From: Bacteroidales bacterium
GTDB taxonomy: Bacteria; Bacteroidota; Bacteroidia; Bacteroidales; F082
Direction: 5' to 3'
Length of the DNA: 64,000 nucleotides
NCBI GenBank assembly: GCA_017477425.1
Contig: JAFUVT010000002.1
Span: 62,001 to 126,000 of the forward strand
This document shows positions 1 through 64,000 of the stretch, piece after piece. How positions within the stretch are numbered: position 1 is the stretch's first letter; each line of letters starts with the position of its first letter. A program made the translations under genes and the position numbers. Under the pieces are notes generated by a model. The model saw only the letters and a program-made list of their open reading frames with translations, was not told the origin of the DNA and ran no database searches.

Positions 1-966
1 ATCAGTCCCGCCGTGAAGATGAACGTGGGCCTGCACTACTCCGCCTTTGCCGTGCAGAACAACTTCTACCACTCGTTGCAGCCGCGTTTCAGCATGAGCG
101 CAATGGTGGCGTCCAACTTCTCCATCAAGGCGGGCTATGCCTACATGACGCAATACATCCATCTGCTTTCGAACAGCAACATCACCATGCCCACCGACCT
201 TTGGGTGCCCGTTACGGCACGCATCGCCCCTGAAAAAGGACACCAATTCTCGCTCGGCGGCTTCTACGAAATGCCCGACTTGTTCGACATCTCGCTGGAA
301 GGCTACTACAAGCTGATGGACAACGTGTTGGAATATAAAGACGGCACCACGTTCTTTGGCACCAGTCAGGGATGGGAAGACAAGGTGAACTTGGGCAAAG
401 GCTGGGCCTACGGCGTGGAACTGCTCGTGCAGCGTTCCTTCGGCAAGACGACCGGCTGGATTGGCTACACTTGGTCGCACTCCAACCGCAAATTCGACCG
501 CGAAGGCATGGAAATCAACCACGGCAAGGTGTTTCCGGCCAAGTACGACCGTCGCCACGACCTCAGCATCACCGTGCAGCACAAGTTCAGCCCGCGTTTC
601 GACCTGTCGGCTTCTTGGGTCTTCAGCTCGGGCAATTGCGGCACCTTGGCCACGCAGACCTATCCGGGCGTGCCGTTGTATTTGATTGACCATTTTGGAA
701 GTATTTGGTACACGCCCACGGTCGGTGCCATCGAGCGCAACAACTACAGGCTGCCCGCCTACCATCGCCTCGACCTTGGCATGAACTTCCGCAAGCAGAA
801 GAAGCACGGCGAGCGCGTGTGGAACATCAGCATCTACAACGTGTATAACCGCCAAAACCCATTCATCGTCATGCGCGGCCTTGACGAAACGACAGGGACG
901 GTGCAACTGCAGCAAGTCAGCATTTTCCCCATTATTCCTTCCATTTCTTACGGATTCAAATTTTAA
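1..966 (+). CDS. TonB-dependent receptor, C-terminal part (5' end outside window)
   Basis: The frame is open from the first base, so this is the end of a gene that starts upstream. The 321 visible codons are rich in aromatic residues and alternate like outer-membrane beta strands, with the usual receptor phrases (a WIGYTWSHSNR-like strand, a DLSITVQHKF strand, a NISIYNVYNRQNP turn near the end). The product ends in a strand with terminal phenylalanine (ISYGFKF), the signal for outer-membrane barrel assembly. The N-terminal plug is not visible, so the substrate cannot be inferred. The next gene starts 4 bp downstream and encodes a DUF4249 lipoprotein, a common partner of such receptors in Bacteroidota, so the two are probably one transcript and one surface import or sensing complex. 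Confidence 0.85.
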   Translation: MSPAVKMNVGLHYSAFAVQNNFYHSLQPRFSMSAMVASNFSIKAGYAYMTQYIHLLSNSNITMPTDLWVPVTARIAPEKGHQFSLGGFYEMPDLFDISLEGYYKLMDNVLEYKDGTTFFGTSQGWEDKVNLGKGWAYGVELLVQRSFGKTTGWIGYTWSHSNRKFDREGMEINHGKVFPAKYDRRHDLSITVQHKFSPRFDLSASWVFSSGNCGTLATQTYPGVPLYLIDHFGSIWYTPTVGAIERNNYRLPAYHRLDLGMNFRKQKKHGERVWNISIYNVYNRQNPFIVMRGLDETTGTVQLQQVSIFPIIPSISYGFKF

Positions 967-970
967 AGCC

Positions 971-2023
971 ATGAAAACAAGACATATAGCATATATTATG
1001 GCGGTTTTAGCCTTGGCTGCCTGCACCAAGCCTCTCAAATTCCAAGGCGAATATGTCGACCCTCAATTGGTCGTCAACTGCATCGTGCAACCCGGCGAGC
1101 CCATCAAAGCAGTCGTCTACAAAAGCGATTTCGTTTACGATACCATCACTGATTATGAAATGCCAGAAGGGGCGCGGGCGTTCCTTTATGTGAACGGAGA
1201 ATCCAAAGGCGAAATGCAACATGGTAGCGACACGATTTTTTCCAATTATGGTTTGGATTATTATTATGTCACGCATCATTTTACCCACGACTATATACCA
1301 CAAATCGGCGATGTCGTCAAAATCAAGGTGACGGCACCAGGCTTTGACGAGGTGGAAGGCAGTTCGGAGCCCTTGCCCAACGAGCCTTTTGCCCGAATCG
1401 CCGAGGTGAGGATGACCGAGTGCGACTCCAATATGTCAACTGGGCATCACTACCCTATTCCTGACACCGATTCCACCTATATCGTATGGTACACGCATTA
1501 TCGGCAGCATTTGACCGTCACTTTGGAAATCACCGACCCCAATCCAGGAGCGTTAGACTATTATTGCCTTGAGGCCTCCATGCAACTTGTCGGCAATTGG
1601 ACCTATCCTGACGGCAGCGGGCCCAAGAACGAAACTGCACAAATAGAAAACATTTATTTCACTGACCCCATCATCGGCACCTCGACAGCGGAATTAGAGG
1701 ACCAATTTGGCGTCAACATTGGCTTGAGCAACCGCTCGAAAAGCACCTTCAACGATGCCACTTTCGATGGCAGCTCCTACCGTTTGAGCCTTCCCATGGT
1801 TATCAGTACGCTCTTCAAGGCCAACGACAGCATCAATGCCTACGTTGACATCAAGTTGCGCCACCTGACGGAAGGCGCGTACAACTACTACGGCACCATC
1901 ACTTCAGGCAACGCCTATTCGCAATACTACAGCGAGCCCGTCAGCGTGTATTCCAACGTGCAGAATGGTTTCGGCTTGGTCGCTGGCAGCAACGACAAGA
2001 CCGTCAGTTTTCCGGTTTGGTAA
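971..2023 (+). CDS. DUF4249 family lipoprotein
   Basis: This encodes 350 residues. The start at 971 is chosen because it gives a clean lipoprotein signal ending in LALAAC, with Cys18 as the likely lipidated residue; a longer frame exists upstream but overlaps the receptor gene. After the signal come segments typical of DUF4249: a VDPQLVVNCIVQPGEPI strand, an Ig-like first half and a beta-rich second half with Tyr/Ser-rich strands ending SFPVW. Proteins of this family sit next to TonB-dependent receptors and are thought to be periplasmic or surface accessory factors; the exact role is unknown. The gene abuts the convergent amidase gene with no spacer. Confidence 0.8.
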   Translation: MKTRHIAYIMAVLALAACTKPLKFQGEYVDPQLVVNCIVQPGEPIKAVVYKSDFVYDTITDYEMPEGARAFLYVNGESKGEMQHGSDTIFSNYGLDYYYVTHHFTHDYIPQIGDVVKIKVTAPGFDEVEGSSEPLPNEPFARIAEVRMTECDSNMSTGHHYPIPDTDSTYIVWYTHYRQHLTVTLEITDPNPGALDYYCLEASMQLVGNWTYPDGSGPKNETAQIENIYFTDPIIGTSTAELEDQFGVNIGLSNRSKSTFNDATFDGSSYRLSLPMVISTLFKANDSINAYVDIKLRHLTEGAYNYYGTITSGNAYSQYYSEPVSVYSNVQNGFGLVAGSNDKTVSFPVW

Positions 2024-3127
2024 TCATTTCTTCAGCGCCTCTTCGGCCTGCTTGATGGTGCCACGTTCGCCGTTGATGAAAGCGACAACGAAGGCGTCCT
2101 TATAGCCCAAATTGCGCACTTCAGTTTGCCGTTTCATGGCCGCTTCTTTTGAGGTGAAATGCCCTGAAATGTAGCGGAAAGCGCCGTTGTACTCATAAAC
2201 ATCCACTTCCTTCACGCCGCTGAAGGCCTTGTCGGTGGAGCTGACTTTCTTGTCGCGGCTGGCAAACTGCACAGCGAAATAGGTATCGCCACTGCCGCTC
2301 GGCGTGCTAGGTTTTTCGCTGGCCACGGGTTTGCTTCCTCCTGAATGGTTCTCGGCCTCAAACTCGCGTTTGTAGTCCTCGAAAGCCCGATAAAGCGCCA
2401 AAGCCATCTGGGTCTGGCCCTTTTCGGAGTTGAGGAACTGTTCTTCTTTTGTGTTATTGATGAAGCCCAACTCAACCAAAATGCTAGGCATCGAAGTCTT
2501 CCAAAGCACCAGGAAACCCGCCTGTTGTACACCACGGTCGTGGCGACCCTTGGCGGCAAACTGCTTCTGCATCTTGCCCGCCAAATCGAGGCTCTGGCTC
2601 TGGTAGAGGCTCTGCGAAAGCGAAAACAGGATATAAGCCTCGGTGCTGTTGGGGTCGAAGTTGTTGTAGGCATCGGTGTTGTCTTCCAGCAAGATAGAGG
2701 CGTTCTCCTTCTTTGCCACAGCGAGGTTCTTCTCGTTTTTCGACTCACCCATCACATAGGTCTCGGCGCCGTTGGCCGTCGTGGTGCCCTCGGTGGAGTT
2801 GCAGTGGATGGAGATAAACACGTCGGCGTTGTTGCGGTTGGCAATGGCAGCACGCTCGCTCAGTTCGACGAACTTGTCGGTGCTGCGCGTGTAAATCACC
2901 TTCACGTCGGGCAGGTTCTCCTTGATGTAGTTGCCGAACTTCTTGGCCACGGCCAAATTGACCGCTTTCTCGGTGGTAATCTTGCCCAAAGCGCCCGTGT
3001 CCTTGCCGCCGTGACCCGCATCGATGACGATGGTTTGAATCTTTTCGCCTTTTTGGGCCAAAGCGCACAAAGGCATCAGAAATATCAGGAATAAGACACC
3101 AAATCGCGAAATCTTTCGTTCTATCAT
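2024..3127 (-). CDS. N-acetylmuramoyl-L-alanine amidase with C-terminal SPOR-like domain
   Basis: This is a 367-residue exported murein hydrolase of the Amidase_3 family, which cleaves the bond between muramic acid and the peptide stem. The start at 3127 is chosen because it gives a signal peptide ending in CALAQ. Zinc-site motifs are present: VIDAGHGG (His39), a Glu in TTEKAVNLA (about residue 53), FISIHCN (about residue 107) and the catalytic Glu in LVELGFINN. The last 80 or so residues (FAVQFASRDKK to the end) look like a SPOR peptidoglycan-binding domain, as in other Bacteroidales amidases acting at the septum. It is divergent from the LptD-like gene, and the shared intergenic region holds a promoter box for each direction. 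Confidence 0.9.
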   Translation of the reverse strand: MIERKISRFGVLFLIFLMPLCALAQKGEKIQTIVIDAGHGGKDTGALGKITTEKAVNLAVAKKFGNYIKENLPDVKVIYTRSTDKFVELSERAAIANRNNADVFISIHCNSTEGTTTANGAETYVMGESKNEKNLAVAKKENASILLEDNTDAYNNFDPNSTEAYILFSLSQSLYQSQSLDLAGKMQKQFAAKGRHDRGVQQAGFLVLWKTSMPSILVELGFINNTKEEQFLNSEKGQTQMALALYRAFEDYKREFEAENHSGGSKPVASEKPSTPSGSGDTYFAVQFASRDKKVSSTDKAFSGVKEVDVYEYNGAFRYISGHFTSKEAAMKRQTEVRNLGYKDAFVVAFINGERGTIKQAEEALKK

Positions 3128-3159
3128 ATTGAGTTCGTTATTTATGCGCGAAGAAAAAC

Positions 3160-3167
3160 TATCTTTG
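3160..3167 (+). promoter_or_regulatory. -7 box (TATCTTTG) for the LptD-like gene
   Basis: TATCTTTG matches the Bacteroidota -7 consensus TAnnTTTG and lies 38 bp before the proposed TTG start at 3206. A clear -33 TTG is not evident. Confidence 0.5.
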
Positions 3168-3185
3168 CAGCGAAATTCAAGCGTA

Positions 3186-3193
3186 CAAAAATA
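3186..3193 (-). promoter_or_regulatory. -7 box (TATTTTTG) for the amidase gene
   Basis: Read on the minus strand this is TATTTTTG, a match to TAnnTTTG, 58 bp before the amidase start codon. It overlaps the leader of the divergent LptD-like gene, so the two promoters probably interfere. Confidence 0.45.
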
Positions 3194-3205
3194 ATCGTTT
3201 TCGCA

Positions 3206-6064
3206 TTGACAAAACGCACGACATATCAAAAATATTTCCCGAGGCTGGCCTTTTCTTTGCTTGCCGCAATGGTCGTGTTGTTTTTCGGATGCAAACAAAT
3301 GTCTCATATTGAGAAAGATAACCACGATTTCGAAACCGTGGTCGAGGACACCTTACCGCAGCGGATTGTGGACACGCTCGCCATCGTTTTGGACACGGTG
3401 GTGGCCACAGACACCCTTGTTGAGACGCAATTCATCGCGTCTCCCCAACTGGATTCAATATCTTTGGATACGATCGTTCAAGATTCCATCATCTACGATT
3501 CTTTGCGTTACGACACATTGAAACACACCCGTCGCGAGCGTATCAAGCCCCCTCGCTCGGGTTCGGCCATTGAGGTGCAGGTGATTTGTTCGGCCACCGA
3601 TTCGGTGTATCGCGACATGAACCAGAAAAAGATTTTCTATTATGGCGATGCCGAAGCCAAATATGATGACATCACACTGAAGGCCAGTTGTTTGGAATTC
3701 GACCTCGAAACCAGCACTTGTAAGGCCTACGGCATCTTGGACTCAATCGGCCAATGGCAGGGACGTCCCGTCTTCACCCAGGGCGAGTCGACCTTCGAGG
3801 CCAACGAGATGCTATACAATTTCAAGACGAAAAAAGGCATCATCACCAAGGTTTGGACCGAGGAACAAGGCGGTTATCTGCACGGCGAGCGCATCAAACG
3901 CATGGACGACAACACCATCAACATCCGCTCGGGCGGCTACACCACCTGCGACCTGAAGGAACACCCGCATTACCAGTTCAAGTTCACCAAGGCCAAAGTC
4001 ATCCCCGACGATAAAATCGTCACCGGTCCCATCTATATGACCATTTCCGACGTGCCGCTGCCCCTTGCCTTGCCTTTCGCCATGATTCCCAATACCAAAG
4101 GCAAGAAGTCGGGCCTCATCATCCCCACCTACGGCGAGTCGGCCAATCGTGGCTTCTACCTCGAAAACGGCGGTTATTATTGGGCCATCAACGACAACTA
4201 TGACCTGCAGGTCTTGGGCGACATCTACACCCGAGGCTCGTGGGGCATCAAGCCGACGTTCCGCTACAACAAACGCTATCGTTTCAACGGCTCGATGGCG
4301 CTGGGCTTCGCCGTCAACAAGATTGGCACCAAAGGCGCCGCCGACTATCAGGAGAGCAACGACTTCAAGATCCATTGGACCCATAAGCAAGATCCCAAAG
4401 CACATCCGAGATGCAATTTCTCGGCCAACGTCAACATTGTGAGCTCCAACTTCAACAAATACAACGCCCAAACCACCACCGACCAGCTGAGCAACACCTT
4501 CCAGTCAAGCATCAGCTATCAGACCAACTTTGCCGGGAAAGTCTACCTTACCCTCAACGCCAGCCACAGCCAGAACACCCTGACGCGACAAGTGACGGCT
4601 TCGCTGCCCGAAGTCACCCTGACAGTCAACACATTCTATCCGTTGAAAAACGTCGGCAAGGTGGGGAAGAAACGCTGGTACCAAAGCATGAGCATGGGTT
4701 ACACGATGAACGGCAAGGCCTACGTCAACGACGTGGACACCGTGCTCTTCAACGGCATCAAGGACGACTTTGGCGGCTGGGCGCGAAGCATGATGCGCGA
4801 CCACATGCAGATGGGCGTCAAGCACACGATGCCCATCAGCGCGACCATCAAGCTGCTCAAACATTTCTCGTGGACCAACTCGTTGACGCTCAACGACTAC
4901 ATGTATTTCAACCATTTCGAGAGGCAATGGATCCACGACACCGACTCGACGGGCCATCTGCAAACTGACACCATCTTCGGCTTCCGCAACCTGGTCGACT
5001 TCAGCGCCACCAGCTCGTTGACCACCAAAATCTACGGTATGGTCAACTTTGCCCAAGGACCCATCCGCGCCATCCGTCACGTCATCACGCCCAACATCGG
5101 CTTCACCTACCGTCCTAACTTCGGTGACCCGAAATGGGGCGTTTACGGCACCTACGTCGACGGCAACGGTGAGGAGCAAATCTACAACAAGTTTGAACGC
5201 TCGCTGTATGGCACGCCGTCGCAAGCCCAATCGGGGATGTTGACCTACAGCTTCGGCAACAACCTGGAAATCAAGGTGCCGTCGAGAAACGACACCATCA
5301 CGGGGGTGAAGAAAGTGCCTATTTTGGAATCGCTCAGCATTTCGGGCAGCTACGACATCACCAAGGACTCGCTTCAGCTTGCGCCCGTTTCCATTAGTGG
5401 GCGCAACACCTTCTTCAAGAAGTTGGTGGTCAGCTATCGCAGCTCGTGGGACCCTTATGCCGCCGACTCGCTAGGGCGCCGCATCAATCGTTTCGAAATC
5501 ATCGACAACGGTCGGCTGTTCCGCAAGCAGAACTCGTCGTGGACGTTCAGCATGAGTTACAGTTTCAACCAAAACGACCTCAAGAAGTTGCGAGGGCAAA
5601 AAGGCAGTCAGGAGCTGCGCGACGAAATCAACGAAAACGCCCGAAAGTCAGGCATGTTCGACCCCGATGAACTCAACGAAATCTTGGGCAATCCCAATGC
5701 CTACATCGATTGGACCACGCCTTGGTCGCTCTCCGTCAGCTACAACCTGACTTACACCACCTCGCTGGCTTATGCCGCCTTCATGGGCATTGCCACCAAC
5801 ACGCACGTGCACACCATCGGCCTCAACGGCGACATCAGCATCACGCCCAAGTGGAAAGTGACCTTCTCGACCGGTTGGGACTTCGTGGGCAAAAACATCA
5901 CCTACACCAGCCTCAGCGTCTACCGCGACCTGCACTGCTGGGAGATGCGCTTCAACTGGATCCCCATCGGCAGCTACAAAAGCTGGAACTTCACCATCAA
6001 CGTGAAGGCCCAGGCCCTAAAGGACTTGAAGTACGAGAAGAAGAAGGATTATCGCGACAATTAG
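3206..6064 (+). CDS. lptD: LptD-like outer-membrane LPS assembly protein
   Basis: The 952-residue product has an N-terminal membrane segment ending in LFFGC, a serine/aspartate-rich linker, an OstA/LptA-like periplasmic beta domain (roughly residues 115-260, starting near SAIEVQVICSATDS and including KIFYYGDAEAKYDD), and then a long aromatic-rich barrel to the C-terminus. This is the layout of the Bacteroidota LptD family, which inserts lipopolysaccharide into the outer leaflet. The proposed start is TTG at 3206; the only early in-frame ATG (3269) would leave a very short signal ahead of the cysteine, so TTG is preferred but not certain. The cysteine might make the N-terminus a lipoprotein. 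The length is close to the family norm of about 900. The gene is divergent from the amidase. Confidence 0.8.
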   Translation: MTKRTTYQKYFPRLAFSLLAAMVVLFFGCKQMSHIEKDNHDFETVVEDTLPQRIVDTLAIVLDTVVATDTLVETQFIASPQLDSISLDTIVQDSIIYDSLRYDTLKHTRRERIKPPRSGSAIEVQVICSATDSVYRDMNQKKIFYYGDAEAKYDDITLKASCLEFDLETSTCKAYGILDSIGQWQGRPVFTQGESTFEANEMLYNFKTKKGIITKVWTEEQGGYLHGERIKRMDDNTINIRSGGYTTCDLKEHPHYQFKFTKAKVIPDDKIVTGPIYMTISDVPLPLALPFAMIPNTKGKKSGLIIPTYGESANRGFYLENGGYYWAINDNYDLQVLGDIYTRGSWGIKPTFRYNKRYRFNGSMALGFAVNKIGTKGAADYQESNDFKIHWTHKQDPKAHPRCNFSANVNIVSSNFNKYNAQTTTDQLSNTFQSSISYQTNFAGKVYLTLNASHSQNTLTRQVTASLPEVTLTVNTFYPLKNVGKVGKKRWYQSMSMGYTMNGKAYVNDVDTVLFNGIKDDFGGWARSMMRDHMQMGVKHTMPISATIKLLKHFSWTNSLTLNDYMYFNHFERQWIHDTDSTGHLQTDTIFGFRNLVDFSATSSLTTKIYGMVNFAQGPIRAIRHVITPNIGFTYRPNFGDPKWGVYGTYVDGNGEEQIYNKFERSLYGTPSQAQSGMLTYSFGNNLEIKVPSRNDTITGVKKVPILESLSISGSYDITKDSLQLAPVSISGRNTFFKKLVVSYRSSWDPYAADSLGRRINRFEIIDNGRLFRKQNSSWTFSMSYSFNQNDLKKLRGQKGSQELRDEINENARKSGMFDPDELNEILGNPNAYIDWTTPWSLSVSYNLTYTTSLAYAAFMGIATNTHVHTIGLNGDISITPKWKVTFSTGWDFVGKNITYTSLSVYRDLHCWEMRFNWIPIGSYKSWNFTINVKAQALKDLKYEKKKDYRDN

Positions 6065-6100
6065 TTTAGAGTTTGCAGTTGTTCAGTTTGCAGTTAATCT

Positions 6101-6154
6101 CCGCTCATGTCATTCCTGCGGGGGCATGTGGGTGAGAGGGGAATCTATGAGCGG
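6101..6154. repeat. Imperfect palindromic element after the LptD-like gene
   Basis: The arms CCGCTCAT and ATGAGCGG (8 bp, perfect) enclose a 38-nt centre that includes G-rich sequence. Short copies of a GAGTTTGCAGTT motif lie on both sides (about 6069 and 6167). It fills most of the 203-bp gap and has no coding content; it resembles the dispersed palindromes found elsewhere in this window. Confidence 0.5.
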
Positions 6155-6232
6155 AATAGAAGTTTTGAGTTTGCAGTTGACGCTAATTTAAACAATTGAA
6201 CAACAAACAATTCATTATTCCAACAAATTTCC

Positions 6233-6240
6233 TATTTTTG
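6233..6240 (+). promoter_or_regulatory. -7 box (TATTTTTG) for the first T9SS redoxin gene
   Basis: TATTTTTG matches TAnnTTTG and ends 27 bp before the ATG at 6268. The intervening leader (CCTCAAACC...) resembles that of the next gene at 7663-7690, which supports a shared promoter layout of the two paralogs. Confidence 0.6.
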
Positions 6241-6267
6241 CCTCCTCAAACCAATAATTAATCACCT

Positions 6268-7599
6268 ATGAAAAAAGTATTTACCCTTCTCCTCGCGCTG
6301 GCCATCGGCTTTGGCCTGAAAGCGCAATGCCCCTACACTGAAGCCAGAGACTTTACGGCCACCGACGTGCATGGCAACGAAATCCATTTGTTCGACATCC
6401 TCGACGCAGGCCAGTATGTGCTCATCGACTTCTTCTTCACCACTTGCGGTCCCTGCCAGCAAGCCACCCCGAAGATTGTCGAATCTTACTATGCCTTTGG
6501 CTGCAACCAACACGACGTGTTCTATATGGAAATCGCCACGGGCGACAGCGATGCGGCCTGCCTCACTTGGGTTGAAACCTATGGTGTTGAGTATCCCACC
6601 ATCAGCGGACAAGCCGGTGGCACCGGAATTTGCAGCCAATACGGCATCCAGTCTTATCCCACCGTTATCCTCATCGCCCCCAACCACCAAATCGTCATCC
6701 AAGACCTGTGGCCCATCAACAATGCCCAGACGGTCATCTCGGCCTTGGAAGCCCAAGGTGTTGAGCAGCACGAGTGCGGCGAAGCACCTGTCGAGTGCGA
6801 CGCACCCGCCAATTTGACCGCCCTTCAAGAAGGCTCGGAAATCATGTTGGCTTGGGATGCCGTGGCAACGGCCGAGTCCTACAACCTTTACCGCAACGGC
6901 GAGTTGCTGGCCAATGTGGGCGAAAACGCCTACACCGACCGCGACCTTGCCTATCTGACCGAGTATTGCTACACCGTCACTTCCGTTTGCGACGGCGAAC
7001 TGGAAAGCGACCAAAGCAATGAGGCCTGCGCCACCTTCCTTGCCGAAACGCTGACGTTCAGCATGGACACGGTTGTTTTGGAATGGGGCGAAATGAGCTG
7101 GAATACGGTATACAACTACACCGATGACAATGTTACCGTTACGGGCGGTTGCGATGAATTGGGAATGATTGTTTTCAAGATTGGCGGTGAGTTTTTCACG
7201 TGCCAAACTCCTCCTTTTGATTTTGAAGTGCTACAAGGAGAATCTTTCCAACTTGGCGTTATTTGCAGCGATGTAATATCAAGCAAGGGCATTGTTCCTG
7301 ATGTGGTAACCCTATCAAGCAACCGTCCCGATGCACATTTCGTGGTCATGGTGGACGACACTTGGTCGGTGGAAGAAAACGGCCAAGCCATCAACCTCTA
7401 TCCGAACCCTGCCAACGACTTCGTGACCCTCAGTGGAGAGAGCCTTGGCACGGTGAGCGTCTTCAACGCCATCGGCCAGAAGGTGGACGAGTTTGAAGCC
7501 AACGGCAACGAGCTGCGCATCGCCACCAACCATTACGGCGAAGGCGTCTACTTCGTCAAAGCCAACGGACAGACTCTGCGCTTTGTGGTGACGCATTAA
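6268..7599 (+). CDS. Secreted thioredoxin-fold protein with T9SS sorting tail
   Basis: The 443-residue product has a signal peptide ending in GLKAQ. Residues 25-170 form a TlpA/AhpC-like redoxin domain with an intact CGPC active site (Cys60-Cys63) and a cis-proline-like SYPTVILI strand. Residues about 180-260 form a fibronectin-III-like domain (PANLTALQEGSEIMLAWDAV, SYNLYRNGELL). The last 75 residues are a type A T9SS sorting domain (INLYPNPANDFV ... GVYFVKANGQTLRFVVTH), predicting export across the outer membrane and surface attachment or release. It is the upstream member of a tandem pair with the gene at 7691. Its substrate is unknown; a role in extracellular disulfide chemistry is an inference from CGPC. 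Confidence 0.85.
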   Translation: MKKVFTLLLALAIGFGLKAQCPYTEARDFTATDVHGNEIHLFDILDAGQYVLIDFFFTTCGPCQQATPKIVESYYAFGCNQHDVFYMEIATGDSDAACLTWVETYGVEYPTISGQAGGTGICSQYGIQSYPTVILIAPNHQIVIQDLWPINNAQTVISALEAQGVEQHECGEAPVECDAPANLTALQEGSEIMLAWDAVATAESYNLYRNGELLANVGENAYTDRDLAYLTEYCYTVTSVCDGELESDQSNEACATFLAETLTFSMDTVVLEWGEMSWNTVYNYTDDNVTVTGGCDELGMIVFKIGGEFFTCQTPPFDFEVLQGESFQLGVICSDVISSKGIVPDVVTLSSNRPDAHFVVMVDDTWSVEENGQAINLYPNPANDFVTLSGESLGTVSVFNAIGQKVDEFEANGNELRIATNHYGEGVYFVKANGQTLRFVVTH

Positions 7600-7616
7600 T
7601 CAACCGATTTTTAGGT

Positions 7617-7653
7617 AAAAATGCGGGATAGAGCAATCTGTTCCGCATTTTTT
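7617..7653 (+). terminator. Rho-independent terminator
   Basis: The arms AAAAATGCGG and CCGCATTTTT are separated by 16 nt and followed by more T residues, 17 bp after the stop codon of the first T9SS redoxin gene. The next gene's -7 box begins right after it, so the two paralogs appear to be separate transcription units. Confidence 0.75.
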
Positions 7654-7654
7654 C

Positions 7655-7662
7655 TATCTTTG
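7655..7662 (+). promoter_or_regulatory. -7 box (TATCTTTG) for the second T9SS redoxin-like gene
   Basis: TATCTTTG matches TAnnTTTG, sits right after the terminator stem and ends 28 bp before the ATG at 7691. Confidence 0.6.
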
Positions 7663-7690
7663 CTCCCTCAAACCCAATAATTCAAGACAG

Positions 7691-8749
7691 ATGAAAAAAC
7701 GCTTACTCCTATTATTAATGACGCTGTGCTTCGGCTTCGGCCTGAAAGCACAAACGCCCGAAGTGACCGTCAACGTTGAGGAAGTCGATGAAACTTCGGC
7801 TTTGGTCACCATCATCCCCAACGAATACTGCGCCGTCTTCTACTACAACCTCCTCTCTGAGGCCGAGATGCAGGCGTGGATCAACTACACGGGCTTCGAG
7901 GTGGGCGAGATTTTGCGGGACTACGGCATACCAAGCGAAGAGACCGCAAGCCACTTCTTTGACGGGCTGGAGCCTGAGGTCGAATATTTCGTTTGGGTCG
8001 TTCCCGCCGATGCGCAAGGCAACCTCTACAATGTGCAGCAAGTGCCGCTCGTCGTCACGCCTACTCCCCCCGACATCATGCCCGACTTCACGGCCACCGA
8101 CATCGACGGCAACGAAATCCACCTCTACGACATTCTTGACGGCGGCCAGACTGTGCTGCTCAACCTCTTCCTCCGCGATGTCAACAGCGAGGAAATCATG
8201 CCTTTTGTCACCGAGTCGTACCGTCTGTTCGGCTGCAACCAAAACGACGTTTTCTTCATCGAGATTTGTCCACAGGACGAGGATGAAGCATGCCGCGCCT
8301 GGGCCGAACGTTTTGGCGTGACCTATCCGACCATCAGCCGCACGGGAGGTGGAAACGACATCGCGCAAAGCATTCCCGTGATCTACTATCCCACAGTGGT
8401 CATCATCAACCCCGACCATACCATGGCTTACCGCGATTTGTATCCCATCGAAGGCACTTTCACTATCGTCAACGCCTTGACGGGCTTGGGCTGCGAACAA
8501 CATGAGTGCACTGAAAATGTTGATGAAGACAACACTTCGGTCACGCTCTACCCCAATCCCGCCAATGATTTCGTGACCTTAATTGGCGAGAACCTCGGCA
8601 CGGTGAACGTCTATAACGCCCTCGGCCAAAAGGTGGAGGAATTCGTGGAAAACGGTGACGAACTGCGCATCAACACGACCCAATACGAGAACGGCGTGTA
8701 TTTCGTCAAGACGGGCGGACAGACAATGAAATTTGTGGTGAAACATTAA
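7691..8749 (+). CDS. Secreted redoxin-fold protein lacking CxxC, with T9SS sorting tail
   Basis: This 352-residue protein is a paralog of its upstream neighbour: same signal peptide end (GLKAQ), same redoxin opening (DFTATDIDGNEIHLYDI), same tail (YPNPANDFV ... GVYFVKTGGQTMKFVVKH). It differs by an extra N-terminal domain (about residues 22-125, TPEVTVNVEEVDETSALV, Fn3-like) and by having no Fn3 domain after the redoxin fold. The active site has decayed: where the neighbour has CGPC, this protein has VNSE (residues 164-167). It therefore cannot perform thioredoxin-type chemistry and is probably a binding protein. A small ACGCG/CGCGT hairpin follows the stop codon. Confidence 0.8.
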   Translation: MKKRLLLLLMTLCFGFGLKAQTPEVTVNVEEVDETSALVTIIPNEYCAVFYYNLLSEAEMQAWINYTGFEVGEILRDYGIPSEETASHFFDGLEPEVEYFVWVVPADAQGNLYNVQQVPLVVTPTPPDIMPDFTATDIDGNEIHLYDILDGGQTVLLNLFLRDVNSEEIMPFVTESYRLFGCNQNDVFFIEICPQDEDEACRAWAERFGVTYPTISRTGGGNDIAQSIPVIYYPTVVIINPDHTMAYRDLYPIEGTFTIVNALTGLGCEQHECTENVDEDNTSVTLYPNPANDFVTLIGENLGTVNVYNALGQKVEEFVENGDELRINTTQYENGVYFVKTGGQTMKFVVKH

Positions 8750-8788
8750 CGCGTTTCGCGTAATGACGACAAGCGACATCCTACCTAA

Positions 8789-11095
8789 TTAAAACGTGTA
8801 GCCAAACGAGAAGTAGGCACCGAACTGGTGCGTGACATTCGACCAATGACCTGTCAAAGAGATAGGCCCAAGAAAGCTGTTGTATGAGTACTTCAACCCT
8901 GCACCTTGTTCAGTTAAACTGACCAAGTCGGCAAGCATCGTACCACCTGTGCCCAGCATTCCCCACGGAATCGAGACGTTATACATCGCCGTCAAGTAGT
9001 GCTTGTCGTAGAAGTTGTAGCGCAAATCGAAACGCAGCACGCTTGCATTATTCGTCAGGAACAAATCCTCGACGCTGGTCAAGCCGATGAACGGCATTTG
9101 GTGCTCAAAGTTCCGTCCGGCAATTTCGCCGCCGCAGGTGTTCCTCAAATTGTAGTACGAAGTGGAGGTCACATAGCGTCCATACACTTGGGGAATGAGC
9201 GTGAACTTTCCCTCGCGCGGTGTGATATAGGCTTGGAAGGAATAGCTGAAGTCGAAAAACTTCTCTTTGGCGGAAGGCATGTAATAGAAATGGCTGCCCA
9301 AATTCGACAGGATGCCATGATTGGCGAAATAGGGGTTGTCCAAGTTGTCGTATTGAAGCCTGACAAAAGGTGTCAGTGCAGTGTTGTCTACATAATAGTA
9401 ATCGTCGAAAGCACTATCCAAGAAGGAGGATTTGTCAAATGTCGTAAAGATGTATGACGCGCCGACGCTGGTGCTGAAATTGAGCAGATGGAATTCCGAA
9501 ATATATGCGTTGAGTTTCGTTTGTTGGTAATGCAAGTTGACGTATTTATTCCCAAGGTTCTTCGTCCGGAAATGTTCGTTTCGATAATCGACCGAAACAT
9601 TGAAATTAGCCAACGACGAGCGAGAATAGGTGTATTTGAGGTTAATTCTAGGGTTGTAGCTGAGTTTGGCCGAAACGCCGAATTTCGACTTGCCGAATCT
9701 TTTTTCGTTCAGGTCGAGGTTGACGAGTAGGGCGGCGCCTTCCTCGGTGTCGTAGCGCACGCCAAGGCCCATCACATGGGGCACGGCGGGCTTCACGTTG
9801 ACTTGCAGCGCGTAGCCCAAATTAATCCCTGGAATGTAGGAATGCAGCGAGTCTTGTTCCTTGATGGTATAGGTGATTTCGTCGAAACAACCCGTGCCGC
9901 GATAGATGCTCATGGCCTTCTCGATCTCGTCTTCCGAGTAGTTCTGTCCCACTTGAAGACCACCTTTACGTATCAGCCAACGGCTTTCACGATCGCTGAC
10001 GCCCTTGATGTCGATGGAGGTGATGTAAACAGAATGTGACTGTAGATTGTTGGCCCTCGGGGCTCGCAGTTCCTTACTGACAGGATGGCCTGCTTCCTTT
10101 TCGACAAACTGCTTGATAGCCAGCAGTTGATCGTGATATTCAGCAGCTCTCTTGTAGCCACGGCCAACCAAGGTGTCGATGGCCTCGGGCGTGAAGCTGA
10201 GCATACCGAAGCCCGTGATGTCGGGCACGATGCGGATGTCGCACAGCTCGCGGTTCTCCTTGCGCTTGGCGCTGGTGCCGTTGATGAGGATGCGCCCCAT
10301 GACTTGCGGTAGCGATTTCAGGTCATCGGACGTCACCTTGCTTTCGCTGGTCACCTCGATGCCGATGATGATGTCGGCGCCCATCTCGCGAAGCACATCG
10401 GCTGGAAAGTTGTTGACCAAGCCTCCGTCAACAAGCAAATAATCGCCCCAAGGCACGGGAGCAAACACGCCGGGAATGGCCATGCTGGCCCGCATGGCGG
10501 CAGGCACGTTGCCTTGGCGGAGCACCACTTCCTGGCCCGTGATGAGATCGGTGGCCACACAGGCGAAAGGGATGGGCATGTCATTGAAGTCCATCTCTTC
10601 CTGATAACCAATGCAAAGGTCGTTGAACAGATTGACCAGCGAGCTGTTGCTGACGTAGGCACTAGGCAACTGACTGATCAGGCTACCGCTATCCCGCTGT
10701 TTTTGAAGCGAGCCGTCGCCAAACGGGACGTTGAGCAACGTAGTGCTCCGACGGTCGCGCATCTCTTTCGAAAGGTATTCGCGGTCGATTTGGTTGCCGA
10801 TGTATTCGCCCCAGTTCATGTCGGAGATGAGTTGCGTCATTTCGTCGGGTTCATAGCCCATGGCATAAAGTCCGCCGATGATGGAGCCCATGCTGGTGCC
10901 TGCCACGTAGTCGACGGGGATGCCCATTTCCTCTATGTATTTCAGCACGCCGATGTGTGCGGCGCCTTTGGCACCGCCGCCTCCGAGCACTACGCCCACC
11001 TTGGGCCTTGGCGCCTGTAGGCTGCCTTGAAACGTTTGGGCTTGAAGTAGGGCAGCCATCGCCAAAAAGAGGAGAACCAAAGAGAATCGTTTCAT
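8789..11095 (-). CDS. Patatin-like phospholipase fused to POTRA and outer-membrane barrel (type Vd-like)
   Basis: The 768-residue product (start at 11095, chosen for the signal peptide ending in LLQAQ) has three parts. Residues about 33-300 are a patatin lipase domain with oxyanion loop GGGGAKG (38-44), nucleophile motif GTSMG (Ser68) and the catalytic Asp in DGG (about residue 223). About 370-430 is one POTRA-like domain (VYITSIDIKGV ... FDEITYTI). The remainder is a BamA/TpsB-like 16-strand barrel ending in aromatic FSFGYTF. This is the arrangement of PlpD and FplA, type Vd autotransporters that put a phospholipase A on the cell surface. Both catalytic residues are present, so it is probably active. 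A terminator-like hairpin separates it from the decarboxylase operon upstream. Confidence 0.88.
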   Translation of the reverse strand: MKRFSLVLLFLAMAALLQAQTFQGSLQAPRPKVGVVLGGGGAKGAAHIGVLKYIEEMGIPVDYVAGTSMGSIIGGLYAMGYEPDEMTQLISDMNWGEYIGNQIDREYLSKEMRDRRSTTLLNVPFGDGSLQKQRDSGSLISQLPSAYVSNSSLVNLFNDLCIGYQEEMDFNDMPIPFACVATDLITGQEVVLRQGNVPAAMRASMAIPGVFAPVPWGDYLLVDGGLVNNFPADVLREMGADIIIGIEVTSESKVTSDDLKSLPQVMGRILINGTSAKRKENRELCDIRIVPDITGFGMLSFTPEAIDTLVGRGYKRAAEYHDQLLAIKQFVEKEAGHPVSKELRAPRANNLQSHSVYITSIDIKGVSDRESRWLIRKGGLQVGQNYSEDEIEKAMSIYRGTGCFDEITYTIKEQDSLHSYIPGINLGYALQVNVKPAVPHVMGLGVRYDTEEGAALLVNLDLNEKRFGKSKFGVSAKLSYNPRINLKYTYSRSSLANFNVSVDYRNEHFRTKNLGNKYVNLHYQQTKLNAYISEFHLLNFSTSVGASYIFTTFDKSSFLDSAFDDYYYVDNTALTPFVRLQYDNLDNPYFANHGILSNLGSHFYYMPSAKEKFFDFSYSFQAYITPREGKFTLIPQVYGRYVTSTSYYNLRNTCGGEIAGRNFEHQMPFIGLTSVEDLFLTNNASVLRFDLRYNFYDKHYLTAMYNVSIPWGMLGTGGTMLADLVSLTEQGAGLKYSYNSFLGPISLTGHWSNVTHQFGAYFSFGYTF

Positions 11096-11109
11096 TGTAT
11101 ACTTTCTAC

Positions 11110-11143
11110 AAAAGGGTGTACCAAAACTTGGCACACCCTTTTT
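11110..11143 (-). terminator. Rho-independent terminator after the decarboxylase operon
   Basis: The arms AAAAGGGTGT and ACACCCTTTT are perfect over 10 bp with a 13-nt loop. The element is symmetrical, and on the minus strand it is followed by a short T run downstream of the decarboxylase beta subunit gene. Confidence 0.7.
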
Positions 11144-11165
11144 GTTGAATTGAAATGTTTATGAA

Positions 11166-12905
11166 TTACATCATCAAGAACGACATCATCACACCAGCAG
11201 CGACAGCCGAGCCGATAACGCCGGAGACGTTCGGGGCCATAGCGTGCATGAGCAGGTGGTTGGACGGGTCGTACTTCTGACCTTCCACTTCGACGACGCG
11301 GGCGCTATCCGGCACAGCCGAAACACCAGCGGCACCAATCATCGGGTTGATCTTCTCCTTCAGGAAGAGGTTCATCAACTTGGCACCGAGCAAACCGCCA
11401 GCCGTAGCCACGGCAAACGAGCAAGCGCCGAGGACGAAAATCTTGATGGAGCTTGAAGTGAGGAACACGGAGGCCTGCGTCGAGGCACCCACCGTGAGAC
11501 CCAGAATCATGGTCACGATGTCAATCAACGGGTTGGAAGCCGTGTTCTGCAAACGCTTCACGACGCCCGACTCCTTAATGATATTGCCGAAGAACAGCAT
11601 ACCCAGCAGCGGCAGGGCCGTGGGGCTGATGAAGGTGGTCAGGATGAGACCGACGACGGGGAACATGATCTTTTCGGTCTTGTTCACCATGCGCGGGGCG
11701 CGCATCTTGATGAGGCGTTCTTCCTTGGTGGTCAGAAGGCGGATGATAGGCGGCTGAATCACAGGCACCAAGGCCATGTATGAATAGGCTGCAATGGCGA
11801 TGGGACCGATGAGGTTGCGCGTGCCGTTCGTGCCGTTGGCCAAACGCGACGACAGGAAGATGGCGGTAGGACCGTCGGCACCACCGATGATACCGATGGC
11901 ACCCGCCTCACGCAGGTTGAAGCCGAGATACAAAGCACCGATGAAGGTCAGGAACACGCCCAACTGTGCGGCGGCACCGAGAATCATCAGTTTCGGGTTG
12001 GCGATGAGCGACGAAAAGTCGGTCATGGCACCGATGCCCAAGAAAATCAAGGGCGGATACACACCCGAGGTCACACCGAAATAGAGGTAATTCAGCACAC
12101 TGCCCTTCTGGTACAAACCCGTCTGGAGGTTCAGTTCGCCGCTTTGGAACACTTCGTTCATGAAGGCCTTCACGCTCTCGATTTCGTTGGCGGCCAGGCC
12201 AAACTCGGTCAGTTTCAGGTGATCGACTTGCTTGATGGCCTCGCTCAGCACCATGTGCTTTTCATTATCGCTATCAAAGATAGTGAGTAACAGGGCTTTC
12301 GCCGTCTCCAAATCGAAGCTGTACGCACCCGAGGCGATGGCGTTTTGCGCAAAGCCGAGGGCATCCGTCAAAGTGATACCCGTGCCTTGGAAGAACGGGA
12401 TGTTGCCGCAGATGATACCGGTGCCAATCGGGATGAGCAGCATAGGCTCAAACTCGAAGCGGACGGCCAAAAAGATAAAGAGGATACCCACCAGAATCAT
12501 GATGAGGTTACCAATCTTGCAGTTACGGAAACCCGTCAGCAGCCAGAAGTTGTGTATACCTTCGCGGAATTGGGCCTTCATTGTAGGCTCCTCGTCCATC
12601 GTTTGGGCGGTTTGCACCTTGGCTTGGGCTTTCTTGCCTTCGAGGGCCGACACGCGGCTGTCGAGGCTTTCGATTTGGTTTTGCAGTTCAGTCCCTTGCT
12701 GTGCTACGATAGCAGCAGCGATTTCGGCCAGCTGGGCGTTGCTTTGCTCAGCGGTCATGTCGCTCACTTGCTCGGTCTTCCCTAAGTCGGCGACCTTGGT
12801 GGCGAACATCGGGTTGTTGACAACCACCATGTTCAGCAGCATCAAGAGCACCAACGAACCGAGGATGACCGCAGGCTTTCTGTAGATACTTTTCTTGCCT
12901 AACAT
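11166..12905 (-). CDS. Na+-translocating decarboxylase beta subunit, with N-terminal extension
   Basis: This 579-residue membrane protein belongs to the OadB/MmdB/GcdB family, which couples decarboxylation of the carboxybiotin carrier to Na+ export. Family motifs are present: GGADGPTAIFLSS (containing the Asp essential in Klebsiella OadB), NPLIDIVTMILGLTVGAST and GAAGVSAVPDSARV. Multiple membrane helices run from about residue 130 to the end. It is far longer than the usual 380-430 residues: about 130 N-terminal residues add a membrane anchor (PAVILGSLVLLMLLNMVVV) and an alpha-helical, probably coiled-coil stretch (about 55-95), and a further insert follows the second helix (about 190-265). 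It is the last gene of the epimerase-decarboxylase operon, 3 bp after the carrier gene. Confidence 0.88.
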   Translation of the reverse strand: MLGKKSIYRKPAVILGSLVLLMLLNMVVVNNPMFATKVADLGKTEQVSDMTAEQSNAQLAEIAAAIVAQQGTELQNQIESLDSRVSALEGKKAQAKVQTAQTMDEEPTMKAQFREGIHNFWLLTGFRNCKIGNLIMILVGILFIFLAVRFEFEPMLLIPIGTGIICGNIPFFQGTGITLTDALGFAQNAIASGAYSFDLETAKALLLTIFDSDNEKHMVLSEAIKQVDHLKLTEFGLAANEIESVKAFMNEVFQSGELNLQTGLYQKGSVLNYLYFGVTSGVYPPLIFLGIGAMTDFSSLIANPKLMILGAAAQLGVFLTFIGALYLGFNLREAGAIGIIGGADGPTAIFLSSRLANGTNGTRNLIGPIAIAAYSYMALVPVIQPPIIRLLTTKEERLIKMRAPRMVNKTEKIMFPVVGLILTTFISPTALPLLGMLFFGNIIKESGVVKRLQNTASNPLIDIVTMILGLTVGASTQASVFLTSSSIKIFVLGACSFAVATAGGLLGAKLMNLFLKEKINPMIGAAGVSAVPDSARVVEVEGQKYDPSNHLLMHAMAPNVSGVIGSAVAAGVMMSFLMM

Positions 12906-12908
12906 GTC

Positions 12909-13349
12909 TTATCCGATTACGATTAAAGTATCACCTTGAAGCACATTGTCGCCCTGGCGGCAGTTGATGGCGGTGATGGTACCGTCAGCCTCGGCCAGCA
13001 GGTTGTTTTCCATCTTCATGGCTTCGTACATGAGCAGCTTGTCGCCTTTCTTGACGGCGTCGCCCTGCTTGACGAAGATCTGCATGATGGTTCCAGGAAG
13101 CGGAGCGGCCATCTTGTAGCCCGCGCCACCGGCAGCAGCGGCAGGTTTCGGAGCGGCAGCCTGCGTAGGAGCACTCGCGGCGGGCTTGGCGGCCGGACGA
13201 GCCACAGGAGCAATCACCGGAGCGGCTTGCTCTTCCATTTCCACTTGATAATCAGTGCCGTTCACATTGACCGTGGCCATATTGCCCTCAATGTTCTGCA
13301 CTTCAACTTCGTATGGTTTCCCACTAATGGTGAATTTGAATTTTTTCAT
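12909..13349 (-). CDS. Biotin carboxyl carrier protein of the decarboxylase (gamma/MmdC-like)
   Basis: This 146-residue biotinyl carrier has an N-terminal segment (1-40), an Ala/Pro-rich flexible linker (41-78) and a biotinyl domain ending the protein. The biotinylation motif EAMKM places the modified lysine at residue 112, about 34 residues from the C-terminus, as expected. It shuttles carboxyl groups from the carboxyltransferase (alpha subunit) to the membrane beta subunit. It lies between the gamma/delta-type membrane subunit gene (11 bp upstream) and the beta subunit gene (3 bp downstream). Confidence 0.92.
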   Translation of the reverse strand: MKKFKFTISGKPYEVEVQNIEGNMATVNVNGTDYQVEMEEQAAPVIAPVARPAAKPAASAPTQAAAPKPAAAAGGAGYKMAAPLPGTIMQIFVKQGDAVKKGDKLLMYEAMKMENNLLAEADGTITAINCRQGDNVLQGDTLIVIG

Positions 13350-13360
13350 TTTTCTACAAT

Positions 13361-13741
13361 TTAACGGTTCCAGTGTCTAACTCCATAATTCTTGTCGTTC
13401 CACGAGGTCTGATGGCGCTCGATGGTAATCACGTTGCTTTCCTCATCGTGTTGGTTGTTGGCAAGATACAAGGCCAAACCGATGGCAGTGACGACATCGG
13501 CGGGAATCTCGCCTTCGGCCAACTTCGCGATGGGCTTGGGCTTCTCGACTTGCTTCACCTCGGGCTTTGCGCTCTTTTTGGCGTCCTGCTTGGTGAAATA
13601 GGAAGCCACACCACGGAAAATCATCGAAAGGATGAACAGCGCGATGATAACGATGCAGAAGCCCACGAGGGTGACAATCCAGCCTTTGCTGTAAACCCAA
13701 GGCTCGTGTGCAGCCAATATTGTTAAGTTCAACAAATTCAT
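13361..13741 (-). CDS. OadG/MmdD-type small membrane subunit of the decarboxylase
   Basis: This 126-residue protein has one membrane helix (WIVTLVGFCIVIIALFILSM, about residues 22-41) followed by a Lys/Pro-rich cytoplasmic tail and a conserved end (VVTAIGLALYLA). That is the OadG family pattern: a small subunit that helps assemble the carboxyltransferase onto the membrane pump. The position between the alpha subunit and the biotin carrier supports the call. Sequence conservation in this family is low, so the call relies on topology, length and operon context. Confidence 0.82.
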   Translation of the reverse strand: MNLLNLTILAAHEPWVYSKGWIVTLVGFCIVIIALFILSMIFRGVASYFTKQDAKKSAKPEVKQVEKPKPIAKLAEGEIPADVVTAIGLALYLANNQHDEESNVITIERHQTSWNDKNYGVRHWNR

Positions 13742-13759
13742 TGCTTTACGGGTTTACGG

Positions 13760-15319
13760 TTACAGCGGGATGTTCGAATGTTTCTTCTCGGGATTGGCCA
13801 AACGCTTGGTCTCGAGGGTGCGGAGGGCGCGGATCACGCGGAAACGGGTGTTGCGCGGCTCAATCACATCGTCGATGTAGCCGAACTTGGCGGCCTCATA
13901 AGGATTGGCGAACTTCTTGGTGTATTCGTCCACCTTCTGGGCGACGAACTCGGCGCGCTCCTCAGGATTGGTGATTTCGGCAATCTTCTTGCCATCGAGC
14001 ACCTCGACGGCACCGCTGGCACCCATCACGGCGATTTCGGCCGACGGCCAAGCGTAGTTGACGTCGTTGCGCAACTGCTTGCAGCCCATCACGAGGTGCG
14101 AGCCGCCATACGACTTGCGGAGGGTGACGGTCACCTTCGGCACGGTGGATTCGCCATAAGCGTAGAGCAACTTGGCGCCGTGGACGATGATGCCTGCGTA
14201 CTCTTGGCCCGTGCCAGGCAGGAAGCCCGGAACGTCGACCAAGGTCACAATCGGGATGTTGAAGGCATCGCAGAAGCGCACGAAACGGGCGCCCTTGCGC
14301 GAAGCGTCGCAGTCCAACACACCAGCGAAGAAGGCCGGGTTGTTGGCGACGATGCCCACCGACATGCCATCGAAACGGGCGAAGCCGACGATGATGTTCT
14401 TGGCGTAGTTCTTATGGATTTCGAGGAAGTCACCGTTGTCAACGATGGCCGTGATGATGTCCTGAACGTTGTAAGGCTTGTTCGGGTTGTCGGGAATGAT
14501 CTGGTTCAGAGCGTCTTCCAGACGGTCGACGGGGTCGTTGCACTCCACGCGGGGCGCTTCTTCCATATTGTTCTGCGGGATGAAGGAGAGCAGGCGGCGG
14601 ATGAGGCCGAGGCCTTCCTCTTCATTCTCGACGGCGAAGTGGGCCACGCCCGACTTCTGGCTGTGGATGCGGGCACCGCCAAGGTCGTCGGTGGAGACAT
14701 CCTCGCCGATGACGGTCTTCACTACTTTCGGACCCGTAAGGAACATGTAGCTGTTCGCATTGGTCATGATGATGAAGTCGGTCAGAGCGGGAGAATACAC
14801 GGCACCGCCGGCGCAAGGACCGAAGATGGCCGAAATCTGCGGGATGACACCCGAAGCGTTGATGTTGCGCTGGAAGATTTCAGCGTAACCGGCGAGGGAA
14901 CGTGAACCCTCTTGGATACGGGCGCCGCCCGAGTCGCAGATGCCGATGACGGGAGCGCCAACCTTCATGGCTTGGTCCATCACCTTGCAGATTTTCAGCG
15001 ACATGGTCTCACTCAAGGCACCGCCAAACACGGTGAAGTCCTGAGCGTAAACGTAAACGACGCGGCCGTCGATGGTGCCATGACCGGTGACGACGCCGTC
15101 GCCGAGGTACTGTTGCTTGTCGAGACCGAAATCGACGGTGCGATGGGTCACGAACATGTCAGTCTCTTCGAAGCTGCCTTCGTCGAGCAGGATGGCAATG
15201 CGTTCGCGGGCAGTCATTTTGCCCTTCGCATGTTGGGAGTCGATGCGCTTCTGGCCACCGCCGAGACGGGCCTCGTTGCGCTTTTCCAACAATTCCTGGA
15301 TTTTCTGTTCTATTAACAT
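13760..15319 (-). CDS. mmdA: Methylmalonyl-CoA decarboxylase alpha subunit / propionyl-CoA carboxylase beta-type carboxyltransferase
   Basis: This 519-residue soluble carboxyltransferase has the two acyl-CoA-binding crotonase-like halves of the family. Visible motifs include GKMTARERI near the N-terminus, [10 protein letters not shown] (oxyanion-forming GGA), [16 protein letters not shown], and in the second half [12 protein letters not shown] and [12 protein letters not shown]. Together with the biotin carrier, OadG-like and beta subunits it makes a complete Na+-pumping methylmalonyl-CoA decarboxylase. The epimerase gene just upstream supports methylmalonyl-CoA as the substrate, which places the operon in the succinate-propionate route. 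The same enzyme family can also work as propionyl-CoA carboxylase; sequence alone does not decide direction. Confidence 0.9.
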
Positions 15320-15353
15320 GATATTGTGTGTTATGATTATTTCATTAAAACGG

Positions 15354-15419
15354 GGCCTTCGACAGGCTCAGGCACCCTCAACTTCTGAAAAAGCAGGTCC
15401 CTGAGCTTGTCGAAGGGCC
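15354..15419. repeat. Palindromic repeat of the TTCGACAGGCTCAG family (intergenic copy)
   Basis: A left arm starting GGCCTTCGACAGGCTCAGG and a right arm starting GGTCCCTGAGCTTGTCGAAG enclose a 20-nt centre. It lies between the epimerase and mmdA genes. A second copy lies inside the PHP phosphatase gene at 60123-60172. In this position it would form a strong RNA hairpin between the first two genes of the operon and might act as a processing or attenuation site. Confidence 0.8.
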
Positions 15420-15426
15420 GTCTACA

Positions 15427-15843
15427 TTATTTGTTCTTGTTTTCGCAAAGTTCCGTCAGCACGCCGAACGTCGATTTCGGATGCAGGAAAGCGATGCTCA
15501 AGCCTTCGGCACCCTTGCGCGGGGCTTGGTCGATGAGGCGGATACCCGCTTCCTTGGCCTCTTCAAGATGGCCTTCAAGGTTCTCGACGCAGAAAGCGAT
15601 GTGGTGCATACCGCCACGACCGTTGTTCTTGTCGATGAAGGTCTGGATGGTGCTGTCGGGCGAAGTGGGTTCCAGAAGCTCGATTTTGGTCTGGCCGCAA
15701 CGCAAGAAAGCGGTCTTCACCTTCTGGTCGGCGACTTCTTCGATGGCGTAGCACTTGGTGCCCAGCAGTTGTTCAAAGAAAGGAATGGACTCGTCCAAAC
15801 TCGTGACGGCGATTCCAATGTGTTCAATGTGAGATGGTTGCAT
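15427..15843 (-). CDS. mce: Methylmalonyl-CoA epimerase
   Basis: This 138-residue glyoxalase/vicinal-oxygen-chelate-fold enzyme interconverts (S)- and (R)-methylmalonyl-CoA. Metal-ligand motifs are visible: HIEHIGIAV (first His), KIELLEP, GGMHHIAFCVEN (His of the second half) and a late acidic strand (GVLTELCE). Length and order match the family. It is the first gene of the unit that continues with the decarboxylase genes, and a -7 box lies 41 bp upstream. Confidence 0.92.
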   Translation of the reverse strand: MQPSHIEHIGIAVTSLDESIPFFEQLLGTKCYAIEEVADQKVKTAFLRCGQTKIELLEPTSPDSTIQTFIDKNNGRGGMHHIAFCVENLEGHLEEAKEAGIRLIDQAPRKGAEGLSIAFLHPKSTFGVLTELCENKNK

Positions 15844-15884
15844 AATATTATTCGAATAATTTAAAGGTTGATGAATTCACGGTG

Positions 15885-15892
15885 CAAAGGTA
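15885..15892 (-). promoter_or_regulatory. -7 box (TACCTTTG) for the epimerase-decarboxylase operon
   Basis: On the minus strand this reads TACCTTTG (consensus TAnnTTTG), 41 bp before the epimerase start codon. It is the only such box upstream of the operon. Confidence 0.6.
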
Positions 15893-15945
15893 CAACAATT
15901 TCCGTCGTTTCCAAAGGAAATAATGCACCTCTGCACCAATTTGAA

Positions 15946-16314
15946 TTATTGTTTCACCAACATTTCGAGGAAAGCGGCTGCTTCTGCGTCTTTCAGCACG
16001 ACGATTTCCGTCTCGGGTTTGAACTCGAACGGCTGGTAGCGAAGCACTTGTGCGGCAGCGAATTTGCCGTCTTTCGTGCCTATCACGACCAGTTTCACAT
16101 TGCCATCCGACTGGCGATGGAGTTTCTTGAGGCTATCGAAACGACCTTGCTCAACCGCGGTTTTCAGAGGAAGGAAGTCGTCGGCAGCGAAGAAATATTC
16201 CTTCTTGCTCACGGCAGATTGCGTGGGTTTGTAGTACCAACGGCGGAAGAGGCCTTTTTGTTCCAGTTCGGGGAGTTCGTATTTGCTGAGGTTTTTGTTA
16301 TTGATTGTTTCCAT
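15946..16314 (-). CDS. Conserved-looking small protein of unknown function
   Basis: The product is 122 residues with no signal peptide or membrane segment. The start at 16314 (METINNKN) is chosen because the upstream codons are low-complexity. The sequence is mixed alpha/beta with a run of Lys/Arg/Trp (GLFRRWYYKP), a hydrophobic strand (NVKLVVIGTKDGKFAAAQVL) and a Glu/Ala-rich end (DAEAAAFLEMLV). I do not recognise the family. It stands alone, with palindromes upstream and the epimerase promoter downstream. Confidence 0.55.
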   Translation of the reverse strand: METINNKNLSKYELPELEQKGLFRRWYYKPTQSAVSKKEYFFAADDFLPLKTAVEQGRFDSLKKLHRQSDGNVKLVVIGTKDGKFAAAQVLRYQPFEFKPETEIVVLKDAEAAAFLEMLVKQ

Positions 16315-16358
16315 TTTTTTCGATTTTAATTTGTTGTTATTGAATGATTTGTTTGTCG

Positions 16359-16379
16359 CAATCTGCGTCTCGCAGATTG
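16359..16379. repeat. Short perfect inverted repeat
   Basis: The arms CAATCTGCG and CGCAGATTG are perfect with a 3-nt loop, in the 136-bp gap between the two small unknown genes. It may be a terminator remnant or a fragment of a dispersed palindrome; it has no T run. Confidence 0.5.
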
Positions 16380-16396
16380 AACATAATAATCCCTGC

Positions 16397-16415
16397 GGAC
16401 ACACGCGGTGTGTCC
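16397..16415. repeat. Short palindrome (GGACACAC/GTGTGTCC)
   Basis: The 8-bp arms are perfect with a 3-nt loop, 18 bp from the previous inverted repeat. A TAC tract follows (CCCTAC), resembling the ends of the 28-bp GTAGAGACG palindromes elsewhere in the window. Confidence 0.5.
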
Positions 16416-16450
16416 CTACAAGGAAATGGACGAAAAAAAAAGGAAACGAC

Positions 16451-16840
16451 CTAAATTAGGATGCGTCTCAACCGGAAAATGTGGTATTCCTTCGGGAACG
16501 CAATAAATTGGGTTACAGGATGGTGTATTAGTTTCGACACCGCAGGGCGGTGCGTCGAAAGCAACGTATGTCGTATCGTGACATTCTGATTAATTGGACG
16601 GTTTCTGTTAGTCAGGATGCGCACGCTGGTCGTGGGCGCGCAAATGTTGGCCTCTTCTTGTAGCGCATTCCGGTTGGCCGAAGCCGCCATGTAAAGATTC
16701 ATCAGATTGGCCTCCACCTTGTCGATGAGGACGGTGCTTTGCGCTTGGGTTGATTCGTTATTCACTGGAATAGAATAATTTACGCAACTGCTCAAAGGCA
16801 GTAGCAAGAACAACCACAATATGAAGCCAAAATTTCGCAT
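16451..16840 (-). CDS. Small predicted lipoprotein, C-terminus overrun by repeat sequence
   Basis: The product is 129 residues with a lipoprotein signal ending in LLPLSSC. Residues about 20-85 look like a normal soluble domain (STVLIDKVEANLMNLYMAA, then an Asn/Arg-rich part), but the last 40 residues are encoded by palindromic DNA (TTTCGACACCGC at 16532 with its partner ending at 16560) and read like translated repeat. The original stop was therefore probably lost or moved. No family was recognised. A -7 box lies 19 bp before the ATG. Confidence 0.5.
   Translation of the reverse strand: MRNFGFILWLFLLLPLSSCVNYSIPVNNESTQAQSTVLIDKVEANLMNLYMAASANRNALQEEANICAPTTSVRILTNRNRPINQNVTIRHTLLSTHRPAVSKLIHHPVTQFIAFPKEYHIFRLRRILI
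16532..16560. repeat. Palindromic element within the lipoprotein gene
   Basis: The arms TTTCGACACCGC and GCGGTGCGTCGAAA are imperfect, differing by a 2-nt bulge, around a 3-nt centre. It lies in the last third of the small lipoprotein gene and is translated. Confidence 0.55.
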
Positions 16841-16859
16841 TCAGATGGAGATTTCGGTG

Positions 16860-16867
16860 CAAAGGTA
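16860..16867 (-). promoter_or_regulatory. -7 box (TACCTTTG) for the small lipoprotein gene
   Basis: On the minus strand this is TACCTTTG, 19 bp before the start codon at 16840. The flanking bases match those of the epimerase promoter at 15885. Confidence 0.5.
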
Positions 16868-16990
16868 CGACAATTTTCAATGGAAAAAGCGTGATTCGTC
16901 CAAAAACAATGCAATGATTAGTTGAATTATTCAAATCAAAATATGAAGCAAATAAAGCGATTTTTCACCTCGTTTTGGTGGATTTGATGA

Positions 16991-17006
16991 TATTTTTGTA
17001 TTTTTG
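16991..17006 (+). promoter_or_regulatory. Tandem -7 boxes (TATTTTTG twice) before the truncated Fic gene
   Basis: Two TATTTTTG octamers follow one another directly. They end 44 bp before the ATG at 17051. Either could serve as the -7 element; the upstream 110 bp contain no reading frame. The promoter seems intact even though the gene behind it has lost its 5' part. Confidence 0.45.
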
Positions 17007-17050
17007 CGGCGAAAAACAAGAATAATCATTTCAATTTCTGACGAATTAAG

Positions 17051-17623
17051 ATGTTCTTGGATTGGTTCAACAGCGAGCCTACCATCGACCCAGTGCTGAA
17101 AGCCGCCATAGCGCATCTTTGGTTTGTCAACATCCATCCTTTAGACGACGGCAATGGACGCCTGACGCGCACGCTCACCGATATGCTGTTGGCACGCGCC
17201 GATGGCTCGCCGCAACGTTTCTACAGCATGTCGGCGGCCATTTTGCGCGACAGGAAAAACTACTACGACACGCTGGAATACATGGGCAAACATGGCTTGG
17301 ACATCACGCGATGGCTTTTGTGGTTTTTGCAGACCATGGAAGAAGCCATCGATACCGCAGTCGAAAAGACGCATCGGGTGATAAGGAAATCCATATTTTG
17401 GCAGGAAAAGCGCAGTGTCGCCCTCAACGAGAGGCAACTCAAGATGATCAACCGGCTTTGGGACGGCTTTGAGGGGAAGTTCAACACCAGCAAATGGGCC
17501 AAGATGACCAAGACCTCCACCGCCACCGCCTTGCGCGACATCCAAGACCTTGTCGAAAAAGGCATCCTCCGCCGCACCGAAGAAGGCGGACGCAGCACCA
17601 ATTATGAGTTGGTGGAAGGATGA
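17051..17623 (+). pseudogene. Fic family protein, N-terminally truncated
   Basis: The 190 codons begin inside the Fic fold. The active-site motif is present as HPLDDGNGRLTR (family HPFx[DE]GN[GK]R), so the AMP-transferring loop survives, and the C-terminus has a winged-helix-like part (KMTKTSTATALRDIQDLVEKGILRR). Full-length Bacteroidota relatives are about 370 residues with an N-terminal DUF4172-type domain and the inhibitory helix; all of that is missing here, and an in-frame TGA sits four codons before the ATG. The remaining part could still be translated from the tandem promoter. Without the inhibitory helix it would be unregulated, but a dead remnant is more likely. It starts the decayed patch that runs to about 19.7 kb. 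Confidence 0.7.
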
Positions 17624-17649
17624 AATCGTTACAATATAAAATTGGAAAG

Positions 17650-17685
17650 TGAGGAAATCTATTGAAAAAAATCGAGATTTCCTCA
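17650..17685. repeat. Inverted repeat, copy 1 of TGAGGAAATCT family
   Basis: The arms TGAGGAAATCT and AGATTTCCTCA are perfect over 11 bp with a 14-nt centre. The left flank AAAG is shared with copy 2 at 19651-19693, where the arms extend to 15 bp. The two copies bracket the decayed patch. Confidence 0.75.
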
Positions 17686-17695
17686 ATTACGAAGA

Positions 17696-18086
17696 ATGCC
17701 AAGCGAATCCAAATCATGTGCAAAATCTGTAGAAAACCTATCCGTTGCTTCAGGATTCATATGGACAGAAACACAATATTTTAATACAGAACTTTTTCAT
17801 AGCTTAAAACTGGAAATATATGAAATTCGTTGCATGGCCTCCAAATGCAAAAACATCAAACAAGACGCATAAATAGATTGCCCATCGGACGAAAACATTC
17901 CTTACAGATGACAACTCCAAAAAAGTTTGTTTGTTTCGTTGAACCCATTCCACCGATAACAAAATCAAAATATTCATTAGTAATGCCGAACAGCCTTTTG
18001 CATTTGGCAAGGAAAACAAACTACCATTACAAACTCCACAAACATACTCCCAAGCCATCGTTTTGCAATTGATTGATTGTCAGTAA
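17696..18086 (+). pseudogene. Degraded reading frame of unknown origin
   Basis: The 465 bp between the Fic remnant and the MBOAT stub hold no intact gene. Reading the plus strand gives a 58-codon frame at 17696-17872, ending SKCKNIKQDA, and then protein-like text in a different frame up to 18086 (NKIKIFISNAEQPFAFGKEN, ending IVLQLIDCQ). The text is broken by a frame change and an internal TGA. Codon composition looks protein-like, so I read it as one inactivated gene, but I recognise no family. The DNA is more AT-rich than its surroundings, consistent with acquired or decaying sequence. Confidence 0.3.
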
Positions 18087-18088
18087 GT

Positions 18089-18355
18089 TTACCCCACCGT
18101 TGAAATCGCAACGGATTGGCGTTCAACCCGTTGCATCAGTACGCCGCTGCCCCATGAGCAGAACGAGGTGAAGGCGATGAGCAACAGGAAACGCCAGTCC
18201 CACCAGCCGTAGAAAACGTAACTCGCCACCACCACGAAGGCGTTCTGCAAACGCAGCTGCCACTTCGACTTGCTGATGAAGCGGTCGAAGACGAACCAAT
18301 AGAGCAGGAACACTATCGGTAGGAAAATGGCAAATTGGATGGAGTTGAAGAGCAT
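18089..18355 (-). pseudogene. MBOAT O-acyltransferase, N-terminal stub
   Basis: The 88 codons match only the first two to three membrane helices of an AlgI-type MBOAT (MLFNSIQFAIFLPIVFLLYW, then RLQNAFVVVASYVFYGWWD and a further helix). The family is about 480 residues with the catalytic His near residue 335, so this fragment is inactive. Matching sequence stops at about GVLMQRVERQ and the frame ends shortly after. The start at 18355 is chosen because an upstream ATG would precede the predicted transcription start. The stub is distinct from the two full MBOAT genes at 28.7 and 32.2 kb (it starts MLFNS, they start MVFSS). Confidence 0.75.
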
Positions 18356-18376
18356 ATATGCTTGGTTTTGCGGCGG

Positions 18377-18384
18377 CAAAATTA
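18377..18384 (-). promoter_or_regulatory. -7 box (TAATTTTG) for the MBOAT stub
   Basis: On the minus strand this is TAATTTTG, 21 bp before the MLFNS start codon. It appears to be the intact promoter of the lost gene. Confidence 0.5.
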
Positions 18385-18406
18385 AGGAATTATCGAATAA
18401 AACGAC

Positions 18407-19531
18407 CTAAACCCCTATAAAATCCTCCACATTGTCCTGATTGACAACGATAAATTCCGAATTGGGGTATGCTTCAGCAAAACTCAGTGGCATTTTTGCC
18501 TTGGTTTTTGGATTCCATTTGATTTCGCAAGCAAGGATTTTCCCGTCCGACTCCTCCAAATAATCAACTTCCTGCTGTTGCTTGGTGCGCCAAAAATAGC
18601 TGTTTGCCCAAATTTCACGGTAAGCCAGGCTTTTCATCCGTTCGGAGATGACGAAGTTTTCCCAAAGTTGCCCGATGTCCTGCCGCATTTCAGGTTGGGT
18701 AAAGTCGGCGATGAGCGCATTTCGTATGCCATTGTCATAGAAGAAAATCTTGCGGCTTGCCTTCAGCTCATTGCGAAGATTGCGGGCAAACGATGGCAAA
18801 CGGAAAATGACAAAGCATTGTTCCAGCAACATAATATATTTCTCCACCGTTTTGGAATCCATCGAGCAGAGGTTTCCCAACTCATTGAATGACACCTGCG
18901 AGCCGACCTGATAAGCCAATGCCCGAAGCAACGCAAGCAACTTGTCGGGATGCTTGATATTTTCCCACGCAAGAATGTCCTTGTAGAGATAGGCGTCCGT
19001 GAGTTGCTTGAGTACTTGCTTTTCCCGGCCTTCGCTCGTTACGACTTCAGGATAATAGCCATAGACAAGACGATGTGGTAAAAGACGTTTCTCTTTCAAC
19101 AGCCCGTGATGCTTTACCATCTCAGCAAACGAAAGCGGAAACATCTGGTATTGCCATTTCCTGCCCGTGAGCGGCTCATTGACTTTGTTGGCCAATTCAA
19201 AGGCCGAACTTCCCGTAGCGATGAGTTGAACATCCTTCACTTGGTCGGTGATGAGTTTCAGCCTCAGGCCAATGTCTTTGATACGCTGCGCCTCGTCAAT
19301 GACGACAATCTTGTAGTCGCCCAACTGCGCTTTCAGCCTGTCGGCAGAGGTGTTTTCGAACATCCGCTGCACATCCAGCTCGTCGCCATTCAGCCAAAGG
19401 CAATCCTCGCGGTTAGACACCAGTTGTTCCAATAATGTGGTTTTCCCGACCTGCCTTGCCCCAAGCAAGATGAGTGCCTTGCCTGAAAACAACTTGTCCT
19501 TCAATATTTCCTCAAGTTTTCTCTTGATCAT
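18407..19531 (-). CDS. AAA ATPase with DUF4143 domain
   Basis: The 374-residue product has an AAA_14 ATPase domain with Walker A GARQVGKTT (about residues 24-32) and Walker B IVVIDEAQ (about 75-82), then a DUF4143 domain (about 190-370). The C-terminal part carries EVDYLEESDGKILACEIKW, an acidic/Lys pattern seen in PD-(D/E)xK nuclease folds of this family. Such proteins are widespread, often on variable genome segments, and have no settled function. The gene is complete and has its own -7 box 21 bp upstream. It is the only apparently intact gene in the decayed patch. Confidence 0.85.
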   Translation of the reverse strand: MIKRKLEEILKDKLFSGKALILLGARQVGKTTLLEQLVSNREDCLWLNGDELDVQRMFENTSADRLKAQLGDYKIVVIDEAQRIKDIGLRLKLITDQVKDVQLIATGSSAFELANKVNEPLTGRKWQYQMFPLSFAEMVKHHGLLKEKRLLPHRLVYGYYPEVVTSEGREKQVLKQLTDAYLYKDILAWENIKHPDKLLALLRALAYQVGSQVSFNELGNLCSMDSKTVEKYIMLLEQCFVIFRLPSFARNLRNELKASRKIFFYDNGIRNALIADFTQPEMRQDIGQLWENFVISERMKSLAYREIWANSYFWRTKQQQEVDYLEESDGKILACEIKWNPKTKAKMPLSFAEAYPNSEFIVVNQDNVEDFIGV

Positions 19532-19552
19532 ATTCCAATCGTTTTACGGCCA

Positions 19553-19560
19553 CAAAAATA
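19553..19560 (-). promoter_or_regulatory. -7 box (TATTTTTG) for the DUF4143 ATPase
   Basis: On the minus strand this is TATTTTTG, 21 bp before the start codon at 19531. Confidence 0.5.
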
Positions 19561-19650
19561 CAACTTTTTTGGAATTGATTCCGAAAAAGTCATAACTTTT
19601 TTGGAATAAAATCCAGATTTTTTATACAAACAGGTAATTTTATAAAATAG

Positions 19651-19693
19651 AAAGTGAGGAAATCTCCAGTTTTTGGGTAGATTTCCTCACTTT
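19651..19693. repeat. Inverted repeat, copy 2 of TGAGGAAATCT family
   Basis: The arms AAAGTGAGGAAATCT and AGATTTCCTCACTTT are perfect over 15 bp with a 13-nt centre. It is 25 bp from the end of gatD and may also terminate that transcript, since the minus strand ends in TTTCTATTTTA. It shares its arms with copy 1 at 17650. Confidence 0.75.
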
Positions 19694-19718
19694 TGAAATA
19701 AATGGCAACTGCCTCAAG

Positions 19719-21107
19719 TCACTTATGCACCTTTCTAACGAACTCCTCCACCTCAGGCACGCCGCCTTGGTAGACGAGGTAGCCGTTGTAAGGTTCGCGC
19801 GGGGTGATTTCGCTGTTGACGGGAGTGAGCATGATGTTCTTCACTTCCTCGCGGTCGTGGGTCTGGCCCAAGGCCCAGCCGAGCTTGATGTAGGCGGTCT
19901 CGGCGAGCATGTTCTGCGCGGGAATGATGCCACGGTTCATCAGGTCGCGGCCGGTGTCGTAAACGAACATGTGGGCGTAGCCCCAGATGGTCTGCACGGT
20001 CATGTATTGGTGCACGCCTTTCTCGGTGGCGCGCTCAATGGCGTCGAACATGCCACGGTTGACGTGACCAAGTCCTGTGCCGTCCCAAACGATGCCTTGA
20101 TAGCCGTTATCGACCAGTGCGTCAAGCACATCGGGCTTCATGCCGGGATAGTAATAAAGGATGGCCACGCGGTCGTCGAAGGTCGGGATGATCTTCACAT
20201 CGCGGTCGGCGCGACGGTGGTTATAGACCTCCTTGATCGGCACCACGCCACGCTTGCGGTCAACGGTGGCCACAGGCGTGTCGCCAATGGTGCGGAAGGT
20301 GGAACGATAGGATGAGTGCATCTTGCGCACGCGGGTACCACGATGCAGAAAACCATATTCATCCGAGGTGGGACCGAACATACAGACCATCACCTCGGCC
20401 ACATCGCCGTGACCAGCAGCGGTCATAGCGTGCATGAGGTTGAGGGCGGCATCGGACGACGGACGGTCGGATGAACGCTGCGAGCCCACCAACACGACAG
20501 GCACGGGCAGGTTTTGGCACATGAAAGTTAAGGCGGCGGCAGTGTGGGCCAGCGTGTCGGTGCCGTGACCGATGACGATGCCATCGATGCCGTTCTGGAT
20601 TTCCTCGCCGATCTTCTTGGCCAAAGCCACATACTCTTTGGGTGACATGTTCTCGGAGAACACGGCAAAAACCTTCTCGGTTTCGAGGTTGCAGATGTCG
20701 GCCAGCTCCGGCACAGCACCGTACAGCTCCCCCGGCGAGAAGGCCGGAATGACAGCGCCCGTACGGTAGTCCAAACGCGAGGCGATGGTGCCACCCGTGC
20801 CGAGCAGTTTCACATGCGGAAGTCCTTCAGTGTAAGGGAATTCCTTCTCGGGAATGTGGTAGTTGGCTTTCTTATAGTCGGTCTCGACCATGCTGGTGAT
20901 GGTGCTGATATCGACACCGATGTTGTAGCCCGTGTTGACTTTCATCACGATGTGCTGGTCGTCCTGGAAGGCGGCGCGAGGCAAAATCGTGCCTTTGAAG
21001 AGTCCGCCAGTGGTTTGGCATTCAGCCTGGCTCCACACGCGGCAATTGTATTTCTTGAGCACCTCAAGGGCGGCTCCATTATATCCTTGGAAAAAATCTT
21101 CAGCCAT
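19719..21107 (-). CDS. gatD: Glutamyl-tRNA(Gln) amidotransferase subunit D (archaeal type)
   Basis: This 462-residue protein has the GatD layout: an N-terminal SH3-like/AnsA-type domain (about 1-90, with GLFKGTILPRAAFQDDQHIV), then an L-asparaginase-type amidase domain. Asparaginase motifs are present: LGTGGTIASR (103-107 region, nucleophilic Thr) and IGHGTDTLAHTAAAL (Thr/Asp pair at about 183-184), with VGSQRSSDRPSSDAALNL after. GatD frees ammonia from glutamine (or asparagine) and passes it to GatE for converting Glu-tRNA(Gln) to Gln-tRNA(Gln). A plain asparaginase would be about 330 residues and lack the N-terminal domain. It lies 8 bp after gatE, in the same orientation. This pair is described as archaeal; finding it in a Bacteroidales context is unusual. 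Confidence 0.9.
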   Translation of the reverse strand: MAEDFFQGYNGAALEVLKKYNCRVWSQAECQTTGGLFKGTILPRAAFQDDQHIVMKVNTGYNIGVDISTITSMVETDYKKANYHIPEKEFPYTEGLPHVKLLGTGGTIASRLDYRTGAVIPAFSPGELYGAVPELADICNLETEKVFAVFSENMSPKEYVALAKKIGEEIQNGIDGIVIGHGTDTLAHTAAALTFMCQNLPVPVVLVGSQRSSDRPSSDAALNLMHAMTAAGHGDVAEVMVCMFGPTSDEYGFLHRGTRVRKMHSSYRSTFRTIGDTPVATVDRKRGVVPIKEVYNHRRADRDVKIIPTFDDRVAILYYYPGMKPDVLDALVDNGYQGIVWDGTGLGHVNRGMFDAIERATEKGVHQYMTVQTIWGYAHMFVYDTGRDLMNRGIIPAQNMLAETAYIKLGWALGQTHDREEVKNIMLTPVNSEITPREPYNGYLVYQGGVPEVEEFVRKVHK

Positions 21108-21115
21108 GTTCTTCG

Positions 21116-23062
21116 TTATTTGATGTTGTTAGCCAATTCTTTCATTTCGATGTTGCCCATCGCTTCTTTCATCTGACCCATGATCCAGTTCTGGCGGTCG
21201 AGGTCGCTGCACTTTTTCTTCTTCGCGACGAAGCCGGCGCAGAGGTTGTCGAGCTTGGTCAGCAGGTCGTCCTTGGCGAAACGTTTGAAGCCAATCTTTT
21301 CCAAGACTTGCTCCATTGGCATTGAGGCGTCTTCGACCAACGTGGGTGCCATGTTCCAAGCCAGACGGTAATCCAGACCTTGTTCCTTCAGGAAGGCGAA
21401 GAGTTTGCAAAGCGTCTCGTCATTGAACTTCGATTCGGGGTTCTTGCCCAGCAAATGCTTCAGCCTCATGCCGACAAAGCGACCGAGGGTGCGACCGTCC
21501 AAGCCGAGTTTCTCGACGATTTCGGCCATGATGGGGAACCAGTTCTTCGAGAAGATGTACGTGAAGCAATCCTGCGGCACATTCCACTCTGAGAGTTTGT
21601 AGTAGCGGTCGATGATTTCCGAGGGCAGTTCGGCTTTCATGGCCTTGATGAAGGCGGGGTCGAGCGGGATGGGAGCCGAGTCGGTGTCGGGATACATACG
21701 GTCGGCACCGGGCAGCACGCGCTCGAAGATGGTGATGCCGTTCGAGATGGCCTTGCGGGTCTCTTTCGGCACGCCGTCCCAAGCCATGAGGCAACGCTCT
21801 TCGATGGTCTCGATGGCCGTAGGCATGTCGTTTTGCGGACCCCAAATGAGGATGAGGGCATCCTCGTCGGTGGCGTGGATGCGCTTGCGCAACTTATGCC
21901 ATTGCGAGTCGGAAAGCACGGGTTCCAGCATCTCGTCGTGGAGCATGTTGGGACGCTCAAGGCAGGCGATGACCTTCAGGCGGTCGGCGATTTCGTCGGC
22001 GAACATCTTGCCGGGTTGGGTGAAGTGCGACAGCACGCCACGGAACTTCGGCAACTTGACGAGCTTCAAGGCGCCACCTTGGGCCTTGTTGTCGAGGATA
22101 GGCATATAGTCGGTCGGGAAATGCACGTCGATGACTTCCACCTTCCAGCCTTCCTTGCTCACCTCGCGGTTGAGACGTTCTTGCAGTTGCACGAGCGACC
22201 ACTGGCGGAAGCACTCGTTATGCGACAATTCGGGAATCCACTTGATGTGTTGCACACCCTTCAACTCGATGCGGGTGCCGCCTTTGCAGCTCACGTTCAC
22301 ATCTTGGCGGCCTGCGCCCATACCCGTGCGCACCAAGCCCGTCGAGCGGCCGAGGAAACGGATGTATTCGCCCGTCTCTTTCAGTTCGTCGGGGTTCTTG
22401 CAGTCGGGGTAGGTGACGGTCTCGATCAACGGCACGCCGAGGCGGTCGGTCTGATAGATGCGGCGGTGGCCGATGTCGCTGATTTCGCGGCAGGCGTCCT
22501 CTTCAATACTCAGCTGGATGAGGCGGATGTCCTTCTTGGGCAGCTTTAGCAGGCCTTCCACGCCCACGATGGCGGTGCGTTGGAAGCCCGTCGGGATGGA
22601 GCCATCAAGGTATTGCTTACGGGTGATGTGCACCTCGCCCACGATGTTCAGGTTGGAACGCAGGGCGATGACGATGGCGTTGTGCAAGGCCTCGCGGTTG
22701 ATGGGGAACGGCGGGGTGTCGTCCACATCGTAGGTGCAGGCGGTGCCGTTCTTGATGCGATAGACGATTTCTTTCTTCGTCTTGAACTCCATCAAGGCGG
22801 TGCCGTCGTACTCGCCCAATTCCGAAAGGGTGGGGCGCATGTGGCGGATCAGCTCGGCGTCGTAGTCCTCAAACTTGTTGAATTGTCCGGCGGGACAGTG
22901 GCAGAACAGCTTCTCTTTGGTCTTGATTTGCTGGTGCACTTCGAGTCCCGACATGAAGCCTATGCGGTCATAGTCTTCCTGAGTGGCTTTCTTGCGCTCA
23001 ACGTAGCCGGCCTGTTGCTTGGTCAGCTCGTAGTTGGCGCGGGGGTCAAAGTTCGTGCTCAT
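21116..23062 (-). CDS. gatE: Glutamyl-tRNA(Gln) amidotransferase subunit E (archaeal type)
   Basis: The 648-residue protein begins with the GatB/GatE kinase-amidase cradle (GFMSGLEVHQQIKTKEKLF at about 34-52, matching the IGLEVHxQL signature, and later ISDIGHRRIYQTDRLGVPLIE and GAGRQDVNVSC). About residues 285-430 are an insert like the GAD domain of bacterial AspRS (GALKLVKLPKFRG, LSDSQWHKLRKRI, ATDEDALILIWG), which is specific to GatE and absent from GatB. The C-terminal helical YqeY-like tail (about 500-648) recognises tRNA. The length agrees with archaeal GatE (about 620-650) and exceeds GatB (about 475). It phosphorylates Glu-tRNA(Gln) and transfers ammonia supplied by GatD, encoded 8 bp downstream. 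Confidence 0.92.
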   Translation of the reverse strand: MSTNFDPRANYELTKQQAGYVERKKATQEDYDRIGFMSGLEVHQQIKTKEKLFCHCPAGQFNKFEDYDAELIRHMRPTLSELGEYDGTALMEFKTKKEIVYRIKNGTACTYDVDDTPPFPINREALHNAIVIALRSNLNIVGEVHITRKQYLDGSIPTGFQRTAIVGVEGLLKLPKKDIRLIQLSIEEDACREISDIGHRRIYQTDRLGVPLIETVTYPDCKNPDELKETGEYIRFLGRSTGLVRTGMGAGRQDVNVSCKGGTRIELKGVQHIKWIPELSHNECFRQWSLVQLQERLNREVSKEGWKVEVIDVHFPTDYMPILDNKAQGGALKLVKLPKFRGVLSHFTQPGKMFADEIADRLKVIACLERPNMLHDEMLEPVLSDSQWHKLRKRIHATDEDALILIWGPQNDMPTAIETIEERCLMAWDGVPKETRKAISNGITIFERVLPGADRMYPDTDSAPIPLDPAFIKAMKAELPSEIIDRYYKLSEWNVPQDCFTYIFSKNWFPIMAEIVEKLGLDGRTLGRFVGMRLKHLLGKNPESKFNDETLCKLFAFLKEQGLDYRLAWNMAPTLVEDASMPMEQVLEKIGFKRFAKDDLLTKLDNLCAGFVAKKKKCSDLDRQNWIMGQMKEAMGNIEMKELANNIK

Positions 23063-23152
23063 ATTTCTTGTTTAATTTGTTTTCAAAAACAAGCCGCTAA
23101 AATAGGAAATAATTGTTTAGGTAGCGAAAAACACCGTCAAAAATCTTCGTTT

Positions 23153-24958
23153 TTATTTTCCATTCGCTCCCTCTTCAATCGTTCGGGCAATCTTCCCGAT
23201 GTTCAAGCTGCGGGCCGAGGCGTCGATGATTTCCTTGTAGATGCCACCTTTTTTATAAATGGCATCCGGGTCGCCCGACTCCTCGACATGACCCGTTTGG
23301 AGGGCGTACACCATTTCGCTGTCGATGATTTGCGAGATGCTGTGCGAGATGATGATGACGGTGCGGTCTTTCTTGATGGCATCGAGGCTGTTCTTGATTT
23401 GCTCGGTGGCGATGGCGTCGAGGCTGGCAGTGGGCTCGTCGAGGAAGATGATGGGCGGGTTCTTGAGGAACATGCGTGCGATGGCGATGCGCTGCTGCTG
23501 ACCGCCCGAGAGGTCGCTGGCCTTGTTGTCGAACTGCTTGGGCAGCTGCATGATTTGGTCGTAGATGTACGACTTCTTGGCAGCTTCCACCACTTCCTCG
23601 TGCGTGGCGTTGGGGTTGCCATAGAGGATGTTCTCCTCGATGGTGCCGTCAAAAATATGGTTCTTTTGCAGCACGAGACCGATGTTCTCGCGGAGGAACT
23701 TGGTGTCGTATTCGCGCAAATCCACGCCATCGAGGGTGATGGTGCCCGTTTGCGGCTCGTAGAACTTGTCCAGCAGGTTGACGATGGTACTCTTGCCCGC
23801 GCCCGAAAGGCCCACCAAAGCGGTGATTTTGTTCGGCTCGATGGTCATGTTCACATCGAAAAGGGCTTGATTGCCATTGGGATAGGTGAAGTTCACGTTC
23901 TTGAGTTCGAACAAGCCGTGAATCTTTTCGGGACGGTAATTTCCCGAAGGCTCCACCTCGTTGTCAGCATCGAGAATGCCGAAGAAGCCTTCGGCGTAAA
24001 TCAGGGCGTCGTTCACGTCGTCGAAGATGCGCTGCAATTGCGTGATGGGCGCGATGACGTTGCTGAACAGCATCACGTGGTACATGATCTTACCGATGGT
24101 CATGACTGGATAATCTATTAACACAAGGTAGGCCGTCAGGATGATGACTAGCACCGTGCCGACTTGTTTCACGAAACTCTTGATGCCGTTATAATAGAAC
24201 GCCACCTTGCGGGTTTTCATCTGGTTTTCAGTCACTTGATTTTGGATGTCAAGTTGTTTCTGTCCCTCAATGCCCTCGCGGTTGAAACTCTTGATGACAT
24301 TGATGGAGTCGATGATGTTCTTGATGCCTTGGCTCTTGGTTTCCAGATGACTACGCATCTCGCGGCGCCAGCCTTTCAGTCGTTTGGCTTGGCGGTAGGT
24401 AATCCAGAAATAGACGGGCACGATGGCCAAGGCCACCAAACCCACATAGACATTTGCCATGAACATCAGAATCAGGGCCAGAAGGGCGCTTGTGAACAGC
24501 GGCAACAGGTCGATGAAGAAATTCTGCACCGTGCGCGAGAGGCTGCTCACGCCTTGGTCGATACGCGCCTGGAGCTTGCCCGTGGCGTTGTCCGACGACG
24601 AAAAGTAAGCCATGCGGAAGGTGAGCACCTTCTCGATGACGCTCTGTGAGAGGTCGCGGCTGACGAAAATGCGCATCCGCTCGCCGAAGTAGTTTTGCGC
24701 GAAGGTGATGAGTGCCGAAAGCACTTCCTTGCCCAGCAAGACGATGCTGATGATGGTGATGATGTGGACGGCTTGCTTGCCCCAATGGGCGCCGTCGGTG
24801 ATGAGGCCGTTGATGCTGTCGACGGTCCAGTCCAAGACGATGGCGTTGACCTGTGCCATCAGCGAGCCAATGAGCGTTAACAGTAAAGTGATGAATACCA
24901 GCCATTTATAAGGCTTCACGAAAGGTCTGATGTTTTTGAAAAGTTGAATGAGGTTCAT
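23153..24958 (-). CDS. ABC transporter, fused permease and ATPase (MsbA/lipid-exporter type)
   Basis: This 601-residue half-transporter has six membrane helices in residues 1-320 and an ATPase domain in 345-590. ATPase motifs are Walker A GLSGAGKST, signature LSGGQQQRIAIAR, Walker B PPIIFLDEPTASLD and the switch His in IISHSISQI. Such half-size exporters act as dimers and move lipids, drugs or peptides outward; the substrate cannot be read from sequence. It starts 21 bp after the end of the U32 peptidase gene and is followed after 90 bp by gatE, so it may share a transcript with either or both. Confidence 0.88.
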   Translation of the reverse strand: MNLIQLFKNIRPFVKPYKWLVFITLLLTLIGSLMAQVNAIVLDWTVDSINGLITDGAHWGKQAVHIITIISIVLLGKEVLSALITFAQNYFGERMRIFVSRDLSQSVIEKVLTFRMAYFSSSDNATGKLQARIDQGVSSLSRTVQNFFIDLLPLFTSALLALILMFMANVYVGLVALAIVPVYFWITYRQAKRLKGWRREMRSHLETKSQGIKNIIDSINVIKSFNREGIEGQKQLDIQNQVTENQMKTRKVAFYYNGIKSFVKQVGTVLVIILTAYLVLIDYPVMTIGKIMYHVMLFSNVIAPITQLQRIFDDVNDALIYAEGFFGILDADNEVEPSGNYRPEKIHGLFELKNVNFTYPNGNQALFDVNMTIEPNKITALVGLSGAGKSTIVNLLDKFYEPQTGTITLDGVDLREYDTKFLRENIGLVLQKNHIFDGTIEENILYGNPNATHEEVVEAAKKSYIYDQIMQLPKQFDNKASDLSGGQQQRIAIARMFLKNPPIIFLDEPTASLDAIATEQIKNSLDAIKKDRTVIIISHSISQIIDSEMVYALQTGHVEESGDPDAIYKKGGIYKEIIDASARSLNIGKIARTIEEGANGK

Positions 24959-24979
24959 AGGGTATATTTTAGAATATTG

Positions 24980-26779
24980 TCAATGCAGCGCAAGTATCCG
25001 CATCAGGCAATTCTTGCAATCGAATTCGAGGCGGAAGGTGTTCTCACCGTTGCGGATATACAAGGGCGTAGCCTTTTGACCCGTTTCCTTGCTGCACATG
25101 CCGTTGGCATAGCGGATGCAATGGTGGCAGGTCATTAAGGTGTCGGAGATTTCGTCAGGATCAATTTTGGTAGAGACGTTGCGCGCAACGTCTGTACAGC
25201 GTGTTTCACGATTATTTCTATGGTTTTCAATCAATTCCTCGGTCAATTTCGTCACCAATTCGCGTTTCATCTCGCCGATGATGGAGGCGGGAATGAGGCG
25301 CGGTTCCGTGAAACGCAATTCCAGATTCACGGGATTGAACACCGTGTCGCCCCATTGCAGGGCCTTCTTGCGGATGTTTTCGGTGGCCTTCTCGGGGTTG
25401 TTGGCGGTGATTTTTTCGCAAATCACGGAAACTGGGTTTCCGTGATTTGCGAAAAAAACATACCCGTCTTCCGTTTCGGCCAACACCAAATCAATGTCGA
25501 TTTTGCGGTTGCCCATCGAGGCGTCCACCTGTTTCTGCCATTCGAGGTCGTAATTGCGGTATATTTTCGCGCCACGGAAGGCACCGTGAGGCCGGTTGGT
25601 AGAGACGGTCACTCTGTCGGCAACTGCGTCCCCACAGTTGCTGGACCTATTACCGACTGCGGAGACGCAGTCGGCGACATGGACCACATCCGCGCGCAAA
25701 CCCACCAATTCATTCTCCTGATTCAGGAAACAAAGGCCGTCGCCGTTGTGCAACGCTTTTTCGGTGTCAATTTCCAGGCGAAGAGGGTTGCACCATGCCA
25801 CCTCGCCGATGTATTCGCCCATCGATTTGGGTGTGAACGGAGACCCGATGCCCTTCTGCCGCCCGTTGATGAAGAAATCGGTGAAACCACGGTTGAAGGA
25901 TTTCTCGGGGTTGACCTCGAAGGGCGTTGTAGAGACGCAAAATTTTGCGTCTCTACGTGAGGCCTGTTCATATTCTGGACGACAGGCAAATATTTCGTCT
26001 AATTTCCGGCGATAATACGCCGTCACATTCTTCACATAATCCGCCTCTTTCATACGACCCTCGATTTTGAAACTCGTGATGCCAGCATCCATCAGCTCCT
26101 CCAAATGGGCGCTGTTGTTCAGGTCCTTCAGCGAGAGCAAATGTCGGTTCCTGATGAGCACGTTCCCGTCCTCGTCGAGCAGATCCCAAGGCAGGCGGCA
26201 AGGCTGCGCACAGGCACCGCGATTGGCACTTCGGTTGCCGATGCGCTGGCTCAGATAGCATCGTCCGCTATGGCTGACGCACAAAGCCCCATGCACGAAA
26301 AACTCCAGCGGCACCGTGGTCTTCTCACGGATGGCGCGTATTTCCTTCAGACTCAGTTCGCGACCCAAAACCACTTGGCTAAAGCCCAATTGCTCAAGAA
26401 GTTGCACCTTCTCCACAGTCAGGTTGTCGCATTGCGTGCTGGCGTGAAGCGGAATGGGCGGAAGGTCCAATTCGAGCAGTTTCATATCCTGAACGATAAG
26501 CGCATCCACGCCCGCATTCCAGCAATCGTAGGCCATCTTTCGGGCACGTTCCAACTCGTTGTCGTAGAGCAAAGTATTCAACGTGACGTACACCTTGGCG
26601 TCATACAAAGCCGCGTGGCGGCACAGACGCTCGATTTCCTGAATCGTATTGGAGGCCTTCTCGCGGGCGCCAAAGTCGGGACCACCGATATAGACGGCGT
26701 CGGCGCCATGGTTGATGGCGGCCTTGCCTATTTCGCAGTCTTTGGCTGGTGAAAGCAGCTCTACCTTTGTCGTTTTCAT
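24980..26779 (-). CDS. U32 family peptidase, with in-frame palindromic insertions
   Basis: The 599-residue product matches the collagenase-like U32 family. The signature EFFVHGALCVSHSGRCYLS (about residues 156-174) is intact, followed by GNRSANRGACAQPCRLPW with the family's conserved cysteines. Residues 1-260 form the TIM-barrel-like part; the rest corresponds to the C-terminal region seen in RlhA/YdcP relatives, which modify 23S rRNA. Four stretches of translated palindromic DNA are embedded: residues around 277-284 (25929-25956), 370-394 (25598-25673), 442-456 (25411-25457) and 529-537 (25170-25197). The reading frame is kept throughout, so the protein is probably made. The -7 box ends only 4 bp before the ATG. 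Confidence 0.85.
   Translation of the reverse strand: MKTTKVELLSPAKDCEIGKAAINHGADAVYIGGPDFGAREKASNTIQEIERLCRHAALYDAKVYVTLNTLLYDNELERARKMAYDCWNAGVDALIVQDMKLLELDLPPIPLHASTQCDNLTVEKVQLLEQLGFSQVVLGRELSLKEIRAIREKTTVPLEFFVHGALCVSHSGRCYLSQRIGNRSANRGACAQPCRLPWDLLDEDGNVLIRNRHLLSLKDLNNSAHLEELMDAGITSFKIEGRMKEADYVKNVTAYYRRKLDEIFACRPEYEQASRRDAKFCVSTTPFEVNPEKSFNRGFTDFFINGRQKGIGSPFTPKSMGEYIGEVAWCNPLRLEIDTEKALHNGDGLCFLNQENELVGLRADVVHVADCVSAVGNRSSNCGDAVADRVTVSTNRPHGAFRGAKIYRNYDLEWQKQVDASMGNRKIDIDLVLAETEDGYVFFANHGNPVSVICEKITANNPEKATENIRKKALQWGDTVFNPVNLELRFTEPRLIPASIIGEMKRELVTKLTEELIENHRNNRETRCTDVARNVSTKIDPDEISDTLMTCHHCIRYANGMCSKETGQKATPLYIRNGENTFRLEFDCKNCLMRILALH
25170..25197. repeat. 28-bp palindrome of the GTAGAGACG family (inside U32 gene)
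   Basis: GTAGAGACGTTGCG pairs with CGCAACGTCTGTAC, with one mismatch near the end. It is translated in frame on the minus strand (CTDVARNVST) near residue 530 of the U32 protein. Confidence 0.85.
25411..25457. repeat. Perfect 22-bp inverted repeat with 3-nt loop (inside U32 gene)
   Basis: The left arm 25411-25432 and right arm 25436-25457 are exact reverse complements (left arm begins TTTTTTCGCAAATCACGG). It is translated in frame (FFANHGNPVSVICEKI). The stem would be very stable in mRNA and contains A/T runs at the base. Confidence 0.9.
25598..25673. repeat. Composite palindromic insertion (inside U32 gene)
   Basis: It starts with the half-site GTAGAGACGGTC. It then contains two hairpins: GCAACTG/CAGTTGC (25619-25640) and CCGACTGCG/CGCAGTCGG (25652-25673, 4-nt loop). 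The encoded text (AVGNRSSNCGDAVADRV) is not family-like, so this looks like an insertion of about 25 codons just before the conserved KIYRNYD strand. Confidence 0.75.
25929..25956. repeat. Perfect 28-bp palindrome of the GTAGAGACG family (inside U32 gene)
   Basis: GTAGAGACGCAAAA pairs exactly with TTTTGCGTCTCTAC with no loop. The same 28 bp occur at 61727-61754. It is translated in frame ([10 protein letters not shown]). Confidence 0.9.
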
Positions 26780-26783
26780 GCTG

Positions 26784-26791
26784 CAAAAATA
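26784..26791 (-). promoter_or_regulatory. -7 box (TATTTTTG) for the U32 peptidase gene
   Basis: On the minus strand this is TATTTTTG and ends 4 bp before the ATG at 26779. With the usual distance from the -7 box to the start of transcription, the mRNA would begin at or next to the start codon. Confidence 0.55.
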
Positions 26792-26822
26792 AGCATTTTC
26801 GGCTCAGCAAGAAATAATTTCC

Positions 26823-26830
26823 TATTTTTG
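26823..26830 (+). promoter_or_regulatory. -7 box (TATTTTTG) for the first DHHW gene
   Basis: TATTTTTG ends 18 bp before the ATG at 26849. It is divergent from the U32 promoter; the two boxes are 31 bp apart. Confidence 0.6.
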
Positions 26831-26848
26831 CACACTTAATCCAATGGG

Positions 26849-28603
26849 ATGAAAAAAAGGCCACAATACGACATCTTTCTTTTCGCGCTATTGGCGACAT
26901 TGGCTTTCCTGCCTATGTTACAGCAACATCTTGGACTTTTCAGAACAAAGCCCTTGAACGGCGTGACGGAAGAAAAAGAAATGCCGCAATGGACTTTGGA
27001 GGCCTTTCGTGACGGGACATTCAGCCGTGAGGCCGAAGCCTGCCTAGGCACACATTTCGGATTCCGAGAGCCTATCGTCAGGCTCTACAACCAATACCTT
27101 TGGGATGCTTACGGCAAGACTTATGCCCACGACGTGGTGAGGGGCAAGGACGGCTGGCTGTTTTATCCGCAAAATGTCGACGATTATTACGGCACTGAGT
27201 TGCTGAAATGGCAGCCATCGGTGGAAACAGCCCGCAAAAACTACGATCTTGAGGTCAAATACCTCAATTGGACACGTACGATCCTAAAGGAAAACGGTGT
27301 CGATCTCATGGTTTTCCTGGCTCCCGAAAAAGGTTTTCTCTACCCCGAGCATCTTCCTAGTAGAGACAGAGACACAACGGGGTTCAACGCCCGAGCGTAT
27401 TTTGAAGAGAAGTTTGTGGAAACCGGTTTCCCTTGTATTGAGATGACACGCTGGTTCCAACAAATGAAGGACACGGCCAACTATCCGCTGATTCCGCAGA
27501 CCGGTGGCCATTGGAATTTCTCGTCGGTGTATGCCGCCGACTCGCTGCTGCGCTATATGGAGACCTTAAAAGGCGTCAGACTGCCCAGAATCAGCATCAA
27601 CGAATGGCACGAAGTCAGCAAATACGACTACGAGGCCGACACCGACTTAGAGCAGCTTTTGAATTTGATGCGCCCCATTTGCAAACGCTCCGCCTTGGCT
27701 CCCGAGGCCAAAGTGCACATCGAAACCGATGCAAAGTGCATCAAGCCCAAAGTGCTGTTCATCGGCAACTCCTATTTCTGGCGGATAGCGCATTACGTAC
27801 CACTCCACGAAATCTTTGAAGAAGTTGAGTTCTGGTACTATTATTCCACTGCGTATTTTGGCGAGGGCTTTGAGCAAACCCGCAAGGTGGGCGAGATGGA
27901 CCTTCTGGAGCGACTCCTTGACTTTGACTACGTGATTTGGTTCACCACGGGCAACCAACTGTATAAAGGCATCCAAGGCTTTGCCAAAGATGCGGTTGTC
28001 GAACTCTGCGTCGATGACAGCATCCTCATGCCTTATGCCCGACACATCGCTGACTCGTTGCAATTCGATTCCCTGATGATGAAGAGATTTGACACACTTC
28101 CCGCACAAGATGCCTATGCTTCCTTGATATGGGATGCCCATAAAATCATCAAGGCCCATCCCGAAATGATTCACGAGTTGCGAGCCGACAGCCTAAGCAT
28201 CAGAAACAGCGAGATACCCTATGCGCGCTATACCAAGGACATTCGCAAAGACACCGCTTGGATGGCCGCTCTTGAAGCCCAAGGGTTCCTACGCACGGCC
28301 ACCTTGCCGATGATGCTTCGTGCCGAAGCCGACCACATCATGCAGGGCAAGGCCCTCTACCGTGAGCAAGAAGTCGAAATACAATTCTCGCTGCGCTGCC
28401 AAAAGGAAGTGAAGGAACTGATGGAGCGGATGCGCGACCATCCTGAAACAATGGACATAGTTAGAGAAAAAGCCGAAAAACACGAAAAAACACTTGAAAA
28501 AGCCTTAGAAGACGACGCCACCTGGCTTATCCGCCAGAAATACCATCTCGACCGCTGCCGGCTCGCCGACGACCCCGATGCCATCATTCCTGTTCCCAAG
28601 TAG
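26849..28603 (+). CDS. DHHW (AlgJ/AlgX-like) O-acetyltransferase family protein 1
   Basis: The 584-residue product has an N-terminal membrane anchor (FLFALLATLAFLPML) and a periplasmic SGNH/AlgX-like domain. Family landmarks are GKDGWLFY (about residue 100), FLAPEKGFLYPEHLP, QTGGHWN (about 219-223) and FIGNSYFW (Ser about 307). In AlgJ/AlgX the catalytic DxH-W motif has Asp two residues before His; here that position is Gly, while the Ser is kept. The last 150 residues are helical and charged. It precedes an MBOAT gene, the normal pairing for O-acetylation of exported polysaccharide, though a -7 box separates them. The altered motif leaves activity uncertain. Confidence 0.8.
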   Translation: MKKRPQYDIFLFALLATLAFLPMLQQHLGLFRTKPLNGVTEEKEMPQWTLEAFRDGTFSREAEACLGTHFGFREPIVRLYNQYLWDAYGKTYAHDVVRGKDGWLFYPQNVDDYYGTELLKWQPSVETARKNYDLEVKYLNWTRTILKENGVDLMVFLAPEKGFLYPEHLPSRDRDTTGFNARAYFEEKFVETGFPCIEMTRWFQQMKDTANYPLIPQTGGHWNFSSVYAADSLLRYMETLKGVRLPRISINEWHEVSKYDYEADTDLEQLLNLMRPICKRSALAPEAKVHIETDAKCIKPKVLFIGNSYFWRIAHYVPLHEIFEEVEFWYYYSTAYFGEGFEQTRKVGEMDLLERLLDFDYVIWFTTGNQLYKGIQGFAKDAVVELCVDDSILMPYARHIADSLQFDSLMMKRFDTLPAQDAYASLIWDAHKIIKAHPEMIHELRADSLSIRNSEIPYARYTKDIRKDTAWMAALEAQGFLRTATLPMMLRAEADHIMQGKALYREQEVEIQFSLRCQKEVKELMERMRDHPETMDIVREKAEKHEKTLEKALEDDATWLIRQKYHLDRCRLADDPDAIIPVPK

Positions 28604-28653
28604 CCTTTTGAAGGCTTTGCTGGCTTCTACAATAATCACATTAAAATAATTAC

Positions 28654-28661
28654 TATTTTTG
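28654..28661 (+). promoter_or_regulatory. -7 box (TATTTTTG) for MBOAT 1
   Basis: TATTTTTG ends 21 bp before the ATG at 28683. It could drive MBOAT 1 and the second DHHW gene, which starts 10 bp after MBOAT 1. Confidence 0.6.
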
Positions 28662-28682
28662 CAACCAAAATAAACGAGCGCT

Positions 28683-30140
28683 ATGGTTTTCAGCAGCAAC
28701 GTATTCCTCCTCTACTTCATGCCAGCATTTTTCCTGGTCTATTTTCTTATGCCGAAAAAGACGAGGAACTATGTGCTCTTGCTGGCTTCGTTGATATTCT
28801 ACGCTTGGGGAGCGCCTGAATTCATCATTCAACTCGTCGTCTCGCTCATCGCCAACTTCTTCATCGTCCGTTGGATGTGCAAGACCGAGAAACCCGTCGC
28901 GAAGAAATGGCTCTGCGCGCTTTCCATCATCATCAGCATGGGGCTACTGTTTTTCTACAAATACGGCAACTTCACAATGCAGAACCTGAACGCCCTGCTG
29001 AGATTGACGGGGCACGCGCCCTTGCAGTGGACACGCATCCTGCTACCCATCGGCATCTCATTCTTCTCGTTCCAGAGCGTCACCTACACGTTGGACACCT
29101 ACCGTGGCGTCAACCCACCGTTGCGCAAGCTGAGCGACTACATGCTGTATATCACCATGTTTCCGCAGCTCATCGCCGGTCCCATCGTGCGCTACACCGA
29201 CGTAGCCGACCAGATTCGTGAGCGCGAGTCGACGATGGCCGACCGACTTCAAGGCTTCTACCGCTTCGTCGTGGGCTTGTGCAAGAAAATACTCATCGCC
29301 GACGTCATCGGCTTGTGTGTCGACAAGATGCTGGGCCCCGCCGCCCTCGACCCATCGCAGGTGGGCGACATCATGACGCGTATCGCCACCCTCGACACGG
29401 GCTCGGCTTGGCTCGTCGCCTTGGCCTACACCTTCCAAATCTATTTTGACTTTGCCGGCTACTCCGACATGGCCATCGGCTTAGGTCGCATCATGGGCTT
29501 CAAGTTCCCCGAGAACTTCGACAACCCTTACACCTCACGCTCCATCACCGAGTTTTGGCGCCGCTGGCACAAGACTCTGGGCGCGTTCATCATGAATTAC
29601 CTCTACATCCCGTTGGGCGGCAACCGCAAAGGCAAGGCCCGCACCTACCTGAACCTTTGGATCTGCTTCCTGCTGTCGGGTCTGTGGCATGGCGCCAGCT
29701 GGAACTTCGTCATTTGGGGTGCCCTTCACGGGCTGTTCATCTGTTTGGACAAGCTCTTCCTCGGCAAGGTGATGAAGCGAATCGGCACGGTGCCTTCGGT
29801 CATCCTCACCTTCTTGACGGTCAACATCATCTGGGTGTTCTTCCGCATCGAGGATATCGGTCTAGCTTGGACCTTCGTCACCCGGCTCTTCGCCTTCGAC
29901 TTCAGCGGCTTTGCCCTCGACGGCAACGCCCACTTCTACTCCATCCTCGTGCTTGCCGTACTTTTCTCGTTCATTACGCTGACGCCTTTTGGACGCAAGG
30001 CGCAAACTGCCGTTTATTCGACAGACTACACCGACAAGCAACACGTCTTCGTTTGGATCATCGCAGCCTTGGCCTTCGTCTTCTGCGTCGCCGCACTCAA
30101 CGCCACCAGCTTCAGCCCATTCATCTACTTCAGATTCTAA
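28683..30140 (+). CDS. MBOAT family O-acyltransferase 1 (AlgI-like)
   Basis: The 485-residue multi-helix membrane protein starts MVFSSNVFLLYFMPAFFL. The central FGPIISYPIxRY-type segment reads MFPQLIAGPIVRYTDVA, followed by QIYFDFAGYSDMAIGLGRIMGF and SITEFWRRWHKTLG. The catalytic region SGLWHGASWNFVIWG holds the invariant His (about residue 336). It transfers acetyl groups across the inner membrane for addition to extracytoplasmic glycans, with a DHHW protein completing the transfer. It is very similar to the MBOAT at 32200; the first 30 bases or so are identical, so the two arose by duplication. Confidence 0.9.
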   Translation: MVFSSNVFLLYFMPAFFLVYFLMPKKTRNYVLLLASLIFYAWGAPEFIIQLVVSLIANFFIVRWMCKTEKPVAKKWLCALSIIISMGLLFFYKYGNFTMQNLNALLRLTGHAPLQWTRILLPIGISFFSFQSVTYTLDTYRGVNPPLRKLSDYMLYITMFPQLIAGPIVRYTDVADQIRERESTMADRLQGFYRFVVGLCKKILIADVIGLCVDKMLGPAALDPSQVGDIMTRIATLDTGSAWLVALAYTFQIYFDFAGYSDMAIGLGRIMGFKFPENFDNPYTSRSITEFWRRWHKTLGAFIMNYLYIPLGGNRKGKARTYLNLWICFLLSGLWHGASWNFVIWGALHGLFICLDKLFLGKVMKRIGTVPSVILTFLTVNIIWVFFRIEDIGLAWTFVTRLFAFDFSGFALDGNAHFYSILVLAVLFSFITLTPFGRKAQTAVYSTDYTDKQHVFVWIIAALAFVFCVAALNATSFSPFIYFRF

Positions 30141-30150
30141 AATCAAAGAT

Positions 30151-32166
30151 ATGAAAAAAAACAGCGGCATATTACTCATCCTGTTTTGCATGACAGCGGT
30201 GCTGCTTTTCGCACCACTCATTCAACAGAACCTAAAACCTTTTACGTTCAAGAAACTTTCTGGCTATCTTGAACCTGCCCCTAAACCCTCTTTTAGTTAC
30301 GAAGCCTACAAAACAGGCAAGTATCAACACTTAGCGGAAGGCTTTCTCAAAGAGAACTTTGGCTTCCACGATCCGCTTATCAGGATATATAATCAATGCA
30401 CGTACGATCTCTTTAAAACCACCAGCAATAAAGACGTAGCCATTGAGAAAGACGGTTGGCTATACCATACCGAAAGCATCCGACACTATTTTGGCACCAT
30501 GGGAAGCATCTCAGGGATATCGAACCAACAAGTACATGACAACTTGGCCAATCAAGCCCTATGCCTATACAAAACCAATGCCATCCTCCAGGAATACGGG
30601 ATTCATCTTCTGACCTTCACGCTACCCACAAAATCATTTGTCTATCCAGAGCATTTACGAAAACATCCCATAGGCGACACGACCTTCAACGCAGCCACAT
30701 TCTTGGAAAAACAGTTGGCATTGTATGGTGTGCCTCATATCAACATGACACCCTGGTTCCAACAAATGCAAGACACATGCCCAATCAGTCTGTTCTATTC
30801 CAAAGACAGCCACTGGGCATCAGGAGCTGTATTTGCAATGGACTCTGTACTCCGCTATATGGAACGCCTTAGTGGCCAACAGCTCACCCAACTTCAAATC
30901 GGCACACCCTATCCCGTCTATAAACTCACTCGACACGAAGCCGATCTAGAGGACCTCCTCAATCTGGCACGGCCTCTCAAGCATGAACCTCTCTACGAAT
31001 ACCCCATACATTATTTGAGCAACAAATACACCCAACGCCCCACGGTGTGGTTTCTTGGCACCTCGTTCTACTGGCGAATCACACGACGCATTAATTTCGA
31101 TGCCCTTTTTAGTTCTCGCGATTTCCTCTATTACACCTCCATATACTACACCAACAGAGAACAAGATTATCAACCGGGATACCATATCGATCTCCTCCAT
31201 GAACTACTGACACACGACTTCGTTGTGCTCTTCAAGGACGGCCCGCAGCTTTATCACCAAGGAGCGTTATTCCCTGGCAAATTCCTTATCAATTTATGCA
31301 TCAGCGAAGAACGACAAAAAGAAAAAATCAACTTCGTTGCCGACAGCATCATACAAGCCTGGGATCCTCAAACATATGCTGATAGCATCAAATGCTACAG
31401 CCAAGCAGAATTCTTGCTGCAACAAAACCCTGAGATGTTTGAGGAACTTCGTGGTGACAGCATCCCTACGTGCCGCAACCCAAGAATCGAACAAATTCTT
31501 GTCGAGAAAAAAATCCGAGCCGACCGCACCTGGCGTTTTCTGCTGACCGCCAAAGCCAATAACGACTCTCTGGATGTACAAAAAACATTTGAAAAAGAAG
31601 CTTACAACGTATTAAATAACAAGGAGTTACTCCGTAACCACACATTTTTCACAACCTACGACTATTTCGACTTACTTGTGAAAGAAGCACTTGATGACAA
31701 TTGCTGGCATAGCGACCTCTGTATCACAAAGTCAGAACAAACCCGCAATGTGATTAACGCCATCATTGAACAAGCCATAGATACCGTGGAGAAACGCATC
31801 CAACAACACGCTTACGACAACGATACTCTGATGATGATGGCCTGCGCCATGGACAAAATCGTCAAAGGCTTCGAAAAAGAGCCGAACTTGGTGGCATTAC
31901 GCGAAAAAGCTGTAAAAAAGCAAATCTCCCTCGACAAAATGTTCAGGGACGATGTGGTATGGATCTTCAACACCACCAACTACGACCGACGCCTGCACGA
32001 TGACGTGCTGACCCAGGCATTTGCCAACTATCGTACAGAAAGAAAAATGAGGAATCAACAGCAGGCTATGGAAAGTATCATGCAGAAACACCAAGACTTG
32101 AATATGCCCCTGCGCATCATCCTCAACCGCGACATAAAATGGATTCAAGACCACAAACAACAATAA
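30151..32166 (+). CDS. DHHW (AlgJ/AlgX-like) O-acetyltransferase family protein 2
   Basis: The 671-residue product starts at 30151, chosen because it gives a short N-terminal anchor (SGILLILFCMTAVLLFAPLI) and leaves 10 bp after MBOAT 1. The SGNH/AlgX-like domain shows EKDGWLYH (about residue 95), FTLPTKSFVYPEHL, SKDSHWASG (DxHW motif intact, about 218-221) and FLGTSFYW (Ser about 303). Of the three DHHW proteins here it alone keeps the full Asp-His-Ser set, so it is the best candidate for an active acetyltransferase. The C-terminal 270 residues are helical and charged with no family I recognise. The base composition is more AT-rich than its MBOAT neighbours. Confidence 0.82.
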   Translation: MKKNSGILLILFCMTAVLLFAPLIQQNLKPFTFKKLSGYLEPAPKPSFSYEAYKTGKYQHLAEGFLKENFGFHDPLIRIYNQCTYDLFKTTSNKDVAIEKDGWLYHTESIRHYFGTMGSISGISNQQVHDNLANQALCLYKTNAILQEYGIHLLTFTLPTKSFVYPEHLRKHPIGDTTFNAATFLEKQLALYGVPHINMTPWFQQMQDTCPISLFYSKDSHWASGAVFAMDSVLRYMERLSGQQLTQLQIGTPYPVYKLTRHEADLEDLLNLARPLKHEPLYEYPIHYLSNKYTQRPTVWFLGTSFYWRITRRINFDALFSSRDFLYYTSIYYTNREQDYQPGYHIDLLHELLTHDFVVLFKDGPQLYHQGALFPGKFLINLCISEERQKEKINFVADSIIQAWDPQTYADSIKCYSQAEFLLQQNPEMFEELRGDSIPTCRNPRIEQILVEKKIRADRTWRFLLTAKANNDSLDVQKTFEKEAYNVLNNKELLRNHTFFTTYDYFDLLVKEALDDNCWHSDLCITKSEQTRNVINAIIEQAIDTVEKRIQQHAYDNDTLMMMACAMDKIVKGFEKEPNLVALREKAVKKQISLDKMFRDDVVWIFNTTNYDRRLHDDVLTQAFANYRTERKMRNQQQAMESIMQKHQDLNMPLRIILNRDIKWIQDHKQQ

Positions 32167-32199
32167 TTTCTATCTTTAAAACCCTAAACACCGCAAGCA

Positions 32200-33669
32200 A
32201 TGGTTTTCAGCAGCAACGTATTCCTCCTTTACTTCATGCCAGTTTTCTTCCTGGTGTATTTCATCCTGCCAAAGAAAGCCCGCAACTACTTCCTGCTGCT
32301 CGCATCGCTGGTGTTCTACGCTTGGGGCGCACCCGAGTTCATCATCCACCTCATCGTTTCGGTCGTCGCCAACTTCTACCTGGTACGCTGGATGAACAAG
32401 GTGGAAAAACCCAGACTTAAAAAGCTGCTTTGTGGTATCTCGATTGCCATCAGCATCGGGCTGCTGTTCTACTTCAAGTACGGCAACTTCACGATGCAAA
32501 ACATCAATGCCGTGGCTAGTTGGTTTGGCGGCCAACCTCTGCAATGGACCAAGATTTTGCTGCCCATCGGCATCTCGTTCTTCTCGTTCCAAAGCGTCAC
32601 TTACACCTTGGACACCTACCGCAAGGTGAACGAACCTATGGACAAGCTGAGCGACTACATGCTCTATATCGTCATGTTCCCGCAACTGATTGCTGGCCCC
32701 ATCGTGCGCTATTGCGACATCGCTGACCAAATCCGCAACCGCGAGTCGCTCTATACCGACCGGCTGCAAGGCTTCTACCGCTTCGTCATCGGCTTGTGCA
32801 AAAAAGTACTTATCGCCGACGTCATCGGCTTCCAAGTGGATGCGGTGCTCGGCCCGTCGAACTATGACGTGCTGACCACGGAACAATTGGCCGACATCGC
32901 CACCAAAATCGCCACCATCGACTCGACCACGGCATGGATTGCCATCTTCGCCTTCACCTTCCAGATCTATTTCGACTTTGCGGGCTACAGCGACATGGCC
33001 ATTGGCTTGGGTCGCATGATGGGATTCCGCTTCCCAGAAAACTTCGACAATCCATACGTATCCACCACGATTTCAGAGTTTTGGCGCCGTTGGCACCAGA
33101 CCTTCAGCGTGTTCATCAAGAATTATCTTTATTTCCCCTTGGGCGGCAGCCGCGTGAAGACTGAAGCGAGGAAATACTTCAACCTGTGGTTCTGCTTCCT
33201 GTTAAGTGGCTTGTGGCACGGCGCAGCTTGGAATTTCGTGGTTTACGGTGCGTTGCAAGGCATCTTCATCTGCGCCGACAAGTTGTTTTTGAAGAAATTC
33301 AACGAGCGTCTGGGCAGGATTCCAAGCGTGTTCTTCACCTTCCTCATCATCGTCCTAACGCGCTGCTTCTTCCGCATCGAGCGCATCGACTTGTCGTGGA
33401 TGTTCATCAAGCGCTTGTTCGCCTTCGACTTCGCGCCGTTCCATTTCGGTGACAACCCGCACCTCTACGTCACCATGCTCGTGGCGGCCTTCTTCTCATT
33501 CTTCACCCTCTCCAAGTTTGGCCTCAGGGTGCAGGACAAGGTCTACTTCACCGACTACGGCAAACGCGGCCATATCATCGCCTTCGTGGTCAGCATTCTG
33601 GCCTTCGTCTTCTGCCTTGGCGCATTGAACGCCAGCGGCTTCAGCCCGTTCATTTACTTCAGGTTCTGA
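32200..33669 (+). CDS. MBOAT family O-acyltransferase 2 (AlgI-like)
   Basis: The 489-residue product is a close paralog of MBOAT 1 with the same landmarks: MFPQLIAGPIVRYCDIA, FQIYFDFAGYSDMAIGLGRM, SEFWRRWHQTF and LWHGAAWNFVVYG with the catalytic His. It follows DHHW 2 by 33 bp; a weaker box (TATCTTTA at 32171) might give separate transcription. Its 3' end overlaps the convergent DHHW 3 gene by 16 bp. Confidence 0.9.
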   Translation: MVFSSNVFLLYFMPVFFLVYFILPKKARNYFLLLASLVFYAWGAPEFIIHLIVSVVANFYLVRWMNKVEKPRLKKLLCGISIAISIGLLFYFKYGNFTMQNINAVASWFGGQPLQWTKILLPIGISFFSFQSVTYTLDTYRKVNEPMDKLSDYMLYIVMFPQLIAGPIVRYCDIADQIRNRESLYTDRLQGFYRFVIGLCKKVLIADVIGFQVDAVLGPSNYDVLTTEQLADIATKIATIDSTTAWIAIFAFTFQIYFDFAGYSDMAIGLGRMMGFRFPENFDNPYVSTTISEFWRRWHQTFSVFIKNYLYFPLGGSRVKTEARKYFNLWFCFLLSGLWHGAAWNFVVYGALQGIFICADKLFLKKFNERLGRIPSVFFTFLIIVLTRCFFRIERIDLSWMFIKRLFAFDFAPFHFGDNPHLYVTMLVAAFFSFFTLSKFGLRVQDKVYFTDYGKRGHIIAFVVSILAFVFCLGALNASGFSPFIYFRF

Positions 33670-34982
33670 GAAACATCATAACTCTCTGGATGGGTCATGA
33701 TCAAATACAAGGCATCATCACGCATCACCTCATCCAAGGTCTTTCTTTTCTTTTCAGCTTTTTCTTTCAGGCTTTGAAACCAAACGCTATCGGCTTCCAT
33801 TTTGAGTAGGATGTCTTCCACGATTTCGGGAGAGGGATTAAACAAGGCTTTATCCATGTGTGAGACAAAACCCATATCGAAATTGTAAAGATGATTGGCG
33901 GTAACGATAATCATCACAACATCAGCATTTTCAACTTCTTTCTCCACGTTCAACTCGTTGACTTTTTTGTGGCAGGAATCGTAATATACCGAGCTATAAT
34001 AATACCAAAACGGATGGCTGCAGAAAATGCTATCCATCGGCATCACATAACTTAGATTCCAGAAAAAAGAGTCGCCAATCGAAATAAGTTTTGGCCGCTG
34101 GACCATAGTGTCGGCAACAACTTTCACATCGGCATAATAATGCTGGTTTGGCTTAATGGGAAACAACAAGTTCAAAGTCTTTTCGAGGTCATCATCAGGT
34201 TTGACCGCCTTGCCTGGATACATCGGCCCTATTTGGATGTTAAGTAAGTTTTCTCTTGTCAGCCACTCCAAATATCGTATCAATGTGTCAGAGGCATGCA
34301 TAGCTGCGACATTAGACCAATGCATTCCCGTTTTTGGGAAAACTGGATAGCTTATCGTGTCCTTCATTTGTTTGAACCACGCATTCAGATCAAGGAAATT
34401 AATGCCTTTGTCGACAAAAGCCTTGGGGATATATTCCACCGCCCGAATACCGTCACCCATCACATAGTTGCCGTTTTCGGGCAAATGCTCAGGACAAATG
34501 ATATCCTTCGATGGACAAATCAGCACGAACAATTTGGTATTGCATTTGTCAAGCTCCTGTTGCACGCGCTTCAACCTTGCAACTGAACGATCAAATATTT
34601 TGACCAAGGTCTCATTGTCGTCTGCGTGTAAATAAGCTTCTTGCCTATAATGGTCGTAAACCGAACGCTTCCCATAAAGCCATTTATCTTTACCAATGAC
34701 GACATCGGCAGAATAAGTCTTGCGAAAAAACCACAAATACTGGTTATAGATACGAATTACTAGCTCGTGAAAACCGAATCTCTCCGAAACATACTTTTCC
34801 AACTGACTCTGAAAAGTCACGTTCTTATAGTTCTCAAGGGTCAATTTAGGAGCATCCGTGGCCTCCAAAACGCCATTCAACTTCTTCACGCTCAACGGAT
34901 GGAACAATTGCTGAACGATGGGCAACAAGAGCAAAGCCATCAGGATGGCACAAAGTACAATATATATCCTATTGCTTTTCAC
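33654..34982 (-). CDS. DHHW (AlgJ/AlgX-like) O-acetyltransferase family protein 3
   Basis: The 442-residue product has an N-terminal anchor (YIVLCAILMALLLLPIV) and an SGNH/AlgX-like domain: GKDKWLYG, LICPSKDIICPEHLP, PKTGMHWS (about 218-222) and SIGDSFFW (Ser about 303). As in DHHW 1, the Asp of the DxHW motif is replaced by Gly, while His and Ser remain. It lacks the long helical tail of the other two. It is the last gene of a minus-strand unit with the GH16-like and CotH genes and converges on MBOAT 2. Confidence 0.8.
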   Translation of the reverse strand: MKSNRIYIVLCAILMALLLLPIVQQLFHPLSVKKLNGVLEATDAPKLTLENYKNVTFQSQLEKYVSERFGFHELVIRIYNQYLWFFRKTYSADVVIGKDKWLYGKRSVYDHYRQEAYLHADDNETLVKIFDRSVARLKRVQQELDKCNTKLFVLICPSKDIICPEHLPENGNYVMGDGIRAVEYIPKAFVDKGINFLDLNAWFKQMKDTISYPVFPKTGMHWSNVAAMHASDTLIRYLEWLTRENLLNIQIGPMYPGKAVKPDDDLEKTLNLLFPIKPNQHYYADVKVVADTMVQRPKLISIGDSFFWNLSYVMPMDSIFCSHPFWYYYSSVYYDSCHKKVNELNVEKEVENADVVMIIVTANHLYNFDMGFVSHMDKALFNPSPEIVEDILLKMEADSVWFQSLKEKAEKKRKTLDEVMRDDALYLIMTHPESYDVSQNLK

Positions 34983-35006
34983 TTCGGGAATTTCTCATGG
35001 GTTTTG

Positions 35007-36980
35007 CTATTCCACCACGATTTCGTAAACTCTTCCTTCGATATCGCTTTTATTATAAGGTATCAACCCCTGCTCCCAAACGATGGGCGGCCACCATTCG
35101 CTGTAGTGGTATTCCTGCGTGACGATGGCCTTCATCTGATTGTTAGGAATCGAAGTGAACTCGTCGTTCATGTAGCCCATCACCCGCATTTTATCAGGGC
35201 TAGGGCCGAGGCGCCAAATGATCTCGGTGGGACGCCACTCGATTTCATAGTAATACCACTGCTCTTTGAACTCCTTGTTACTCATAGGGACACGCTCGGT
35301 GAGGGCCTTATAGAGGCGGTCCCAGCGCAGCGTCTCAACCTTATGTTCCTTGCCGTAAGGGATGCTGTCGATGCCCCATGAGAAGTATTTGGGAGAGGGC
35401 ACGGCGAGGTCCCAGTTGGTGCAGCAGTACATCACGTCGTCATTCAAGGTCTCGTCCTCCTCCACCTTGATGCTGTCGGCACGATGACCATAGTAGTTCT
35501 TGGGCCAGAAACGCGATGCCTTCACAATTTCGATATCAATTTCGGAATAATGATAATCTGCATAACGCACAGGGTCCTTCGAACTATCGTTTTTCTCGGC
35601 ATATCCGCCACCAGCCTCATCGTGACGGCGATTGTTCCAAGCATGGTTATCGCTGTAGATCAACCAAAAAGCATAGGTCAAGCCATTCCAAATGTTCTCG
35701 TCGTTGAGCATCACGGGAAACTTGATCTTGCCACGGAACTTGCCGTAGGTGAAGCCCACGCGGGTGCGGATGCCCGTCGATTCCTTGTGCAGGTTGTTCG
35801 GGTCGTCGTTGCCCGGATTAATGAGGCTGATATAGCTGCCGTCATCAGCTAAGCGCACCGTTCGACAAGGCGTCTCGCTCGTCACGGGCCAGTTCATCTG
35901 CAACTCGGTACTGTCGAAGCGGTTGCGGTTGGCCTCGTAGTCGGCACGGGTATAGGGATGGTCGCCCACCACATCCTGGATAACTGGGATATTGCGCAAG
36001 GTGTATTGCCGACTCACCGAGCTGAAAAACTGCTCGTAAAGCGCTGAACGATAGAGCGAATCGTCGTTACCGCAGTTACAGCTTGTCGTGTCAATCTGAT
36101 AGCCCACCTTACTCACCTTCGACTCGTCGACGAACACACCTTTATCAACGGCAATGACCGCCCGTGTTTTCAGCTTGCGCTTCGATTTGATGACCTTGAT
36201 GTGCTTCGACTTATGCTGCTCATACCAGCCGTAAGGGTTCACAAACTGGCCGTTTTCGTCCGTCTGCCCGATAAACTGCACGTTTTCAGGGATTTCACTT
36301 AAGCCTACCTCGTCGCAAAGCACCAACAGAAAGCTGTACTCGCCCACACGCGGGTTACGTTTCCAACGGTGGTTCACCTCGCCTTCATTCTTTTTGGCAT
36401 CAATCACCCAAAGCGCATCTTTGTATAGCTGCTCTTCGGTACTGCAGTCGTTTCTTGCAGCCTTTTCGACGATGGAATTGTACCAAGCCTCCTGGTTTCT
36501 GATGGATTCCATCACTTTGCGGATATGCTCCTGGCTAATGCTGTTCTCCGAAAGGTCGTCACCATAATATTTCCGCTCGTCGCGCGGGTTGCCCACGATG
36601 CGGAAGGCATCCTTCGTGCGATGGTGCTCGATGGGCTTGAAGCCAATTGAAACGTCCTCCCAACTTCCATAGAAGTTTTCACAAGCCAGAGGCAAGGTGT
36701 CAGCAAACTTGTAACTTTCGTTCTGGTAGTAAATCTTATAGTATTTGTACTTTTTCGACAAAGTGAAAAAACGGAAATCAAACATTCCCGAGCCCTCTTT
36801 GGTCTGCGCAACCGAAGGCAGAGTAATGCCGTCAAGCACAGCGTTATCCATGTCCATGTCTAAGGTGACAGTCTTGTTGCGCCCGAAGTTCGACATCGGA
36901 CGGAAACAATTGGTTTTCAGCAAGGGGAATCCCAAGAGAAGAGCCAATAGCCAAAAGTATTTTCTGTTGTTCTTTTTCAT
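35007..36980 (-). CDS. GH16-like (laminarinase/concanavalin-fold) exported protein
   Basis: The 657-residue product starts at 36980, chosen because it gives a membrane/signal segment (YFWLLALLLGFPLL). The C-terminal third contains the GH16 active-site pattern EIDIE (about residue 477) preceded by a jelly-roll opening (GKFRGKIKFPVM ... YAFWLIYSD) and followed by a WYYYEIEWRPTEIIW strand. GH16 enzymes cut beta-glucans and related polymers. The first 370 residues are unlike GH16 and contain repeated Lys/Asn-rich strands that I do not recognise; they may be carbohydrate-binding. The gene lies 16 bp after cotH and 24 bp before DHHW 3, so it likely acts on the same surface polymer. Substrate and activity are not proven. 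Confidence 0.6.
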   Translation of the reverse strand: MKKNNRKYFWLLALLLGFPLLKTNCFRPMSNFGRNKTVTLDMDMDNAVLDGITLPSVAQTKEGSGMFDFRFFTLSKKYKYYKIYYQNESYKFADTLPLACENFYGSWEDVSIGFKPIEHHRTKDAFRIVGNPRDERKYYGDDLSENSISQEHIRKVMESIRNQEAWYNSIVEKAARNDCSTEEQLYKDALWVIDAKKNEGEVNHRWKRNPRVGEYSFLLVLCDEVGLSEIPENVQFIGQTDENGQFVNPYGWYEQHKSKHIKVIKSKRKLKTRAVIAVDKGVFVDESKVSKVGYQIDTTSCNCGNDDSLYRSALYEQFFSSVSRQYTLRNIPVIQDVVGDHPYTRADYEANRNRFDSTELQMNWPVTSETPCRTVRLADDGSYISLINPGNDDPNNLHKESTGIRTRVGFTYGKFRGKIKFPVMLNDENIWNGLTYAFWLIYSDNHAWNNRRHDEAGGGYAEKNDSSKDPVRYADYHYSEIDIEIVKASRFWPKNYYGHRADSIKVEEDETLNDDVMYCCTNWDLAVPSPKYFSWGIDSIPYGKEHKVETLRWDRLYKALTERVPMSNKEFKEQWYYYEIEWRPTEIIWRLGPSPDKMRVMGYMNDEFTSIPNNQMKAIVTQEYHYSEWWPPIVWEQGLIPYNKSDIEGRVYEIVVE

Positions 36981-36996
36981 GTCGCGATTCTGTTGA

Positions 36997-38799
36997 TTAA
37001 TACCACATGACTTTTGCGCAATAGTTGCCAATTCGCACGAGATACAAGCCCGCTGGCAAGTTGGAACCGATGATAACGGCGTTTTCTCCTGTAGCCAGCA
37101 CGCAAGCCTGCGAATACACGCACTTCCCATTCAAGTCGAAAACACGGAGTGTTCCGCTGCCGAAGTTTTCTGACCCGATTTGCAGTAAAACGGTGTCGTC
37201 CTGATGGTACCATTTCATGCCCGTGACTGCGAGTTGCTGCAGTGAAAGGAAATTATGCTTTGGTCGTTCTTTCAGGAAGCCACGGGTCATACCCAAATGA
37301 GCACTCTTCCAAACTTCGTATTTTGCAGGATAAAAATCCTCTGGAGGATCAAAACGATCAAACTGTCGATGGGCTTCGGCATCAAGTAGTTGATTAATAG
37401 TATCGAAAATGGACTGGGTATTCCGATAAGAGAAAAACGTGACAATCAATTGGTTGAATCGATCGACAAACTGTTTTTGGAACTGAGGACTCTCGAGGAA
37501 CTTGCGAAAAAAGAAAGATGCAACCTTAAAATTTTCATCGTCGTATTTAGTGGCATTGGCCATCACGTCAAATTGAAGATTTTCCAATGACGAATCTCCA
37601 TCAAAGAACAGCCAACGGAACTTACCATCTCCCGCCTGCCAAAATCGCACATTATTGTTTGGCCAGTCAAAGTTGGCCACAAACAATTCCAACAAATAGT
37701 AGTTGATGAAGTTGTCGATGTCTATTTTTGTGGCAATAAAGGCATATTGGTCAGGATCTCGGAGGTCGGCCTTACTAGTCCAATCCTGTAAAGCTTGGTA
37801 ATTCTCAGGGCTGCCATGTTTCACTTTTCCCCACCAACCCCATTGCAGGTTTACCTCACGGGAATCAATGCCATAGTGGTCTTCCACATAGTGTTCATCA
37901 GGCTTCTCTTTCACATAATAAATACCCCAATACTCACCGTTGAGAAACAGCACCGAGGGACGGTCGGCCATGAAATCGAGGCCCAACTGTTGGGCGAGGC
38001 GATTGCAGATATAGTCTTCACAACCTCCATTGCTACTCAAAAACGGCCTCAAGACCAAGTTCTTGAACCTTGTTTCGCTCAGGTTAGGGAAAAAGGCGTG
38101 CTCGAAACGCTGCTTTCCGTATTTCTTCCTCGCCATGACTTTCATAGTTTTTTGCTGGAAACGTCGACCGTTTCCTCCGTGAGTACGCACGCCGCATTGC
38201 TGGTTGACGCCCGTGTTGTCGAATTCATAGAACTCGAAATTGGCCCAACGCTCCCATTCATTGCCTCGCTGGTAATAGTTACCTGTCCATCGTGGATTCT
38301 CAGGGTCAAAGTTTGCACCCCCGACAAAAATACCATAATCAAAGTTGAACAAATCCACCGAATCAACACAGAGCGAAACAACAGGCAAACCATGCGAATC
38401 AAAGCCTAAAGCTTTGACAAAATAACTGTTGGTATAGGTCTCGCTGGCATACTCGTCGTTCTCGTCGAACACAGTGGCGCGGATGACAATGCAATGGTCA
38501 ACAGCGTCAACCATCCTAAACTGGTCTTCAGGACAATTGAGCAGCGTGTAGATATTAGACTTCGAGTACATCCGCTCATCGAGTATCAATGGCCCTGTGT
38601 AGAGCTGAGAATGCGCAGTTGGATCACCCCCGTTGATGGTATAGCGGATGTGGTTGTTGGGATTGTTGCAATGCATTTCCAACGAGAACACGTCATCGTA
38701 GAAACCTCCCGAAGCGGAAAAGATGAGAGTGTCGTATTGCGCCCAACCCAAAAGCGGAAACACAAGAAAGCCCAATAAAAACGTCCAATATGTCCTCAT
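36997..38799 (-). CDS. CotH kinase-like secreted protein with T9SS sorting tail
   Basis: The 600-residue product has a signal peptide ending in LLGWAQ, a chitobiase-like Ig segment (HIRYTINGGDPTAHSQLY, about 50-68), and a CotH domain (about 130-490) with the usual phrases: GLPVVSLCVD, GVRTHGGNGR, FKNLVLRP, GEYWGIYYVKEKPDEHYV, INYYLLELFVANFDWPNNN and RWLFFDGDSSLEN (putative metal site). The last 80 residues form a T9SS type A tail (GTLRVFDLNGKCVYSQ ... NLPAGLYLVRI). CotH proteins are atypical kinases that phosphorylate surface proteins in Bacillus. It is the first gene of the unit CotH, GH16-like, DHHW 3. Confidence 0.85.
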   Translation of the reverse strand: MRTYWTFLLGFLVFPLLGWAQYDTLIFSASGGFYDDVFSLEMHCNNPNNHIRYTINGGDPTAHSQLYTGPLILDERMYSKSNIYTLLNCPEDQFRMVDAVDHCIVIRATVFDENDEYASETYTNSYFVKALGFDSHGLPVVSLCVDSVDLFNFDYGIFVGGANFDPENPRWTGNYYQRGNEWERWANFEFYEFDNTGVNQQCGVRTHGGNGRRFQQKTMKVMARKKYGKQRFEHAFFPNLSETRFKNLVLRPFLSSNGGCEDYICNRLAQQLGLDFMADRPSVLFLNGEYWGIYYVKEKPDEHYVEDHYGIDSREVNLQWGWWGKVKHGSPENYQALQDWTSKADLRDPDQYAFIATKIDIDNFINYYLLELFVANFDWPNNNVRFWQAGDGKFRWLFFDGDSSLENLQFDVMANATKYDDENFKVASFFFRKFLESPQFQKQFVDRFNQLIVTFFSYRNTQSIFDTINQLLDAEAHRQFDRFDPPEDFYPAKYEVWKSAHLGMTRGFLKERPKHNFLSLQQLAVTGMKWYHQDDTVLLQIGSENFGSGTLRVFDLNGKCVYSQACVLATGENAVIIGSNLPAGLYLVRIGNYCAKVMWY

Positions 38800-38818
38800 T
38801 CGTCAGAATAATTTTCGG

Positions 38819-38826
38819 CAAAAATA
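38819..38826 (-). promoter_or_regulatory. -7 box (TATTTTTG) for the CotH/GH16/DHHW unit
   Basis: On the minus strand this is TATTTTTG, 19 bp before the cotH start codon. It lies right after the terminator hairpin of the S46 peptidase gene. Confidence 0.6.
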
Positions 38827-38830
38827 GACA

Positions 38831-38867
38831 AAAAAACAACCGCCTGCATGACAAGCGGTTGTTTTTT
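38831..38867 (-). terminator. Rho-independent terminator after the S46 peptidase gene
   Basis: The 13-bp arms AAAAAACAACCGC and GCGGTTGTTTTTT are perfect with an 11-nt loop. The element has A and T tracts on both sides, so it could work in both directions. Confidence 0.85.
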
Positions 38868-38870
38868 GTC

Positions 38871-38896
38871 GTAGAGACGCATTCAATGCGTTCTAC
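38871..38896. repeat. Degenerate GTAGAGACG palindrome
   Basis: GTAGAGACGCATT pairs with AATGCGTTCTAC; one base is missing in the right arm. It lies between the terminator and the stop codon of the S46 peptidase gene (minus strand). Confidence 0.7.
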
Positions 38897-38903
38897 TACA
38901 GGA

Positions 38904-41117
38904 TTAAATCTTTTCCTCTTCCACGCGCAGCGGCTTGGGTTCGCCCTTGCGGATGTCGAGCTCGTCGATGATGTTGGTGGCGCCAGCGTACTTGTCGATG
39001 ACAAAGAGCACATAGCGGATGTCGACGTTGATGGTGCGCTGCAGGCGAGGCTCAAAGTTGACGTCGCCGCTCATGGCTTCCCAGTTGCCGTCGAAGGCGA
39101 GGCCGAGCAGTTCGCCCTTGCCATTCATGATGGGGCTACCGGAGTTGCCGCCCGTGATGTCGTTGGTCGACAGGAAGCACACGATGAGTTCGCCGTTGTC
39201 GTCGGCATAGGCACCGAAGTCCTTCTTCTCAATGAGGTCGATGAGGCGCTTGGGAGCGTCAAACTCGTAGTCGCCAGGCACGTATTTCTCAAGGATACCG
39301 TTGGCGGTGCAAACGAAATCGTAGTGCACGGCATCGGCGGGCATGTAGTCTTGCACCGAGCCATAACTCATACGCATCGTCGAGTTGGCATCGGGATAGA
39401 GGCTCTTGCCAGGTTGGGTGGCGGCGTAGTACTCACGCAGGCCTTTCACGAAGACGTGGTCGTTCTCGCTGACGGCTTGCATGGCTTCGCGATAACCACC
39501 CATGGCACCCATGATGACTTCCATCATCGAGGTGTTCATGATGTAGGCATAGTCCTTGCCAATCTGTTTCGGGTTGGGTTTGGCCAAGAAAGCCTTGATG
39601 CTCTCGGGCGTGGCGAAGATGGACTTGGTGTAGACCTCATCGGCAAAAGCGTCGATGTCGCCCTTGAACTTCTTGTCGATAATCGAGTAGATTTCAGGCA
39701 GTTCGTCGGCCTTGAAGGCGTTCTTGTAGGTCTTCAGCATCTCGGCGAAGGTCTTCTTCTCCACTTGCGGGTCGGTCTCGGCAAAGAGGCCATCAACGTC
39801 CATAGCTTGGAGCATCATCAGCGACATTTCCTGGGCATCCTTGTCCTTGTCGAGATAGGCTTGATAGTAGGAACCGAACTGGGCAGCGATGCCAGCGGGA
39901 CCGGCTTGGGCCACGAAGTTGGGATAATATACGTACTTGGCCACTTCGCCCAAGGTCTTGTAGGCTTGCTTCAGGTTGGGCAGGGCTTGCTTGTATTCGG
40001 TCTTGTTGTTCTTGTTCACCCAGTTGGTGAAGTCCTTCTCCAAGGCCACCTTGGTCTCGCTCACCTTGTTCTTGCGGAGCATGGTGATTTGGCCGATGAA
40101 GTTCTTCCAGGTGTTGGCCAGGCCAGCGTGGTTGTCGGCATACATCAAGTTGATGTGCTCGTCGGCCTTCATGTATTCTTCCATCACTTCGAGTTGGGTA
40201 CCAAAGATGTCGACGATGGTGGGATAGAAGGTGTCCACGTTGTAGTCGATGCCGTAGCTCGACATGTAGCGCTCGGTGCTGCCAGGGAAGCCCCAGATCA
40301 TGGTGAAGTCGTCCTTCTCCACGCCATCAAGGCTGATGGGCAGGTGGTGCTTGGGCGTCAGCGGCACGTTGTCCTTACTGTAGGCAGCGGGTTGACCGTC
40401 CTTACCGGCATAGACGCGGAAAATCGAGAAGTCGCCAGTGTGGCGGGGCCACATCCAGTTGTCGGTGTCGCCGCCGAACTTGCCAATCGAAGAGTTGGCC
40501 ACGCCCACGAGACGCACGTCGGTATAAACCTGATAGACGAACATGTAGTACTCGTTGCCCTCAAAGAAACCTTTGATGACAGGGTTGTACTTGCCGTCTT
40601 CCGAGGCAGCCGTCTCCATCTCCTTGATTTTCTTGCGGATGGCAGCCTGCTGGTCCTGATAGTCCATGTCGTCGGTGACCACACCGAGGATGTCCTTGGT
40701 GACGTCTTCCATGCGGACGAGGAAGCTGGCCGTCATGTCGGGAGCGGGCAGTTCTTCGCCGTAGTTCTTGGCCCAGAAGCCGTCGCGGAGGTAGTCGTGC
40801 TCATCGGAGCTGAGCTTTTGCACGGCACTGTAGCCGCAGTGGTGGTTGGTGAACAGCAAGCCGTGCTCGCTGACGATTTCACCGGTGCAGAAGAAGCCAC
40901 GCGGCATGGCATCGCTGCCAAGACCCACGATGGCATCCTTCAAGCTGCTGTGGTTGATGCTGTAAAGCTCCTCAGGGGTCAGTTGCAGCCCCATCTTCTG
41001 CATGTCAACATAGTTCAGGCGCTCGACGAACATCGGGAGCCACATGCCTTCATCGGCATACACGCGACCCACCGAAACCATGATGGCCATCGCGATGATT
41101 CCTAATACTTTTTTCAT
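38904..41117 (-). CDS. S46 family dipeptidyl-peptidase (DPP7/DPP11 type)
   Basis: This 737-residue exported serine peptidase removes dipeptides from peptide N-termini in the periplasm. It has a signal peptide (GIIAMAIMVSVGRVYA) and the trypsin-like catalytic motifs of S46: LLFTNHHCGY (His about 93) and GGNSGSP (Ser659). The residue 18 positions after the catalytic Ser is Gly (AFDGN), the state reported for P. gingivalis DPP7 (hydrophobic P1) rather than the Arg of DPP11 (acidic P1), so DPP7-like specificity is inferred. The length matches the family (about 710-720). Such enzymes support growth on peptides in asaccharolytic Bacteroidales. Confidence 0.92.
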   Translation of the reverse strand: MKKVLGIIAMAIMVSVGRVYADEGMWLPMFVERLNYVDMQKMGLQLTPEELYSINHSSLKDAIVGLGSDAMPRGFFCTGEIVSEHGLLFTNHHCGYSAVQKLSSDEHDYLRDGFWAKNYGEELPAPDMTASFLVRMEDVTKDILGVVTDDMDYQDQQAAIRKKIKEMETAASEDGKYNPVIKGFFEGNEYYMFVYQVYTDVRLVGVANSSIGKFGGDTDNWMWPRHTGDFSIFRVYAGKDGQPAAYSKDNVPLTPKHHLPISLDGVEKDDFTMIWGFPGSTERYMSSYGIDYNVDTFYPTIVDIFGTQLEVMEEYMKADEHINLMYADNHAGLANTWKNFIGQITMLRKNKVSETKVALEKDFTNWVNKNNKTEYKQALPNLKQAYKTLGEVAKYVYYPNFVAQAGPAGIAAQFGSYYQAYLDKDKDAQEMSLMMLQAMDVDGLFAETDPQVEKKTFAEMLKTYKNAFKADELPEIYSIIDKKFKGDIDAFADEVYTKSIFATPESIKAFLAKPNPKQIGKDYAYIMNTSMMEVIMGAMGGYREAMQAVSENDHVFVKGLREYYAATQPGKSLYPDANSTMRMSYGSVQDYMPADAVHYDFVCTANGILEKYVPGDYEFDAPKRLIDLIEKKDFGAYADDNGELIVCFLSTNDITGGNSGSPIMNGKGELLGLAFDGNWEAMSGDVNFEPRLQRTINVDIRYVLFVIDKYAGATNIIDELDIRKGEPKPLRVEEEKI

Positions 41118-41152
41118 TGATTATTATTATTTATGATTCCAAATTGAGCGTG

Positions 41153-41160
41153 CAAAGATA
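41153..41160 (-). promoter_or_regulatory. -7 box (TATCTTTG) for the S46 peptidase gene
   Basis: On the minus strand this is TATCTTTG, 35 bp before the start codon at 41117. It is divergent from the box at 41174. Confidence 0.6.
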
Positions 41161-41173
41161 GGAATTTATTCCA

Positions 41174-41181
41174 TATCTTTG
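41174..41181 (+). promoter_or_regulatory. -7 box (TATCTTTG) for the THUMP methyltransferase gene
   Basis: TATCTTTG ends 16 bp before the ATG at 41198. Confidence 0.6.
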
Positions 41182-41197
41182 CCGCAAAATTCTACTG

Positions 41198-42373
41198 ATG
41201 GAAGACAATTACCAATTAATCACCAAAACCGCCGCCGGCCTCGAAGACGTGTTGGCCGCCGAAATCAAGGCCCTTGGGGCAAAAAACGTGCGCTGCATGC
41301 ACCGTGCCGTCATCTGCGAAGGCAACAAGGAACTGATGTACCGCATCAATTACGAGGTGCGCACCGCCCTCAAAGTGCTGAAGCCTTTCAAGAACTTCTT
41401 CGCCAAGAATCCCGACGACCTATATAATAAGGTGAAGGAAATCAACTGGTGCGAACTGCTCCGCACCGACCAGACCTTCTGCGTCGACGCCGTGACGAGC
41501 GGACGCTTCTTCACCCATTCGCAATATGCCGCCTTGACGGTGAAAGACGCCATCGTCGACCAATTCCGCGACGTCTACGGCATCCGACCCAACATCAACA
41601 CGCTCAACCCTGACTTGCGCATCAACCTGCACATCCGCGAGGACAAGGTAACGATTCTTTTCGACAGCTCGGGCGAGTCGTTGCACCATCGTGGCTATCG
41701 CAAGCAAGTCGACAAGGCCCCGATGAACGAGGTGCTGGCCGCAGGCCTCATCCAACTCTCGGGCTGGAAAGCCGATTGCAACTTCCTCGACTGCATGTGC
41801 GGCTCGGGCACGTTGCCCATCGAGGCGGCCATGTACGCGATGAAGATTCCGCCGGGCTACTACCGCAAGCAGTGGGGCTTCATGAAATGGGACGACTACG
41901 ATGCCGAACTCTGGCAACGAATCCGCCAAGAAGCCGACGCCAACATCTGCGATTTCGATTACGAGATTTGGGCCTCCGACCGCTCGCCGAAGGCTGTCGC
42001 CATCGCCGAGGGCAACATCAATTACGCCCACTTGCAGCACGACATCCACCTGATGAAGAAGGATATGCACGACCTCACCCCACCCGAAGGCGGCGGCATC
42101 CTCATCATCAACCCGCCCTACGGTGACCGCCTTGAGGAAGACGACATCGACCAACTCTACGAGGAAATCGGAAGCACGCTGAAGCACAACTTCCAGGGCT
42201 TCCGCTGCTGGCTCATCACCGACGACGCGGTGGCCTTGCGCCATGTCGGCCTGAAGCCTACGGCCAAGATACCCGTATGGAACGGCCCGTTGGAGTGTCG
42301 CTTCGTCAGGTTCGATATTTTTGAAGGATCGTTGAAGGATAAGAAGGCTCGCGAGGCGGAGGGGAACGCTTAA
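41198..42373 (+). CDS. THUMP-domain rRNA (guanine-N2) methyltransferase, RlmL N-terminal-half type
   Basis: The 391-residue product has an N-terminal ferredoxin-like/THUMP RNA-binding region (about 1-160) and a SAM-dependent methyltransferase domain (about 165-380). The SAM-binding loop LDCMCGSGTLPIEAA and catalytic motif IINPPYGDRL (NPPY) identify an N2-guanine methyltransferase of the UPF0020 family, equivalent to the first half of E. coli RlmL (target G2445 of 23S rRNA). The second, RlmK half of the E. coli fusion is absent, as is usual in Bacteroidota. It ends with a 4-bp overlap with the convergent pth gene. Confidence 0.88.
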   Translation: MEDNYQLITKTAAGLEDVLAAEIKALGAKNVRCMHRAVICEGNKELMYRINYEVRTALKVLKPFKNFFAKNPDDLYNKVKEINWCELLRTDQTFCVDAVTSGRFFTHSQYAALTVKDAIVDQFRDVYGIRPNINTLNPDLRINLHIREDKVTILFDSSGESLHHRGYRKQVDKAPMNEVLAAGLIQLSGWKADCNFLDCMCGSGTLPIEAAMYAMKIPPGYYRKQWGFMKWDDYDAELWQRIRQEADANICDFDYEIWASDRSPKAVAIAEGNINYAHLQHDIHLMKKDMHDLTPPEGGGILIINPPYGDRLEEDDIDQLYEEIGSTLKHNFQGFRCWLITDDAVALRHVGLKPTAKIPVWNGPLECRFVRFDIFEGSLKDKKAREAEGNA

Positions 42374-42933
42374 CGTTTGTTATACTGATTCATTGTCCGG
42401 TCGACACCTTGCGTGACAAAACTCTTGATGATTTCGACGGCCACATCAACTTTTTCGTCGACGATAGGTTCCTCGGAGGCTTTCCATTGGCCGAGGACGA
42501 AATCAATTTGTCGGCCACGCGGATAGTCGTCGCCAAGCCCGAAACGCAGCCGGCTGAACACGTTGGTACCCAATTTCTCGATGATGTCGGTCAAGCCGTT
42601 ATGACCGCCGTCGGCACCCTGTTTGCGTAGGCGCAACGTTCCGAAAGGCAAGGCGATGTCATCATTGACCACCAATAGATTCTCAATGGGAATCTTTTCC
42701 TGTTGCAGCCAATATTTCACGGCCTTGCCACTGAGGTTCATATAGGTTGTCGGCTTGATGACCAGCAGGGTTTTGCCTTTGTATTTCAGTTCTGCGGTTT
42801 GGGCAAGACGGTTGGTGGTGAAAGTCCCTTCCAGGTCTTTCGCCAAGCGGTCGGCAATCTTGAAACCGATGTTGTGGCGCGTGTTGTCATATTCGGCGCC
42901 GATGTTTCCCAAGCAGGCAATCAGGTATTTCAT
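42370..42933 (-). CDS. pth: Peptidyl-tRNA hydrolase
   Basis: This 187-residue enzyme recycles tRNA from abortive peptidyl-tRNA. The start at 42933 (MKYLIACLGNIG) is chosen from the family's conserved N-terminus; an in-frame ATG upstream would add about 20 residues of amphipathic sequence with no family counterpart. The active-site residues are visible: Asn in LGNIG, His in TRHNIGF, Asn in TYMNLSG, Asp in DDIALPFG and Asn in GGHNGL. It lies downstream of rplY (with a terminator between), a common association. Confidence 0.92.
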   Translation of the reverse strand: MKYLIACLGNIGAEYDNTRHNIGFKIADRLAKDLEGTFTTNRLAQTAELKYKGKTLLVIKPTTYMNLSGKAVKYWLQQEKIPIENLLVVNDDIALPFGTLRLRKQGADGGHNGLTDIIEKLGTNVFSRLRFGLGDDYPRGRQIDFVLGQWKASEEPIVDEKVDVAVEIIKSFVTQGVDRTMNQYNKR

Positions 42934-43024
42934 TTCGTCGGGTTCTTTATTCTCTCCACTGCGGAAAATCCGTGCAAAAATACGACTAATTAATGACATC
43001 TTGAACAACTGATAGCTTCCAACT

Positions 43025-43050
43025 AAAAAAGGCCGCCCGAAGACGGCCTT
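43025..43050 (-). terminator. Rho-independent terminator after rplY
   Basis: On the minus strand AAGGCCG and CGGCCTT form a 7-bp stem with an 8-nt loop followed by a TTTTTT run. It starts 24 bp after the rplY stop codon and separates it from pth. Confidence 0.8.
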
Positions 43051-43073
43051 GTCGTATCAAACCAATATTGAGT

Positions 43074-43652
43074 TTATTCTTCTGCTCCTTCTTCGGCCAC
43101 GACAGCGCCACGGGCGGCGTTGACTGCAAAGATAACGGTATAACCAGGAGTGATAGGCGTCACATTCTCGATGCTCAGGTCTTTCACCTTGATAGCCTCG
43201 TTGATGTTCACATTGCTGATGTTGACTTTGATGTAGTCAGGCAGGTCCTTGATCAGACCGCAGACTTTCACCTTCTTGACACCCATCTTGGGTTTGCCAC
43301 CACGCATGACACCGGTAGCCGAGCCTTCCAAGGCGATGGGCAGCGTAACGGTGATGGGCTTGTCTTCCTTGATGACGAGGAAATCGGCATGCAACACCTT
43401 ATCGGTCACAGGGTGATACTGGATGTCTTGCAGGATGGTCTTGTACACCTTGCCGTTGACATCGAAATCGATGATGAAGGTCTCAGGGGTGAAGAGGATC
43501 TTGGTGAAGTTCTTCTCGGCAGTGGCAAAGTGGATTTGTTGCTCACCAGAGCCGTACATGACACAAGGAACCATCTCGGCTTTACGCAAGGCCTTAGTAT
43601 CCTTTTTCCCTACGTTCTCGCGAAGAGAACCGCTCAATGATACAGTTTTCAT
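43074..43652 (-). CDS. rplY: 50S ribosomal protein L25/general stress protein Ctc
   Basis: The 192-residue product belongs to the long (Ctc/TL5) form of L25: an N-terminal 5S-rRNA-binding domain (SLRENVGKKDTKALRKAEMVPCVMYG, about 8-33) and a C-terminal TL5 beta domain (about 95-180), with an acidic tail (AEEGAEE). It sits between prs and pth, a gene order common in bacteria (prs, ctc, pth). A 28-bp palindrome lies between it and prs. Confidence 0.93.
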   Translation of the reverse strand: MKTVSLSGSLRENVGKKDTKALRKAEMVPCVMYGSGEQQIHFATAEKNFTKILFTPETFIIDFDVNGKVYKTILQDIQYHPVTDKVLHADFLVIKEDKPITVTLPIALEGSATGVMRGGKPKMGVKKVKVCGLIKDLPDYIKVNISNVNINEAIKVKDLSIENVTPITPGYTVIFAVNAARGAVVAEEGAEE

Positions 43653-43698
43653 TGTGTTGAATTTTTAATGGTTGTTGTTGAATTGTTTATTGTTGTTT

Positions 43699-43726
43699 GT
43701 AGAGACGTAGCGCGCTACGTCTCTAC
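43699..43726. repeat. Perfect 28-bp palindrome of the GTAGAGACG family (intergenic)
   Basis: GTAGAGACGTAGCG pairs exactly with CGCTACGTCTCTAC with no loop. It lies between prs and rplY. Confidence 0.9.
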
Positions 43727-43737
43727 CATAATTTTCG

Positions 43738-44673
43738 TTATTTGAACAAAGAGCTAATGGATTCATATGATTCCACGCGGTGGATGACGTCGGCAAACAG
43801 AGGAGCCGTACTCACCACCTTGATTTTCTTCGAAGCATTGGCCGGCAACGGGATGGAATCGGTGACCACCACCTCTTCGAACACCGAATTGTCAAGGCGT
43901 TCCATGGCAGGACCGCTGCAAACGGCATGAGTGGCAAAAGCACGCACACTCTTGGCGCCGTTGTCCATCAGCACCTGACCAGCCTTTACGATGGTGCCAG
44001 CCGTGTCGATAATATCGTCAACAAGGATGACGTTCTTGTCTTTTACGTCGCCAATGAGGGTCATGCTGTCAACCACATTGGCGCGCGAGCGTTGCTTATG
44101 GCAGATGGCGAGATCGCAACCGAGACGTTTAGCATAGGCTGAGGCACGCTTCGAGCCGCCCACATCTGGCGAAGCCATCATCAAATCGTTGATTTGCATC
44201 TTCTGAATGTAATCAATGAAAAGGCTTGAGGCATAAAGGGCATCCACAGGGATGTCGAAGAAACCTTGGATTTGGTCGGCGTGAAGGTCGAGCGTGATGA
44301 TGCGGTTGACGCCAGCGGCCACCAACAGGTTGGCAACCAACTTGGAGCCGATGCTCACACGCGGCTGGTCCTTACGGTCCTGACGCGCCCAACCGAAATA
44401 TGGCATCACAGCAATGATCTTGTGTGCCGAGGCACGCTTCGCAGCGTCAATCATGAGCAAAAGCTCCATCAGGTTGTCGGTGGTAGGCATGGTCGACTGC
44501 ACGATGAACACGTGACGGCCACGGATACTTTCCTCATAAGAAGGTTGGAATTCGCCGTCTGAAAAGACGACGACCGACGATTTACCCAATTCGGTGCCAT
44601 AAGCTTCGGCAATCTTTTTGCCGAGTTCCGTAGTGGCCCTACCTGCGAAAATGGAAACGAATCTTCCTGACAT
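43738..44673 (-). CDS. prs: Ribose-phosphate pyrophosphokinase
   Basis: This 311-residue enzyme makes PRPP from ribose 5-phosphate and ATP for nucleotide and amino-acid synthesis. The start at 44673 (MSGRFVSIFAG) matches the family N-terminus; the frame remains open for 26 codons upstream but crosses the promoter. Visible motifs are FSDGEFQPSYEESIRG, the Lys/Arg loop FGWARQDRKDQPR, LDLHADQIQGFFDIPVD and the PRPP-binding loop VILVDDIIDTAGTI. Confidence 0.95.
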   Translation of the reverse strand: MSGRFVSIFAGRATTELGKKIAEAYGTELGKSSVVVFSDGEFQPSYEESIRGRHVFIVQSTMPTTDNLMELLLMIDAAKRASAHKIIAVMPYFGWARQDRKDQPRVSIGSKLVANLLVAAGVNRIITLDLHADQIQGFFDIPVDALYASSLFIDYIQKMQINDLMMASPDVGGSKRASAYAKRLGCDLAICHKQRSRANVVDSMTLIGDVKDKNVILVDDIIDTAGTIVKAGQVLMDNGAKSVRAFATHAVCSGPAMERLDNSVFEEVVVTDSIPLPANASKKIKVVSTAPLFADVIHRVESYESISSLFK

Positions 44674-44697
44674 ATTAATGGCATTTGTTTCGGGCTG

Positions 44698-44705
44698 CAA
44701 AAGTA
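44698..44705 (-). promoter_or_regulatory. -7 box (TACTTTTG) for prs
   Basis: On the minus strand this is TACTTTTG, 24 bp before the prs start codon. Confidence 0.55.
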
Positions 44706-44779
44706 GGCATTTTCCTAACGCTGACCAACCAAAATAACAGATTTTTTTCAAAACATGCTTGCGGAAACGAAAAAAGCTG

Positions 44780-44787
44780 TATTTTTG
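44780..44787 (+). promoter_or_regulatory. -7 box (TATTTTTG) for tRNA-Leu
   Basis: TATTTTTG ends 48 bp before the tRNA 5' end, with a short leader in between. Confidence 0.55.
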
Positions 44788-44835
44788 CAGCGCGTTTCGC
44801 AGAGGAAACCAGTTCTGGTGAGTGCACCGAACTAT

Positions 44836-44919
44836 GCCGAAGTGGCGGAATCGGTAGACGCGTCGGTCTCAAAAACCGATGAGGTAACACTCGTGCCGGT
44901 TCGATCCCGGCCTTCGGTA
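44836..44919 (+). tRNA. tRNA-Leu (anticodon CAA)
   Basis: The 84-nt sequence folds as a class II tRNA. The acceptor is GCCGAAG with CTTCGGT (a G-U pair at 1-72). The D arm is GCG...CGC with the GG of the D loop, and the anticodon stem is TCGGT/ACCGA around CTCAAAA, giving anticodon CAA (44870-44872), which reads UUG. A long variable arm follows (TGAGGTAACACTCG), then the T arm GCCGG-TTCGATC-CCGGC. The discriminator is A, as expected for Leu. CCA is not encoded. Confidence 0.95.
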
Positions 44920-44924
44920 CTCAA

Positions 44925-44960
44925 ACCCCTCTTAATCGCTTGATTTTGAGGGGTATTTTT
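44925..44960 (+). terminator. Rho-independent terminator after tRNA-Leu
   Basis: The arms ACCCCTC and GAGGGGT (7 bp, 16-nt loop) are followed by ATTTTT, beginning 6 bp after the tRNA 3' end. The GtrA gene starts 12 bp later and may rely on read-through. Confidence 0.7.
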
Positions 44961-44972
44961 CATTTTTAAGCA

Positions 44973-45485
44973 TTGTCAGCCTTCAGAAACATAGAATCCT
45001 GGATTGAACGCACCTTGACCACAGTCATCGACTTCTTCTATCCGCCGTTCCGCAAGGTGATGAGCCTCGAACTCTTCCGTTATGCGGCCTGCGGTGGCTT
45101 GAACCTGGTTTTGGAATGGGTGCTCTACTATGTTTTCTATCATTTTGTCTTCCACGGCCAAGTATTTGACCTTGGTTTTGTAGCTTTTACGCCCCACATC
45201 GCGGCTTTCGTGTTCAAGTTCCCCATCACCTTCCTGACGGGTTTCTGGATGGCGCGCCACATCAGTTTCTCGGGGTCCACCTTACGCGGCAGAACGCAGA
45301 TTGTTCGATATTTCTTAGTGACCATAGGCAACATCCTCATCAACTACCTCGGTTTGAAACTCTTCGTTGAGGTGCTACACCTTTGGCCGACCATCTCCTA
45401 CATCATCATCTCCATCATCTGCGTGACGTTCAGCTATTTGACAAACAAGTTCTATTCGTTTAGGAAAGAGAAAAAAGCGGAATAA
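44973..45485 (+). CDS. GtrA family membrane protein
   Basis: The 170-residue product has four membrane helices after an amphipathic N-terminus: ACGGLNLVLEWVLYYVFYHF, TPHIAAFVFKFPITFLTGFW, VRYFLVTIGNILINYLGLKL and TISYIIISIICVTFSYLTN. This is the GtrA pattern, linked to flipping or handling of lipid-linked sugars in cell-surface glycan synthesis. The likely start is TTG at 44973: no ATG precedes the family-like IDFFYPPFRK segment, and the first ATG (45060) would remove it. The gene abuts the convergent recG stop. Confidence 0.8.
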   Translation: MSAFRNIESWIERTLTTVIDFFYPPFRKVMSLELFRYAACGGLNLVLEWVLYYVFYHFVFHGQVFDLGFVAFTPHIAAFVFKFPITFLTGFWMARHISFSGSTLRGRTQIVRYFLVTIGNILINYLGLKLFVEVLHLWPTISYIIISIICVTFSYLTNKFYSFRKEKKAE

Positions 45486-47591
45486 TTATCCGATTTGGCT
45501 CCAGTCAAAAGTCTGGGCAAACAATTCCTTGTAATGTTCCCTAACCAAACGGTTTTCGGGCTTGATGAGTTTCGGGTCGTCGGCCAAAAGCTGGATGGCG
45601 GCTTCGCGCACTTGGGGAATCAGCGGGCCGTCTTTTTGAAGGTCGCCAATCATCATTTCGATTTGTCCGGATTGGCGCGTGCCACCTGTCTCGCCTGGAC
45701 CGCGCAACTCCAAATCGACTTCGGCAATCTGGAAACCGTCGTTGGTGCTGCACATAGTCTTCATACGGGTTTTGCCGTCGTTGGTCAGCTTGTGGTCGGT
45801 GACGAGGATGCAATACGACTGGTCGGCACCGCGACCCACGCGACCGCGCAACTGGTGCAACTGCGACAAGCCGAAGCGGTTGGCGTTCTCGATAATCATA
45901 ACCGTGGCGTTGGGGACGTTCACGCCCACCTCGATGACCGTCGTGGCTACCATGATTTGCGCGTTCTTGTTGATGAAACGCTGCATTTCGAAGTCCTTGT
46001 CCTCAGCAGTCAGCCGACCATGACAGACGCAGAGTTTGTACTGCGGCTCGGGGAAGTCGTGCAGCAAAGCTTCGTAACCCTCCTGAAGGGCAATCATATC
46101 CGTGTTTTCCGACTCCTTGATGCAGGGATAGACCACATAAATCTGCCGTCCATGCGCGATTTGCTGCTTCATGAACATCATGATGCGGTAACGGTCGTCA
46201 CCATAAATATGGTAAGTCTGCACGGGCTTTCTTCCGGGCGGCAGTTCATCGATTTTCGAGACGTCGAGATCGCCGTATTGCGTCATGGCGAGGGTGCGCG
46301 GGATGGGGGTCGCGGTCATCACGAGGGTATGGGGCGGCACTTCGGTTTTTCCGTAAAATTTCGCCCTTTGTTCTACGCCGAACCGGTGTTGCTCGTCGAT
46401 GATGGCCAAGCCCAAGTTCTTGAAAACCACCTTGCTTTCGATCAGCGCATGGGTGCCCACCACGATTTGCATCGTGCCGTCGGCCAGTTCGGCATAAATC
46501 TTATTGCGTTCCTTGGTTTTGGTGGAACCCGTCAGCAGGGCGAAGTTGATGTTCATGTCCTTGAGTTGCTCCTGCAAAGTGGCAAAATGCTGCGTGGCAA
46601 GAATTTCTGTTGGCGCCATCAGGCAGGCTTGGAAGCCGTTGTCCAACGCGAGGAGCATCACCATCAGCGCGACGATGGTCTTGCCGCTGCCCACATCGCC
46701 TTGCAGCAGGCGGTTCATCTGGTGCCCCGAGCCCAAGTCCTTGCGGATTTCACGGATGACGCGCTTTTGGGCGTTGGTCAGCGGGAAAGGCAAATGGTCT
46801 TTATAGAAGCTGTTGAAATAGTCGCCCACCACACTGAAAACGTGCCCTTTGACAGCCTGTTCGCGGTGCATCTTGTTGCGCAGCAACTTGAGTTGGAAAA
46901 AGAAATGCTCCTCGAATTTCAGTCGGCGTGTGGCTTGCTGGATTTCGATGTTGTTCGACGGCAGGTGGATTTGGTAATAGGCGTAGCGGCGCGGTATCAG
47001 TTGCTCGCTTTCGACGAGCGTTTTGGGCAGCGTCTCGGGGATGTACTCAAACACCTGCTGGAGAATCATCTTCTGCAATTTGGCGATGGTGCGCGTGCCG
47101 AGACCGTGGTCTTTCATCTTCTCCGTGGTGTTGTAAACGCCTTGAAGCCCTTCGCCGATGAGTGGGTCGTTGGGGTTGTATTCCTCGATTTCGGGATGGA
47201 CGAAGTTGAAATTGTGGTTAAACTCGCTGGCCTTGCCGAAAAGCACGTATTTCACGCCCGGCTTGAAGCGATTCTTGAGCCATTTCAGTCCGCGGAACCA
47301 AACGAGTTCGATGCTGCCGCTGTCGTCGCTGAAGAGTCCCGTGGCTCGGGTCGCCCTTGGTGCACCGATGAGTTTAATGTTGGAGATGGTGCCCACCAAC
47401 TGATAATAAACACTGTCGTCGTTGATATAGGCCACCTTTTGGATCTGGCTGCGGTCGATGTAGCGGAACGGAAACTGGTTGAGCATATCTTGATAGGTGT
47501 GCACGCCCAACTCCTTCTGGAGGATTTCGGCCTTCTTCGGCCCGACGCCCTTCAGGTACGCGATGTTCGTTTGCAGGAGGTTCTGTTCCAT
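45486..47591 (-). CDS. recG: ATP-dependent DNA helicase RecG
   Basis: This 701-residue replication-fork helicase has an N-terminal wedge/OB-fold domain (about 1-210, with GVGPKKAEILQKELG and YVLFGKASEFNHN) and two RecA-like lobes. Helicase motifs are Walker A GDVGSGKT, the DEQH box IIDEQHRFG, TATPIPRT, VVYPCIKESE, ATTVIEVGVNVPNA and QLRGRVGRG. The start at 47591 (MEQNLLQTNIAYL) fits the family; upstream codons cross the promoter box. The -7 box ends 4 bp before the ATG. Confidence 0.95.
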   Translation of the reverse strand: MEQNLLQTNIAYLKGVGPKKAEILQKELGVHTYQDMLNQFPFRYIDRSQIQKVAYINDDSVYYQLVGTISNIKLIGAPRATRATGLFSDDSGSIELVWFRGLKWLKNRFKPGVKYVLFGKASEFNHNFNFVHPEIEEYNPNDPLIGEGLQGVYNTTEKMKDHGLGTRTIAKLQKMILQQVFEYIPETLPKTLVESEQLIPRRYAYYQIHLPSNNIEIQQATRRLKFEEHFFFQLKLLRNKMHREQAVKGHVFSVVGDYFNSFYKDHLPFPLTNAQKRVIREIRKDLGSGHQMNRLLQGDVGSGKTIVALMVMLLALDNGFQACLMAPTEILATQHFATLQEQLKDMNINFALLTGSTKTKERNKIYAELADGTMQIVVGTHALIESKVVFKNLGLAIIDEQHRFGVEQRAKFYGKTEVPPHTLVMTATPIPRTLAMTQYGDLDVSKIDELPPGRKPVQTYHIYGDDRYRIMMFMKQQIAHGRQIYVVYPCIKESENTDMIALQEGYEALLHDFPEPQYKLCVCHGRLTAEDKDFEMQRFINKNAQIMVATTVIEVGVNVPNATVMIIENANRFGLSQLHQLRGRVGRGADQSYCILVTDHKLTNDGKTRMKTMCSTNDGFQIAEVDLELRGPGETGGTRQSGQIEMMIGDLQKDGPLIPQVREAAIQLLADDPKLIKPENRLVREHYKELFAQTFDWSQIG

Positions 47592-47595
47592 GCGA

Positions 47596-47603
47596 CAAAA
47601 GTA
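47596..47603 (-). promoter_or_regulatory. -7 box (TACTTTTG) for recG
   Basis: On the minus strand this is TACTTTTG, separated from the recG ATG by 4 bp. It predicts a leaderless or nearly leaderless mRNA. Confidence 0.5.
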
Positions 47604-47615
47604 GAGATTTTTTTC

Positions 47616-47623
47616 TAATTTTG
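47616..47623 (+). promoter_or_regulatory. -7 box (TAATTTTG) for the TatD-family gene
   Basis: TAATTTTG ends 5 bp before the ATG at 47629. It is divergent from the recG box, with 12 bp between the two boxes, so the two promoters must overlap. Confidence 0.5.
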
Positions 47624-47628
47624 CAGCC

Positions 47629-48306
47629 ATGCAGACGCCTTTCATTGACATTCACACCCACATGCCCAAACTTGACGACCATCTCATCCAAATCGTCAAT
47701 CTTGAATTGGAAGCACCTTGTCCCGAGCAAGGCTATTACAGCTATGGTATTCATCCATGGGCGTTGGATAATGCTGGTTTTCAAATTGAAACGACAATGA
47801 AACGATTGGAAGAGCGTTTGCAATCGCCCAATGTAGTTGCTCTCGGTGAGGCGGGTTTGGACAAGATGCACAAGGCTTCTTTTGAGCGGCAAATGATCCT
47901 TTTCGAGCGACAAATCGCGCTTTCAGAAGCTTTGCAAAAACCGATGATTCTCCACGATGTGCGCTGTCATAATGAAATCATCGCTTTGCGGAAGAAGCAC
48001 AAAGCCAAGCAAGCCTGGATTCTTCATGGTTTCAATGGTACGGAGCAAGACGTCAAGCAACTCATCGGGCAAGGCATTTCCCTTTCCGTTGGAGAAGCCT
48101 TGCTGCACCCCGAAAGGAAAATTTACGCCGCATTCCCCGCCATCGACTTGGATTTTCTTTTCCTCGAAACCGACATGGCGGAAGTCGGGATTCAAAAGGT
48201 GTACGAGTCGGCGGCAAGAATATTGGAAACAGATATTAAAACCTTACAATCGAGGATTTTGGAGAACTTCAAGCAGATCTTTCTGGATAATTCGCAAAAT
48301 TCGTAG
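47629..48306 (+). CDS. TatD family metal-dependent hydrolase
   Basis: The 225-residue product has the TIM-barrel metal-ligand motifs of the TatD/YcfH group: FIDIHTHMPK (HxH), GEAGLDK (Glu), MILHDVRCHNE (His), WILHGFNGTE (His) and LETDMAE (Asp). TatD proteins are DNases or D-aminoacyl hydrolases; the exact substrate here is unknown. Usual members are about 255 residues, so this one is short, and its N-terminus begins right at the HxH motif. The stop codon lies within a long palindrome. Confidence 0.85.
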   Translation: MQTPFIDIHTHMPKLDDHLIQIVNLELEAPCPEQGYYSYGIHPWALDNAGFQIETTMKRLEERLQSPNVVALGEAGLDKMHKASFERQMILFERQIALSEALQKPMILHDVRCHNEIIALRKKHKAKQAWILHGFNGTEQDVKQLIGQGISLSVGEALLHPERKIYAAFPAIDLDFLFLETDMAEVGIQKVYESAARILETDIKTLQSRILENFKQIFLDNSQNS

Positions 48307-48341
48307 AATTCGCCGATGAAAAAACGGCGAATTCTACGAAT
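48299..48341. repeat. Perfect 17-bp inverted repeat over the TatD stop codon
   Basis: The arms ATTCGTAGAATTCGCCG and CGGCGAATTCTACGAAT are exact reverse complements with a 9-nt loop. The left arm contains the TatD-gene stop TAG. It may end transcription from both sides, though it lacks a T run. Confidence 0.85.
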
Positions 48342-48359
48342 GAAACGAATTTCGGTGTT

Positions 48360-48800
48360 TCATTCCTCGCTCAGCGAAGCAATCATTTCATCCAAGAGCG
48401 CCGCAAGGCTTTCACCCGATTCGACGAGAATCTTGTTGCAAGTGAACGAGTTCATGAGCTCGTTGGGAATGCATTGGGCCTGCTCTTCCATCGCCTTGCC
48501 TTTTGCGGTGAGCGAAACGATGACCTGACGGGCATCCTCGGTGCCTTTCTCGCGCTTCACGATGCCCTCCGTCTCCATGCGTTTCAGCAAAGGCGTGATG
48601 GTGTTCGTGTTGAGCATCAGGCGTTTGGCGATGTCATTCACGGGCTGTTGGTCTTTTTCCCACAGCACCAGCATCACCAAGTATTGCGGATAGGTAAGGC
48701 CGAGGCCCTTCAGCAGGGGTTGGTAGGCCTGCGTGATGAGCCTCGACACGGTGTAGAACCTGAAACAGAGCTGGTTATCGAGTTTCAGTTGAGGGTACAT
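48360..48800 (-). CDS. MarR/OhrR family transcriptional regulator
   Basis: The 146-residue product is a winged-helix repressor. The start at 48800 (MYPQLKLDNQLCFRFYTVSR) gives the OhrR-type N-terminus, in which the Cys in QLCF corresponds to the peroxide-sensing cysteine of OhrR. The DNA-binding helix region is VNDIAKRLMLNTNTITPLLKRME and the wing follows (REKGTEDARQVIVSLTAKG). It is the third gene behind a ferritin-like gene and a glutathione peroxidase gene, so it likely responds to organic peroxides and controls that unit. A candidate operator lies at 50052-50069. Confidence 0.88.
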   Translation of the reverse strand: MYPQLKLDNQLCFRFYTVSRLITQAYQPLLKGLGLTYPQYLVMLVLWEKDQQPVNDIAKRLMLNTNTITPLLKRMETEGIVKREKGTEDARQVIVSLTAKGKAMEEQAQCIPNELMNSFTCNKILVESGESLAALLDEMIASLSEE

Positions 48801-48889
48801 CTCTATCGTTTTTGTTGCCCAACCTCCTATAGATTCCATTCGCACAATTCCCTGCAAGGAATGACATAGAAGGTTGGGCAAGTTCAACT

Positions 48890-49516
48890 TTATTTCAGCA
48901 TGGCAGCCACTTCGGCGTCTAATTCCTCAGGCGTGGTGGTCGGGGCAAAGCGCTTGATGACGCTACCGTCCTTCGAGATGAGGAACTTGGTGAAGTTCCA
49001 GCGCACGCCGCCGTCTTCGCGACCTTCGCTCTTGCTCAGGCTGTCGACCATCTTCATCACGGCCTTGTCCTTCAAGCCTTTCACTTCCTCGGTGGGGCAT
49101 TGCGTGGTGAGGTACTTGAAAATCGGGTCGGCGTTTTCGCCAAACACGTCAATCTTCTTCATCAGCGGGAAGGTGACGCCGTGGTTCAGGCGGCAGAACT
49201 CGGCGATTTCCTCGTCGGTGCCAGGCTCCTGGTGCTTAAATTGGTCGCAAGGGAAGCCAAGGATGACCAAACCATCGTCTTGGTACTTCTTGTAAAGCGC
49301 CTCCAAACCATCATATTGGGGCGTGAAACCGCACTTCGATGCGGTGTTGACAATCATCAGGACTTTGCCTTTGTATTGGGCCATGTCCACTTGTTCGCCC
49401 TTGTTGTTCAGGGCCTTAAAATCATAAATCGTAGCCATTTTTTCAGTTTTTTGAGCGCATGACGTCAGGGCCATGAGGAGCACGACAGCCATGCCAGTTA
49501 GACATTTTTTGTTCAT
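48890..49516 (-). CDS. Lipoprotein glutathione/thioredoxin peroxidase
   Basis: The 208-residue product starts at 49516 (MNKKCLTG), which gives a lipoprotein signal ending in LMALTSC; the mature enzyme is therefore predicted to face the periplasm. The glutathione-peroxidase fold shows VNTASKCGFTPQY (peroxidatic Cys), LGFPCDQF (resolving-type Cys) and VRWNFTKFLI (Trp/Asn of the active site). Non-selenium bacterial members usually take electrons from thioredoxin. It lies 11 bp after the ferritin-like gene and 89 bp before the MarR-family gene. A lipid-anchored form is less usual than the cytoplasmic form. Confidence 0.9.
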   Translation of the reverse strand: MNKKCLTGMAVVLLMALTSCAQKTEKMATIYDFKALNNKGEQVDMAQYKGKVLMIVNTASKCGFTPQYDGLEALYKKYQDDGLVILGFPCDQFKHQEPGTDEEIAEFCRLNHGVTFPLMKKIDVFGENADPIFKYLTTQCPTEEVKGLKDKAVMKMVDSLSKSEGREDGGVRWNFTKFLISKDGSVIKRFAPTTTPEELDAEVAAMLK

Positions 49517-49527
49517 TTTATTGATTA

Positions 49528-49983
49528 TTACATTTGTTTGATGAGCCAATTCTGGTAGCCGATCTTCTCGATGAGGTCAAGTTGCGTTTCGCTCCAGTAC
49601 ATGTCTTCTTCCTCGTCTTTCAGGTAGTCCTTCATGATGTCGAAAGTGGTCACGTCTTCACAAATCTCGTTCATGCACTTGCGCAGCAACTCGATGCCGT
49701 CGATGGAGACTTGCAGCTCAGCCTTCACGTATTCGCAAGGGTCGGTGAAGAGCTTGCCTTCGGGGCGCATTTCGTGCTTCAGCTCGCCGCCGAGGTCGAG
49801 GATGCGGCCGATGAACTTGTCCACCCAGCCCATTTCCTCGTCGTGATGGCCCATGTACTTGGTGCCGAGTTTCTCAAAGCCTTGGTCGGCGAAAAGTTTG
49901 CCTTGCAGTTTGTGGCCGAAAGCCTGATTGGAAAGATGGGTTACGAAAAACTGTAACGCGTTGATTGATTTCTGTTTGTCCAT
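49528..49983 (-). CDS. Bacterioferritin-like ferritin-family protein
   Basis: This 151-residue four-helix-bundle protein carries diiron-ligand motifs: GHHDEEMGWVDKFIGRI (about 45-61, His/Glu pairs) and LKDEEEDMYWSETQLDLIE (about 121-139, Glu/His-type C-terminal pair). Length and order match the bacterioferritin group. It stores iron and may limit Fenton chemistry, in keeping with its peroxidase and peroxide-sensing-type regulator neighbours. It is first in the unit, and the promoter box and a candidate operator lie 49-86 bp upstream. Confidence 0.82.
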   Translation of the reverse strand: MDKQKSINALQFFVTHLSNQAFGHKLQGKLFADQGFEKLGTKYMGHHDEEMGWVDKFIGRILDLGGELKHEMRPEGKLFTDPCEYVKAELQVSIDGIELLRKCMNEICEDVTTFDIMKDYLKDEEEDMYWSETQLDLIEKIGYQNWLIKQM

Positions 49984-50031
49984 TTTGTTGAGTTTTTATT
50001 CTTATTTTGTTTATTTATGTCGTTCACGATG

Positions 50032-50039
50032 CAAAATTA
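50032..50039 (-). promoter_or_regulatory. -7 box (TAATTTTG) for the ferritin/peroxidase/MarR unit
   Basis: On the minus strand this is TAATTTTG, 48 bp before the ferritin start codon. The -33 region is expected about 50058-50063, inside the inverted repeat at 50052-50069. Confidence 0.55.
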
Positions 50040-50051
50040 CAACAAAAAATT

Positions 50052-50069
50052 TATATCGCAAGCGATATA
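50052..50069. promoter_or_regulatory. Candidate MarR operator (TATATCGC-AA-GCGATATA)
   Basis: The perfect 8-bp arms are separated by 2 bp, the size and symmetry of a MarR dimer site. It overlaps the expected -33 element of the ferritin promoter, where bound repressor would block RNA polymerase. It has no T run and lies 51 bp from hydF's end, so it is not an evident terminator. Confidence 0.55.
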
Positions 50070-50103
50070 TTTATTTTTTTCACCAAAGTGGAAAAATTTT
50101 CCA

Positions 50104-51297
50104 CTATTTTGGCAAGAAAGGTGCCATGACCCGTTCAAAAATGCCGCTCATGTAGGCCATCGCCATGCCGTAATTGCTGATTGGGATGCCTGCATTCACA
50201 AAGTGGTTGGTGCGGTTGAGCAACTGTTTCCTTGTGCTCATGCAGCCGCCGCATTGGATGGCCATGGCGTATTTCCCGACTTCGGGGATGGGCGACAAAC
50301 CCGAAATATACTCAAAATGGATGTCTCTTCCTGTGAATTTCTGTATCATCCGAGGCAGCTTCACGCGCCCGATGTCGTCGCAGGTACTGTGGTGGGTGCA
50401 CGATTCGAGGAGCAAGACCGTGTCGCCGTCTTTCAATTGCGAAAGGTAGGGCGTACCTTTTATATAATTGTCGAAGTCGCCACGCAACCGCGCCATCACG
50501 ATGCTGAAACTGGTCAAGGGGACATCGTTAGGAACAATTTTGCTCACCATTCCAAACACTTGACTATCAGTGACTATCAAAGCGGGTTTGGGCATGGTTT
50601 CAAGATATTGCTGCAAGTGGGTTTCCTTCAGCACCACGCAGATGCACTCGTTGTCCAAAACATCGCGGATGGCCATCACTTGGGGCAAAATCAAACGGCC
50701 TTCGGGGGCTTCACTGTCTACCGGACAAACCAACACAACGGTTTCGCTTGGCTTGATAATGCCACCCAATAGTGACACTTTTTGGTAGGCACTCTCAGGG
50801 ATGTTTTTTTTCAGCTGCTCGACCAAAGGTGCGATTTCGTCATTGCTCAAAGCACTGAAATCCACTACTTTTGCATTAAAATTGTTTTCAATAATGGCTT
50901 TGGTAACGGCAAGAAGCGGTTCCTGGTCTGCCTTATTATGGACGACGAAAAAAGGAACCGCCAGTTTGTTCATTTGCCCGATGAGTTGCATCTCGGGTTC
51001 ACCAAAACTATTTTCGGTTATCACCAAAATGGCGCAGTCGATTTCCTCCAACACCTTCATCGTCTTCCCTACCCTTTGCTGCCCCAACTCGCCCACATCG
51101 TCGATGCCAGCCGTGTCGATGAGCACACAAGGCCCGATGCCGAAGATCTCAATACTTTTCTTGACGGGGTCGGTGGTGGTGCCCGCCGTGTCGCTCACGA
51201 TGGCGATGTCCTGTCCCGTGAGGCGGTTGATGAGGCTGCTTTTGCCGACGTTGCGCCGACCGAAAATGCCGATATGGGGTTTCAAATCTTTTACCAT
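50104..51297 (-). CDS. hydF: [FeFe]-hydrogenase maturation GTPase HydF
   Basis: The 397-residue product starts at 51297 (MVKDLKPHIGIFGRRNVG), matching the family N-terminus. The GTPase domain shows GRRNVGKSSL (P-loop), DTAGTTTDP (G2), DTAGIDD (G3) and VHNKAD (G4). A dimerisation domain follows and then the [4Fe-4S] domain with ESCTHH and the QCGGCM pair of cysteines. HydF is the scaffold that loads the diiron subcluster onto HydA. HydE and HydG are not in this window, so the maturation genes are dispersed. Its own -7 box lies 25 bp upstream. Confidence 0.92.
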   Translation of the reverse strand: MVKDLKPHIGIFGRRNVGKSSLINRLTGQDIAIVSDTAGTTTDPVKKSIEIFGIGPCVLIDTAGIDDVGELGQQRVGKTMKVLEEIDCAILVITENSFGEPEMQLIGQMNKLAVPFFVVHNKADQEPLLAVTKAIIENNFNAKVVDFSALSNDEIAPLVEQLKKNIPESAYQKVSLLGGIIKPSETVVLVCPVDSEAPEGRLILPQVMAIRDVLDNECICVVLKETHLQQYLETMPKPALIVTDSQVFGMVSKIVPNDVPLTSFSIVMARLRGDFDNYIKGTPYLSQLKDGDTVLLLESCTHHSTCDDIGRVKLPRMIQKFTGRDIHFEYISGLSPIPEVGKYAMAIQCGGCMSTRKQLLNRTNHFVNAGIPISNYGMAMAYMSGIFERVMAPFLPK

Positions 51298-51322
51298 TTG
51301 CTGTCCTTTCCAATTTTCCACG

Positions 51323-51330
51323 CAAAAATA
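51323..51330 (-). promoter_or_regulatory. -7 box (TATTTTTG) for hydF
   Basis: On the minus strand this is TATTTTTG, 25 bp before the start codon at 51297. Confidence 0.55.
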
Positions 51331-51540
51331 AGAAAAAAATCGACTTCTAGAAGAAAAACATAACAACTTGAAAACAAACAATATATCCGACAGCAAACGA
51401 CAACAAACGACTACTGTCGACAACAAACGTTTAATCAACGGCTTAGTCTTGACAAAGGTTGTTACTTTGCATCGTCAAACCCAACGGTACGACACAACAG
51501 TTCTAAACACATTATTATTAATCATCAAAACACACACATT

Positions 51541-51882
51541 ATGAGTACAATGAGAAATTCGGTCATGCTGATTGGCCGCCCGGGTGCAGAACCTGAAGTG
51601 AAAAACCTGAACAACAACAGCAAAGTCGCACGCTTCCGCCTTGCCGTCGACGAGCGCCACATGAACGCCAACCGCGAATGGGTCAACAACACGCAATGGT
51701 TCACGATTGTGGCTTGGGGAAAGACAGCTGAACGTGTCGAAAACAACGTGAAGAAAGGCCTCCAAGTAGCCATAGAAGGCAGCTTGCGTAACAACGACTG
51801 GACTGACGACAAGGGGCAACGTCACTCCAACGTCGAAATCTGGATCAATGACCTGCTCCTGATTGATCATGCCAGGGATTGA
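51541..51882 (+). CDS. ssb: Single-stranded DNA-binding protein, short form
   Basis: This 113-residue OB-fold protein has family strands NSVMLIGRPGAEPEVK, FRLAVDER, WFTIVAWGKTAERV and GLQVAIEGSLRNNDW. It ends soon after the OB fold (LLLIDHARD) and has no glycine-rich linker or acidic DDDIPF-type tail, which in full-length SSB recruits partner proteins. It may therefore be an accessory SSB rather than the main replicative one. It is monocistronic, closed by a strong terminator. Confidence 0.88.
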   Translation: MSTMRNSVMLIGRPGAEPEVKNLNNNSKVARFRLAVDERHMNANREWVNNTQWFTIVAWGKTAERVENNVKKGLQVAIEGSLRNNDWTDDKGQRHSNVEIWINDLLLIDHARD

Positions 51883-51900
51883 ATTTCCCTTATGGCATAC

Positions 51901-51928
51901 AAAAGGGCGGCTGTGGCCGCCCTTTTTT
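51901..51928 (+). terminator. Rho-independent terminator after ssb (bidirectional)
   Basis: AAAAGGGCGGC and GCCGCCCTTTT form an 11-bp stem with a 4-nt loop and a T tail; the A run on the left makes it symmetrical. It lies between convergent genes and can serve both. Confidence 0.9.
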
Positions 51929-51932
51929 GTTA

Positions 51933-52673
51933 TTATCCCGAAACCATAAACACCCGTGGATCTTTCCACTTGGTGTGGCGCAGCAATTCGTTGGTGAAAT
52001 GCGTACGGCTCCCTGTTTCCTCAAGCAATTCCTTGGCCTTGTCGAATTGCCGCAACTCACGATAAATCTCCTGCACTTCAAGGTCGATCTGCTCCTCAGG
52101 GTGTTTCTCAAGCAAGGCAAGAAGTCGATTCAAGTTGGCAGTGAAGTCCTTATAGCTCTTCAAGAACAACTTCTCGCCCTCAATAAGCATCTTGCGGTTG
52201 CAACGCCATACCCCAAAGCTCATAAAACCGTTGAGTAGATATTTGAGGCGAACATGCTGGTGGTTGCGGTGCAGGTCGTTGTAGGCCCACCACAGAAAAC
52301 GTCTCAAGTATATCTCCTTCCTTGGGTCGTAATGGCTTTTCCTCAAGAAAGTCTTATAGTGATTAATAAGCGCCAACTTGCCTTTGTTATCTGAGAAACT
52401 GATGCCAAAAAAGCGCCAGGTGTTCCACGAATAAACCTCCGCCTCCGGCTTTTCATAGGTGATGAAAGGCTCAACAGGATTTTCCACCCAGAAGATATGG
52501 CCACACGATGGACACATAATCATCTTTTGGGGTGTTGTTATATAGTTGTCGTTCAGTACCTTACCATCGGAATACAAGATAGCCTGATTGACCAACTCGG
52601 CTTTCAGGTAACGACCTTCGAGCCAGGCTTGGCAATGCGGACATTGGAAATAAAAGGAGTCGAATTTCAGCAT
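51933..52673 (-). CDS. Zinc-ribbon protein of unknown function
   Basis: The 246-residue product has two CPxC knuckles near its N-terminus (FQCPHCQAW about residue 10 and MCPSCGHIFW about residue 55), forming a zinc ribbon. The rest (about 95-246) is helical with many Trp/Arg/Leu residues and TPR-like spacing (EIYRELRQFDKAKELLEETG). No signal peptide or membrane segment is seen. I do not recognise the family. It lies 39 bp after the RNase H gene and may be part of the pfk-rnh transcript. Confidence 0.6.
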   Translation of the reverse strand: MLKFDSFYFQCPHCQAWLEGRYLKAELVNQAILYSDGKVLNDNYITTPQKMIMCPSCGHIFWVENPVEPFITYEKPEAEVYSWNTWRFFGISFSDNKGKLALINHYKTFLRKSHYDPRKEIYLRRFLWWAYNDLHRNHQHVRLKYLLNGFMSFGVWRCNRKMLIEGEKLFLKSYKDFTANLNRLLALLEKHPEEQIDLEVQEIYRELRQFDKAKELLEETGSRTHFTNELLRHTKWKDPRVFMVSG

Positions 52674-52712
52674 TTCCTTTCTTGTTTTCGGGCGGTAAAA
52701 GTATGCAATTTT

Positions 52713-53354
52713 TCATTTCCTACCAAAATCGGCAGGAATTTCGCCCCAGATTTCAGTTTTCCATTTCAGGATGGGCACTTCTATCGTGTTCTCGTTCAGC
52801 CATTTTTCAGCGCGTTCGATAAGGTCGAAGAGGGCTGCGTTCTTGGCGTTGCGCTGCAGTTTGGTCTTGCATTTCTTCTGCCTCACCCATAGTTGGGCAT
52901 TGACCGAGTCGCTGTAGACCGGATAATGCCAACCATGCTTTTTCTGCAACGAAACCGCGTGAACGATGGCCAAAAACTCGCCGATGTTGTTCGTCCCGTG
53001 AGGGAAGACCGGACTTTTGAACAAATCCGACCTCATCGGAGGTTGCACACCGAAATCCACAAAGACGCCTTGATATTCCATCTTGCCTGGATTGCCTGCA
53101 CATGCGGCATCCACGGCGATGGCGGGACTGAGGGGACGCTCTTTGGATTGCGACAAGTCAACCACAGGAACCGCGCCATCTTTCTCGAAGCCTGTGAAGC
53201 CTCTGGCGAAAGCGGCATCGGCACTGGTCCGGTCGGGGAAGCCTTTGTACAAGGCCCTTTTCTGGCCTACTACCTCCCGCTTGCAAGCCTCCCAACTGTC
53301 ATACACACCTGGGGTGCGACCTGCCCAAACGACATAAAACTTGTTTTTCGACAT
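52713..53354 (-). CDS. Ribonuclease H with N-terminal viroplasmin domain
   Basis: The 213-residue product has an N-terminal viroplasmin (RNA/DNA hybrid-binding) domain (FYVVWAGRTPGVYDSWEACK, KGFPDRTSADAAF) and a C-terminal RNase H domain. The catalytic acidic residues are Asp in AVDAACAGNPG, Glu in NNIGEFLAIVHA, Asp in VYSDSVNA and a final Asp in IPADFGRK. It removes RNA from RNA/DNA hybrids. It starts 2 bp after the end of pfkA, so the two are co-transcribed. Confidence 0.88.
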   Translation of the reverse strand: MSKNKFYVVWAGRTPGVYDSWEACKREVVGQKRALYKGFPDRTSADAAFARGFTGFEKDGAVPVVDLSQSKERPLSPAIAVDAACAGNPGKMEYQGVFVDFGVQPPMRSDLFKSPVFPHGTNNIGEFLAIVHAVSLQKKHGWHYPVYSDSVNAQLWVRQKKCKTKLQRNAKNAALFDLIERAEKWLNENTIEVPILKWKTEIWGEIPADFGRK

Positions 53355-53356
53355 CG

Positions 53357-54451
53357 TCAGATACCTAACGAAATGTTCAAACCCTGCGCCGTGCGCACTA
53401 AATCACTGTCGGCGGTGACGAGGTTGGGCTTGGAGATGGCTTCCTTGAGCGGGACAGCTATCAGGTCGGGTTCACGGTAGGCCACCATCTGGCCAAACTG
53501 ACCGTTGAGCACCATCTCAAAAGCCTTCACGCCAAACGCGGCGGAGAGCACACGGTCGTAAGCAATCGGCACGCCGCCGCGTTGCAGGTGACCCAACGTG
53601 GTCTCGCGCATGTCGTGCGTGAAGCCAGCGGCTTTCATCTCCTCGATGAAACGACGACCGATGCCGCCCAGTTTCTTGTTCTCGTAGCCGACCTCGGTAC
53701 TGATTTCGTACACCTGCTGGCCGTCCTTCGGGCGCGCGCCTTCTGAAGCCACCACCACGGCAAAGCCACGGTCGTTCTTGAAACGACGCTCCAAGCGCTC
53801 CTTCACAATGTTGATGTCGTAAGGGAACTCAGGCAAAAGGCACACCTCTGCCCCACCCGCGATAGCGCTGTGCAAGGCAATCCAGCCAGCATCGCGCCCC
53901 ATCACTTCGAGGACAAAGACGCGGTTGTGCGAGGCCGCCGTCGTGACCAATTTATCAACAGCTTCAGTCGCAATTTGCACGGCGGTTTGAAAGCCGAAGG
54001 TGCAGTCTGTCATCGAGAGGTCGTTGTCGATAGTCTTAGGAACGCCGATGATGTTCAGGCCCTTTTCGTAGAGCTTTTGCGAGATGCGCTGCGAGCCGTC
54101 ACCGCCGATGCTGATGACCGCGTCGATGCCCATGTATTGCAACTTACGGAGCATTTCGTCAGAGCGGTCGACGGTGCTCCAAGTGCCGTCGTTGTTCTTG
54201 ATGGGCCAGTTGAACGGGCCGCCCTTGTTGGTGGTCTCGATGATGGTACCGCCACGGAAATGGATGCCACGCACCGACTCGGGCGTCAGCCTGACGACCT
54301 CGGTAGGCTCCCACAGGATGCCGTTGTAGGCTTGAATGCTTCCGAGCACTTCCCAATCCTTCTCCTGGGAGGCCCGCTTGACAATGGCGCGAATGACGGC
54401 GTTCAAGCCTGGGCAATCGCCGCCACCAGTTAAGACTAGTAATCTTTTCAT
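53357..54451 (-). CDS. pfkA: 6-phosphofructokinase
   Basis: This 364-residue glycolytic enzyme of the PFK-A superfamily shows GGGDCPGLNAVIRAIV (nucleotide loop), ISIGGDGSQRIS and GVPKTIDNDLSMTD (catalytic Asp), HNRVFVLEVMGRDAGWIALH and the fructose-6-phosphate site LGHLQRGG. The residue after GGD is Gly (ATP-type), while the residue before TIDND is Lys (PPi-type), a mixed combination found in group III PFKs. The phosphoryl donor is therefore not settled by sequence. It is longer than E. coli PfkA (320). Confidence 0.9.
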   Translation of the reverse strand: MKRLLVLTGGGDCPGLNAVIRAIVKRASQEKDWEVLGSIQAYNGILWEPTEVVRLTPESVRGIHFRGGTIIETTNKGGPFNWPIKNNDGTWSTVDRSDEMLRKLQYMGIDAVISIGGDGSQRISQKLYEKGLNIIGVPKTIDNDLSMTDCTFGFQTAVQIATEAVDKLVTTAASHNRVFVLEVMGRDAGWIALHSAIAGGAEVCLLPEFPYDINIVKERLERRFKNDRGFAVVVASEGARPKDGQQVYEISTEVGYENKKLGGIGRRFIEEMKAAGFTHDMRETTLGHLQRGGVPIAYDRVLSAAFGVKAFEMVLNGQFGQMVAYREPDLIAVPLKEAISKPNLVTADSDLVRTAQGLNISLGI

Positions 54452-54487
54452 ATTCAGTTGGTTAATTTATAATTCAAAACTTAAAAT

Positions 54488-55054
54488 TTATCCATTGGGC
54501 GAATTGGCCGCATTGACATACTTCACTTGAACCCACAACTGGAAATCCTTTTCGGGTGGATTACCGTTGTTTTCGCCAAGCATATAATTCAGCCTGTTCA
54601 GCCCAACGGCCACATACCCATTGGCACCAATTTGCGTGAAATAGGCATAATAGCCAAGGTATTCCTTCTTCAGCTTCGACTCGGCCAAGTCGTCTTCCGT
54701 TATCATCGTGGATTGCACTTCCTTGTATTTGGGATTGCCCTTGAACTTGCCAACCAAGTTGTTGACACACTGCGCTATTTGGGCTTTGTCGTCCTCAACA
54801 TCATAACGAATATCCATCTCATAAACCATCCCTCTGCTATTGCTATGAATGGCCAACTGGACGGGAATATCGTCAACAAGACCTTTCATCGTATTATTAT
54901 AGGGACTGTCCGTCCTCCGAAACCCATTTTCCTGCAATTTCGCCATCATCTCCAATGCGGAACCGTCAATGGGAATGCCCATAAAATCCACCACTTCTTG
55001 AGCGTTGGAAATCGTGGCGAACAATATCAAAATTGCAACAAGAAACTTTTTCAT
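54488..55054 (-). CDS. Secreted protein of unknown function, tandem paralog A
   Basis: The 188-residue product starts at 55054 (MKKFLVAILILFATISNAQ), which gives a signal peptide. The mature part begins EVVDFMGIPIDGS and ends YVNAANSPNG. It is clearly related to its upstream neighbour at 55076: same mature start (MGIPIDG), same order of strands (YEMDIRYDV, YVAVGL), same end. No family is recognised, and no catalytic motif is visible. The pair is separated by 21 bp and is followed after 36 bp by pfkA. Confidence 0.65.
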   Translation of the reverse strand: MKKFLVAILILFATISNAQEVVDFMGIPIDGSALEMMAKLQENGFRRTDSPYNNTMKGLVDDIPVQLAIHSNSRGMVYEMDIRYDVEDDKAQIAQCVNNLVGKFKGNPKYKEVQSTMITEDDLAESKLKKEYLGYYAYFTQIGANGYVAVGLNRLNYMLGENNGNPPEKDFQLWVQVKYVNAANSPNG

Positions 55055-55075
55055 TTTCAATCCATTATTCAAGGT

Positions 55076-55624
55076 TTATCCGATGGGCGAATTGGCCGCG
55101 TTGACATATTCTATCTCGATGACAAAACTGGCCAATTTGTACCATTCTTCATCTTTCCAATTGTTCGTCTTGAACAGTTTGATGCGGACATAGCCGTGTT
55201 TCCCGCTTTGAGTGAAGCAGGCTGTATAATGGTGTATATCCGACCTCAATTTTTCGCCAATCGGCTCGCCTTCTGGAATTAACTCGGAATAAGTGTCGTT
55301 GTATTTCGGGTCGTTCCTGAACTTCTGAAGCAGGTTGTTGTAACGCTCGATGGCCAAAGCCTCGTCGTTCCCCACCTCGTGCCGGATGTCCAATTCATAC
55401 ACTTTGTCCCGAACATTATCCAAAACGAGCACCTCAACGGGAAGGCTTTCGAACAGACCTTTCAACACACTGGAATCGTCCGTCTCTTGGAATCCTTTTT
55501 CCGTCAGTTTCCCGAAGAGTTCCGCCTGGGTTCCGTCAATTGGAATGCCCATAAAGTCGATGACCTCTTGGGCTGGGGCGGTGATGGCGAAGAGAATTAG
55601 TAGGGTGAGGAGTAGGTTTTTCAT
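55076..55624 (-). CDS. Secreted protein of unknown function, tandem paralog B
   Basis: The 182-residue product has a signal peptide (LLLTLLILFAITAPAQ) and mature sequence EVIDFMGIPIDGT ... YVNAANSPIG. It is the upstream member of the pair. The spacing of the internal strands (YELDIRHEVGND, FTQSGKHGYVRIKL) matches paralog A, so the two arose by tandem duplication. No known family was recognised. Confidence 0.65.
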   Translation of the reverse strand: MKNLLLTLLILFAITAPAQEVIDFMGIPIDGTQAELFGKLTEKGFQETDDSSVLKGLFESLPVEVLVLDNVRDKVYELDIRHEVGNDEALAIERYNNLLQKFRNDPKYNDTYSELIPEGEPIGEKLRSDIHHYTACFTQSGKHGYVRIKLFKTNNWKDEEWYKLASFVIEIEYVNAANSPIG

Positions 55625-55633
55625 AGTTTTCTC

Positions 55634-55876
55634 TTATGCTACTCTCAGTAAATCGAGTACGGAATAAACCCGAGTCATATTCTCAAATGTAAAATACTGG
55701 TCATCAAGCACCATCCATTTCTCTCGCTCTTTTACTGACATCTGCTTAATGTCGGGGAAGAACGAGATAGGAATGATGATAACTCTACCGTCAGTCAGCC
55801 TTACCAACATCTTGCCTCGATAGGTGGTGAAATCCATATCTTTGATTCCGATGGTTACATTTTTCATTTTACACAT
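55634..55876 (-). CDS. DUF2442 domain protein (putative antitoxin or partner)
   Basis: The 80-residue protein has the DUF2442 pattern: IGIKDMDFTTYRGKMLVRLTDGRVIIIPISFFPDI then a basic/aromatic region (REKWMVLDDQYFTFENMTRVYSVLDLL). It lies 18 bp after the DUF4160 gene; the two families are often adjacent and have been proposed as a toxin-antitoxin-like pair. An internal Met at residue 4 could be the real start. Confidence 0.75.
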   Translation of the reverse strand: MCKMKNVTIGIKDMDFTTYRGKMLVRLTDGRVIIIPISFFPDIKQMSVKEREKWMVLDDQYFTFENMTRVYSVLDLLRVA

Positions 55877-55894
55877 GGCTTTGTCCTCCTATTG

Positions 55895-56191
55895 TTACTT
55901 TTCTATATTGATTGAAATGGTCTTTTCTCCGTTGAATGCCTTGGTTACCTGCTTATTGATAAAATCCCAGTGACGATTTATTGCTGCCACTATCATTTCG
56001 TTTTCCTTTGTCGAAAGGGTTGTTTCGGCAATCTCTACACATTGTTTTCCTTCAGACTCTATCCAAATCTTGGCAAGGGACTTCTGGTGGCGTTTCCCCT
56101 TCTTAAACACATGGATGTGTCTGCGATTATCGTTCGCATCAAGCGAGATAGCCACCAGAATAAACGTTTTCAAGAATGCCAATTGTCCCAT
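55895..56191 (-). CDS. DUF4160 domain protein
   Basis: The 98-residue protein shows the DUF4160 core: ISLDANDNRRHIHVFKKGK with the His-x-His motif, KIWIESEGK and NEMIVAAINRHWDFI. It is followed by the DUF2442 gene. It starts only 7 bp after the aspS stop and so is probably co-transcribed with aspS, which is an unusual place for a toxin-antitoxin-like pair. Activity is unproven. Confidence 0.7.
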   Translation of the reverse strand: MGQLAFLKTFILVAISLDANDNRRHIHVFKKGKRHQKSLAKIWIESEGKQCVEIAETTLSTKENEMIVAAINRHWDFINKQVTKAFNGEKTISINIEK

Positions 56192-56198
56192 ATCTAAT

Positions 56199-57953
56199 CT
56201 ATTTGAGGTTCAAAGCAATCTGCAACTCGTCCAACTGCTCTTGGGCAATCGGGGCGGGGCTTCCGCTCATCACGTCGCGGCCGGAGTTGTTCTTCGGGAA
56301 GGCGATGAAGTCGCGGATGCTGTCGGCGCCGCCGAACAAGGAGCAGAGGCGGTCGAAGCCGAAGGCCAGACCAGCGTGAGGCGGTGCGCCGTACTCGAAA
56401 GCGCCCATCAGGAAGCCGAACTGCTCTTGGGCCTTCTCGTCGGTGAAACCGAGAGTGTGGAACATCTTGTTCTGCAAGGTACGGTCGTGGATACGGATGG
56501 AGCCGCCACCCACCTCCACACCGTTCATCACGATGTCGTAGGCGTTGGCGCGGATGTCGCCCCACTTCGTCGGGTCGTCGAGCAAAGCCTCGTCCTCAGG
56601 CTTGGGCGCGGTGAAGGGGTGGTGCATGGCGTAGTAGCGTTGCGTCTCCTCGTCCCATTCCAACAGCGGGAAGTCGATGACCCACAGCGGTGCGTATTCG
56701 TCAGGTTTGCGCAGGCCGAGTTGGTTGCCCATCTCAAGACGCAAAGCGTTGAGTTGCACGCGGGTCTTCATGGCCTCGCCGCAAAGGATGAGCATCAGGT
56801 CGCCAGGCTTGGCACCGAACTCGTCGGCGATGACCTTCAAATCTTCGGGCGTGTAGAACTTATCGACCGACGACTTGAACGAGCCATCGGCGTTGTACTT
56901 GATGTAAACCATACCACCAGCACCCACTTGCGGACGCTTCACGAAGTCGGTGAGCGCATCGAGTTGCTTGCGGGTGTATTCGGCGCAACCTTCGGCACAG
57001 ATACCCACCACGAGGTCGGCATTGTCGAACAAGCCGAAGCCTTTGCCTTTGGCCACATCGTTGAGTTCAACGAACTTCATCCCGAAGCGGATATCGGGCT
57101 TGTCGGAGCCGTAGTATTTCATCGCGTCGTGCCAAGTCATGCGCGGGAACTGGTCGAATTCGAGGCCTTTCATTTCCTTGAAGAGGTGTTTGGCCAAGCC
57201 CTCGAAGGTGTTCAGCACATCTTCCTGTTCCACAAACGACATCTCGCAGTCGATTTGGGTGAACTCGGGCTGACGATCAGCACGGAGGTCTTCATCGCGG
57301 AAGCAACGCACGATTTGGAAATAGCGGTCCATGCCAGCCACCATCAGCAGTTGCTTGTATTGCTGCGGGCTTTGTGGCAAGGCATAGAACTCGCCAGGGT
57401 TCATACGCGACGGCACCACGAAGTCGCGGGCACCCTCGGGCGTGCTCTTGATGAGCATCGGCGTCTCGATTTCGAGGAAGTTGAGGTTGCTCAGGTAGTT
57501 GCGCACCAGCATGGCCATGCGGTGACGTAGTTCGAGGTTTTGGCGCACGGGGTTGCGACGGATGTCCAGATAACGGTATTTCATGCGAAGGTCGTCGCCG
57601 CCATCGCTGACATCTTCGATGGTGAAAGGCGGCGTCTTGCTGCTATTAAGCAGGCAGAACTCGCTGACTTTCAGCTCAATCTCGCCCGTCGGCATATTCG
57701 GGTTCTTCGATTCGCGTTCGATGACGGTGCCTTTGGCCTGAATCACGAACTCGCGCCCGAACGAGCGGGCTTGTTCGAGGAGTTTCGGGTCGCTGCTGCC
57801 GTCCAAAAAGAGTTGGGTGATGCCGTAACGGTCGCGGAGGTCAATCCAAACGAGGGCACCTTTGTCGCGGGTGCGCTGCACCCAGCCTGCCAATGTGACT
57901 TGCTTGCCGGCGTCAGCAAGACGAAGTTCGCCACAAGTATGCGTTCTGTACAT
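56199..57953 (-). CDS. aspS: Aspartyl-tRNA synthetase
   Basis: This 584-residue class II synthetase of the bacterial type has an N-terminal OB anticodon-binding domain ([21 protein letters not shown]), a catalytic core with motif 2 [23 protein letters not shown], a GAD insertion (about 280-410) and motif 3 [12 protein letters not shown]. The GAD domain is the same fold as the insert in GatE at 21.1-23.1 kb, but the two genes are otherwise unrelated. It has a promoter 43 bp upstream, divergent from an Ig-like lipoprotein gene. Confidence 0.95.
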
Positions 57954-57996
57954 AGTTATCTGATTTAAAGTTTTAAGATTTCAATATTTTAATCTG

Positions 57997-58004
57997 CAAA
58001 AATA
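57997..58004 (-). promoter_or_regulatory. -7 box (TATTTTTG) for aspS
   Basis: On the minus strand this is TATTTTTG, 43 bp before the aspS start codon. Confidence 0.55.
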
Positions 58005-58046
58005 GCAAAACCATTTGGAATGGTATCTAAGAAATCAACAAAATCG

Positions 58047-58054
58047 TATCTTTG
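58047..58054 (+). promoter_or_regulatory. -7 box (TATCTTTG) for the Ig-like lipoprotein gene
   Basis: TATCTTTG ends 4 bp before the in-frame GTG at 58059, the proposed start. The alternative ATG at 58020 would lie upstream of transcription from this box. Confidence 0.5.
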
Positions 58055-58058
58055 CCCC

Positions 58059-59717
58059 GTGATTCGGAAACTGAAATATCTCGTTTTGTGCAGCGGCCTG
58101 CTGCTGACGGCCTTCCTTGCCCAGCAGTGCGCCAATGCGGTGGCACCTACGGGTGGTCCCAAGGACAGCACGCCGCCCGTTGTCGTTGAGGCCGTGCCCG
58201 AAAACCATAGCGTCAACTTCATCGGGAAGAAGGTGGAAATCACCTTCGACGAGTACATCACCCTCGAAAACGCCAACCAAAACGTGCTGATTTCGCCGCC
58301 GTTGAGCGAAAAGCCTGACATCAAACTGAAAAACAAGACCGTGGTCATCAAGTTCAAGGAGAGTTTGGCGGCCAACACCACCTACACCATCGACTTCGGG
58401 AGCGCCATCAAGGACTTGCACGAGGGAAACCCGTTCAAGGATTATGTCTATAGTTTCTCGACGGGCGACTTCATCGACACGCTCTCCATCGCTGGAAAAG
58501 TGCTGAACGCCGAGGACAAGAAACCCGTCGAGAAAGTTTATGTCTCGCTCTATGCCGCCGACCGCGAGAACCTGGATTCGCTGCCCATGACAACCAAGCC
58601 CGATTACACCACCAAGACCGACAAGGAAGGTCATTTCAGCCTCAACGGATTGGCCGACAAGAAATATTTGGTTTTCGCCCTCAAGGATGTCAATTCCAAC
58701 CTTTATTTTGATTTGCCCAACGAGGAGGTGGCTTTTTTTGATAGCATCGTCCACCCAAACGATTCCATTAGTCCTATTTTATATATGTTCACTGAAGTGG
58801 ACTCCACGCAGGTGCTTTTAGAGAAAAAACTCGTTGAAGAAGGCTTGCTGCGCTTCGTGTTTCGCCATCCCGCCAAGGATGCCGTCGTCATGACGCCTGA
58901 AATGCTGCCCGATACGTTCAACCTGGTCACGACACATTCCGCTGAATATGACACGGTTTTGTGGTATTTCACGCCCAACGTCAAAGACAGCCTTTGGGTA
59001 CAGGTGAAATACGACACTTTGATCAACGACTCGTCGCGCTACAGCCTGAAATTCAAGGAGTCGAAAAACGCAAGACGCAACCGTGAGCCAGAGAAACTGA
59101 AGGTCACAAACAACCTGATTGGACGAGGAGGACTCATCCCAAATGAAGACTTAATTTTGAAGTTCTCCGAGCCCATCGTTCACTACGAAATGCCCGACTC
59201 GGCCATTTTCAAATGCGACACCACCGTCTTTTATGGCAAACTCACTTTCGAGCCCGTCGACGAAGACGGCTTTGAATATCGGCTCATCACTCCGTTTTCG
59301 GCCGATTCGAGTTACAGTTTCGAAATCCCCGACTCGGTGTTTTTCGGCATCCGTGGACGCACCAACGGACCCATCAAGGCCGATTTTCACGTGATCACCG
59401 ACGATGAATATGGCAACATCTACATCACGGTCGCGCCACCCGAAGGCATGAAGCAAGTGATTGTGCAACTCACCAACGAAAGCGGAAAAGTGATAAAACA
59501 AGAGGTGATTTCGAGAAAACAAGAAGTGATGTTCGATTACCTGATGCCCGCCAAATACAAGCTCCGCGCCCTGCTCGATGCCGACGGCAACGGCAAGTGG
59601 AGCACGGGCAACTACCACCACCGTCTCCTTCCAGAAACCATCCTCGACTATAAAGACCTCTTGGAAATCAGGGGTGGCTGGGATATCGACTTGGATGAGG
59701 TTTGGGAACTCCCATAA
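58059..59717 (+). CDS. Ig-like domain (Big_5) lipoprotein
   Basis: The 552-residue product starts at GTG 58059 (MIRKLKYLVLCSGLLL), giving a lipoprotein signal ending in FLAQQC. A longer frame from ATG 58020 would add 13 basic residues but would start before the predicted transcript. The mature N-terminus (ANAVAPTGGPKDSTPPVVV) is typical of Bacteroidota Ig-like lipoproteins. A Big_5 domain follows (about 40-140: VEITFDEYITLENANQNVLISPPL ends in the YVYSFSTGDF strand), then a carboxypeptidase-like beta sandwich (about 145-220) and more beta-rich sequence. It is presumably anchored at the cell surface; its ligand is unknown. Confidence 0.7.
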   Translation: MIRKLKYLVLCSGLLLTAFLAQQCANAVAPTGGPKDSTPPVVVEAVPENHSVNFIGKKVEITFDEYITLENANQNVLISPPLSEKPDIKLKNKTVVIKFKESLAANTTYTIDFGSAIKDLHEGNPFKDYVYSFSTGDFIDTLSIAGKVLNAEDKKPVEKVYVSLYAADRENLDSLPMTTKPDYTTKTDKEGHFSLNGLADKKYLVFALKDVNSNLYFDLPNEEVAFFDSIVHPNDSISPILYMFTEVDSTQVLLEKKLVEEGLLRFVFRHPAKDAVVMTPEMLPDTFNLVTTHSAEYDTVLWYFTPNVKDSLWVQVKYDTLINDSSRYSLKFKESKNARRNREPEKLKVTNNLIGRGGLIPNEDLILKFSEPIVHYEMPDSAIFKCDTTVFYGKLTFEPVDEDGFEYRLITPFSADSSYSFEIPDSVFFGIRGRTNGPIKADFHVITDDEYGNIYITVAPPEGMKQVIVQLTNESGKVIKQEVISRKQEVMFDYLMPAKYKLRALLDADGNGKWSTGNYHHRLLPETILDYKDLLEIRGGWDIDLDEVWELP

Positions 59718-59779
59718 TTACTCATCAAAGTAATCCGTAACCACCTCCCGTCAAAAACCACCAACCTATCTCTAACGCC

Positions 59780-60685
59780 ATGCAAAACTTCAACTTACAT
59801 ACCCACAGCGTTTACAGTGACGGCAAATCGCAGCCGCGCGAAATTGTGGAAGAGGCTGTCCGTCAAGGCCTGACGACGCTTGGCTTTTCGGAACACAGCC
59901 CTTTGCCGTTCGACAATAATTTCTCCGTCAAGGCGGCGGATATGCCAAAATATGTGGCCGAAATCGCGCAACTGAAAGCGGATTTTAAAAATAAGATCGA
60001 CCTTTATTGCGCTTTGGAAGCCGACTACATCACGGGTGTTTCCGAGACCTTCGCCGTGACCAAGGAGAAGTACCACCTTGATTATCTGATTGGTGGCGTG
60101 CATCTCGTTATTAATCCGGCGTTTCGACAGGCTCAACGACCTTCACCAGCTAAGGTCCCTGAGCCTGTCGAAGGGCCGACTCTTGCAGAAAACATTTGGT
60201 TCATCGACGGGCCGAAATGGGAAGTCTATGACGAAGGCCTGCAAAAGTTCTTCGACGGCGACATCCGTCGTGCCGTGCGCCGTTTCTACGAACAATCGAA
60301 CGAAATGATTGAAAACGAGCAGTTTGACATCATTGCGCACTTCGACAAAATCAAGATGCACAACCGCGAACGGTATTTTCACGAGAATGAGCCGTGGTAT
60401 CGCAAATTGGCGTTAGAAACTCTCGACCTCATCCGCGAGAAAGGCCTCGTGATGGAAGTGAACACGCGTGGCATCTACAAGAAACGCTACAACGGCTTCT
60501 ATCCCTCGCCTTGGCTGATGGAGGAAGCCCACAAGATGGGCATTCCCGCCCTCATCTCCGCCGACGCGCACCACTTCAGCGAAATCACCTTGGAGTTTGC
60601 CGCCGCCGAAGAAGCCTTGAAACGCGCTGGCTATCGCAGCGTAATGAACTTCAAGGATGGGCGTTTTGTTGAAGTTGGTTTATGA
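59780..60685 (+). CDS. PHP-domain histidinol-phosphatase-like hydrolase with in-frame palindrome
   Basis: This 301-residue PHP hydrolase of the HisK type shows NLHTHSVYSDGK (HxH), LGFSEHSPL, YCALEADYI (Glu), LIGGVHLV, DIIAHFDKIK and a late SADAHHFSE (DxH) motif; together they form the trinuclear metal site. About 20 residues (roughly 115-135, FRQAQRPSPAKVPEPVEG) are translated from the palindromic element at 60123-60172; relatives have no such segment between the VHLV strand and the ENIWFIDGPKWEVYD segment. The insertion keeps the frame and falls in a loop, so the enzyme may still work. Confidence 0.85.
   Translation: MQNFNLHTHSVYSDGKSQPREIVEEAVRQGLTTLGFSEHSPLPFDNNFSVKAADMPKYVAEIAQLKADFKNKIDLYCALEADYITGVSETFAVTKEKYHLDYLIGGVHLVINPAFRQAQRPSPAKVPEPVEGPTLAENIWFIDGPKWEVYDEGLQKFFDGDIRRAVRRFYEQSNEMIENEQFDIIAHFDKIKMHNRERYFHENEPWYRKLALETLDLIREKGLVMEVNTRGIYKKRYNGFYPSPWLMEEAHKMGIPALISADAHHFSEITLEFAAAEEALKRAGYRSVMNFKDGRFVEVGL
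60123..60172. repeat. Palindromic repeat of the TTCGACAGGCTCAG family (inside PHP gene)
   Basis: The left arm 60123-60143 (starts TTCGACAGGCTCAACGACC) and right arm 60152-60172 (starts AAGGTCCCTGAGCCTGTCG) form a 21-bp stem with one mismatched position. It matches the intergenic copy at 15354-15419 and is translated in frame. Confidence 0.85.
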
Positions 60686-60692
60686 TAAAATA

Positions 60693-60729
60693 ACTATGGC
60701 CGTTCTCTCATAGTAAGAGCGGCCATAGT
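60693..60729. repeat. Inverted repeat between convergent PHP and purC genes
   Basis: The arms ACTATGGCCG and CGGCCATAGT are perfect over 10 bp with a 17-nt centre. Degenerate CATAAGCCATAG repeats follow it. It may end both transcripts; there is no T run. Confidence 0.6.
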
Positions 60730-60753
60730 CATAAGCCATAAGCCATAGTAAAA

Positions 60754-61698
60754 CTACAGCTTCAAGTACTCCATCACGTTCTTCTCAATACGCTTCAAAA
60801 GGTCTTCCGAGTCGGGGGCCTTTTCGAATTTGTGTCCTGTCACCTTTTCGTAGAGCTCGATGTAGCGCTCCGAAACGCTGTTCACGTATTCGGGTGTCAT
60901 TTCGGGCACTTGTTGGCCTTCCTTGCCTTGGAAGCCGTTGGCCATCAGCCACTCGCGCACGAATTCCTTCGAAAGCTGCACCTGCGGCTCGCCTTTGGCG
61001 AAGCGTTCCTCGTATTGGTCGGCGATGAAGTAGCGCGACGAGTCGGGCGTGTGGATTTCGTCCATCAGCACGATTTGGTCGCCAATCTTGCCGAACTCGT
61101 ATTTCGTGTCGACGAGAATCAAGCCTTGCTTGGCCGCGATTTCGGTGCCGCGTTGGAAGAGCTTGCGGGTGATGTCCTCGATTTGGGCATAATCGTTCTC
61201 GCTAATCAAGCCTTTGGCGATGATTTCCTCGCGCGAGATGTCCTCGTCGTGACCTTCCTCAGCTTTGGTGGTCGGGGTGATGATGGGTTCGGCGAAGCGT
61301 TGGTGCTCCTTCATCCCGTCGGGGATTTGTACGCCGCAGATGGTGTGCTGGCCGCTCTTGTAGGTGCGCCACGAGCTGCCTGTGAGGTAGCCGCGGATGA
61401 TCATCTCGATGGGGAAGGGCTGGCAGAGGCGGCCTACGGTGACCATCGGGTCGGGCGTGGCGAGCTTCCAGTTGGGGACGATGTCGGCGGTGGCATCGAG
61501 GAACATGGCAGCTATCTGGTTGAGCACCTGACCTTTATAGGGAATGCCTTTGGGCAGGATGACATCGAAAGCCGAGATGCGGTCGGTGGCGACCATCACC
61601 ATGTATTCGTCGTTGATGAAATAACAATCGCGGACTTTGCCGTGATAGACCTTGGTTTGGCCAGGGAAATGGAATTCTGTTCTGGTTAATGCGTTCAT
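60754..61698 (-). CDS. purC: Phosphoribosylaminoimidazole-succinocarboxamide synthase
   Basis: This 314-residue enzyme joins aspartate to CAIR in purine synthesis, using ATP. Visible motifs are [26 protein letters not shown] (substrate loop), [23 protein letters not shown] and [12 protein letters not shown] (nucleotide site). The length is of the longer (SAICAR synthetase II-like) class. It lies 11 bp after phoH on the same strand, so both are probably on one transcript. Confidence 0.94.
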
Positions 61699-61709
61699 TT
61701 TATGTTGAA

Positions 61710-62711
61710 TTAATTGTTTTCGTTAGGTAGAGACGCAAAATTTTGCGTCTCTACAGGGTCGTCTGTTTCGTGGTGTCTTTTATATGCATTAATAATGTCC
61801 GTCACCAGTTTGTGGCGCACCACGTCCTTGTCGTCCAAATAGATGAATTCGATGCCGCGCACGTCTTTCAAAACCTCCATCGCTTGGGGCAGGCCCGAAG
61901 GCGTTTTGGGCGGCAGGTCGATTTGGGTGATGTCGCCGGTGACGATGAACTTGGCCGAGCGTCCCATGCGGGTGAGGAACATCTTCAGTTGGCTGCGCGT
62001 GGCGTTTTGGGCCTCATCGAGGATGACGAAAGCGTGATCTAAAGTGCGGCCGCGCATGAAGGCCAAAGGCGCAATCTCGATGGTGTGGTCTTCGAGATAG
62101 CTGTCCAATTTGGCCGATGGAATCATGTCGCGCAAGGCGTCGTAAAGCGGTTGCAGATACGGGTCGAGTTTGTCTTTCAGGTCGCCAGGGAGGAAGCCCA
62201 GATGTTCGTCAGCTTCGACGGCGGGACGGGTCAAGATGATTCTTCTTACCTGCTTGGCTTTCAAGGCGCGGACGGCCAAGGCAACGGCGGTATAGGTCTT
62301 TCCCGTTCCGGCAGGGCCGATGGCGAATACCAGGTCCTTTTGCTCAGATGCCGTCACCATGCGCTTTTGGTTGGCGGTGATGGCCTTCACTGGCACGCCG
62401 CTACGCCCAAAGACCAACACGTCGCTTTCCGACATCTTTTGTTGCAACTCGCTGTCGGTGCTGGCCATCATGATATCCTCGACGGTTTGCGCTGTCAGTT
62501 TCCCGAAACGTTCGAGCTGTACCATCAGGGTCTCATAACGATTGGTGAAATATTCAATCTCCTCGTCATCGCCAACCACCTTCACGAAATCGCCTCGCGC
62601 GATGAGCTTCAGCTTAGGAAACATGCTCTTCACGAGTTCCAAATACTTGTCGTTGGGACCGTGAAGCTCTTTGGGATCAACATTTTCAATCTGTAGAATC
62701 TGCTCTGCCAT
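61710..62711 (-). CDS. phoH: PhoH family ATPase
   Basis: This 333-residue P-loop ATPase shows Walker [16 protein letters not shown] (about 131-145), [17 protein letters not shown], Walker [12 protein letters not shown] and the arginine-rich [16 protein letters not shown] region. The function is not settled; the family is linked to RNA metabolism and phosphate response. The C-terminal 13 residues or so ([13 protein letters not shown]) are encoded by the palindrome at 61727-61754 and sequence after it, so the native end has been replaced by repeat sequence. Confidence 0.9.
61727..61754. repeat. Perfect 28-bp palindrome of the GTAGAGACG family (3' end of phoH)
   Basis: It is the same 28 bp as at 25929-25956 (GTAGAGACGCAAAA and its reverse complement). 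It is translated as the last residues of PhoH and lies 29 bp before the purC start codon. Confidence 0.9.
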
Positions 62712-62728
62712 CTTTTTCTATTTAGCCG

Positions 62729-62736
62729 CAAAGATA
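62729..62736 (-). promoter_or_regulatory. -7 box (TATCTTTG) for the phoH-purC unit
   Basis: On the minus strand this is TATCTTTG, 17 bp before the phoH start codon. Confidence 0.6.
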
Positions 62737-62807
62737 GTCTATTTTTGAGAAATAGGAAAAATGAATTATTTTTTCAAAAACATGTAGCACATTTGATATA
62801 AATGATA

Positions 62808-62815
62808 TACCTTTG
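62808..62815 (+). promoter_or_regulatory. -7 box (TACCTTTG) for the SAM hydrolase gene
   Basis: TACCTTTG ends 29 bp before the ATG at 62845. Another box (TATTTTTG at 62740) lies further upstream and is a weaker candidate because of distance. Confidence 0.5.
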
Positions 62816-62844
62816 CAAAATCAGAAAACGACCAATAACGAGCA

Positions 62845-63660
62845 ATGGCAATTATCACATTAACAAGCGATTGGGGAACGAAGGATTACTATGCGGCCGC
62901 AGTGAAGGGCACCATTTTGTCAAAGTTGCCTAATGCCACCATCGTCGACGTGACCCACGAGATTGAGCCATTCAACGTCTCGCAGGCGGGTTTCACGCTC
63001 AAGAATTGCTATCGTTGCTTTCCTCCCAGTACGATCCACATCATTGCCGTCGACACCATCGAGTCAATGGAATGCCCTCATGTGGTAGTGAAAGCCGAGG
63101 GACAGTATTTCATCTCGACTGACAACGGTATTTTCAGCCATATCCTCGACGGAAAATACGACGAGGCGGTGTGCATCGACGTGATGCAGGACTCCGACTT
63201 CTTCACCTTTGCCACGCGCGACCGTTTCGCCAAGGTGGCCGTAATGATTGCCAATGGCGAGCCGCTATCCAGCATCGGTGAACCTCGGCTGAAGCTCAAC
63301 CCAGGTGGTTCGTTCTGCGCCGTGGCTTTCGACAACACCATCGAAGGCGTGGTGATGCACATCGACTCCTACGACAACCTTATCACCAACATCTCGAAGG
63401 AACTCTTTGAGCAGGAGCGTCGTGGCCGCGATTTCACCATCATGGTGAAAGGCGACCTCTATACCGTCGAAGAGATCTCGGATAGTTACCTCGATGTCGA
63501 TGTCGTCGACTTGGTGGCCATCTTCGGCACGCACGGCTATCTTGAACTCGCCCTTAACAAAGCCAAGTTGGCTTCGCTGTGTGGCATCGAGCTGCAATCG
63601 ACCATCAAAGTGGTCTTCCACGACAGTGATGCCAATCCCAAGTCAGATTCCTTGTTCTGA
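62845..63660 (+). CDS. SAM hydroxide adenosyltransferase / SAM hydrolase (DUF62)
   Basis: The 271-residue product has family motifs ITLTSDWGTKDYYAAAVKG (catalytic Asp in the first strand), VDVTHEIEPFNVSQAGFTL, FPPSTIHIIAVD and an FISTDNGIFS loop; the C-terminal half has the VVMHIDSYDNLITNI strand. It splits S-adenosylmethionine to adenosine and methionine with water as nucleophile; the same fold includes fluorinases and chlorinases, but most bacterial members are hydrolases. The 3' end overlaps the convergent PAP2 gene by 18 bp. Confidence 0.88.
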   Translation: MAIITLTSDWGTKDYYAAAVKGTILSKLPNATIVDVTHEIEPFNVSQAGFTLKNCYRCFPPSTIHIIAVDTIESMECPHVVVKAEGQYFISTDNGIFSHILDGKYDEAVCIDVMQDSDFFTFATRDRFAKVAVMIANGEPLSSIGEPRLKLNPGGSFCAVAFDNTIEGVVMHIDSYDNLITNISKELFEQERRGRDFTIMVKGDLYTVEEISDSYLDVDVVDLVAIFGTHGYLELALNKAKLASLCGIELQSTIKVVFHDSDANPKSDSLF

Positions 63661-64000
63661 TTTCCTGAGTTTTCTCTCCACTAGCCTTTGGAACAGTTTC
63701 CAAATGATTAACCCGACAAGCAGTCCCAACAAGGCACCACAAACAATATCGCCTGGATAGTGGTAACCGATGTATATGCGGCTGTAACTCGAAACAAAAG
63801 CCCAAAGATACAATATGATTCCTACCCAAGGCCTATAAATACGCAAGGCTGGAGTGAGGAAAGCCGCAACAGCAAACGTGTTGGCCGCATGCGAAGACAC
63901 AAAGCCGTATTTTCCGCCCGCCTTGCCAATAGGCAGATGGATAAAATCCTGAAAATCGGTATTATAGCATGGCCTTAACCGTTGAAACAGGGGCTTGCAA
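63643..64000 (-). CDS. PAP2 family phosphatase, 5' end outside window
   Basis: The frame is open to the window edge, so the N-terminus is missing; 118 codons are visible. All three phosphatase motifs can be read: KPLFQRLRP (KX6RP) near the edge, KYGFVSSHAANT (PSGH-like) and SRIYIGYHYPGD (SRX5HX3D). Two membrane helices lie after and before the third motif (GIILYLWAFVSS, GALLGLLVGLIIWKLF). It is an integral membrane phosphatase acting on lipid phosphates such as undecaprenyl pyrophosphate. Confidence 0.88.
   Translation of the reverse strand, partial: CKPLFQRLRPCYNTDFQDFIHLPIGKAGGKYGFVSSHAANTFAVAAFLTPALRIYRPWVGIILYLWAFVSSYSRIYIGYHYPGDIVCGALLGLLVGLIIWKLFQRLVERKLRKSEQGI

Follow-up and report, generated by a model that had tools for sequence, protein, structure and literature searches.

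The described enzymes nearest to the one considered here, by sequence and by fold, are the archaeal GatDE amidotransferases of Pyrococcus abyssi (PDB 1zq1) and Methanothermobacter thermautotrophicus (2d6f). GatDE is called exclusively archaeal in passages of two reviews (PMC9499178; PMC8007984), in keeping with the initial annotation of this locus, which had described it as an archaeal system. A passage of the former also names the A1:U72 pair as the tRNA-Gln determinant for archaeal GatDE (PMC9499178). Histories of the genetic code likewise place GatDE in archaea, in cells that lack GlnRS. The bacterial GatCAB, whose GatB subunit shares the cradle fold with GatE, is described in part of one report as occurring alongside GlnRS and AsnRS in Deinococcus, Thermus and Bdellovibrio (PMC4206432). 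Sections of a survey of 366 genomes report GlnRS without gatCAB in 12 of 14 Bacteroidetes, whose GlnRS is taken to be functional; the targets stated there are GlnRS, GluRS and gatCAB, and GatDE is not among them (PMC3927822). Searches of an open-access library turned up no paper that describes GatDE from Bacteroidota. Here we describe a gatE-gatD pair in a 64,000-nucleotide stretch of a Bacteroidales contig, referred to as the window. An enzyme held to be archaeal-only is intact and widespread in bacteria that already possess an ordinary GlnRS, and this coexistence, together with losses among close relatives, amounts to a natural experiment on the keeping or dropping of indirect aminoacylation.

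Architecture and conserved sites of GatE and GatD

The two genes lie on the minus strand, gatE at 21116..23062 (an open reading frame of 648 aa, encoding Glu-tRNA(Gln) amidotransferase subunit GatE) and gatD at 19719..21107 (462 aa, encoding the glutaminase/asparaginase-like subunit GatD), with a spacing of 8 bp in the list of open reading frames. They had been annotated as an adjacent pair of archaeal type, and this description held. GatE scores 380 bits against gatE_arch (TIGR00134; cut-off 319.55) and GatD 497 bits against gatD_arch (TIGR02153; cut-off 324), while the best PDB sequence matches are archaeal for both GatE (1zq1_C, 1e-83; 2d6f_C, 5.4e-82) and GatD (1zq1_A, 3.4e-114; 2d6f_A, 1.1e-103). 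A second GatE model, PRK04028, gives 439.7 bits, just below its cut-off of 456, and GatB models reach at most 113.4 bits on GatE, far below their cut-offs. The window's enzyme thus shares with its archaeal counterparts the same subunits, domain order, equivalog scores and catalytic positions.

The three-part layout originally proposed for GatE, namely a cradle, a GAD insert and a YqeY-like tail, was confirmed directly for the cradle (residues 38-472; 21647..22951, minus strand), where GatB_N (PF02934) exceeds its cut-off in the Pfam search with 153 bits. The other two parts fall below their own cut-offs. The GAD insert (residues 327-411; 21830..22084, minus strand) scores 19.1 bits against a Pfam cut-off of 23.4; the helical and YqeY-like tail (approximately residues 484-648; 21119..21613, minus strand), which is nearly all helical, gave nothing at E <= 0.1 and, in a later profile run, 12.6 bits (E 0.13) against a cut-off of 27. 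Both are nevertheless present on the evidence of family and fold rather than of their own Pfam scores. In a set of 27 aligned GatE sequences that contains the window's own, 20 match GAD at E <= 1, the strongest at 9.3e-6, and 10 match GatB_Yqey, the strongest at 6.4e-6; the phmmer alignment with P. abyssi GatE spans residues 30-630, tail included. The predicted GatE model (mean pLDDT 75, with 99 residues below 50, mostly in the cradle, and tail blocks at 77-95) finds the GatE chains of 2d6f (E 3.0e-27) and 1zq1 (E 2.4e-26) as its top PDB fold matches, at an rmsd of about 8 A.

Conservation is concentrated in the catalytic part. An alignment of 131 Bacteroidota rows holds 151 GatE columns that are at least 97% conserved, and at 89 of these P. 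abyssi and M. thermautotrophicus both carry the identical residue. His43, Glu187 and Glu214 reach this level and are identical in both archaea; they correspond to H15, E157 and E184 of the M. thermautotrophicus enzyme, which we take to be its metal/kinase site. The tail is poorly conserved, G629 being the only position past residue 464 to reach 97% in the same rows.

GatD carries the predicted fusion of an N-terminal domain to an asparaginase domain. GatD_N (PF18195; residues 34-70; 20898..21008, minus strand) scores 42.3 bits against a cut-off of 25.7, and both asparaginase domains (PF00710 and PF17763) exceed their cut-offs in the asparaginase-type amidase (residues 99-426; 19830..20813, minus strand), with the motifs GTGGT and HGTDT starting at residues 103 and 181. 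Thr107, Thr183, Asp184 and Lys262, presumably the catalytic positions, are conserved and align with T101, T177, D178 and K254 of M. thermautotrophicus. Residues 96-435 also match the type I asparaginase model asnASE_I (368 bits, cut-off 260.5), but GatD differs from these asparaginases in its added GatD_N domain and its co-occurrence with GatE.

Charging enzymes, tRNA-Gln and probable role

The initial annotation implied that GatDE serves as the cell's route to Gln-tRNA, and the genome speaks against this. The check proposed for glnS, gatA and gatB found glnS present: GlnRS, GluRS, AsnRS and AspRS all exceed their equivalog cut-offs, while a PF01425 search of the genome gave no match for GatA and its sole GatB_N match is gatE itself. 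The window's enzyme therefore resembles the GatCAB of Deinococcus, Thermus and Bdellovibrio in coexisting with GlnRS and AsnRS, but differs from GatCAB in that its ammonia-making subunit is an asparaginase-type GatD, with no GatA/amidase or other GatB found in the genome. In a sample of 295 Bacteroidales genomes, a strong GlnRS match (E under 1e-100) occurs in 114 of 127 GatE carriers and 154 of 168 non-carriers (p 0.68). Since carriers without one are no commoner (13/127 versus 14/168), GatDE seemingly does not free cells from GlnRS, and substitution for an absent GlnRS is ruled out by the presence of glnS and this lack of association over the 295 genomes. Two further candidates fell away as well: the making of Asn-tRNA for want of AsnRS, by the AsnRS over cut-off, and a missing glutamine synthetase, by the one PF00120 match in the genome.

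A full second pathway to Gln-tRNA, parallel to GlnRS, would require GatDE to be paired with a relaxed, non-discriminating GluRS. The genome does encode the two enzymes that this would take, one GluRS (no second was found) and one amidotransferase. We searched 50 genomes for GluRS, of which 45 gave a match over cut-off, and one partial sequence (G083) was dropped to leave 44 rows. The equivalent of Arg358, located by a hand count on the alignment, is retained in all 44, carriers and non-carriers alike (42 by alignment and two, after re-extraction, by eye), which argues against the non-discriminating type that the initial annotation had asked about and suggests a discriminating enzyme. No GluRS column clearly splits GatE carriers from non-carriers, the best uncorrected p being 0.0027 among thousands of comparisons on 44 rows that included two wrongly extracted ones (G175 and G218); since no column stands out, co-evolution of GluRS with GatDE is not supported. 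In favor of a second pathway, mutation of Arg358 is described in part of one paper as having no such effect in Helicobacter pylori GluRS1, so that this residue is no universal switch (PMC3927822). Given the retained arginine, the want of a GluRS column that tracks GatE and the equal frequency of GlnRS in carriers and non-carriers, we consider a second pathway unlikely.

The host also differs from archaea in its tRNA. The only Gln-tRNAs found in the gatDE genome bear the anticodons CUG and UUG. The tRNA-Gln model gave 116 matches in 44 genomes, of which 71 were read and one (G474, whose anticodon is not Gln) was dropped; the 45 unread matches score at most 64.2 bits and may hold a few further Gln tRNAs. 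All 70 tRNA-Gln genes read, both of those in the gatDE genome included, have U1-A72, the archaeal A1:U72 being absent, and 62 of the 70 have A73, with carriers the same as non-carriers. This likeness of carriers and non-carriers over the 70 genes gives no support to a special tRNA-Gln served by GatDE. Because the host tRNA-Gln lacks A1:U72, GatE must have altered either its recognition or its substrate.

A changed substrate would imply a repurposed enzyme, acting on another acceptor such as Asp-tRNA(Asn) or on a non-tRNA molecule. Such repurposing fits the presence of GlnRS, the GluRS signature and the U1-A72 tRNA-Gln, which leave no obvious substrate of the archaeal type, and also the contrast between a fast-evolving tail and an almost frozen catalytic part. 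It sits poorly with an AsnRS over cut-off, with the retention of the whole GatE architecture, tail included, and with the neighborhood, in which no gene common to several families hints at another pathway (gene names compared by eye). We regard it as rather improbable. The clusters that recur across families show, again by eye, no evident link to tRNA charging either.

The reading that we favor, with modest confidence, is that of an intact and selected GatDE heterodimer, homologous to the archaeal equivalogs and retained alongside GlnRS in numerous Bacteroidales, probably as an auxiliary Glu-tRNA(Gln) amidotransferase. The complex most likely remains a glutamine-dependent Glu-tRNA(Gln) amidotransferase, an activity and substrate that we infer; with a GlnRS in the same cell and a GluRS of seemingly discriminating type, it is probably auxiliary. 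GatD would split glutamine (or asparagine) to yield ammonia, and GatE would use ATP to activate the glutamate on misacylated Glu-tRNA(Gln) before amidation to Gln-tRNA(Gln). Its role is probably corrective: the misacylated tRNA may arise by GluRS error or, alternatively, a shortage of glutamine may let uncharged tRNA-Gln accumulate and become Glu-tRNA(Gln), which GatDE would then correct. More tentatively, and as a speculation that we would not yet expect to prove right, Bacteroidota GatDE may perform a "proofreading by amidation" beside GlnRS, its tRNA reading having moved from A1:U72 to U1-A72, so as to repair Glu-tRNA(Gln) formed by error or under glutamine shortage. If true, this would be a third use of tRNA-dependent amidotransferases, distinct both from supplying all of a cell's Gln-tRNA and from amino-acid biosynthesis.

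Distribution, selection and descent

Contrary to what the initial annotation implied, the pair is not exceptional within Bacteroidales. Our genome searches covered Bacteroidota and 14 control genomes. GatE was detected in 127 of the 295 sampled Bacteroidales genomes, and a draw of 395 genomes across the phylum found it in 29 genomes outside the class. The subunits travel together: among the 295 Bacteroidales, 126 have both, five have a single subunit and 164 have neither. Lower-scoring matches to the GatD model in the same genomes fall under its cut-off and were taken as plain asparaginases.

This spread bears on whether the locus was recently imported from archaea, or arose as an artefact of assembly, and plays no enduring part in the bacterium, a reading that draws on the archaeal-only status given to GatDE in the review passages cited above (PMC9499178; PMC8007984) and on patchiness inside a single genus, where one genome (G201) has GatDE and two others (G101 and G286) lack both subunits. 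Against it stand the 127 carriers and the surroundings of the genes, in which an upstream ABC-transporter cluster recurs in 20, a downstream 519-aa carboxylase in 22 and a 138-aa gene in 18 of 44 related named loci (the latter two equated with the window's own genes by eye). This recurrence disfavors the chimeric assembly that had been raised as a possible refutation. Six dN/dS comparisons within the window's clade gave 0.065-0.170 for gatE and 0.020-0.045 for gatD, values that indicate purifying selection on both genes, and the window's GatE is about 53-61% identical to those of other Bacteroidales families, as against 36% to a haloarchaeal gene. As stated, recent import or artefact is refuted, and we give it almost no credence. 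Six GatE peptide patterns, sensitive to close relatives only, found no match in viral contigs.

Vertical inheritance of a common GatDE had been named as a further ground for setting the anomaly aside; the enzyme is indeed common, and the trees support vertical descent of GatE within families only, not at greater depth. In a GatB-rooted tree, the three archaeal sequences that make up our archaeal sampling cluster, as do 16 of 17 Bacteroidota, with G647 branching apart, a topology to be read with a warning of long branches. An old transfer from archaea and unbroken retention in a bacterial lineage, the two origins first suggested, are both candidates on this sampling. In the GatE tree, 25 of the 33 families having more than one row form a single clade. 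Distances in the GatD and GatE trees correlate (r 0.64 over 14 genomes, with none of 5000 permutations as high), as do those of GatE and GluRS over 21 genomes (r 0.39; 7/5000); with one genome per family (15 families), the latter comparison gives r 0.32 (444/5000) and 8 of 18 splits shared. Gain and loss of GatDE account for 13 changes on the 44-row GluRS tree, whose rows were picked from mixed families; having often been lost or gained, GatDE is therefore dispensable.

An archaeal-type gene pair

The two subunits of the amidotransferase GatDE are encoded on the minus strand by gatE (21116-23062, 648 aa) and gatD (19719-21107, 462 aa), with 8 bp between the called open reading frames. The archaeal character ascribed to this pair by the initial annotation is upheld by family models, as GatD scores 497 bits against TIGR02153 (cut-off 324) and GatE 380 bits against TIGR00134 (cut-off 319.55); against a second GatE model the score falls just short (439.7 vs. 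456) and GatB models fall far under their cut-offs. Pfam cut-offs are exceeded by GatD_N and two asparaginase domains in GatD, and by GatB_N in GatE. The GAD insert and YqeY-like C-terminal tail also proposed for GatE are sub-cut-off in the window protein (19.1 and 12.6 bits), but among 27 GatE proteins aligned, the former is matched in 20 and the latter in 10 at E <= 1. By sequence, both subunits have their closest solved relatives in the GatDE of P. abyssi and M. thermautotrophicus, and the GatE proteins of these species are also the top fold matches of the predicted GatE model (rmsd ~8 A; mean pLDDT 75, with some cradle parts < 50).

Thr107, Thr183, Asp184 and Lys262 of GatD align with T101, T177, D178 and K254 of M. 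thermautotrophicus, positions that we take to be catalytic. The 131 Bacteroidota GatE rows compared comprise 93 of the 127 from Bacteroidales, 29 from outside the class and nine named loci that may duplicate some of the others. Conservation reaches at least 97% in 151 columns, and 89 of these, including H43, E187 and E214, are identical in both archaea. For six comparisons selected inside the window's clade, dN/dS is 0.065-0.170 for gatE and 0.020-0.045 for gatD. Together, the conserved positions and low ratios indicate that both proteins are under selection; GatE evolves faster than GatD, and its tail most of all.

Gene arrangement varies elsewhere. One red deer MAG carries a single open frame of 1100 codons spanning gatE and gatD (L087, 6001-9303), which would reflect either natural fusion of the two genes or loss of a stop codon. 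In five other loci (L074, L080, L082, L088, L107), gatE and gatD are separated by one or two genes whose products carry a type IX secretion sorting tail, such that the gap resembles a recurrent insertion site.

Distribution and descent of GatDE

GatDE has been described as confined today to archaea (PMC9499178) and assigned solely to them (PMC8007984), and we recognised no report of GatDE in Bacteroidota in the open-access literature searched, though the genes may well be named in public annotation already. The pair is not the exception in Bacteroidales that it was initially thought to be. Among 295 Bacteroidales genomes drawn evenly, GatE exceeds its cut-off in 122, or 127 at E < 1e-30 when five partial sub-cut-off matches are counted, and GatD in 130; both occur in 126 and neither in 164. 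Four genomes have GatD without GatE (G012, G046, G187, G236) and one the reverse (G184), where the fetched gatE stretch contains a 102-residue gatD piece. Within the window's own genus, one genome has both (G201) and two lack both (G101, G286). In a phylum draw of 395, GatE (E <= 1e-40) was found in 30 genomes, namely the window genome and 29 labelled as the same phylum; none was labelled as the same class, the number drawn per label not being given. Named relatives, 80 of 263 kept, include many rumen Bacteroidales MAGs, Lentimicrobium, Marinifilum and Draconibacterium. GatE proteins of other Bacteroidales families share ~53-61% identity with the window protein, those from outside the class 41-53% (except G450, at 57%) and that of Natrinema 36%. 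A Natrinema plasmid holds a gatE-like stretch (L234, 3001-4445) with a two-piece match and no annotated gene, perhaps a decayed copy.

In a FastTree of 128 GatE rows, Bacteroidota separate from three archaea (support 100), and another branch (support 100) has Bacteroidales plus G450 on one side. G450, labelled outside the class, has Bacteroidales-type GatDE (L293), likely acquired by transfer within the phylum. In a GatB-rooted tree of 26 rows, the three archaea group together (100/99), as do 16 of 17 Bacteroidota (99/97) with G647 apart, under a long-branch warning from the tool. Of the 33 families represented by several rows in the 128-row tree, 25 each form a single clade; the window's family is scored as broken, which probably reflects the inclusion of relatives from its clade that carry no family label. 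GatE and GluRS distances correlate at r 0.39 among 21 genomes (7/5000 permutations as high) and agree weakly with one genome per family (r 0.32, 444/5000, 15 families). The GluRS tree, of 44 genomes picked from mixed families, carries 13 GatE state changes. This pattern fits vertical descent inside families with many losses.

Coexistence with glutaminyl-tRNA synthetase

The window genome (99.55% complete) encodes one bacterial GluRS, one GlnRS, and AsnRS, AspRS and LysRS, all above equivalog cut-offs, and has one glutamine synthetase match. A search of this genome for amidase-family GatA, and for any GatB other than this GatE, found neither. GlnRS matches (E < 1e-100) occur in 114/127 GatE carriers vs. 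154/168 non-carriers (p 0.68), and GatE is thus no substitute for GlnRS across Bacteroidales. GlnRS without gatCAB has been reported in 12 of 14 Bacteroidetes (PMC3927822), where the search as stated covers GlnRS, GluRS and gatCAB and does not name GatDE.

All 44 GluRS rows (23 carriers, 21 non-carriers) keep the equivalent of T. thermophilus Arg358, described as a discriminating-type residue yet without effect in H. pylori (PMC3927822), and no GluRS column screened clearly tracks GatE presence. Archaeal GatDE is described as recognising the D-loop and A1:U72 (PMC9499178); both tRNA-Gln genes of the window genome have U1-A72, as do all 70 read from 43 genomes, these two included, regardless of GatE. 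GatDE has thus been kept without its archaeal setting. Its likeliest role is inferred to be auxiliary amidation of Glu-tRNA(Gln) alongside GlnRS, which would be corrective or serve glutamine shortage.

A tRNA-Cys gene (L002, 2628-2699) lies where the gltX open frame extends upstream, and the first ATG of this frame is therefore probably not the start. Bacteroidales tRNA-Gln mostly carries A73 rather than the G73 listed for bacteria, as in 62 of the 70 genes read (L294-L363, L062; a few from outside the class), independent of GatE. A tRNA-Gln gene lies near glnS on the same contig in G241, G146, G032, G129 and G098, and in G039 (C78) the glnS match stops ~200 bp before the gatE match. Some Bacteroidales also encode a GatB-like protein of ~480 aa (L364-L369), five of the six fetched being from GatE genomes, with G077 the exception.
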